Assembly (NCBI GenBank): GCA_034440155.1
Contig: JAWXBN010000073.1
Span: 1-33,522, forward strand
Length of the DNA stretch: 33,522 bases
Source: Verrucomicrobiota bacterium
GTDB taxonomy: Bacteria > Verrucomicrobiota > Verrucomicrobiia > JAWXBN01
Direction of reading: 5' to 3'
A model generated the notes under the pieces. The model was not told the DNA's origin, did not search any database, and worked only from the letters and a program-made list of their open reading frames with translations. Numbering within the stretch: position 1 is the stretch's first letter; every line of letters starts with the position of its first letter. A program made the translations under genes and the position numbers. Below, one piece after another: positions 1-33,522 of this stretch.

Positions 1-156
1 CTTTACCTCATGAGCTTCCTTATGGAAAAAACCTAAATCCAAGGCCAGAAAACCAATCACCAATAACAGGAAGAGAACGTATGCCAGCCAGACCATATCT
101 CCAGTGGCAGCAGAAAGAAATGGATTCATCGATAATGTAAGATTTATAGGATTCAT
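1..156 (-). CDS. TerC-family membrane protein, N-terminal part (runs off left edge)
   Basis: Only the first 52 codons are present; the frame is open to base 1. The translation carries a hydrophobic helix (VWLAYVLFLLLVIGFLALDLG) followed by FFHKEAHEVK. This matches the start of the complete TerC protein at 3096-4082, where LALDLGVFHRTEHEVK occupies the same place. TerC/Alx proteins are polytopic inner-membrane proteins linked to metal (manganese) export and tellurite resistance. The start is ATG at 156 or, 9 codons later, at 129; neither has a clear ribosome binding site. A 79-codon open frame at 20-259 overlaps it in another frame, but the TerC similarity decides against that frame. The gene lies about 115 bases after the MMPL gene, on the same strand. 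Confidence 0.72.
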   Translation of the reverse strand, partial: MNPINLTLSMNPFLSAATGDMVWLAYVLFLLLVIGFLALDLGFFHKEAHEVK

Positions 157-271
157 ATTTGATATTAAAATTGGCGGTTAGAGTCGCCCAGAATTCTGAT
201 TTGTCAAATGAAAAATCACCTTCTGAAAAGATGGTGTATTCAAACCAAAAATGAGACATAAATATTCCTCC

Positions 272-3034
272 CTACTTATTCGGGTGGATAATCTTCATCC
301 TCTCAAGAACGATCAGGATTTGAGGCAGGACGATTAAACCGGTCAGTAGGCAAAAACTCATGGCGATCGTCATAACCAGCCCCAAGCTGGATAACCCGCG
401 GTATTCTCCGGGAATCATACAGGCGAAACTGATGATGGTGGTGACCCCTGTCAGGAACATGGCTTTACCTGTGCTCGAAAGGAAAATACTAACTTTTCCA
501 TCTTCATCATAACGATCCACAATATAAACCCCGAATGACATCCCCAGCCCAATAATCAGGGGTAGTGTCACGATATTCGCTGGATTAAATGGTAAGTCAA
601 AAAGGGTCATTGACCCCAGTGTCCAAAGAATCGCTAAAAACAGAGGGAAAATCACCAGCACTACCCGTAGGAAACTCTTAAAATGGAACCAGACCAAAAT
701 AATAATGACGATAACCGACATGGCAGCGGCTTGTACGAAACTATCCTTGAGCAGCGCAATATAAACCGTATTTTGGACTGGGGTCCCAGTCACGAGCGGG
801 TCGATCTTGCGCAAATCATCCACAAACCGTTTCCCCTCGTCATAACCCCAGACATTTTCCTTCGGCTCGACTTCAATGGCAAATTTCCCTGTTTGGGGTG
901 AATAAAAACGTTTCATCAGGGGCTCGGGAATATCCGAAATACCGATGGGTTCATTAACCTTGCTATTTTGGATGAATCTCAAGCCAGCACGCATTTTCCC
1001 GACGGTATCCTTATCGTAGCTCGATAAACGTTTACGCACTTCATCATCACTCATTTTCTGGAGGATATTAGAGGAGCGTTCGAGTGGGGCGATGAGTTTT
1101 TCAAAAATACCGATAGCTTGTTTTGCTTGGCCGGAGATAGCTGTGTATTTTTTTGCTTGGTTGTAGCCGTCTTGACAGGCCGCTAAAAGGGCGGCGATAT
1201 CTTCGCGGGCTTTTTTCACATTCATCTCCGGGGCTTTTTTCTCGCTCAGGTCGACTTGTTGGAGCTGCTTCTGTATTCCCTTGATCATGGGGATTTTTTC
1301 TTCCTGACCTTCCGGAATCATTTCATAAATCCCTCGTATGGACTTCACTGTCGGCAGTTTTGCTGTGGCTTGCGCCATTTTACGGGAAGCATCGAGGTTA
1401 TCCGCCACCAATACACCAAAAAGGATACTGAATGCCTGGGCATCGAGGGCCTCTAATGTCTGGACGGCATTTGTATGCCTCGCTTGGAGGTTCAGCAGGT
1501 TATAATCAAAACGCATGTTTTTGATTAAAGGCACGGAAAAAATGCTCATTGCGGCAAAAATCGAAAGCCAGAGCCAAGGACGCCCAAAAAAGAATATTTC
1601 CAAACGTGCCCCTCCGAGGGGTTTAAAAACAGAAGTCGTTTTCGGCGTGTGCAATTTGCGCCGATCGACCAATACAAGTAATGCCGGCAAAAGGGTAAGA
1701 TAACCGATCACCGATAAAAACAAACCGGTTCCGGCCAGGATTCCCATTTCCCTGAGTCCGACAAAACTATTAAAACACATTGTGTAGAATGCCAAGGCAT
1801 TGATGGTGCCTGTGGTCACAATGGCCACCCCGGTCGTCCCCATCGCCTTGATGAGGGCGTCATTATAATTACCCCCTTGGGTCAGCTCCTCCTCATAACG
1901 AGAGATAATCTGGATACCGAAATCAATCCCATGCCCGATAATCATAATGATTACTGCTTGCGAGATAATATTCAGGTGTCCTACGACCAATGCCCCCGCT
2001 CCGAGCGTCCAGAAAATAATACTCACCAGCACTCCCACAGTCACCCCGGGACGGACCATCTCCTTGAATGACAGGAAAACAATAAAAGCGATGATAAAGA
2101 AACAAACTGTCGAAGAGACAATACTGTCGTGGGTACTCATTTCTATCTCGTCCTGCTGGAGGACTAATTCCCCGGTCACCCCATAAGTCACTCCCGGGTG
2201 CAGTTTGTTAGATTCCTCGACCGTCTTACGGACAAATGCAATCGTCTTCTGATAAGGGGTAAATGAATCAGTCGAATTTTGAGACGGTGTCAGCAGCAGG
2301 ATAAACATTTTCCCGTTATCAAATTCCAAATATTCCTTTTTCTCGAATTCCGCCTCGATATCGGAGATATTTTGCTCACGGGCAATATCCGTCCCCTTGA
2401 GATTGGCACCGGGGAGAGCCTTTTTCTTGCCGAGTTCATCGGCGAGTTTTTCCAGTTTCAATATAAAATCATCGACAAAATCACCAAAACCATCGAGGGC
2501 TTTGCCCTTATATTTCTCCAGGTTTTCAAATTCCTTCCTCGCCTCACCCAGCATGAAATTCACGTTCAAATCACTTTTCGTGTTTTTCATGGCCTGGGCC
2601 AGCTGGCCAGTCTGTTGGGAAATATTTTCCAATTCCTTTTTATCGAGGTAAAGGAGGGCCTTCTCCTTGATCTTAGAAAAGTCATTACGGTAATAAATAT
2701 TTTTAATGTATTCCGGCCTTTTCGCGTAACTGGCCGCCAGTTCTGAAATAATCTTTTTATTCTTCGCCCGGTCCGGGGACTGGATCACGACCACTATATC
2801 CTCGGAAATATTAAAATCTTTGAGATATGTAAGCCATGCATGGTGGATCTCATCCTTGGAATCGATCAAGGCATTAGTATTCCCCACCACCCCGAGTTTA
2901 AATGCGGCCAGATAGATACTGAACACAGTAACCACTATCCAAAACACCACATAGACCCATGGGCGTTTGATAATATGCCGGGCAATTTGCTCCAGCGCCT
3001 GTTGTAATAAATTTCTTAAATATCCTGTTTTCAT
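272..3034 (-). CDS. MMPL/RND-superfamily exporter
   Basis: This 920-residue protein has the duplicated RND plan. There is a first membrane helix near residues 25-48, a large extracytoplasmic domain to about 300, a helix bundle to about 460, another helix near 490-510, a second soluble domain to about 755 and a final helix bundle. The length and plan fit the MMPL/HpnN-type proton-driven exporters of lipids and other hydrophobic compounds. The first helix bundle has GHGIDFGIQIISRYEEE with Asp371, the place of the proton-relay acid in the family. The equivalent site in the second half reads GLGMSFGVYIVDRYDED, with Ser833 in place of the acid. The gene sits 61 bases after a TerC gene and before a second one, so the three may be co-transcribed. 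The substrate cannot be read from the sequence. Confidence 0.85.
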   Translation of the reverse strand: MKTGYLRNLLQQALEQIARHIIKRPWVYVVFWIVVTVFSIYLAAFKLGVVGNTNALIDSKDEIHHAWLTYLKDFNISEDIVVVIQSPDRAKNKKIISELAASYAKRPEYIKNIYYRNDFSKIKEKALLYLDKKELENISQQTGQLAQAMKNTKSDLNVNFMLGEARKEFENLEKYKGKALDGFGDFVDDFILKLEKLADELGKKKALPGANLKGTDIAREQNISDIEAEFEKKEYLEFDNGKMFILLLTPSQNSTDSFTPYQKTIAFVRKTVEESNKLHPGVTYGVTGELVLQQDEIEMSTHDSIVSSTVCFFIIAFIVFLSFKEMVRPGVTVGVLVSIIFWTLGAGALVVGHLNIISQAVIIMIIGHGIDFGIQIISRYEEELTQGGNYNDALIKAMGTTGVAIVTTGTINALAFYTMCFNSFVGLREMGILAGTGLFLSVIGYLTLLPALLVLVDRRKLHTPKTTSVFKPLGGARLEIFFFGRPWLWLSIFAAMSIFSVPLIKNMRFDYNLLNLQARHTNAVQTLEALDAQAFSILFGVLVADNLDASRKMAQATAKLPTVKSIRGIYEMIPEGQEEKIPMIKGIQKQLQQVDLSEKKAPEMNVKKAREDIAALLAACQDGYNQAKKYTAISGQAKQAIGIFEKLIAPLERSSNILQKMSDDEVRKRLSSYDKDTVGKMRAGLRFIQNSKVNEPIGISDIPEPLMKRFYSPQTGKFAIEVEPKENVWGYDEGKRFVDDLRKIDPLVTGTPVQNTVYIALLKDSFVQAAAMSVIVIIILVWFHFKSFLRVVLVIFPLFLAILWTLGSMTLFDLPFNPANIVTLPLIIGLGMSFGVYIVDRYDEDGKVSIFLSSTGKAMFLTGVTTIISFACMIPGEYRGLSSLGLVMTIAMSFCLLTGLIVLPQILIVLERMKIIHPNK

Positions 3035-3095
3035 TTAGCCTGGAATTTTGCAGACCTATTGGCTATATCGTGAAACAATCAAATTCCAAGGAAAT

Positions 3096-4082
3096 TTAAT
3101 CCTTGTTGCTGTGATCCTGGATATTCGGGGGAAGCTTTGACTCCGGCGGCTTTATTTTTATCGACAGGATAATCGATGTCGCCAAAACGCCTATCACAAA
3201 AACCAAACTGAAGATTGTAGGGATTTTAAACCCGAAATAAACGAGTATCATCTTTGTCCCTATAAAAAGAAGGATAACCGATAACCCGTAATGGAGCAGG
3301 TGGAAAAGCTTTAACACGCCGGCCAAGGCAAAATAAAGGGATCTTAAACCTAAAATCGCAAAAATATTTGACGTATAAATAATAAAAGGATCACGGCTGA
3401 TGGCGAAAATGGCTGGAATAGAATCCACCGCAAAAACAAGATCTGTCCACTCGATAAAAATCAGGATCACTAATAACGGGGTCGCAACCAAACGACCCTT
3501 TTCCTTAATCAAAAACCGGCTCCCGTGCAATTTATCGGAGACGGGGAGGACTTTCCTGATCAGTGCCAGCGCCTTATTTTGCTCAATATCTAATCCATCA
3601 TCTTTATGGAAAATCAATTTCACCCCGCTGTAGATCAGGATCAGTCCGAAAACAATAATAATCCAGTCAAACATCTCAATGAGTTTCACCCCCGTAAAAA
3701 TCATCCCCCCACGCATGATCAAGGCCCCTATAATGCCCCAGAAAAGTATTTTATGCTGGTATCGCGGAGGGATCTTGAAATACCCGAAAAGCAGGGCAAA
3801 AACAAAAACGTTATCCATGCTCAATGATTTTTCGATGAGGTAACCGGTCAAAAACTCTAATGCCGCCTTCCTGCATTGGCTTCCTTCATAGACACCGAAC
3901 CATCCCAGTAATAGCCCGAGATTAAATACCAATGCCAGCGCGATCCAAAAGACCGTCCACCCTAAAGCTTCTTTAATCTTTACCTCATGCTCCGTGCGGT
4001 GGAATACGCCTAAGTCAAGTGCGAGCATCAAAAGGACAAAAACATTGAATGACACCCACCAGAACCAAGTTTCATGAAGCAT
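3096..4082 (-). CDS. TerC/Alx-family integral membrane protein
   Basis: The 328-residue length is close to that of E. coli Alx (about 320). The family signatures are present: SLSMDNVFVFALLFGYF in an early helix, and WTDLVFAVDSIPAIFAIS followed by TSNIFAILGLRSLYF later. The Asp residues in these membrane motifs are the conserved polar positions of the family. About nine hydrophobic segments are visible and the C-terminus is polar. Members are linked to manganese or other metal efflux and to tellurite resistance. I saw no manganese-riboswitch-like structure in the short gap upstream (4083-4179). It is the likely first gene of a minus-strand run with the MMPL exporter and a second TerC gene. Confidence 0.9.
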   Translation of the reverse strand: MLHETWFWWVSFNVFVLLMLALDLGVFHRTEHEVKIKEALGWTVFWIALALVFNLGLLLGWFGVYEGSQCRKAALEFLTGYLIEKSLSMDNVFVFALLFGYFKIPPRYQHKILFWGIIGALIMRGGMIFTGVKLIEMFDWIIIVFGLILIYSGVKLIFHKDDGLDIEQNKALALIRKVLPVSDKLHGSRFLIKEKGRLVATPLLVILIFIEWTDLVFAVDSIPAIFAISRDPFIIYTSNIFAILGLRSLYFALAGVLKLFHLLHYGLSVILLFIGTKMILVYFGFKIPTIFSLVFVIGVLATSIILSIKIKPPESKLPPNIQDHSNKD

Positions 4083-4179
4083 AAGCCTCTTACATAACCT
4101 TCGTCATGGCCGATTTCAATCGGCAAACAAAATAAATCTTCCTATCCCATTCTCGATTCGTCATATTTTTCCGTACCCG

Positions 4180-4389
4180 ATGATTTTTTCCAGTGCCAAC
4201 CTTCTTCTTTCCCTCCTGACCAGCTCGATAGGCATGGGATATTTCATCTACGGCAAAAAACAGGCCCGCTATTCACCCATGGCTTGCGGCTTTATCCTCA
4301 TGCTTTACCCGTATTTCGTCGAGAATATCATCATTAATGCCGCTATCGGAATGGTACTGATTGCACTGCCCTTTTTTATCGCTGAATAA
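4180..4389 (+). CDS. small two-helix membrane protein
   Basis: A 69-residue protein with two hydrophobic helices. It contains GMGYFIYGKKQ after the first helix and LMLYPYFVENI in the second, ending with AIGMVLIALPFF. This GYF.YGKKQ ... YPYFV pattern recurs in small bacterial membrane proteins often labelled amino acid transport protein, although no function is shown that I know of. It is divergent from the TerC gene at 3096-4082, and proS follows 72 bases downstream. Its promoter must lie in the roughly 97-base divergent gap. Confidence 0.65.
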   Translation: MIFSSANLLLSLLTSSIGMGYFIYGKKQARYSPMACGFILMLYPYFVENIIINAAIGMVLIALPFFIAE

Positions 4390-4461
4390 ACTTCAGCCGT
4401 TCCCCCTCTAAATTCCGCTATTGATCTTTACAGGGGAAGTCACCATCCTTGGCGGCTACTT

Positions 4462-5988
4462 ATGAGTAAAAATGCCGCAAATGCTATTAGTCCGTCCCGC
4501 CAAGAGGATTTTCCCGAATGGTATCAACAAGTCGTCCGCGCTGCCGATATGGCGGAAAATTCCGATGTCCGCGGTTGTATGGTGATCAAACCGTGGGGTT
4601 ACGGCATCTGGGAGAATATCCAATCCACCTTGGACAAGATGTTTAAAGACACCGGACACAAGAATGCTTACTTTCCCCTTTTCATCCCTTTGAGTTACCT
4701 CGAAAAAGAAGCCGAACACGTCGAAGGTTTCGCTAAGGAATGTGCCGTCGTCACCCATCACCGCCTGGAAGTCAATAAAGACGGCAAGCTCGTTCCCGCC
4801 GGTCCTTTGACTGAACCCCTCGTCGTGCGTCCCACCTCCGAAACCATTATCGGTGCGACCTACGCCAAATGGGTGGAATCCTACCGCGACCTCCCGATCT
4901 TGATCAACCAATGGGCCAATGTCGTCCGTTGGGAAATGCGCCCACGGCTTTTCCTGCGTACTGCCGAATTCCTCTGGCAGGAAGGCCACACCGCCCACGA
5001 GACCGAGGCCGAAGCTATGGAGGAAACCATTAAAATGCTCCATGTCTATGAGCGATTTTCCCGGGAATTCCTCGCCATCCCTGTTTACACAGGCGAAAAA
5101 AGTGCGGGTGAACGGTTCCCCGGTGCCGTCAAAACATTTTGTATCGAAGCCATGGTCCAAGACCGTAAAGCTGTCCAGGCAGGAACCTCCCATTTCCTCG
5201 GGCAGAACTTTGCCAAAGCCTCCAATATCAAATTCCAATCCCGCGAGGGCAAGGAAGAGCTCGCTTGGACCACCAGCTGGGGAGTGAGTACGCGCCTCAT
5301 TGGCACCTTGATCATGACCCATTCCGATGATGACGGTTTGATCCTTCCGCCCAAAATCGCGCCCACCCAGATTATTATCATTCCCGTCACACCGAAACCT
5401 GACACGGCAGAGGCTGTCCGTGCCGCCTGTGCCAAACTCGCCGATGACCTCAAAAAAGAATCCTTTAATGGCAAACCCATCACTGTCGAAATCGACAACC
5501 GCGACCTCGGTGGTGGGGTCAAAAGCTGGGAATGGATCAAAAAAGGAGTACCTATCCGTGTCGAAATCGGACCCCGCGACCTCGAAAGCGGCAGTGTTTT
5601 TGTCGGACGCCGTGACAAGGGGGTTAAAGAAAAAGTTTCCCTCCCCGCCGCGCAATTTGTTTCGGGTGCGGGCAATTTGCTCGAAGATATCCAGGATAAC
5701 CTCTACAATCGCGCCTTGGAATTCCGTAATGCTCAGACGCAAAAAATCGATTCCAAGGATGAATTCTACACCTATTTCACTGCGCAAAATGCGGATAAAC
5801 CCGAGATTCACGGGGGATTTGCCCTGACTCACTGGGATGGCAGCGCGGAAGTCGAAGCCCGGATCAAGGAAGACCTTAAAGTCACCATCCGTTGCATTCC
5901 TTTCACAGATGCTCATACCGAAGCGGGGACTTGCCCCTTCACCGGAAATCCCAGCACACAACGTGTGCTTTGGGCAAAATCGTATTAG
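4462..5988 (+). CDS. proS: prolyl-tRNA synthetase, short (type 3) form
   Basis: Class II aminoacyl-tRNA synthetase that charges tRNA-Pro in the cytoplasm. Class II motif 2 runs from RPTSETIIGATYAKW (Arg123 onward) through NQWANVVRWEMRPRLFLRTAEFLWQEGHTAH. The protein has 508 residues with no room for the roughly 180-residue editing insertion of E. coli-type ProRS. It ends in a short eukaryote/archaea-type tail (LWAKSY). These points identify the eukaryote-like class, which is found in a subset of bacteria. An opposite-strand open frame of 515 codons covers the same DNA, but it has no recognisable domain and reflects codon bias. Confidence 0.95.
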   Translation: MSKNAANAISPSRQEDFPEWYQQVVRAADMAENSDVRGCMVIKPWGYGIWENIQSTLDKMFKDTGHKNAYFPLFIPLSYLEKEAEHVEGFAKECAVVTHHRLEVNKDGKLVPAGPLTEPLVVRPTSETIIGATYAKWVESYRDLPILINQWANVVRWEMRPRLFLRTAEFLWQEGHTAHETEAEAMEETIKMLHVYERFSREFLAIPVYTGEKSAGERFPGAVKTFCIEAMVQDRKAVQAGTSHFLGQNFAKASNIKFQSREGKEELAWTTSWGVSTRLIGTLIMTHSDDDGLILPPKIAPTQIIIIPVTPKPDTAEAVRAACAKLADDLKKESFNGKPITVEIDNRDLGGGVKSWEWIKKGVPIRVEIGPRDLESGSVFVGRRDKGVKEKVSLPAAQFVSGAGNLLEDIQDNLYNRALEFRNAQTQKIDSKDEFYTYFTAQNADKPEIHGGFALTHWDGSAEVEARIKEDLKVTIRCIPFTDAHTEAGTCPFTGNPSTQRVLWAKSY

Positions 5989-6034
5989 GCAGTAATCATA
6001 CAATTTGCTTAAGGTCTGAGTTCTCCTGAGGGGG

Positions 6035-6703
6035 TTACTTCTTTATGACAGGCTCAAGATACGTCCAGACATTGGAAGCGATAACGCTTTGCCCGTTTTT
6101 TGTGGGATGAATGTAGTCGGGTTGGTTCATCTCGGGAATCCCACCGACCCCTTCCAAGAGATACGGGATGAGTAGAACCTTCTGATCCCGCGCAATTTGC
6201 AGGAAAACTGCGGCAAATTGCCCAACATAATCTTTTCCCATATTTTCAGGCATCTGCATTCCGGCCACGAGAATAACCATATCGGGATTGATTTTACGGG
6301 CTGCTAATATGGTTTCCTTGAGATTCGACGCGGTTTGTTTCGGATCGACACCACGCAGACCGTCATTAGCCCCGAGGGCAATGACAAGAATGTCTGCCCC
6401 GTTTTGTAGAGCCCATTTCACGCGGCGCAATCCTCCGGCGGTTGTGTCCCCGCTGATCCCAGCATTGATCACCTGTGCCTTAATTCCCGCAGCAGAGATT
6501 CTTTCCTGAATCAATGCCGGATACGCTTCTTTGTCCGGATCGTCCAGACCGTAACCCGCTGTGATACTATCTCCGAGAAAAATAATTTTTTTACCGGGGG
6601 GATTCTCAGCACTTGCAGGAATGGTGAATGCACTCCATATTAAAAATCCTATTAGCGGCAGGAATATCCTTCGCATTAATTTAAACAAATTGTAATTCAT
6701 CAT
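6035..6703 (-). CDS. tesA: SGNH/GDSL esterase (TesA-like, periplasmic)
   Basis: Hydrolase of acyl esters or thioesters of the TesA/arylesterase type. It has a signal peptide ending in PASA near residue 32, then the GDSL block FLGDSITAGYG with the nucleophilic Ser. The Gly block (GISGDTTAGG), the Asn block (IALGANDGLRG) and the DxxH block (DYIHPTKNG) follow, so the full catalytic set is present. The 222-residue length is normal for the family. ATG codons lie at 6703, 6700 and 6676; the last begins right at the signal peptide (MRRIFLPLIGF) and is a serious alternative. Only two bases separate the 6703 start from the divergent ABC ATPase gene. The same gene trio occurs in E. coli as tesA-ybbA-ybbP. 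Confidence 0.88.
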   Translation of the reverse strand: MMNYNLFKLMRRIFLPLIGFLIWSAFTIPASAENPPGKKIIFLGDSITAGYGLDDPDKEAYPALIQERISAAGIKAQVINAGISGDTTAGGLRRVKWALQNGADILVIALGANDGLRGVDPKQTASNLKETILAARKINPDMVILVAGMQMPENMGKDYVGQFAAVFLQIARDQKVLLIPYLLEGVGGIPEMNQPDYIHPTKNGQSVIASNVWTYLEPVIKK

Positions 6704-6705
6704 AT

Positions 6706-7458
6706 ATGCCGATTTTATCAGATCAAAATCACCGTGACACTATCGCGTCTGGATCAGACACTGTCAATTCCCCTCTCTTGGAAACCCACGGGCTGGGTCG
6801 CACTTACAAGACTGGAGACCATGAGCTCACCGTTCTTTCCGATGTGAATCTGCAAGTCGCCGCGGGTGAGTCCTGTGCCATTATCGGCCCTTCGGGCAGT
6901 GGAAAGACAACCCTGCTCGGACTCTGCGCAGGTCTCGACAGTCCCTCCAGCGGCTGGATTCGCCTCGGTGGCCAACGCCTCGAGAGTCTCGATGAAGATA
7001 GGAGGGCGGAGTTACGCGGTCGTATGGTCGGCTTTGTCTTCCAGAGTTTCCAGCTCATCCCGACACTCACTGCGATTGAAAATGTCTTGATCCCCCTAGA
7101 GCTCCGCGGTCTCTCGGGAAAAACCCGTGAAGCGGCTGATCTGCTCGCGCAAGTCGGACTCCAAAACCGTCTGACCCATTACCCCTCGCAACTCTCGGGA
7201 GGTGAACAGCAACGCGTCGCCCTCGCCCGTGCTTTCATCCACAAACCCGCGATCCTTTTTGCCGACGAACCCACTGGCAATCTCGACGCAGCGACCAGTG
7301 AACCTATTATTAAAATGCTTTTTGACCTGAATCGTGAGAATGGCACCGCGCTCGTGCTCGTCACACATGATCCTGCACTGGCGCGCCTTGCGGGACGTGT
7401 GATCTCCATGCGTGCGGGAAAAATCGTTTCCCAAGGAGAGCGACATGAGTCCGCATGA
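6706..7458 (+). CDS. ybbA: ABC transporter ATPase (LolD/YbbA type)
   Basis: A complete ABC nucleotide-binding subunit of 250 residues. Walker A is GPSGSGKTT (61-69), the Q-loop is in FQSFQLIPTLTAIENV, the signature LSGGEQQ starts at residue 163, Walker B is ILFADEPTGN, and the switch His is in LVLVTHD. The spacing and sequence fit the MacB/LolD/YbbA branch that drives FtsX-type permeases rather than importers. The FtsX-type permease gene overlaps its 3' end. The esterase gene starts two bases away in the opposite direction. No binding site is obvious before the ATG at 6706; the first 25 or so residues are poorly conserved in type, so a later non-ATG start is possible. Confidence 0.9.
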   Translation: MPILSDQNHRDTIASGSDTVNSPLLETHGLGRTYKTGDHELTVLSDVNLQVAAGESCAIIGPSGSGKTTLLGLCAGLDSPSSGWIRLGGQRLESLDEDRRAELRGRMVGFVFQSFQLIPTLTAIENVLIPLELRGLSGKTREAADLLAQVGLQNRLTHYPSQLSGGEQQRVALARAFIHKPAILFADEPTGNLDAATSEPIIKMLFDLNRENGTALVLVTHDPALARLAGRVISMRAGKIVSQGERHESA

Positions 7459-10039
7459 TTCCCCAAGCTCAGTCGCCCCACGCAAATTGCTCCCGGCCCT
7501 GATTCATCCTTGGGTCTGGACAATGGCTTGGCGCGACAGTCGTTCCCAACGCCGTCGTCTCTTGGTTTTTGCCCTCGCGGTCGTCTCTGGACTCACCGCG
7601 CTGACCGCAATCCGTTCCCTCAAAGAAACGGTTGAAACCGCTGTCGACAGCGAGGCGAAATCTTTACTCGGCGCAGACCTGCACATTCGTTCCCGCCAGC
7701 AAATTGCTTCGGATAAACTCGCGGAGGTAATTCGTCTCAGTGAAGATTACGCCCAGGAAACGGGTATTTCCTCGATGATGGGTTTCCCGAAAGCCAATGC
7801 GGGGCGCCTCGTGCAAGTGCGCGGCATTGAGGGACGTTTTCCTTTTTATGGCGACGTCCGTACAGAGCCTGCTGGAGCTTGGGATCAGATGCTTGCAGGC
7901 GGCGGTGTGGTGCTCGAACCCGCCTTACTCGATCAGTTCGATCTCAAAATCGGCGACATCGTCACACTCGGTTCTCTGGAGTTACCCATCCTTGGCGTCA
8001 TCGTTAAACCCGCCCCGCGCAGCAACCGCTTTAATGCGTTTGCCCCCGAGGCTTGCCTGAGTCTTGAACGCCTCGAAGAAACCGGACTCACAGGGACCGG
8101 GAGTCTCGGGTTCCGCCATCTTTACTTGAAAAATATCGACCCCGTGCAAGTTGCCGCCATCCGAGAGCAATTTGCGCAGGAAGGTTGGAAATTCGAAACG
8201 CCTGAAGACCGCCGAGACTCCATCGGCAAAGTTCTGGATAATTTCCAACAATTCCTCGGCATCATCTCGATGACCGCCCTGATCCTCGGTGCTATCGGGG
8301 TGGCTGGGGCAATCAGTGCCCATCTGGCACGACGAACCAAAAGCATCGCTGTCCTGCGTTGTCTGGGTTGCCCGGCAAAAGCGGCTTACGCGGTATATCT
8401 GGTTCAATCTGTCATCCTTTGCCTGCTCTCATCGCTTGCCGGTGGCGGGCTGGGCATGATCCTGCACCGTGCTGTCCTGGAAATCTTTAAAAACGATCTA
8501 CCTGTCGCGGTGAGCATGACTCCGCCGTGGGGCATTTTGATTATCTCTGTCTTGATCGGGTTCGCCGTCTGTCTGGCATTCATTCTCTTGCCCCTATCCC
8601 AAATTACGATTGTGTCTCCCTCAATGGCACTCCGTGGTGAGTCCTCAGCATCAATAGCCCAAAAAGGCAAAGGGCATTGGTTCAAATCCCTGATAGTGCG
8701 CCTGCTGGCTCCGGGTTTTCTCGCGCTCATGCTGATTTTTCTGGCAGTCTCAAATATCCCAGACACCAAAAGAGCCTTCGGCATTGTGGCTGGACTGGGA
8801 GTAGTCATGCTCCTTTTGTGGTTGATTTCATTAGCAATTATCAATGGGGCACGGAAAATCGTCCAACCTTCTTGGCCTTACCTGATCCGGCAAGGACTTT
8901 CCAATCTTCATCGTCCCCTGAATCAAACCACTCTTTTTGTTTTTTCGCTCGGTCTAGGAGCTTTTCTGCTTCTCACCGTCCTGCTCGCCCGCCATGCGAT
9001 TCTGGAAAAAATCTCCCTGACCGGCACCCAAGATATGCCCGACATTTATCTGGTCGATGTCCAGAAAGATCAAATCGACGGGGTCACCACTCTTTTAGAA
9101 AAGCTTAAGCTCCCCCTTCTCGAAAGTGCTCCTATTCTCACCATGCGAATCACCTCAGTCAAGGGAGTCCCTGTCCGTGCACTCAAAGAAAAGGGCAATG
9201 TGCCTGAATGGGTTTTGCGCCGGGAATTCCGTTCTAGCTACCGAGCAGGGCTAAATCAAACTGAGACAATCATCGCCGGGCAATGGCCCTCGGGCAATTT
9301 GCGCGGGCGCGATACTGTCGCCCTATCGCTGGAGGAAGAAATCGCCAAGGATCTCAGTGTCGGTCTGGGGGACATCATCGATCTGGATGTGCAAGGACTA
9401 CCACTCAAAGCCGAGATCACCAGTATCCGCCGTGTGGACTGGAGCCGCTTTAACCTTAATTTTTTTATGCTTTTCACGCCGGGCATCCTCGATGACGCAC
9501 CGGGATTTACCATCATGACCACGCGCATTCCCGAGGGAATGACGTCAGGGGAATTGCAACGTCTGCTGGTGCGGGACTTTCCCAATGTCAGTGCTATCGA
9601 CCTGACCCTGATCCTCGAAACGGTCACCTCGATCATGGAGCAAATTGCTTGGGTGATCCAGTTTGTGGTGGGATTCACCCTGCTCTCTGGGGTGGCGATC
9701 ATCGCCGGGAGTCTCATGAATGGGCGTGATCAACGCATTAAAGAAAGTGTTCTGCTGCGCACGCTGGGAGGTTCCTCCCGGCAAATTCTTTCGATTCTGC
9801 TCATTGAATATGCTGCCCTCGGATTTTTCTCTGGGCTGGCGGGCAGTGTGCTCGCGATGGGAGCTTATGTCCCGATGAGCCTGTGGATATTTGAAACCCG
9901 ACCTTGGGGTGGATTTGCTTATCCCGTGGTCATCACGGCCTCCGCGACAGCCCTCTCCATCCTCGCGGGCTTGGCCCTGAGCCGGGGAGTGTGCACTCAT
10001 CCCCCTCTTGAGATACTCCGTTCACAAGCCTCCACCTGA
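7445..10039 (+). CDS. ybbP: FtsX-like permease (YbbP type)
   Basis: This 864-residue permease subunit has an N-terminal helix (LLVFALAVVSGLTAL), a soluble MacB-like domain, a helix group near residues 260-400, more helices near 420-530, a second soluble domain and three C-terminal helices (about 740-860). This two-unit FtsX layout is that of E. coli YbbP. I chose ATG 7445 because AAGGAG lies six bases upstream (7435-7440); an in-frame ATG at 7412 lacks this. The start overlaps the end of the ATPase gene by 14 bases, typical of coupled translation. The pair probably moves lipid or lipoprotein-like material, or acts on envelope components, with the TesA-like esterase. Five copies of GCAAWTTGC lie in the gene. 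Confidence 0.88.
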   Translation: MSPHDSPSSVAPRKLLPALIHPWVWTMAWRDSRSQRRRLLVFALAVVSGLTALTAIRSLKETVETAVDSEAKSLLGADLHIRSRQQIASDKLAEVIRLSEDYAQETGISSMMGFPKANAGRLVQVRGIEGRFPFYGDVRTEPAGAWDQMLAGGGVVLEPALLDQFDLKIGDIVTLGSLELPILGVIVKPAPRSNRFNAFAPEACLSLERLEETGLTGTGSLGFRHLYLKNIDPVQVAAIREQFAQEGWKFETPEDRRDSIGKVLDNFQQFLGIISMTALILGAIGVAGAISAHLARRTKSIAVLRCLGCPAKAAYAVYLVQSVILCLLSSLAGGGLGMILHRAVLEIFKNDLPVAVSMTPPWGILIISVLIGFAVCLAFILLPLSQITIVSPSMALRGESSASIAQKGKGHWFKSLIVRLLAPGFLALMLIFLAVSNIPDTKRAFGIVAGLGVVMLLLWLISLAIINGARKIVQPSWPYLIRQGLSNLHRPLNQTTLFVFSLGLGAFLLLTVLLARHAILEKISLTGTQDMPDIYLVDVQKDQIDGVTTLLEKLKLPLLESAPILTMRITSVKGVPVRALKEKGNVPEWVLRREFRSSYRAGLNQTETIIAGQWPSGNLRGRDTVALSLEEEIAKDLSVGLGDIIDLDVQGLPLKAEITSIRRVDWSRFNLNFFMLFTPGILDDAPGFTIMTTRIPEGMTSGELQRLLVRDFPNVSAIDLTLILETVTSIMEQIAWVIQFVVGFTLLSGVAIIAGSLMNGRDQRIKESVLLRTLGGSSRQILSILLIEYAALGFFSGLAGSVLAMGAYVPMSLWIFETRPWGGFAYPVVITASATALSILAGLALSRGVCTHPPLEILRSQAST

Positions 10040-10142
10040 GGTATAGCTCTTTACACAACGAGCTCACCACAAAGGAAAAAGAACATAAAATATCCTCGGC
10101 AAGGGCTTGCAAAGATGGCGCGATTGATTATCTATTGTAATC

Positions 10143-10757
10143 ATGTCAGACCAACGTCTCCATTCCGACGATTTATTAGCTCGAATTTCCGATGAAAGCC
10201 AGCGCGGGCCTTCCAGTGCGGAAGTGGGTGATTTACTCAAGAAAAAGGAGATCCAGCTCTCCGAAATCAAACGCCTCCAAGAACAACTTTCCCGTGAAAG
10301 CGAAGAACTCGAAGAATTCACCCACCGTAAGGAAGAGCTTTCCCGTGTCCTCGAAGACATGCTCGACCGTATCCAACGCGGCATGGCCCTCATGGAAAGG
10401 GCGGAGTTTGAAGAGCAAAAAACCATCGAAGAAATCCGCCAGACCCGTGAAAAATTCCAGATGCATCTCGATGAATTAACTCGGATAGAGGGGGTCTCTT
10501 GGAGCAGTCTCGACCAGAAAAAAGATCTTTATAAATCCATGTCCATGGTGGATGCCGCCCGCGAAGACTATAACCAAGCCCAGATCAAGCTCCATGTCCT
10601 GAGCGAACGCAACCAGATGATGCCCGAGGAGGGGGTAGTCTCCGGCACGATTAGTGGCCGGTCTTTCCGTATCCTCGTCCGGGAAGGTTTCGCCCATAAT
10701 CTGGTCCTGATCCTCGCCATCCTTTTCCTGGCTGTCGTGATTTATATGAAGTACTAA
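10143..10757 (+). CDS. coiled-coil protein with C-terminal membrane anchor
   Basis: Not assigned to a family. The 204-residue protein is rich in Glu, Lys, Arg and Gln. It has long heptad-like stretches, for example KKEIQLSEIKRLQEQLSRES (about residues 35-65) and on to about 150. It ends in one hydrophobic helix (LVLILAILFLAVVIYMKY) that fits a tail anchor or a single C-terminal membrane span. The next gene encodes a shorter protein of the same design, 24 bases downstream, so the two are probably co-expressed and may interact. The start ATG 10143 follows a gap of 103 bases after the permease gene. Confidence 0.75.
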   Translation: MSDQRLHSDDLLARISDESQRGPSSAEVGDLLKKKEIQLSEIKRLQEQLSRESEELEEFTHRKEELSRVLEDMLDRIQRGMALMERAEFEEQKTIEEIRQTREKFQMHLDELTRIEGVSWSSLDQKKDLYKSMSMVDAAREDYNQAQIKLHVLSERNQMMPEEGVVSGTISGRSFRILVREGFAHNLVLILAILFLAVVIYMKY

Positions 10758-10781
10758 CCCCCGCCAGAGTGAAGGAGCCCT

Positions 10782-11129
10782 GTGCCTGACAATCCGACGC
10801 CACATGATCTGGAGGAGAGGAAAAAAGAGGTTCAGGCACTCAAACGCCAGCTCCAAAATAAGCTCAATGATATTGAAAAGCAAATGAGCAGTTCGACCCT
10901 ATTAGAAAAGGAAATCGAACTCGAACGCCTCGAAAGGCATCAGCAATCCCAAGCCTCCCTGTATTCGACCCTCCCGGCCGATACTGATGATCACAAACCC
11001 CGACACCAGCCATCCCTCCAAAGACCCCGGGGCCTGAAAGTCAACCAACGCAATTTTCGCAACCGGATTCTGATTTTAATCGGGGTCCTCTTCTTCATTG
11101 TTTACTTAATTTTCCACGCTGTTAAATAA
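10782..11129 (+). CDS. small coiled-coil protein with C-terminal membrane anchor
   Basis: Not assigned to a family. It has 115 residues: a charged helical N-terminal half (EERKKEVQALKRQLQNKLND onward), a polar linker rich in His, Pro and Gln, and a single C-terminal hydrophobic helix (RILILIGVLFFIVYLIFHAV). The start is GTG at 10782, chosen because GAAGGAG lies just upstream (10771-10777). It copies the design of the preceding gene product in shorter form. PurQ begins six bases after its stop. Confidence 0.7.
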   Translation: MPDNPTPHDLEERKKEVQALKRQLQNKLNDIEKQMSSSTLLEKEIELERLERHQQSQASLYSTLPADTDDHKPRHQPSLQRPRGLKVNQRNFRNRILILIGVLFFIVYLIFHAVK

Positions 11130-11135
11130 TGATCC

Positions 11136-11831
11136 ATGCATTTTGGAATATTACAGTTTCCCGGATCGAATTGTGACCAGGACATGTACCATGTCGCCAC
11201 CAAGGTTCTTGGTGTCAAAGCGACGTACATCTGGCATAAGGACAATGAAATACCCGACGCGGACATCTATGTGGTCCCCGGAGGATTTTCCTATGGTGAT
11301 TATCTGCGTTGTGGGGCCATTGCTCGGTTCTCACCAGCGATGAAAGAAGTCGTAGATCGCGCCAATAAAGGGGCATTGGTCATCGGCATTTGTAACGGAT
11401 TTCAAATCCTTTGTGAGTCAGGCCTCCTGCCCGGGGCATTGATCAGAAATAAAAACCTGCATTTTATCTGTGAACAGGTGAATCTCCTCGTCGAGAATAC
11501 GAATACCCCCTTTACCTCCGGACTCGACAAAGCACAGGTCTTAAAAATCCCCATCGCCCACGGGGAAGGATGTTATTTTGCCGAACCCGAGACGCTGGCA
11601 CAGCTGAAGGCTAATGAACAAATCATTGTCCGTTACTGTAATAAAGAGGGCCAAGTCACCCCCGAGTCAAATCCGAACGGGTCACTCGAAAATATTGCCG
11701 GTATCTGTAATGAAGCCCGGAATGTCTTTGGACTGATGCCCCATCCGGAACGGGCTTGTGAACCGATCCTCGGATCCTCGGACGGGCTGCAAATTTTCCA
11801 GTCGATTATTTCGTCAATGGCCAAAGGTTAG
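11136..11831 (+). CDS. purQ: phosphoribosylformylglycinamidine synthase subunit PurQ
   Basis: Glutamine amidotransferase subunit of FGAM synthase in purine synthesis; it supplies ammonia to PurL. It is a class I triad amidotransferase: the nucleophile Cys86 lies in [19 protein letters not shown], and His203 and Glu205 lie in MPHPERA. The N-terminus ([18 protein letters not shown]) is typical, as is the 231-residue length. Neither purL nor purS is adjacent, so FGAM synthase is assembled from genes elsewhere. The stop is followed within ten bases by the start of the zinc hydrolase gene. Confidence 0.96.
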
Positions 11832-11841
11832 TGAATCACTC

Positions 11842-12945
11842 ATGAATCCCTTGACCCCGACATATCTCAAAGTCATTGAGGAGGAGTTGCTTGTCGGAGT
11901 AGAAGCCGCTGGAGCCGCCGACCAGCCATGGATCGGTGCGGCAAGACTCAATGAAGTCCTGCGTGTGTGTGTGCGGTGTGCACTCAAAGACCAGGCCCTG
12001 TTTACCCCCATCCTCAAGAAAGTCATCCATCCTCTGGTGAAAGGGTACTCTAACCTCCTGCCAATGACCGATAATGATGCCCTGCTCTGGGGTAATCTCC
12101 AGCTTTCCATCCGCCTCCTGCGCGAAGAATGGACTCCCCTGACCACCCCGCACCGCTACCGTTCCGCTCATGCCCTGATTGAACGTTTCCAGTCCCTGTG
12201 CCGACAACGCCCGGAATTAACCCAAGTCCAGTCCATCGGTCAGGTTCCCCTCGGCCAATCTACGATCGACATCCTCCGGATCAAGCTTGCAGCACCAGAC
12301 GGGCGCGAGGATGAGAAAATCCAGGTCGCTGTCACCGCCGGCATGCACGGCGACGAGGCTGAAGGGATCTACGCCATTTACCGTTGGATTAATGAAATCT
12401 ATAACCGTCCCCACCTCCTGAAATTTTACACTTTCTCACTTTATCCTATGCTGAATCCCTACGGCTTCGAGTATGGAGCCAGGGGAAATGCCAACGGCAT
12501 CGACCTGAACCGGGAATTTCAGGATATTCCCAAAGAGCCCGAAGCATTGGTCATGCAGAAAGAATTCCAAAACCGGAAACTCGACGGATTGATTAATCTC
12601 CATGCCGACGATGATTCCGAAGGACTCTACGGTTACGCTAACGGTTCATTGCTTAGTGAATCCCTCGTCAAACCGGCACTGCATGCTGCATCGACGATTA
12701 TCCCGATTAATTTCTCCCTTATCATCGACGGGCATAAAGCCGAAGGCGGGATTATCAAGGAATCTGTTTCGGGAGCCCTCCGCCCACTCACTCTCCATGC
12801 CAGCGAAGGACATGAACCTTTCGACGTGACCTTAGAAACGCCCAACCTGATGAGCCTTGTCAGTCGAGCTACAGCTCATATCCTGATGCTACGCAGCCTC
12901 ATCGATGAACACCGTAAATTCATCTCCCAAGCCGCAAATCTGTAG
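11842..12945 (+). CDS. M14-type zinc hydrolase (AstE/AspA-like)
   Basis: Putative zinc carboxypeptidase or deacylase of the succinylglutamate desuccinylase/aspartoacylase group. Zinc ligands are His169 and Glu172 in AGMHGDEAEG and His254 in INLHADDDSEG. The Arg of GIDLNREF fits substrate binding, and Glu332 in VTLETPN fits the catalytic base. The start is ATG 11842, just after purQ (367 residues); an in-frame ATG at 11758 would overlap purQ by 74 bases. An N-terminal stretch of about 110 residues before the catalytic domain has no recognised match. The substrate is unknown. Confidence 0.82.
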   Translation: MNPLTPTYLKVIEEELLVGVEAAGAADQPWIGAARLNEVLRVCVRCALKDQALFTPILKKVIHPLVKGYSNLLPMTDNDALLWGNLQLSIRLLREEWTPLTTPHRYRSAHALIERFQSLCRQRPELTQVQSIGQVPLGQSTIDILRIKLAAPDGREDEKIQVAVTAGMHGDEAEGIYAIYRWINEIYNRPHLLKFYTFSLYPMLNPYGFEYGARGNANGIDLNREFQDIPKEPEALVMQKEFQNRKLDGLINLHADDDSEGLYGYANGSLLSESLVKPALHAASTIIPINFSLIIDGHKAEGGIIKESVSGALRPLTLHASEGHEPFDVTLETPNLMSLVSRATAHILMLRSLIDEHRKFISQAANL

Positions 12946-12950
12946 ATTCT

Positions 12951-13676
12951 TTACTCCTTGATGGTAATCAGGTGTCTCCTTGTACGAGGAGCACGCAAGA
13001 GTCCTGACAGAGTCTGGAACTCACGAATCAACAACCCCGCGGATTGACGCTCGAAATTCGACGAAAAATCCAAGCATGTCGAAATCTCAAAATAGGCACT
13101 GACCGGACGCTGAACGAGACAATTTGCCGGACTGAATGTTTCTATTCCCGGGTAAAGTGTCCGCAGGCGCAGCCAACCAGGCCGTTCCGCCAGAGACCAG
13201 CTATTGATATTCTCCTCCTTAAAAAGCCATTTACTCCCCAGAGCACCGCCTGTGATCCCTTCCAGTTCGGGACGATTAAATTCATCATTCAGATCAGGAA
13301 TCCATTGATTTATTTGGGGATCGTCGAGAGGTTTCGGATAAGTAAGTCCGGGGCCGTTAGAATCATTTACAACCGGCCAGTTTTCCGTGTCCCAATCGAT
13401 TTTATCCACATGCATTTGGCGGCATAAAGCGGGTCGTAAAGCATCGTAATAATTGTATACATAATACCATTGATGATCAGGACCTATGACGGCTGTTCCC
13501 GTATTCGGTGACTGGAAACGAAGGGAGGAACGAATGATATCACGGGGGCATTTTTCAATACTCGAGGTCACACAATAGAAGTCTTCATTCACACGCACAA
13601 CACATGGATCAGACCAATGACCATTTGCCATGACCGGATTTGAAAATGTGCCATCCTTATTATGACTCAAATGCAT
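12951..13676 (-). pseudogene. GH43-family glycosidase remnant (internally deleted)
   Basis: The first 40 residues are a GH43 start: SNPVMANGHWSDPCVVRVNEDFYCVTSSIE holds the catalytic base Asp in WSDP. The frame then jumps to the end of the catalytic domain (GTAVIGPDHQWYYVYNYYD ... ALCRQMHVDKIDWD). It continues into a GH43 C-terminal beta-sandwich (LNDEFNRPELEG ... ALGSKWLFKEENINSWSL ... SAGLLI) and stops early. Roughly 250 residues of the five-bladed propeller, including the other two catalytic acids, are missing, and so is the end of the C-terminal domain. Intact xylosidases of this type exceed 500 residues. The remaining reading frame is open over the deletion, but an active enzyme is very unlikely. 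It ends five bases from the convergent zinc hydrolase gene. Confidence 0.8.
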
Positions 13677-13717
13677 GTCGTTTTCATCAATGATAAAATA
13701 TTTTCACACCCAGACTC

Positions 13718-13745
13718 AGACTGAAAATCTCAGTCTTTTCTTTCC
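13718..13745 (+). terminator. hairpin with T-run, possible terminator
   Basis: AGACTGA (13718-13724) pairs perfectly with TCAGTCT (13730-13736) around a five-base loop, followed by TTTCTTT. On the plus strand this has the form of a weak intrinsic terminator. No plus-strand gene ends just before it, because the upstream DNA is the minus-strand GH43 remnant. It may be left over from a lost gene or shield the RNA units downstream. Confidence 0.4.
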
Positions 13746-13953
13746 AGGTAAAAGTCCTCTGACATTCCTCGAAACCCGGACCGGGAAATGAAATACTGAC
13801 GCCTCGCTAACGCCTATCAATTAGGAAATTAATATGGACATGATGCAAGTATATATATCTTCATCTTGTGCGTGTGGCTGGACATTAAAATACGATGACT
13901 GATTCATACCAAGCGCCAGAATTTAAAAAATCAGATTAATCGGATAAAAAAGA

Positions 13954-14043
13954 CGAGGACCGGTAACCCTCATGAAGAGACTACTAGGGGAAAAGAGCGG
14001 TTACCGGCCTCGTTAGCTCACCACCCGTGTGATGAACTTGTCC
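13954..14043 (+). ncRNA. structured RNA element, copy 1
   Basis: The long hairpin pairs CGAGG (13954-13958) with CCTCG (14008-14012), then, past a bulged A, CCGGTAACC (13960-13968) with GGTTACCGG (13999-14007). Its large apical loop carries ATGAAGAGACTACTAGGGGA. A small second hairpin spans 14019-14034, then GAACTTGTCC. A second copy lies at 14341-14432 with the loop sequence conserved and paired bases exchanged in step, which argues for a functional RNA rather than simple duplication. I do not recognise the family. A 26-codon micro-ORF follows at 14097 and a terminator at 14262, so this looks like one short transcription unit. No clear promoter was found. Confidence 0.65.
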
Positions 14044-14096
14044 CAACCTCTTACAATGATTAACCTATCACGATTTTTACGGTATTAGGGTGAATT

Positions 14097-14177
14097 ATGA
14101 TGAATGGTAAAAATCAGGCTCTGAATGGGTCTATATCCTTACAAATAACCCCCTCATCTCTTCAACGTATAAATTGA
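14097..14177 (+). CDS. micro-ORF A (26 residues) downstream of RNA copy 1
   Basis: It begins ATGATG with AGGGTG four bases upstream. The peptide starts MMNGKNQALNG, continues SISLQIT and ends after PSSLQRIN. Compared with micro-ORF B (14486-14554), 14 of the first 18 residues are identical while 8 codons differ only synonymously (for example AAT/AAC, CTG/TTA, GGG/GGT, TCC/TCT). This is the pattern expected of selection on the peptide. It is hydrophilic, Asn-rich and has no membrane helix or Cys. Function unknown. The sequence after SLQIT is not shared with B. Confidence 0.55.
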   Translation: MMNGKNQALNGSISLQITPSSLQRIN

Positions 14178-14261
14178 GACTTTCGGCTTTCTTCCCTTAT
14201 CCCAACGGGATTGCATCATATAGTCCAATGGTCGCCCCGACACCTCGGCAATTCCTCCCCA

Positions 14262-14293
14262 GACAATCAGAAGATTGTCCCTCTATTTTTTTT
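14262..14293 (+). terminator. intrinsic terminator after micro-ORF A
   Basis: GACAATC (14262-14268) and GATTGTC (14273-14279) form a perfect 7-bp stem with an AGAA loop, followed by CCTCTA and eight T (14286-14293). It lies 85 bases after the stop of micro-ORF A and before RNA copy 2, so it would close the first RNA/micro-ORF unit. Confidence 0.7.
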
Positions 14294-14340
14294 CTTCGTG
14301 GTGCAATTTGCTCGCCCTATCAGGAAATTCAAAAAAAGAA

Positions 14341-14432
14341 CGAGGCCTGATAACCGCTATGAAGAGACTTCTTAGGGGAAAAGAGCGGTTATCGGCCTCG
14401 TCTAGTCCACTACTTGCGTAGCGAACTTGTCC
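14341..14432 (+). ncRNA. structured RNA element, copy 2
   Basis: Second copy of the element at 13954-14043. CGAGGCC (14341-14347) pairs with GGCCTCG (14394-14400), and after a bulged T, GATAACCGC (14349-14357) pairs with GCGGTTATC (14385-14393). The apical loop holds ATGAAGAGACTTCTTAGGGG, nearly the same as copy 1. The second hairpin (14408-14423) has a T-A pair where copy 1 has C-G, and the main stem has A-T where copy 1 has G-C: two compensatory changes. It lies 180 bases before the FIST gene, with micro-ORF B between, so it could be a leader or riboswitch for that gene or an independent unit. Confidence 0.65.
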
Positions 14433-14485
14433 GAACTTCTTTCACTGGCAAAAATATCATGGCATCTAAAAAAGAGTAATAAAAT

Positions 14486-14554
14486 ATGATGAACGGTAAT
14501 AACAACTATTTAAACGGTCTTATTTCTTTACAAATAACTATAACGGAGGGGTAA
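14486..14554 (+). CDS. micro-ORF B (22 residues) downstream of RNA copy 2
   Basis: ATGATG start with a weak AAGAG about twelve bases upstream. The peptide begins MMNGNNNYLNG, continues LISLQIT and ends ITEG. It shares MMNG.N..LNG.ISLQIT with micro-ORF A, with mostly synonymous codon differences. Its stop codon lies inside a hairpin (14548-14575) in the leader of the FIST gene, which starts 58 bases further on. It may be a leader peptide for FIST or a member of a peptide family; the sequence does not decide. Confidence 0.52.
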   Translation: MMNGNNNYLNGLISLQITITEG

Positions 14555-14575
14555 TATATATAAATAATTAACCCC
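14548..14575 (+). promoter_or_regulatory. hairpin between micro-ORF B and FIST gene
   Basis: GGGGT (14548-14552) pairs with ACCCC (14571-14575) and, past one bulged A, AAT (14553-14555) with ATT (14567-14569). The 5' arm contains the end of a strong GGAGG (14545-14549) and the micro-ORF stop codon. No start codon sits at a useful distance from this GGAGG. Ribosomes finishing the micro-ORF would open the hairpin, so it could couple peptide translation to FIST expression. There is no T-run, so it is not an ordinary terminator. Confidence 0.35.
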
Positions 14576-14612
14576 GTACGGATCGATATTTTCGATTGAA
14601 GCTAAACCATTT

Positions 14613-15851
14613 ATGACTAAGCTAGAGGTAATGAATAGCTCCGCCTCCATTACTTTACACGAACCAATTACTTTGGAGACCATTTCCCAAGAGATTATCA
14701 ATTGCCGTAAGGATCTCATCCCCTCAAAAAGCCGCATTGCATTTGTCTTTATGACTGAACACTTTTTCGCGATGGCCGAGGATATCCTCGAAAGCGTGAG
14801 GGTCGATGGTCATGCAGGGACTGTCGTGGGTTGCTCCGGCTCGGGTGTCTTGGGCACGAATACAGAAATCGAGCAAAGCCCGTCCTTTTCCCTGCTCATG
14901 ATGAATCTGCCCCAAGGCTGTGAATTCAATACGTTCCGTTATAATCAGGAATTCATCGAGAACCAGACTTCATCGGAAGAATGGTTTGAAAAGATCGGCA
15001 AAAAAAAGGGGGATCAATCAAAATTCGTCGTATTCTCCGATCCGTTTACGGTTGATTCCTTGGCATGGATGAAAAGCTGGAATGCCGCCCTCGACCATTC
15101 CCCCACGACAGGAGGTTTGGCCAGCGGGAATATGGGCAACCGCCAATCACGTATTTTCCTCAATGGCCAATCTTTTTCCGAAGGTGGGGTGGGTCTCCAT
15201 CTCTCCGGTGGCCTAGAAATCCACACGGTCGTCTCCCAAGGATGCATCCCGATTGGCAAATCACACATCATCACAAAGGCCGAACAGAATATTATTTTTG
15301 AGCTCGGCGGACGCCCTGCCTACGAGGTGCTTTCTGAGACGGTGGACTCCCTGAATGATGAACTCAAAAACCGCGCCCAGGGCAATCTTTTCATCGGTTT
15401 TGTCATGAACGAGTACAAGGAGAAATTTAAACGCGGGGATTTCCTCGTGCGCAATTTGCTCGGGGCCGATCAGGCAATGGGAGCTTTAGCTGTCGGTGAA
15501 TGGCCTCATGTCGGGCAAACTATCCAATTCCAACTCCGGGACTCTAAAACCGCCCATGAAGACCTCGAACACTGGCTGGAAGAAAAAAAGTCCGAGCTCA
15601 AAGGTAAACAAATCCTTTCCGGATTAATGTTCGTCTGCAACGGGCGGGGTAAAAACCTTTTTAAAGAAGGTAATCACGACGCAAAAACGGTTGCTAAGTT
15701 CTTTGGCGATATTCCCTTAGCCGGATTCTTTTGCAACGGGGAGATCGGACCCGTCGGTAAATCGAATTTCCTCCACGGGTACACCGCTTCCCTAGCCCTT
15801 TTTGTCGAATCGAGTGATCCAGCCGCCACAGCCTCTACTCAGTCCAAATAA
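14613..15851 (+). CDS. FIST domain protein (FIST_N + FIST_C)
   Basis: The 412-residue protein has a FIST N domain in its first half, with VVGCSGSGVLG (about residues 72-82) in the place of the family's GCS.xG motif, and a FIST C domain in its second half (about 225-390; MFVCNGRGKNLF, FFCNGEIGP). FIST proteins are predicted ligand-binding sensors of signalling pathways, often binding small molecules; no kinase or cyclase is fused or adjacent here. ATG 14613 is used; ATG 14631 is possible, since AGAGG lies just before it but too close. The structured RNA and micro-ORF B precede it, and an unnamed conserved gene follows 11 bases after the stop. Confidence 0.85.
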   Translation: MTKLEVMNSSASITLHEPITLETISQEIINCRKDLIPSKSRIAFVFMTEHFFAMAEDILESVRVDGHAGTVVGCSGSGVLGTNTEIEQSPSFSLLMMNLPQGCEFNTFRYNQEFIENQTSSEEWFEKIGKKKGDQSKFVVFSDPFTVDSLAWMKSWNAALDHSPTTGGLASGNMGNRQSRIFLNGQSFSEGGVGLHLSGGLEIHTVVSQGCIPIGKSHIITKAEQNIIFELGGRPAYEVLSETVDSLNDELKNRAQGNLFIGFVMNEYKEKFKRGDFLVRNLLGADQAMGALAVGEWPHVGQTIQFQLRDSKTAHEDLEHWLEEKKSELKGKQILSGLMFVCNGRGKNLFKEGNHDAKTVAKFFGDIPLAGFFCNGEIGPVGKSNFLHGYTASLALFVESSDPAATASTQSK

Positions 15852-15862
15852 CATTTCCCCTT

Positions 15863-16405
15863 ATGCCCAATCTTCCTTCCGGGATCAGCAAACTCATTGA
15901 GAGTATCCCCCTGCCGGTATTAGGCCCCGGCCATCCCCTCCCTGACGCCCGACTTAATATCTCCCCCTTTATTAAGGATATTCCTGCACAAAACCCCGTA
16001 ATGAATCAATGTTGTGTAGCCGCTCTCTGGCTCTTGAATGACTACCTCGATGATTCCCACAAGATTTCGCAGGATATCCCGACGTCCACAGGGAGCTACT
16101 GGCACGGGATCATGCACAGGCGCGAGCCCGACGCAGGTAATGCCGCCTACTGGTTTAATCGCGTTGGTAAACACCCCGTTTTCCCCAAAATCACTGCCGT
16201 AGTCACCCCCTTGATCAATGAGGCAACTTGCCCCCAAGCCCCGTTTCTCGCACTCACCGACAGCTGGGATCCGTTCTATTATATCGGATTATGTGAGCAG
16301 TATCGTGATTCGGGACTGCCTGAGGAGATGCTTTGCCGACAAATCCAATTGGCCGAGTGGCAAACCCTTTTTAACTACTGTTTTGTCCAAGCCGGCACAG
16401 TATGA
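15863..16405 (+). CDS. conserved protein of unknown function
   Basis: I do not know a name or role. The 180-residue soluble protein has no signal peptide or membrane helix. Its most distinctive stretch is TGSYWHGIMHRREPDAGNAA followed by YWFNRVGKHPVF (about residues 72-104). I recall this sort of motif in uncharacterised proteins of Verrucomicrobiota and Planctomycetota. The His/Arg/Glu/Asp-rich motif could form an active or metal site. It starts 11 bases after the FIST gene and is followed by a cysteine desulfurase gene, so the three may form one unit. GCAACTTGC occurs at 16223. Confidence 0.75.
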   Translation: MPNLPSGISKLIESIPLPVLGPGHPLPDARLNISPFIKDIPAQNPVMNQCCVAALWLLNDYLDDSHKISQDIPTSTGSYWHGIMHRREPDAGNAAYWFNRVGKHPVFPKITAVVTPLINEATCPQAPFLALTDSWDPFYYIGLCEQYRDSGLPEEMLCRQIQLAEWQTLFNYCFVQAGTV

Positions 16406-16456
16406 CGCAAGTTGCGCTTGTCTTTTTGGCCTAAAAATGGCTTTCTCACATGCCTT

Positions 16457-17620
16457 ATGAATATCGGTAAAGACAAAATTACTTATCTGGATAATAATGC
16501 CACCACTCAAATCGCCCCGGAAGTCGTGGAGGCAATGTTACCCTTCTTAACCGAGTTCTACGGAAACCCCTCGAGCTCCTACCGTTTCGGCAATCAGATC
16601 ACCCTCGCTATCGAAAAAGCCCGTGAGCAAGTCGCGGCATTGATCGTGGCTGACCCGAGGGAAATCATTTTTACCAGTTGCGGCACGGAGTCCGATAATG
16701 CGGCCATCCATTCAGCCCTTATTACTCAACCGGGCAAAAAACATATCATCACCACAAAAGTCGAGCATTCCGCCGTTAAAAAACAAACCGAATACCTCGA
16801 ATCTCAGGGGTACGAAATCACCCGCTTGGATGTCGATAGTGACGGAATGATCTCACCCGATACTCTCGAAGCCGCCATCCGCCCGGATACGGCCATCGTT
16901 TCTATCATGTGGGCCAATAACGAGACAGGCGTCCTCTTCCCCGTGGAGCAATTTGCTGAGGTTTGCAAAAAGAAAAATGTCCTTTTCCATACGGACGCCG
17001 TACAGGCCGTCGGCAAAATCCCCATTAATATGGCGGCTAATAAAATCGATATGCTCTCCTTATCCGGCCATAAACTTCATTGTCCCAAAGGTGTGGGGGT
17101 TCTTTTCGTCCGTAAACGGGTCAATTTCAAACCTTACTCAATCGGCGGCGGACAGGAACGCGGCAAACGGGGCGGCACCGAAAATGTCGCATCCATCGTG
17201 GCTCTGGGCAAAGCGTGTGAACTCGCCCTCCATCTCATGGACAAAGAGAATACCGAAGTGCGCAAACTCCGCGATGACTTAGAAAATGGATTAAAAGCCG
17301 CCATCCCGGGAGTAAAAATCAATGGGGAATCATCCCCCCGCCTTCCTAATACGATCAGTATCGCAATCGACGGGGTGGAAGCCGATGCGATCTTGGTTAA
17401 TCTCGACCGTGAAGGCATTTGTGCCTCCAGCGGTTCAGCCTGCACGACCGGCTCCCTTGAACCTTCCCACGTTCTCAAGGCCATGGGACTCTCAGACGAG
17501 GCCGCCAAAGGCTCCATCCGCCTCTCCCTGAGCGTCTATAACCAACGCAAAGATATCGACCAAGCCCTCGAGGCCCTCCCCCGCATCATCAGCAAATTGC
17601 GCACCCCCGTCCCCGCATAA
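16457..17620 (+). CDS. nifS: cysteine desulfurase (NifS/IscS family)
   Basis: PLP-dependent enzyme that takes sulfur from cysteine for Fe-S cluster and other sulfur transfer. It begins YLDNNATTQIAPEVVEAM. The PLP lysine is Lys206 in SLSGHKLHCPKG, with TDAVQAVGK before it. The catalytic Cys329 lies in the class I loop SSGSACTTGSLEPSHVL. Start ATG 16457 gives 387 residues and begins right at the conserved N-terminus; an in-frame ATG at 16412 adds 15 unlike residues. No iscU, iscR or suf gene is adjacent. Whether it serves Fe-S assembly or tRNA thiolation is open. Confidence 0.93.
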   Translation: MNIGKDKITYLDNNATTQIAPEVVEAMLPFLTEFYGNPSSSYRFGNQITLAIEKAREQVAALIVADPREIIFTSCGTESDNAAIHSALITQPGKKHIITTKVEHSAVKKQTEYLESQGYEITRLDVDSDGMISPDTLEAAIRPDTAIVSIMWANNETGVLFPVEQFAEVCKKKNVLFHTDAVQAVGKIPINMAANKIDMLSLSGHKLHCPKGVGVLFVRKRVNFKPYSIGGGQERGKRGGTENVASIVALGKACELALHLMDKENTEVRKLRDDLENGLKAAIPGVKINGESSPRLPNTISIAIDGVEADAILVNLDREGICASSGSACTTGSLEPSHVLKAMGLSDEAAKGSIRLSLSVYNQRKDIDQALEALPRIISKLRTPVPA

Positions 17621-17738
17621 CCGACTCGACGCGCTCGAAAATCCATCCGGCTAATGGTTATATTTCCACACAGGAAGAAAATCAGTTTCACGGCACAAGT
17701 CCGCGGGAGTAACGCAAAGTTTTTTCTCATTCTCTTTT

Positions 17739-17852
17739 AGGGCGAGCGGCCCTGCTTGCCTGCCAGAGCAATTTGCATCACGAAGAACAGAAAGGCACGA
17801 AGGATGAGGAAATCAGGATGGCCAAACTAATTCTGTAGGATGAGCGGCCCTC
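17739..17852 (+). repeat. REP-like short GC-rich repeats
   Basis: AGGGCGAGCGGCCCTG (17739-17754) and TGTAGGATGAGCGGCCCTCC (about 17834-17852) share GAGCGGCCCT and can fold as small hairpins (AGGGC/GCCCT). An inverted copy with one mismatch, CAGGGCCGCTTGCCCT, lies at 33412-33427. The 325-base stretch 17621-17945 that holds them has no gene; it also contains one GCAATTTGC (17768) and presumably the promoter of the PHP phosphatase gene. Confidence 0.45.
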
Positions 17853-17945
17853 CCCCTCTCAATTCTCGGCACTCAAAAATACGATGAGCCAAACAATTTG
17901 TAGCGTGACTATTATGGTTTAATCCATTTAATTCGTCATTAAATT

Positions 17946-18758
17946 ATGTCCGAAATCTCTCTTTTATCACTAGCCGATTACCATATGCACACACCCCTCT
18001 GCAAACATGCCAGCGGGGCACCGTGGGAATATGTGGAAAAGGCCATTGAACGCGGCATTGGAGAAATCGGTTTTTCCGATCATTGTCCCATGCCTCCCTG
18101 GTATGATCCTGATTTCCGGATGAATTCCAATCAGATGCCCATTTACCAAAGGATCGTCGATGATGCCCGGCAACGGTTTTCGGATTACAAGGTGAAGTTC
18201 GGGATTGAGGCGGACTTCCATCCCGGCACAGAGCTCTATATCGAAACACTGACCAAAGACTATGATTTCGATTATGTGATTGGTTCTGTCCATTACATCA
18301 ATGACTGGGGTTTTGACAACCCCGACCTCGTCCACCGTTACGATGAAATGTCGATCGAGGATATCTGGGAGCGGTATTTCTTTTTATGGGAACAGGCTAT
18401 CTGCACCGGGCTTTTTGATATCATGGCTCATCCGGACCTAGTCAAAAAATTTGGTCACCGCCCGAAAGGGGATTTGACCCAATATTACAAAGGCCCCCTT
18501 TACCAATGTATGAAGATGGGGGTCGCAATCGAAGTCAGCACCGCCGGATTAAGAAAGCCAGTGGGCGAGATTTACCCGAGTGAGGATTTCCTTAAAATCG
18601 CATTTGAACATAATATCCCCATTGTCATTTCATCGGATGCCCATAAACCGGCTGAAGTAGGGATGGATTTTGAAAAGGCATTAGAATTAGTCAAAAAAAT
18701 CGGATACCGCCGGACAGCCCGATTTACTCAACGTAAAATAGAATTTATCGATATTTAG
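17946..18758 (+). CDS. PHP-family phosphatase (histidinol-phosphatase HisJ type)
   Basis: The 270-residue PHP-domain protein has the metal-binding motif DYHMHTPLC (Asp11, His13, His15), then FSDHCP, a Glu/Asp/His set in GIEADFHPG, GSVHYINDWG and DIMAHPDLVKKFG, and the final SSDAHKP. This order and length fit monofunctional histidinol-phosphatases of the HisJ/HisK type, which dephosphorylate histidinol phosphate in histidine synthesis. No other his gene is near, so another phosphoester substrate is possible. Confidence 0.87.
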   Translation: MSEISLLSLADYHMHTPLCKHASGAPWEYVEKAIERGIGEIGFSDHCPMPPWYDPDFRMNSNQMPIYQRIVDDARQRFSDYKVKFGIEADFHPGTELYIETLTKDYDFDYVIGSVHYINDWGFDNPDLVHRYDEMSIEDIWERYFFLWEQAICTGLFDIMAHPDLVKKFGHRPKGDLTQYYKGPLYQCMKMGVAIEVSTAGLRKPVGEIYPSEDFLKIAFEHNIPIVISSDAHKPAEVGMDFEKALELVKKIGYRRTARFTQRKIEFIDI

Positions 18759-18765
18759 ACAGCTT

Positions 18766-18791
18766 GGGGGGCCTCGCGCTGAGGCTACCCC
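18766..18791. repeat. hairpin between convergent genes (REP-like or terminator)
   Basis: GGGGGGCCTC and GAGGCTACCCC fold around GCGCT. Read on the minus strand the block is TTGTAGGGGTAGCCTCAGCG, which resembles the TGTAGG...GAGCGG repeats near 17.8 kb. It sits between the ends of convergent genes and has no T-run; it may act as a transcript end in both directions. Confidence 0.45.
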
Positions 18792-18800
18792 TACAAATAT

Positions 18801-19436
18801 TTAATAGACCGTCCAAAAAACCTTTACCCATCCCAAATACTGAAATCCATGGATCGCCAAAATCCCCGGGAGGGCAAGGATAAATGAAAATGAACTCGGG
18901 ATCTGACTTTGCAAAGCCCTCGCATTCACCGTGAAGGACTCAGGATCAGAATAGATCTTAAAATTAGGGAAAAAGGACGGGACCTTTTGTTTATAAGACC
19001 TGAAGGAATCTCCGTAAATGGACTCTAGGCGTTCCTCTTCCTTCTTGATGACCGAAGGGTAATAGAGGGCAAAAGCGATAATGATGAACACGGGGGCTGT
19101 TAATGTCATGGTGAAGAGCCCGAAACCAATCCCTCCCACTAAACTAAAAAAATAAAGCGGATTACGGGTCATCGAGTATGGTCCTTCTACAACGAGGATT
19201 TTATTCTTATAACCGGCAATGTAGACAGAGCACCATATTCTCCCGATGGCTCCGACCCCGGAAAGGATGATTCCAAAGCTTAAAAAAATAATTTGGATGA
19301 TCTCACTCTGGGTTCTCCAGTAACTTCCAGACAGTAATAAAAAAATAATTAGACCAAATGCTAATATCCGGGTTAAAAAAATGCGGTCATCAAAAATTTT
19401 CTGCTTAATTTTTCTTACAAAAATTTCCACTGGCAT
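18801..19436 (-). CDS. isoprenylcysteine methyltransferase-like membrane protein
   Basis: The 211-residue polytopic membrane protein has four to five helices. It contains LVVEGPYSMTRNPLYFFSLV, the RNPxY signature of the ICMT/PEMT (phospholipid methyltransferase) superfamily, then KKEEERLESIYGDSFRSYKQKVPSFFP with the conserved EExxLxxxxGxxxxxYxxxVPxFxP pattern. These enzymes use S-adenosylmethionine to methylate membrane-associated substrates; the substrate here is unknown. The last 55 residues add another hydrophobic segment beyond the core. It is convergent with the PHP phosphatase gene. The 228 bases beyond its start (19437-19664) are AT-rich with no other feature that I could see. Confidence 0.8.
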   Translation of the reverse strand: MPVEIFVRKIKQKIFDDRIFLTRILAFGLIIFLLLSGSYWRTQSEIIQIIFLSFGIILSGVGAIGRIWCSVYIAGYKNKILVVEGPYSMTRNPLYFFSLVGGIGFGLFTMTLTAPVFIIIAFALYYPSVIKKEEERLESIYGDSFRSYKQKVPSFFPNFKIYSDPESFTVNARALQSQIPSSFSFILALPGILAIHGFQYLGWVKVFWTVY

Positions 19437-19664
19437 TCAAAAACTTTCTTCAATTTTTAAACTATTCATACGAGCCAAAAATTAAAGCCTTTATGTATAT
19501 ATTTGTGAAGACCTATTTTATAAATGCAATAAGTGTCAATTTATTATTTTTACTAACATTAAAAGGTCTTTGATTGACGAATATTTGTATGAACTTCCGC
19601 TTGTAATTCACGGGATTTTTACCAAACTCCGCCCAATCAACACATTAATTCTAACCCCTATTAT

Positions 19665-23109
<3,445 letters not shown>

Positions 23110-23142
23110 ATACAAGCCTCGATTCTTATCTTGAAAATATTC

Positions 23143-23178
23143 AAGGGCAACCAGTACGGTTGCCCTTTTTTCTTTTTT
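23143..23178 (+). terminator. strong intrinsic terminator after the GH31-GH1 pair
   Basis: AAGGGCAACC and GGTTGCCCTT pair fully around AGTAC, followed by a T-run broken by one C. It lies about 35 bases after the GH1 stop. The minus-strand complement also has an A-run before the stem and could serve the convergent hydrolase gene ending at 23226. Confidence 0.9.
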
Positions 23179-23225
23179 AAGAATTTAATCCAATAACAGA
23201 AACCTTTTGAGCCAAACACCGATAT

Positions 23226-25289
23226 TTAATCAATCAGATAAACTTTATTGGTCTGTAACTTCCCATTTTCGGCAGGTTTCCCTGAAATGACCTCAATCGC
23301 ATTTGCAGCAGGGGAAACTTGTTCCTTGAATGAGAAGAGATGTTTCTTCTTTCCATCTTCGGATTCCCAAAGCACACCTTGTCCATCCTTGAGAACCGTC
23401 CGTTTATCCATGGATGAACGGATTTTTTTGTAAGCGGTAAATAAATCCCTCAATTGGACAATGACCTTCGGATCGCGTTCTGCAACCGGAACCTGCCAGC
23501 ATGCCATATTAGGAACGCGTTTATGTGCGATACACTGGAAAAGATAATCGACAGAAGATTTCCCACGGAGAATCTCATTGTCAATATATTCATGAGTCCC
23601 CTCTTTTACGGGAGGATGGACACAGGAATCATAGGAGTAACCAAGGTCTTCATCCCGATAAGTATCGCCCCCATACATTCCCAGACATGAATGACTGGAA
23701 AATGTCGTAATCGCCTCAGGCATTAGGTAAAGCCCCTCATTGGCCAAATCGGCATAAACCTTAGCCATCCGTTCAAACTGAGGTTTCATTGTGCCCGCAG
23801 AATAATCAAGCTGCCACCAGCCGAGATTAGAGAATGAATCCCAGAGGAAACCCTTTAATCCTGTTTTCCGGCTGATATCGATCACCCGTTCAATAACATA
23901 ATCACACATAGGACCATTGAGATTCAACGGCCAACAATCTCCGGGGTATCCTGTGTCGGGATGGTACCCACTCTCTTTTGCTGCAAAGACACCAAATTTA
24001 CCGGTTCCTTTTCCTTTATTAAAGTTCCCATGCCTCCATTGCGAGTTTGGGGCCATGTGAGTGGCGATCCACGAAAGTATATTGATGTTTTTTGATTTTC
24101 CGTAATCACAAACTTTTTTTAAGCCTTCTTCCCCACCCCTCATCCGATCGACTTCCCAATCAATCACGGCGCATTGGTTCGAAAGGCATAACTTCTCCAA
24201 GGTGCTTGTATGGCCGAGGGTGTCCGCGACTTTGACTTTTGCCAGTTCATCCATGTGTGTCTGGCCACTTTCCCAGATCGGGTCGATCATCACATTGTCA
24301 GCATTCAATTCCGAAGCCAGATCAATGACATCTTGGTATGACTCGTCAAATTTCACATTCACCCATACATTCTTACAAAGTGTGATTTCCGGTGGCCCAT
24401 CTTTTCTGATATCAAACTGTTTGCGGGCTTTATCCCGTTCGCGGTCATGCATCCGGGTCCAGAGATTCATCAGATCGACATTATCCAGTGTATCCGGGCA
24501 ATAAAGTATCGTCTTGGGATTTGTCTTGAAAGACGCACTCTCAGCAAAGAAATGCATGTCCAAAATCCTCAAATGGTTGTCACCTAGCCCTTTTTCAACA
24601 ACCGTACGGATCAGGGATACCTCGTCGAAATAAGCTAATAAAACACCTTGATTGGCTTTGCCCCGTTGTAAATCATAGGCTGGCAAAAGTGTCCAACGCG
24701 CCCAGAGATTGCCAGGCATACAACCAATCTCGTGTTCGAAACCAGCGGTCGAATAAGCCATTTCCTTGCCCAGCTCGGCTCGGGCGGGGGTGAGCCAACT
24801 GCGGAGCACTTGGGTATTCCCCTCAATCGTGGCCCCAATCTCCCAAGTCTGGCGGTCAAGGACACGGTGGAACTTCAGACTATCATTGTCTGCCTCAAAC
24901 CAATATTTAAAACCGTTAAACGTGTGACCATCAATTTGATCCTGGACCGGGCGGAGCTGTATCCTGAAATCAAGCTCTTTAACAGGAGCATCCCAACAAA
25001 TATCCCGGAAACAAATATCCCCGGAAGTATCCCTTTTCTCGCGGAAAGGATAATCATTCGAGCTAACCGCTTTTAAATGGATGATCGTGCCGTCCGCAAT
25101 TTGCTCGGTTTTGACAAAATGAAACCGGGAAAAAATATCACCTGAATAAGTATCAAACCATGGAAGAAAGCGTATATCAGGATTCCTGAGTGGGATGCCG
25201 TCATTTGTCACCGTTCCAATAGACACGAACTCACCACGATCATTGATTTTGGGGATGATTTCAATAGGGCCAAATTTTATTTTTGTCAT
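23226..25289 (-). CDS. putative glycoside hydrolase, TIM-barrel (clan GH-D-like)
   Basis: The 687-residue protein has no signal peptide. The first 290 or so residues look like an all-beta domain; a barrel follows. LKGFLWDSFSNLGWW (Asp484) resembles the nucleophile strand of alpha-galactosidase-like enzymes, and LMPEAITTFSSHS may hold a second acid. A short C-terminal beta segment ends the protein. I could not place it in a numbered GH family with confidence; GH36/GH27-like or a related uncharacterised family is my best guess. It converges with the GH31-GH1 pair, which supports a sugar-related role. GCAATTTGC lies at 25096. Confidence 0.6.
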   Translation of the reverse strand: MTKIKFGPIEIIPKINDRGEFVSIGTVTNDGIPLRNPDIRFLPWFDTYSGDIFSRFHFVKTEQIADGTIIHLKAVSSNDYPFREKRDTSGDICFRDICWDAPVKELDFRIQLRPVQDQIDGHTFNGFKYWFEADNDSLKFHRVLDRQTWEIGATIEGNTQVLRSWLTPARAELGKEMAYSTAGFEHEIGCMPGNLWARWTLLPAYDLQRGKANQGVLLAYFDEVSLIRTVVEKGLGDNHLRILDMHFFAESASFKTNPKTILYCPDTLDNVDLMNLWTRMHDRERDKARKQFDIRKDGPPEITLCKNVWVNVKFDESYQDVIDLASELNADNVMIDPIWESGQTHMDELAKVKVADTLGHTSTLEKLCLSNQCAVIDWEVDRMRGGEEGLKKVCDYGKSKNINILSWIATHMAPNSQWRHGNFNKGKGTGKFGVFAAKESGYHPDTGYPGDCWPLNLNGPMCDYVIERVIDISRKTGLKGFLWDSFSNLGWWQLDYSAGTMKPQFERMAKVYADLANEGLYLMPEAITTFSSHSCLGMYGGDTYRDEDLGYSYDSCVHPPVKEGTHEYIDNEILRGKSSVDYLFQCIAHKRVPNMACWQVPVAERDPKVIVQLRDLFTAYKKIRSSMDKRTVLKDGQGVLWESEDGKKKHLFSFKEQVSPAANAIEVISGKPAENGKLQTNKVYLID

Positions 25290-25391
25290 AATCAGAATAA
25301 TGTTAAAATCAAAGCCCTACCGGAGTATGCATTATTTACAAGCGTTGATTTAGATTTATTTACACAATCAAAGACTAATAACCCTGTCATT

Positions 25392-25446
25392 AAGGATAAA
25401 CTCCCTCTCCTTTTATCAGAAAAAAGGATAAACTCCTTGCCGGGAG
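25392..25446 (+). promoter_or_regulatory. direct repeat and possible anti-Shine-Dalgarno before FNT gene
   Basis: AAGGATAAACTCC occurs twice, at 25392-25404 and 25424-25436, 32 bases apart (about three helical turns). CTCCC at the end of the first copy (25401-25405) is complementary to GGGAG (25442-25446), the ribosome binding site of the next gene. Either a repressor binding both repeats or a leader fold that hides the binding site would explain the layout. Confidence 0.4.
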
Positions 25447-25451
25447 AATAA

Positions 25452-26330
25452 GTGATTGGTAATGAAGTTTTTATGGGTGCCGAACAAAAACCAGCAGAGG
25501 ATCGAAAAATCGAAAATCCAACTATTTTTGGATTCGATTCTTATTCACCAAAGGAAATTGCTGAAAGGGTCGATAAATTAGGGATCACCAAAGCGCGACT
25601 CCCGCTCTTGCCCATGTCGGCTCTCGGCATTATGGCTGGTGGCTTTATCGGTCTGGGAAGCATGTTTTACACCCTAGTGGTAAGCGATCCGACACTAAAT
25701 TTCACCCTTGCACGAGTCATTGGAGGGCTCGCTTTTTCATTGGGATTAATCCTGGTTGTGATTGCTGGAGCAGAACTTTTTACGGGGAATAATTTACTCG
25801 TCATGGCCTTAGTAAGCCGGAAAATTACTTTTTTTGAATTAATCAAAAACTGGACCATTATCCTGATCACGAATTTTTTAGGAGCATTGGGCCTCGTACT
25901 CATTGTTTATTATTCACATCATGCCGCCATGCACGATGGTGCTGTCGGCTTACAAGCAGTAAAAATCGCTATTTATAAGACTTCCGCCCCGTGGAGTGAG
26001 CTCTTTTTCAAGGGTATCTTGTGTAATCTCCTTGTATGCTTGGGTGTCTGGATGGCCATGTCCGGACGTACCGTCACAGACAAGGTTCTCGCATGTATCT
26101 TTCCTGTCACCGCCTTTGTGGCGGCGGGTTTCGAACATAGCGTGGCAAATATGTATTTAATCCCCCTGGGAATCTTACTTAAAGGGAGTTATGGCGAGGG
26201 GTTAACTTTAATTAATCATCTCACATGGAGCGGGTTTATATATAATATGGTTCCCGTCGTTTTAGGAAATATCTTTGGGGGAAGCGTTATTGTCGCGCTA
26301 GTCTATTATATCATTTATCGACGAAAATAA
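25452..26330 (+). CDS. formate/nitrite transporter family (FNT) channel
   Basis: The 292-residue protein has six hydrophobic helices. It has both FNT signatures: AGAELFTGNN in helix 2-3 and AAGFEHSVANMYLIPLG in helix 5, with the conserved pore His of GFEH. The family forms pentameric channels for formate, nitrite, hydrosulfide or similar anions; no pyruvate formate-lyase or nitrite reductase gene is adjacent, so the substrate is open. The start is GTG 25452, five bases after GGGAG; ATG 25473 is the alternative. The N-terminal tail of about 45 residues before helix 1 is polar. Confidence 0.9.
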   Translation: MIGNEVFMGAEQKPAEDRKIENPTIFGFDSYSPKEIAERVDKLGITKARLPLLPMSALGIMAGGFIGLGSMFYTLVVSDPTLNFTLARVIGGLAFSLGLILVVIAGAELFTGNNLLVMALVSRKITFFELIKNWTIILITNFLGALGLVLIVYYSHHAAMHDGAVGLQAVKIAIYKTSAPWSELFFKGILCNLLVCLGVWMAMSGRTVTDKVLACIFPVTAFVAAGFEHSVANMYLIPLGILLKGSYGEGLTLINHLTWSGFIYNMVPVVLGNIFGGSVIVALVYYIIYRRK

Positions 26331-26355
26331 GGGGTGTCACAGTCAGGAACAAAAC

Positions 26356-27000
26356 TTACTTCGACGCGTTTTTTTCTATTTGTGTCAACCTTCCGCCAAT
26401 CAAGAGGACGGTAATGCTTTGAAGAAACATCAGTACTCCCGCCCCTATCCCGACATAAAACAGGGTAAACTGTCCTTGGATCGGGACTTTTAATTCACCG
26501 CTGGCGATGAGTAACTGGTCATGGACAGTCTGTAGGCTTGCGCTGATCTTTGGACTGTCTTCCGCCATTTTAATCAGTTGAGGGCCGCTGGACTCAAAAC
26601 TCTCACCGACTTTATGAAATCCTTCCCCCACTTCCGCAAGGGAATTGGTCGAAAAGGGTTTTGCATATTCCAGCACAGGTTTGAAGCCATCAAGGGTGAT
26701 ACTTGTGGGTAACTTCATGTCTTTGAGGAGAAACCCAGCCGCTGACACCTTATCTCCAAAATTCTTCACCGTAGGAGCCATGTCACGCATGGCTTCCCCG
26801 CTTTTTTGGAGGGATTCACTCATATTCCCATAATAGTCCTTTGCTGCTAACGAGACTTTTGCCGCTTCCTCCAAGCTTCTGGAAGTCGCCTCCATGGCAC
26901 GGGTGAGTTTTACCGCATCGGTTTGTTGTGAGAGAATCACAAATGCAGCAATTAATGCCAGTGACAATATCATCTCAATAATAGCTAGACTCTTAATCAT
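26356..27000 (-). CDS. membrane protein with helical extracytoplasmic domain
   Basis: Not assigned to a family. The 214-residue protein has an N-terminal helix (SLAIIEMILSLALIAAFVIL), a mostly helical central region (about 35-175) with repeated Ser/Lys/Glu patterns such as ATSRSLEEAAKVSLAAKDYY and a C-terminal helix (FYVGIGAGVLMFLQSITVLLI). This recalls the membrane and helical-stalk layout of chemoreceptor-like or MlaD-like proteins, but no motif supports either. I chose ATG 27000 because AAGG lies six bases before it; a longer frame to 27075 would overlap leuA. It starts 16 bases after the leuA stop and is probably co-transcribed with it. Confidence 0.7.
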   Translation of the reverse strand: MIKSLAIIEMILSLALIAAFVILSQQTDAVKLTRAMEATSRSLEEAAKVSLAAKDYYGNMSESLQKSGEAMRDMAPTVKNFGDKVSAAGFLLKDMKLPTSITLDGFKPVLEYAKPFSTNSLAEVGEGFHKVGESFESSGPQLIKMAEDSPKISASLQTVHDQLLIASGELKVPIQGQFTLFYVGIGAGVLMFLQSITVLLIGGRLTQIEKNASK

Positions 27001-27016
27001 ATATACCTTGGTAAAT

Positions 27017-28576
27017 CTAGGGTTGTGGATTAACGATCTTCTTTTTACCCTTTTTAGCCGGGCTTTCAAATACATGGCGGTTCACTGCATTCAAATATGC
27101 CCGGGCACTGGCTTCAATGACATCCGTGCTGGCTCCTTTGCCGGTGACTAATTCCCCGTCGCCAAAATCCACTTTGATCGTGACTTCACCCATGGCATCC
27201 TTGCCTTCGGTGGTGGCTCGAACCGCATACTCGACCAGATTCCCATGAACCCCGGTCAGGCGGTCAATCGTTTTCATGGCAGCATCGACAGCCCCATCCC
27301 CCGTTCCGGAATCCTGCAAAGAGATTTTATCCTTGTGCAACAACCTCACAGTGGCAGTGGGAACAGTCTTTGAACCACTCGTCACGCAGATATAATCCAG
27401 TTTATAAGCTTCGCGCCCTGCAAATTGCCCCCCTACCAAGGCAGCTAAATCATCATCATAAACGAATTTTTTACGGTCACCAATCTCTTTAAACCGCGTG
27501 AAAACATCGTTTATTTCAGCGTCACTCAAGCGGAATCCTAAGTGCTTCAGGCGGATGACCATTGCATGGCGTCCACTGTGTTTGGTCAGGGGCAGCTCAG
27601 TCTCCCCCCAGCCGACTAATTTCGGATCCATAATCTCATAGGTCTCGCGTTTCTTAATAATCCCGTCCTGATGGATGCCTGAGCTGTGGGCAAAAGCGTT
27701 TTCACCGACAATCGCTTTATTCCGTTGAATCAGGAAACCGGTCATCCGGGAGACCAAACGGGAGGTCTTCACAATTTCTTTCAGATCGATATCCATACGC
27801 AAATTGCGGAAATAATCTTTCCGGGTTTTTATCGCCATGACAATCTCTTCCAAAGCGGCATTACCGGCACGTTCACCGATTCCATTGATCGTACATTCCA
27901 CCTGACGAGCCCCATTTTGAACGGCTGACAATGAGTTCGCCACTGCCATCCCCAAGTCATTATGGCAATGGGTGCTGAAAATAACATCACGCCCTCCCTT
28001 GCAATTTTCGATCAGGTACTTGAATATTTTACCGTATTCCTCGGGAGCTGCGTAACCCACTGTGTCAGGTAAATTGATTGTGGTCGCGCCAGCGGCAATG
28101 ACGGCTTCAACGATTTTCTTTAAAAAATCAACTTCTGTGCGTGAAGCATCTTCGGGGGAAAACTCGATATTCTTCACATGCGAACGGGCACGTTTAACGC
28201 CTTCCACAGCCAACTTTAATATTTCATCCTGGGCTTTGCCAAATTTGAATTCACGGTGGATTTTAGATGTACCTAAAAAAACGTGAATCCTTCCGTTTTT
28301 ACCGGCTGCCTTTACCGCTTCCCCGGCCGCATCGATATCTTTAGTCACACAACGTGCCAGACCGGTAATCACAGGTCCCCTTACCTCCTTAGCAATCATG
28401 GAGACAGCCTCGAAATCCCCTTTACTGATGACCGGAAAACCAGCCTCAATGATGTCCACACCCAGTCTCGCTAACTGATGGGCCACCTCCAGCTTTTGCC
28501 GAATATTCATACTTGCCCCGGGACACTGTTCTCCGTCCCTTAATGTTGTATCAAATATATAAATCTTCTCGCTCAT
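27017..28576 (-). CDS. leuA: 2-isopropylmalate synthase
   Basis: First committed enzyme of leucine synthesis: condenses acetyl-CoA with 2-oxoisovalerate. It has 519 residues, as in the long bacterial form. FDTTLRDGEQCPGA at the N-terminus begins the HMGL-like barrel, and HCHNDLGMAVANSLSAVQNG with INGIGERAGNAALEE gives the metal-binding and second signature. The C-terminal part (from about residue 390) is the leucine-binding regulatory domain, with STDVIEASARAYLNAVNR. The start has AAGGA five bases upstream. A leader-peptide attenuator precedes it, so both transcription and enzyme activity should respond to leucine. Two GCAAATTGC copies (27420, 27799) lie inside. Confidence 0.97.
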   Translation of the reverse strand: MSEKIYIFDTTLRDGEQCPGASMNIRQKLEVAHQLARLGVDIIEAGFPVISKGDFEAVSMIAKEVRGPVITGLARCVTKDIDAAGEAVKAAGKNGRIHVFLGTSKIHREFKFGKAQDEILKLAVEGVKRARSHVKNIEFSPEDASRTEVDFLKKIVEAVIAAGATTINLPDTVGYAAPEEYGKIFKYLIENCKGGRDVIFSTHCHNDLGMAVANSLSAVQNGARQVECTINGIGERAGNAALEEIVMAIKTRKDYFRNLRMDIDLKEIVKTSRLVSRMTGFLIQRNKAIVGENAFAHSSGIHQDGIIKKRETYEIMDPKLVGWGETELPLTKHSGRHAMVIRLKHLGFRLSDAEINDVFTRFKEIGDRKKFVYDDDLAALVGGQFAGREAYKLDYICVTSGSKTVPTATVRLLHKDKISLQDSGTGDGAVDAAMKTIDRLTGVHGNLVEYAVRATTEGKDAMGEVTIKVDFGDGELVTGKGASTDVIEASARAYLNAVNRHVFESPAKKGKKKIVNPQP

Positions 28577-28621
28577 AAAATTCCTTAATACTTATCTAGA
28601 TTAAATTAAAATTTGTGGAAT

Positions 28622-28722
28622 AAAAAACTCCGACCTTATTCTAAATGATCATGGCCCTGGAGATTCGGATCGGGTTTCAAGAGTGAAAATTTTGTCCGGG
28701 AGAAAAAACTTACTCCAGAGCC
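28622..28722 (-). promoter_or_regulatory. leucine attenuator: antiterminator and terminator of leuA
   Basis: Read on the transcript, GGCUCUGGAG (28722-28713) can pair over ten bases, with one G-U, with CUCCAGGGCC (28662-28653): the antiterminator. The same CUCCAGGGCC can instead pair as CUCC/GGAG and GGCC/GGUC with GGUCGGAG (28635-28628), followed by six U (28627-28622): the terminator. The first arm ends exactly at the stop codon of the leader peptide. A ribosome that finishes the peptide masks it and allows termination; one stalled at the early Leu codons leaves it free. This is the classical attenuation layout, seen here directly in base pairing. Confidence 0.8.
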
Positions 28723-28775
28723 GCGCTAAGTCGCAGGTCTGTCCCGAGAAGATTGAGTAGAAGTTTGTTTACCAT
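28710..28775 (-). CDS. leuL: leucine-rich leader peptide of leuA
   Basis: The 21-residue peptide begins MVNKLLLNLLGTDL and ends LSAALE. Eight of 21 residues are Leu, five of them within positions 5-10, as expected for a leucine-sensing leader. The codons used are CUU, CUA, CUC and CUG. A short AGG lies just before the ATG. A possible promoter, TTGACG (28808-28813) and TAGTGT (28785-28790) with 17 bases between, would start transcription only a few bases before the ATG. The leader may therefore be nearly leaderless, or be read from further upstream. Confidence 0.78.
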   Translation of the reverse strand: MVNKLLLNLLGTDLRLSAALE

Positions 28776-28819
28776 TACCTAGAAACACTAATTTAAACCC
28801 CCTCATTCGTCAAAGTATA

Positions 28820-29611
28820 TTATCCCAAGGTTATCTTCATATCATCTTCCGCAAACTTCACCTTATTTTTGCCCAGATACTTTTCCGCCATCTTTAAAAT
28901 CTTCGGGCGGATATTGTAGAACTCCTCGGCAATATGGGTCAGAACTAGCTTTTTAAAGGGTTTCCCTTTCAAATAGGAAAACAATGCCTCTGGTTCAAAG
29001 TGGGCGAGTTCGCACACCAATAAATCGACGGGTTGTGAAAAGAGCGGGGCAATGTCTTCCGGTGCGCCCAAATCCATGGACATCCCAAGATGAAATTTCC
29101 GGAGATTCACATCAAAACAAAATGCTTGGAATTGTTTTTTTAGCTTCTTTTGTAAAAGCTGCTTCAGCACATCAAGATGAGTCGAAGGATAGGGGATCGC
29201 CTCAATGTTGTCCCCTTGGATTGGCACCCCCACTTTGAGGATATGCCAATGAATTTTGAACCCGATTAATGACTCATCCAAATAACCCATTTTGAGAATC
29301 TCTTGTAAAGGGACAACCCCCTCCTCCGGCAGATAAATAGGTAATGGCCTCTTACGGCGTTCAAGCCACATCCCTTGGATCAACATATGAAATCCCCCGA
29401 CATGATCCCCGTGCAGATGGGAGATGACCAAACGCTCAATGGAATTAAAATCGATCCCATTCTTTTTAAGTAAATGACATACGGGCTCCCCACAATCAAA
29501 CAGGGTATAACCCGCTATTGTTTTTACCAAAATAGCAGTATGGTACCGATTTCCACAGGCATTTCCATGTCCTGTACCGAGAAAATGAATCAATTGGCTG
29601 GGTGACTTCAT
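28820..29611 (-). CDS. metallo-beta-lactamase-fold hydrolase (RNase Z-like)
   Basis: The 263-residue protein begins FLGTGHGNACGNRYHTAILV and has the metal motif SHLHGDHVGG (His65, His67, Asp69, His70). Later ligand candidates are the Asp of SMDLGAPEDI and the His of LVLTHIAEEF. The layout matches the RNase Z/arylsulfatase-like branch of the superfamily. tRNA 3' processing, phosphodiester or other ester cleavage cannot be told apart here. Start ATG 29611 is preferred; a longer frame to 29659 would need a TTG start. It lies upstream of the leuA leader on the same strand. Confidence 0.85.
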   Translation of the reverse strand: MKSPSQLIHFLGTGHGNACGNRYHTAILVKTIAGYTLFDCGEPVCHLLKKNGIDFNSIERLVISHLHGDHVGGFHMLIQGMWLERRKRPLPIYLPEEGVVPLQEILKMGYLDESLIGFKIHWHILKVGVPIQGDNIEAIPYPSTHLDVLKQLLQKKLKKQFQAFCFDVNLRKFHLGMSMDLGAPEDIAPLFSQPVDLLVCELAHFEPEALFSYLKGKPFKKLVLTHIAEEFYNIRPKILKMAEKYLGKNKVKFAEDDMKITLG

Positions 29612-29722
29612 TAAATTATCACTAAGCTTGCCGTGCTCCCGCCTATCAGTAAAGACCAAAGAGAGGAATATCTGATATCAAATATTGTTTCTATGGTCAT
29701 TTCGGGTATTAATCTTTGAAAT

Positions 29723-30538
29723 ATGGGATGGTATTACTTCGACGGAAAAACACAACATGGTCCTGTCACTGATGATGAACTGCGTGCAATAGCGAAAACA
29801 CCCATTTTCACCCCTGAAACCTTGGTTTGGCAAGAGGGTTTAGCCGACTGGATACCATTTCAAAAGGCATTTCCAGAAATTTCTCCAAAAAAATCCAAGG
29901 CTACATTTAAATCAGATCAGGATTCCTCTACCCCTCTCCAGTCCGGTCAACACGTCTGTGCAATTACCGGAAATATATATACCGAAAGCGATATGATCCG
30001 TTTCGGTGAAGTGTGGGTGAGTAAAGATAACAAGGATAAATATTTACGTTACCTTCTCCAAAATGGGCATATTCCCGGCACCGTCGACCATTATGCTGGT
30101 TTTGGAGTCCGTGCTCTGGCACTGACGATCGATCAATTAATCCTTTGTATTCCGGGAGTTTTCCTGTTTTGGGGAATGGGTGGCTGGACGGAAATTCAAA
30201 ATATGTTTAATGCGATTAGTGCGGGTGGTGAGGTCGATCCGGTAGCCTTGCAGCAAAAATTTTATCTTTATTGGGTTATCATCCTTTTGATTACCTCGGC
30301 TTACTTCATTTTCTTTACTGGAAAATATAGTGCCAGTCCGGGGAAAATTATTTGCAGGATAAAGGTCGTGAAGGCAGACGGCACTCCGATTGGTTATGGA
30401 CTTTCCACCTTCCGATACTTGGCGAGTTTAGTCTCCAGTGCCATCTTTTATCTCGGATACTTGAGTGTCTTCTGCGATAATCAAGAGCGGACATTACACG
30501 ATTTTCTGTGTAATACCCGCGTAATCAAAATAGACTAG
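29723..30538 (+). CDS. GYF_2 and RDD domain membrane protein
   Basis: The first 50 residues are a GYF_2 domain (WYYFDGKTQHGPVTDDEL ... TLVWQEGLADWIPF), a likely peptide-binding module on the cytoplasmic side. A linker of about 75 residues follows, then an RDD domain from about 130 (YAGFGVRALALTIDQLIL) with three hydrophobic helices and GKIICRIKVVKADG, ending TLHDFLCNTRVIKID. RDD proteins are membrane proteins of mostly unknown role. The stop codon shares CTAG with the stop of the convergent hydroxylase gene, so the two ends overlap by four bases. Confidence 0.87.
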   Translation: MGWYYFDGKTQHGPVTDDELRAIAKTPIFTPETLVWQEGLADWIPFQKAFPEISPKKSKATFKSDQDSSTPLQSGQHVCAITGNIYTESDMIRFGEVWVSKDNKDKYLRYLLQNGHIPGTVDHYAGFGVRALALTIDQLILCIPGVFLFWGMGGWTEIQNMFNAISAGGEVDPVALQQKFYLYWVIILLITSAYFIFFTGKYSASPGKIICRIKVVKADGTPIGYGLSTFRYLASLVSSAIFYLGYLSVFCDNQERTLHDFLCNTRVIKID

Positions 30539-31140
30539 GAGTTTCCTACTGCTACTTTTGTGAGCTTCTTCTCCTTTGGCTGTACATGAGGAATACAGTG
30601 TCCTATAGGCTGAGCGAAGGAAATGGGGGAACGCAAAAGTAAAGTGCCCAGTAAAAGATCAGCTAAAGGCATCACGACATTATAATTTTTATGCATATAA
30701 CGGTGGTGAAGAAGATGATGCCCGTTTAACCGAAAATAAATGGGTGAATGCTCTACATGCCGGTTTTTCGGGATATGCATACACCAATGCATGTATTCAT
30801 AAGTGAAATAATAACAGATCATCGCCGCCATCATCCCCCAAAATATGGGAGCTCCGATGAGATATTGGACAAACAGGAATAGGGGTATATGTAATGACCA
30901 CAGGATCGGGGCATTCCACCATGCCATTGGGACAATGCGTTTATCCGTTTCTTTTTGAACGTGATAAGTAGCGTCTGCCTTAAAAACAGTGTGATGGACG
31001 ATTGCATGAGAACGGAATGGATACGAAAAAAAACTCCAGTTTTTATGCATGATATAACGGTGCAAAGTCCATTCAAAAAAACTCGCATAAACGACTGCTC
31101 CAAAAAAACCAAGTATCTGCCAAAATATCCAATGTGTCAT
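30535..31140 (-). CDS. fatty acid hydroxylase superfamily membrane protein
   Basis: The 201-residue di-iron membrane oxygenase has the eight-histidine pattern of the family: HRYIMH, HAIVHHTVF, HWCMHIPKNRHVEH and HHLLHHRYMH. Four hydrophobic helices surround these. Members hydroxylate or desaturate fatty acids, sterols or carotenoids; the short length is nearer bacterial lipid and carotenoid hydroxylases than sterol desaturases. The substrate is unknown. Confidence 0.87.
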   Translation of the reverse strand: MTHWIFWQILGFFGAVVYASFFEWTLHRYIMHKNWSFFSYPFRSHAIVHHTVFKADATYHVQKETDKRIVPMAWWNAPILWSLHIPLFLFVQYLIGAPIFWGMMAAMICYYFTYEYMHWCMHIPKNRHVEHSPIYFRLNGHHLLHHRYMHKNYNVVMPLADLLLGTLLLRSPISFAQPIGHCIPHVQPKEKKLTKVAVGNS

Positions 31141-31262
31141 TGTTGTATTTTTCTTAAAAGTTTTTTCTTTAGCTCAAGAAGGCCATTTATTTCAGCATTC
31201 CTTGAGTGAATATATACTAGGTAACTTTTATAAAAAGGAAAGAAAGAAATAAGCTAAAAAAA

Positions 31263-31339
31263 TGGCGGAGTCAACGGGACTCGAACCCGCAACCTCTGCC
31301 GTGACAGGGCAGCGCTCTAACCAATTGAGCTATGACTCC
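31263..31339 (-). tRNA. tRNA-Asp (GTC)
   Basis: On the minus strand the 77-base sequence folds fully: acceptor GGAGTCA/TGACTCC, D stem GCTC/GAGC, anticodon stem CTGCC/GGCAG with loop CTGTCAC (anticodon GTC), and T stem GCGGG/CCCGT with TTCGAGT. Discriminator G and an encoded CCA (31263-31265) end it. It is upstream of nothing on its strand for 120 bases and lies 22 bases from the initiator tRNA, probably in one transcript. Confidence 0.97.
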
Positions 31340-31361
31340 GCTGATAAATCGCAGTGAAAAA

Positions 31362-31438
<77 letters not shown>

Positions 31439-31582
31439 CTCAATGCGAAGCCGTATACAAACAGAATCAGGCAAGTTGCGCAACAGTTTTTATTACATAC
31501 TGAAATAATAAATTCTATTGCCTAATTACTTCCGGATATAAACCCGTATATTAATTGAGCAATTTAGCCTTTTTTTTTAAAA

Positions 31583-32002
31583 TCAAAGCGGCTCTTCATC
31601 AGCTTCAATCAAATCAAAGAATGTCACCACATTCTCTCTCCCTCCAAAACCATCCTCCACTTTACGTTTTTGCAAGAAATCTGCCGCATCATCCCTCCAA
31701 CCACGTTTTGAGAGGAAAGCATTAAACATCTCAATTTCAAAATCTGTCGGGTGTTTGAACGTGGATAATAACCACTGGATAATCTCCTCATCACTGCCCC
31801 CTTGTTTCACCCGCTCCTGAAGTTTTACATAATCACCATTGATAAAACTCATCAAACGCGCATCAAATCCACCCCCGAGGTTTTTGTGGTATCCTTCCGG
31901 TAACTGCCCTGCCTGATGGAGGCGCACTTTATCCAGTAGCCGGGCGGCATAAATAATGCCACAAACTTTTTCATAGGGTGAGCGTAATCCTTCGACTTTC
32001 AT
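31583..32002 (-). CDS. DUF5069 protein
   Basis: This 139-residue soluble protein has the DUF5069 start: LRSPYEKVCGIIYAARLLDKVRLHQAGQLPEGYHKNLGGGFDARLMSFI, and later WLLSTFKHPTDFEIEMFNAF. No function is known to me. It starts 21 bases after the stop of the lysine aminomutase-like gene on the same strand, so they are probably co-transcribed. Between its end and the tRNAs, 31439-31582 holds no gene; it contains a GCAAGTTGC (31471). Confidence 0.85.
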   Translation of the reverse strand: MKVEGLRSPYEKVCGIIYAARLLDKVRLHQAGQLPEGYHKNLGGGFDARLMSFINGDYVKLQERVKQGGSDEEIIQWLLSTFKHPTDFEIEMFNAFLSKRGWRDDAADFLQKRKVEDGFGGRENVVTFFDLIEADEEPL

Positions 32003-32023
32003 AAGACCTTTCGTTTTCTTGGA

Positions 32024-33247
32024 TTACCACTTGCGGTCGCGCTGCCAGTCAAGATCGTACTCGGGTTCACCGATATTAATCCCCTCGCCTTCCGGTTCCG
32101 GATACTCGAAAATTTTTCCTTCAAAATTCCGTATCATGATCCGCTCGGAATCATGATCAATGATGTAATCGGGCATGATCGGGACTTTTCCTCCACCGCC
32201 CGGGGCGTCAATCACGTACATCGGCACAGCATAACCCGTGGTGTGCCCGCGCAGGTTTTCCATAATTTCAAGTCCTTTACGGACACTGGTCCGCAAATGG
32301 GCGGAACCCTTAATCAAATCGCACTGGTAAATATAATAAGGTCTGACCCGTGCCATCAGGAGTTTTTGTACTAATGCCTTCATCACCGTCACATCATCAT
32401 TCACCCCCCTGAGCAGTACCGACTGGTTACCTAAGGGGATCCCCGCATCCACGAGGCGGCCTATTGCCTCACGCGACTCGATGGTGAGTTCACGGGGATG
32501 ATTTGTATGGATACTCATCCAAAGGGGATGATATTTCCGGAGGATGGAGCAAAGTTCCGGGGTAATCCTCTGGGGGAGAAATATCGGGATACGGGAACCA
32601 ATCCGCAGGAATTCCACATGCGGGATACTGCGTAACTCTCCCAATATATAATCCAACTTATCATCACTGAGTAAGAGGGGGTCTCCCCCGGAGAGCAGGA
32701 CATCACGGATCTCAGTGTGTTCACGGATGTATTGAATCGCGCGATCAAAATCGGTCTCCAAATGCTGATCTCCGGCTCCGCTGACCACACGGCTGCGGGT
32801 ACAATAACGGCAATACGAGGCACAACGGTCTGTCACAAGGAAAAGAACTCGGTCAGGATAACGATGAACCAATCCCGAAACAGGCATGTGGGAATCCTCC
32901 CCGCAGGGGTCATCCATATCCATCTCATCCTCATGTGTCTCCTCAATACGGGGAATAATCTGCCGCCTGATAGGGTCATGGGCATCTGCTGGGTCGATCA
33001 AACTTAAATAATAAGGGGTAATCGCCATCGCGAGCTTTGTCTCAGTCAGGAGGACCCCCTGTTTTTCCTCTGGGCTCAGTGTAAGATGCTTCTCGAGCTG
33101 GGCAAGTGTACGAATGTTATTTCGCAGCTGCCAACGGTAGTCACTCCAGTCTTCGTCAGTGACACCAGGCCATTGATTGCGCGGGGCACTCTGAAAACGT
33201 TTTAATTCTAAAAAAGCCGATTCTGTATCGGATGAACCATTTATCAT
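32024..33247 (-). CDS. kamA: lysine 2,3-aminomutase-like radical SAM enzyme
   Basis: Radical SAM and PLP enzyme of the KamA family. The cluster motif is Cys142, Cys146, Cys149 in DRCASYCRYCTRSR, followed by DVLLSGGDPLLLSDDKL and RIGSRIPIFLPQRIT. The PLP-binding region DAPGGGGKVPIMPDYI and NFEGKIFEYPEP close the core. At 407 residues it is nearer KamA than the shorter EpmB, but related family members move the amino group of other amino acids, and no partner gene settles the substrate. ATG 33247 is preferred; the longer frame starts at TTG 33289, inside a likely -35 box (TTGACA, 33284-33289; TACTTT at 33262-33267). That promoter would leave a very short leader. Confidence 0.85.
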   Translation of the reverse strand: MINGSSDTESAFLELKRFQSAPRNQWPGVTDEDWSDYRWQLRNNIRTLAQLEKHLTLSPEEKQGVLLTETKLAMAITPYYLSLIDPADAHDPIRRQIIPRIEETHEDEMDMDDPCGEDSHMPVSGLVHRYPDRVLFLVTDRCASYCRYCTRSRVVSGAGDQHLETDFDRAIQYIREHTEIRDVLLSGGDPLLLSDDKLDYILGELRSIPHVEFLRIGSRIPIFLPQRITPELCSILRKYHPLWMSIHTNHPRELTIESREAIGRLVDAGIPLGNQSVLLRGVNDDVTVMKALVQKLLMARVRPYYIYQCDLIKGSAHLRTSVRKGLEIMENLRGHTTGYAVPMYVIDAPGGGGKVPIMPDYIIDHDSERIMIRNFEGKIFEYPEPEGEGINIGEPEYDLDWQRDRKW

Positions 33248-33302
33248 GATGAATAGGATAAAAAGTATCCTATCTCCCTCTTCTGTCAAGTGCCTGTCTA
33301 AA

Positions 33303-33522
33303 CAATATCAATAGAAAACGCCTTGAAAGACACTCTCTAGATGGAACATAAACTCGAAAACCATCGTTCCCAAATAATGACTCCGCCGGCGGGAACGCCC
33401 TAGGATGCACGCAGGGCCGCTTGCCCTATACGCTGGATGGGCGCGCTTTTTCTGATAGGGGCGACCGGCTCGGTTGCCGAATGTCGGATGGAACCGTGGA
33501 ACTCTGGCCCCCTGCATAGGCC
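33303..33522. other. unassigned GC-rich stretch at right edge
   Basis: No gene recognised. Bases from about 33380 to 33522 are clearly richer in G and C than their surroundings, with small inverted repeats (CCGCCGGCGG; GCCCT/AGGGC) and an inverted copy of the REP-like repeat (33412-33427). Several frames run open to the edge, the best being 40 codons on the minus strand ending at 33400, but none shows a known protein end. It may be part of a repeat, RNA gene or gene cut by the window. Confidence 0.4.

Follow-up and report, generated by a model that had tools for sequence, protein, structure and literature searches.

Among described loci, those that come closest to the one analysed here are found in Escherichia coli. 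In the type I toxin-antitoxin system of E. coli O157:H7, two homologous loci, zorO-orzO and zorP-orzP, lie in tandem, and each consists of a gene for a small protein of 29 aa and a divergent small RNA (sRNA) (PMC3919570). The LDR sequences of E. coli are tandem long direct repeats, each of which carries a peptide gene (ldr, 35 aa) and an antisense RNA (rdl) (PMC4147584). Close in another respect are OmrA/OmrB, PrrF1/2 and AbcR1/2, small RNAs that occur as tandem paralogues and have conserved segments in common (PMC4211561).

We analysed a window of 33,522 nucleotides from a Verrucomicrobiota bacterium (contig JAWXBN010000073.1), in which a structured element is present twice, as copy 1 at 13946-14045 and copy 2 at 14331-14434. 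Both copies lie where a preliminary description of this DNA had placed them, but the repeat is twice as long as it had reported. Homology between the copies extends beyond the RNA to 14149 in unit 1 and to 14538 in unit 2, and the repeat of about 205 bp takes in the small RNA, a spacer and the start of a plus-strand micropeptide ORF; the preliminary description had seen only half of the unit and had missed that the start of the divergent ORF is also duplicated. The distance between the twin units is about 390 bp, and on the plus strand unit 1 is separated from unit 2 by a terminator-like hairpin and T-run that follow ORF 1 (14262-14295). Searches of the 2.76-Mb genome with blastn, a sequence pattern and a covariance model detected only these two copies, and a peptide search did not reveal a third copy either. 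No promoter stood out on either strand.

Both copies are far more stable than shuffled sequences, with fold z-scores of -5.2 (copy 1) and -7.0 (copy 2) on the minus strand and of -3.5 and -3.9, respectively, on the plus strand; the RNAs as modelled on the minus strand match the covariance model with 124 bits (copy 1) and 129 bits (copy 2). On the minus strand both helices are fully paired in both copies, apart from a bulge that moves by 2 positions between the copies and leaves one adjacent main-stem pair unshared in the ungapped register. Read from 5' to 3' on this strand, the RNA has a conserved lead (UGWAAGARGUUSGGACAAG), a small hairpin, a long hairpin and a run of six or seven U residues. 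The small hairpin has 10 pairs in each copy, all 10 of them standard, and is closed by the loop ACGG in copy 1 (14015-14038) and by a GNRA-type loop, GCAA, in copy 2 (14404-14427). The long hairpin of copy 1 (13953-14013) has at least 15 pairs, one bulge and a long pyrimidine-rich loop at about 13969-13998; in copy 2 it spans 14340-14401, with the pyrimidine-rich loop at about 14356-14386. It is followed by U6 at 13946-13951 in copy 1, which was also picked up by the terminator scan, and by U7 at 14331-14337 in copy 2. A G+C-rich hairpin with an immediate U-run was thus found in both copies specifically on the minus strand, and this part of the element looks like an intrinsic terminator. The terminator scan reported copy 1 only, its loop limit being 8 nt.

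The folded strand is the minus strand, since the fold is more stable there, pairing is complete, the G-U pairs of this strand become A-C on the other, and the U-run comes after the long hairpin. The preliminary description had read the element on the plus strand, and several of its features change accordingly: its GAACTTGTCC is complementary to GGACAAGUUC, the 5' part of the RNA, and what it called a purine-rich loop is pyrimidine-rich on the RNA strand. The G-U pairs and the U-tail turn a plus-strand "riboswitch" into a minus-strand, terminator-ended RNA. The likely product would be a small RNA of about 100-120 nt. It may begin as much as about 20 nt upstream of the modelled 5' end, at up to about 14065 in copy 1, and the same holds for copy 2.

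Six pairs vary between the copies and all of them are standard on the minus strand. In two of them both partners differ, with C-G against U-A in the small hairpin and G-C against A-U in the main stem, and the four one-sided changes are all G-U substitutions on the minus strand, while on the plus strand they give A-C mismatches. The paired changes noticed earlier are real, although they had been read on the wrong strand. In the small hairpin 6 of 20 paired columns changed and every pair was kept, whereas in the 28 columns of the long loop (CGCUCUUUUCCCCUAAGAAGUCUCUUCAU in copy 2, pyrimidine-rich) the copies differ by one base and one indel (2/28). A conserved loop on a stem that drifts but stays paired is the pattern expected of an RNA that would act by base pairing. 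In a statistical check of the covariation, which the preliminary description had proposed, shuffled columns reached the observed covariation in 126 of 500 cases, while in a null model with the 8 observed transitions placed randomly in 46 stem positions all pairs stayed standard in about 2% of draws. Since only two sequences are compared, covariation alone is modest to moderate evidence, and it gains weight when the folding z-scores and the agreement of strand are added. The stability, the strand-consistent pair changes, the conserved loop and the terminator tail lend good support to the earlier view that this is a functional RNA.

The ORFs start about 50 bp from the RNA and are divergently oriented, the ORF being on the plus strand and the folded RNA on the minus strand. 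ORF 1 (14097-14177) encodes a micropeptide of 26 aa, MMNGKNQALNGSISLQITPSSLQRIN, and ORF 2 (14486-14554) one of 22 aa, MMNGNNNYLNGLISLQITITEG. The peptides keep 14 of 18 aligned residues and diverge beyond residue 18. In the 18 aligned codons the substitutions fall 4, 2 and 10 times on the first, second and third codon positions, and 8 of the 12 changed codons are synonymous; when the same substitutions were placed at random, none of 20,000 placements kept as many residues. Because of the synonymous bias, the 14/18 residues kept and the absence of such a result among the 20,000 null draws, the ORF appears to have been translated and selected, either since the duplication or before it. Neither peptide is hydrophobic (GRAVY -0.33 and -0.02; best 15-residue stretch, 0.67), and no membrane-spanning stretch was found in them. 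They had no match among the families of Pfam, NCBIfam, PHROGs and PADLOC, and a search for homologues found nothing in viral contigs and, in the class, only matches that were short and weak. Annotation readily overlooks polar micropeptides of this length (22-26 aa), even when they are conserved. A plus-strand peptide inside the loop (ATGAAGAGACT...) was considered separately and rejected, its frame being broken by a one-base indel.

It seems likely that the pair of minus-strand, terminator-ended RNAs with co-duplicated divergent micropeptides, which is real, is also functional, its transcription and function being predictions from the DNA. Our preferred, if tentative, reading is a tandemly duplicated cassette of a small RNA and a divergent micropeptide, in which the RNA would most likely be an antisense-type regulator of the peptide. 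We counted in favour of the cassette that one block of homology spans the RNA, the spacer and the start of the peptide together, and that the loop shows only 2 changes in its 28 columns, against 6 in the 20 paired columns of the small hairpin, where all pairs were kept. The minus-strand fold with its strand-specific G-U pairs, the U-run in both copies, the strong conservation of the codons and the layout known from zor-orz and ldr-rdl speak for it as well; the lack of a prominent promoter and of hydrophobic peptides speaks against it. The first part of such a cassette would be the minus-strand small RNA of about 100-120 nt, in which the 10-bp hairpin precedes an intrinsic terminator with a long stem, and the 28-nt pyrimidine-rich loop would be the likely base-pairing surface. 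The second part would be the micropeptide, transcribed divergently. If the peptide mRNA started upstream of about 14060 in unit 1 and about 14450 in unit 2, its 5' leader would be an exact complement of the RNA, and loop-to-loop pairing of the RNA with the leader could limit translation of the peptide, as in ldr-rdl. That the RNA should hold down the peptide is suggested by the analogy in layout with zor-orz and ldr-rdl. Between the sRNA and a transcript from the ORF side the longest exact complementarity is 7-9 nt, the same as in shuffled sequences; because this is no better than chance, any pairing would require the overlapping mRNA start.

The main rival to the antisense cassette is regulation in trans through the CU-rich loop. 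The two RNAs would then be sibling sRNAs that pair with the Shine-Dalgarno regions of several mRNAs from other loci, and the peptide would be a separately regulated neighbour. We regard this as possible, if on the unlikely side. The loop is the most conserved part of the RNA, and its CUUUUCCCC could base-pair with ribosome-binding sites rich in purines; sRNAs arranged as tandem siblings, among them OmrA/B, PrrF and AbcR, are common (PMC4211561). However, starts preceded by TAGGGGAAA were not enriched genome-wide (10 matches versus 7 for the reversed control), the translation starts in the window paired with the loop no better than random 40-mers, and the co-duplication with a conserved ORF would be left unexplained. 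Another explanation, that the repeat is decaying and no longer has a function, being what is left of a mobile element or of a leader duplicated together with a gene start, appears improbable: the changes are not random, with pairs kept, the loop kept and a synonymous bias that none of 20,000 null draws reproduced, although decayed genes do lie nearby (the GH43 deletion and the split GH1 gene described below), only two copies exist and no homologue was found.

A type I toxin-antitoxin locus is brought to mind by the small-protein and sRNA genes that lie adjacent on opposite strands and by the tandem arrangement of small ORF and divergent sRNA known from zor-orz and ldr-rdl, yet we consider it quite improbable. 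Known toxins of such size are small and hydrophobic, whereas both GRAVY values here are negative (-0.33 and -0.02) and the peptides have no membrane-spanning stretch; the 18-21 nt over which sRNA and mRNA are complementary in divergent type I loci were not found on the ORF side either, where complementarity is at chance level, although it would be perfect if the peptide mRNA overlapped the RNA gene. Because the peptides are not hydrophobic and no extended complementarity was found, the unit cannot be filed as type I toxin-antitoxin. The preliminary description had offered a riboswitch or a regulatory RNA, and the latter fits. A riboswitch or a transcription attenuator that acts on the GH43 gene from its minus-strand leader is, in our view, highly improbable, even though the minus-strand ORF 13676-12951 begins about 270 bp downstream of the terminator, which is preceded by an aptamer-like hairpin. 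The long hairpin is itself the terminator, and no upstream complement of its 5' arm was seen that is common to both copies; a conserved antiterminator was not seen by inspection, GGUUA in copy 1 being able to pair with the stem sequence UAACC while copy 2 lacks such a segment. Moreover, the unit stands alone with a divergent ORF, copy 2 would discharge into unit 1 and not into a gene, and the GH43 ORF, which is the one gene that follows on the minus strand, is without about 190 residues of its catalytic domain and appears to be a remnant.

The GH43 glycosidase ORF (12951-13676, minus strand) has an internal deletion of about 190 residues, most of the catalytic domain, so that a single frame of 241 aa runs from the N-terminal start straight into the C-terminal part. 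In an alignment with a solved GH43 enzyme, its residues 6-50 and 55-216 correspond to residues 25-68 and 264-419 of that enzyme, and the ORF is probably a remnant. Directly after unit 2 lies a gene for a FIST-domain sensory protein (14613-15851, plus strand), for which 14631, with GAGGT before it, looks like a better start than 14613. The nearest relatives of this protein that we found are in two Omnitrophota MAGs (42-45% identity), and no match to the RNA was present in the available DNA around them. Farther away, a GH1 glycosidase gene (21762-23109, plus strand) is broken into two frames that overlap. The frames, 21762-22274 and 22201-23109, match the adjoining parts 1-177 and 177-452 of the Pfam model; the break is a frameshift that belongs either to the genome itself or to its assembly.

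The RNA had been described as unrecognised, and in Rfam 15 no family reached the gathering score in the region, where only eukaryotic snoRNA and miRNA noise appeared (E 0.6-3). Homologues were not found by blastn in 93 genomes, the covariance model gave no convincing relative in 384 genomes of the class and 388 of the phylum, and the loop pattern occurred neither in 84,980 GTDB species nor in viral contigs; plasmids and phages also yielded nothing. Among the weak covariance matches inspected, one (L021) lies inside a tRNA-methyltransferase-like (trmB) ORF, and in another (L027; 26.7 bits, E of about 1e-4 per genome, intergenic) pairs are broken in both helices. An integron attC site was also discarded, as neither a cassette array nor attC core boxes were seen. 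Homologues with covariation elsewhere, which the preliminary description had proposed to look for, were therefore not found, in a search that included no near relative, and no homologue in the genomes searched supports the linkage of RNA and ORF outside this repeat pair. The absence of homologues means little because the order is represented among the genomes searched by this genome alone, and the negative result says "not widespread" rather than "unique".

The unit could be assigned to no family, and in kind it resembles known sRNA-micropeptide loci. We consider it unlikely, though worth keeping in mind, that it represents a new class, a tandem cassette of structured sRNA and divergent polar micropeptide unrelated to known toxin-antitoxin families, in which the long CU-rich terminator loop would control how much is made of a non-membrane signalling or regulatory peptide. 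If the unit is transcribed, a lineage without a near relative among the genomes searched would have a compact pair of sRNA and micropeptide, and a duplicated unit with apparent selection on both RNA pairs and codons makes a testable case. Tandem sibling sRNAs such as OmrA/OmrB, PrrF1/2 and AbcR1/2 are terminator-ended as a rule, and none of them is known to have a co-duplicated micropeptide. The RNAs described here are likewise tandem paralogues with common conserved segments, but, as judged with Rfam, they showed no sequence similarity to those sRNAs. The Rdl RNAs are about 60 nt long and the Ldr peptides are among the hydrophobic Fst/Ldr toxins, whereas the peptides found here match no family; what is shared with ldr-rdl is the tandem repeat with a peptide ORF and an RNA on the opposite strand in each unit. 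Similarly, the Zor proteins are hydrophobic toxins and Orz has 18-19 nt of complementarity to the zor mRNA, neither of which was found at this locus, while the arrangement itself, tandem units each made of a small-protein ORF and a divergently placed RNA, is like that of zor-orz.
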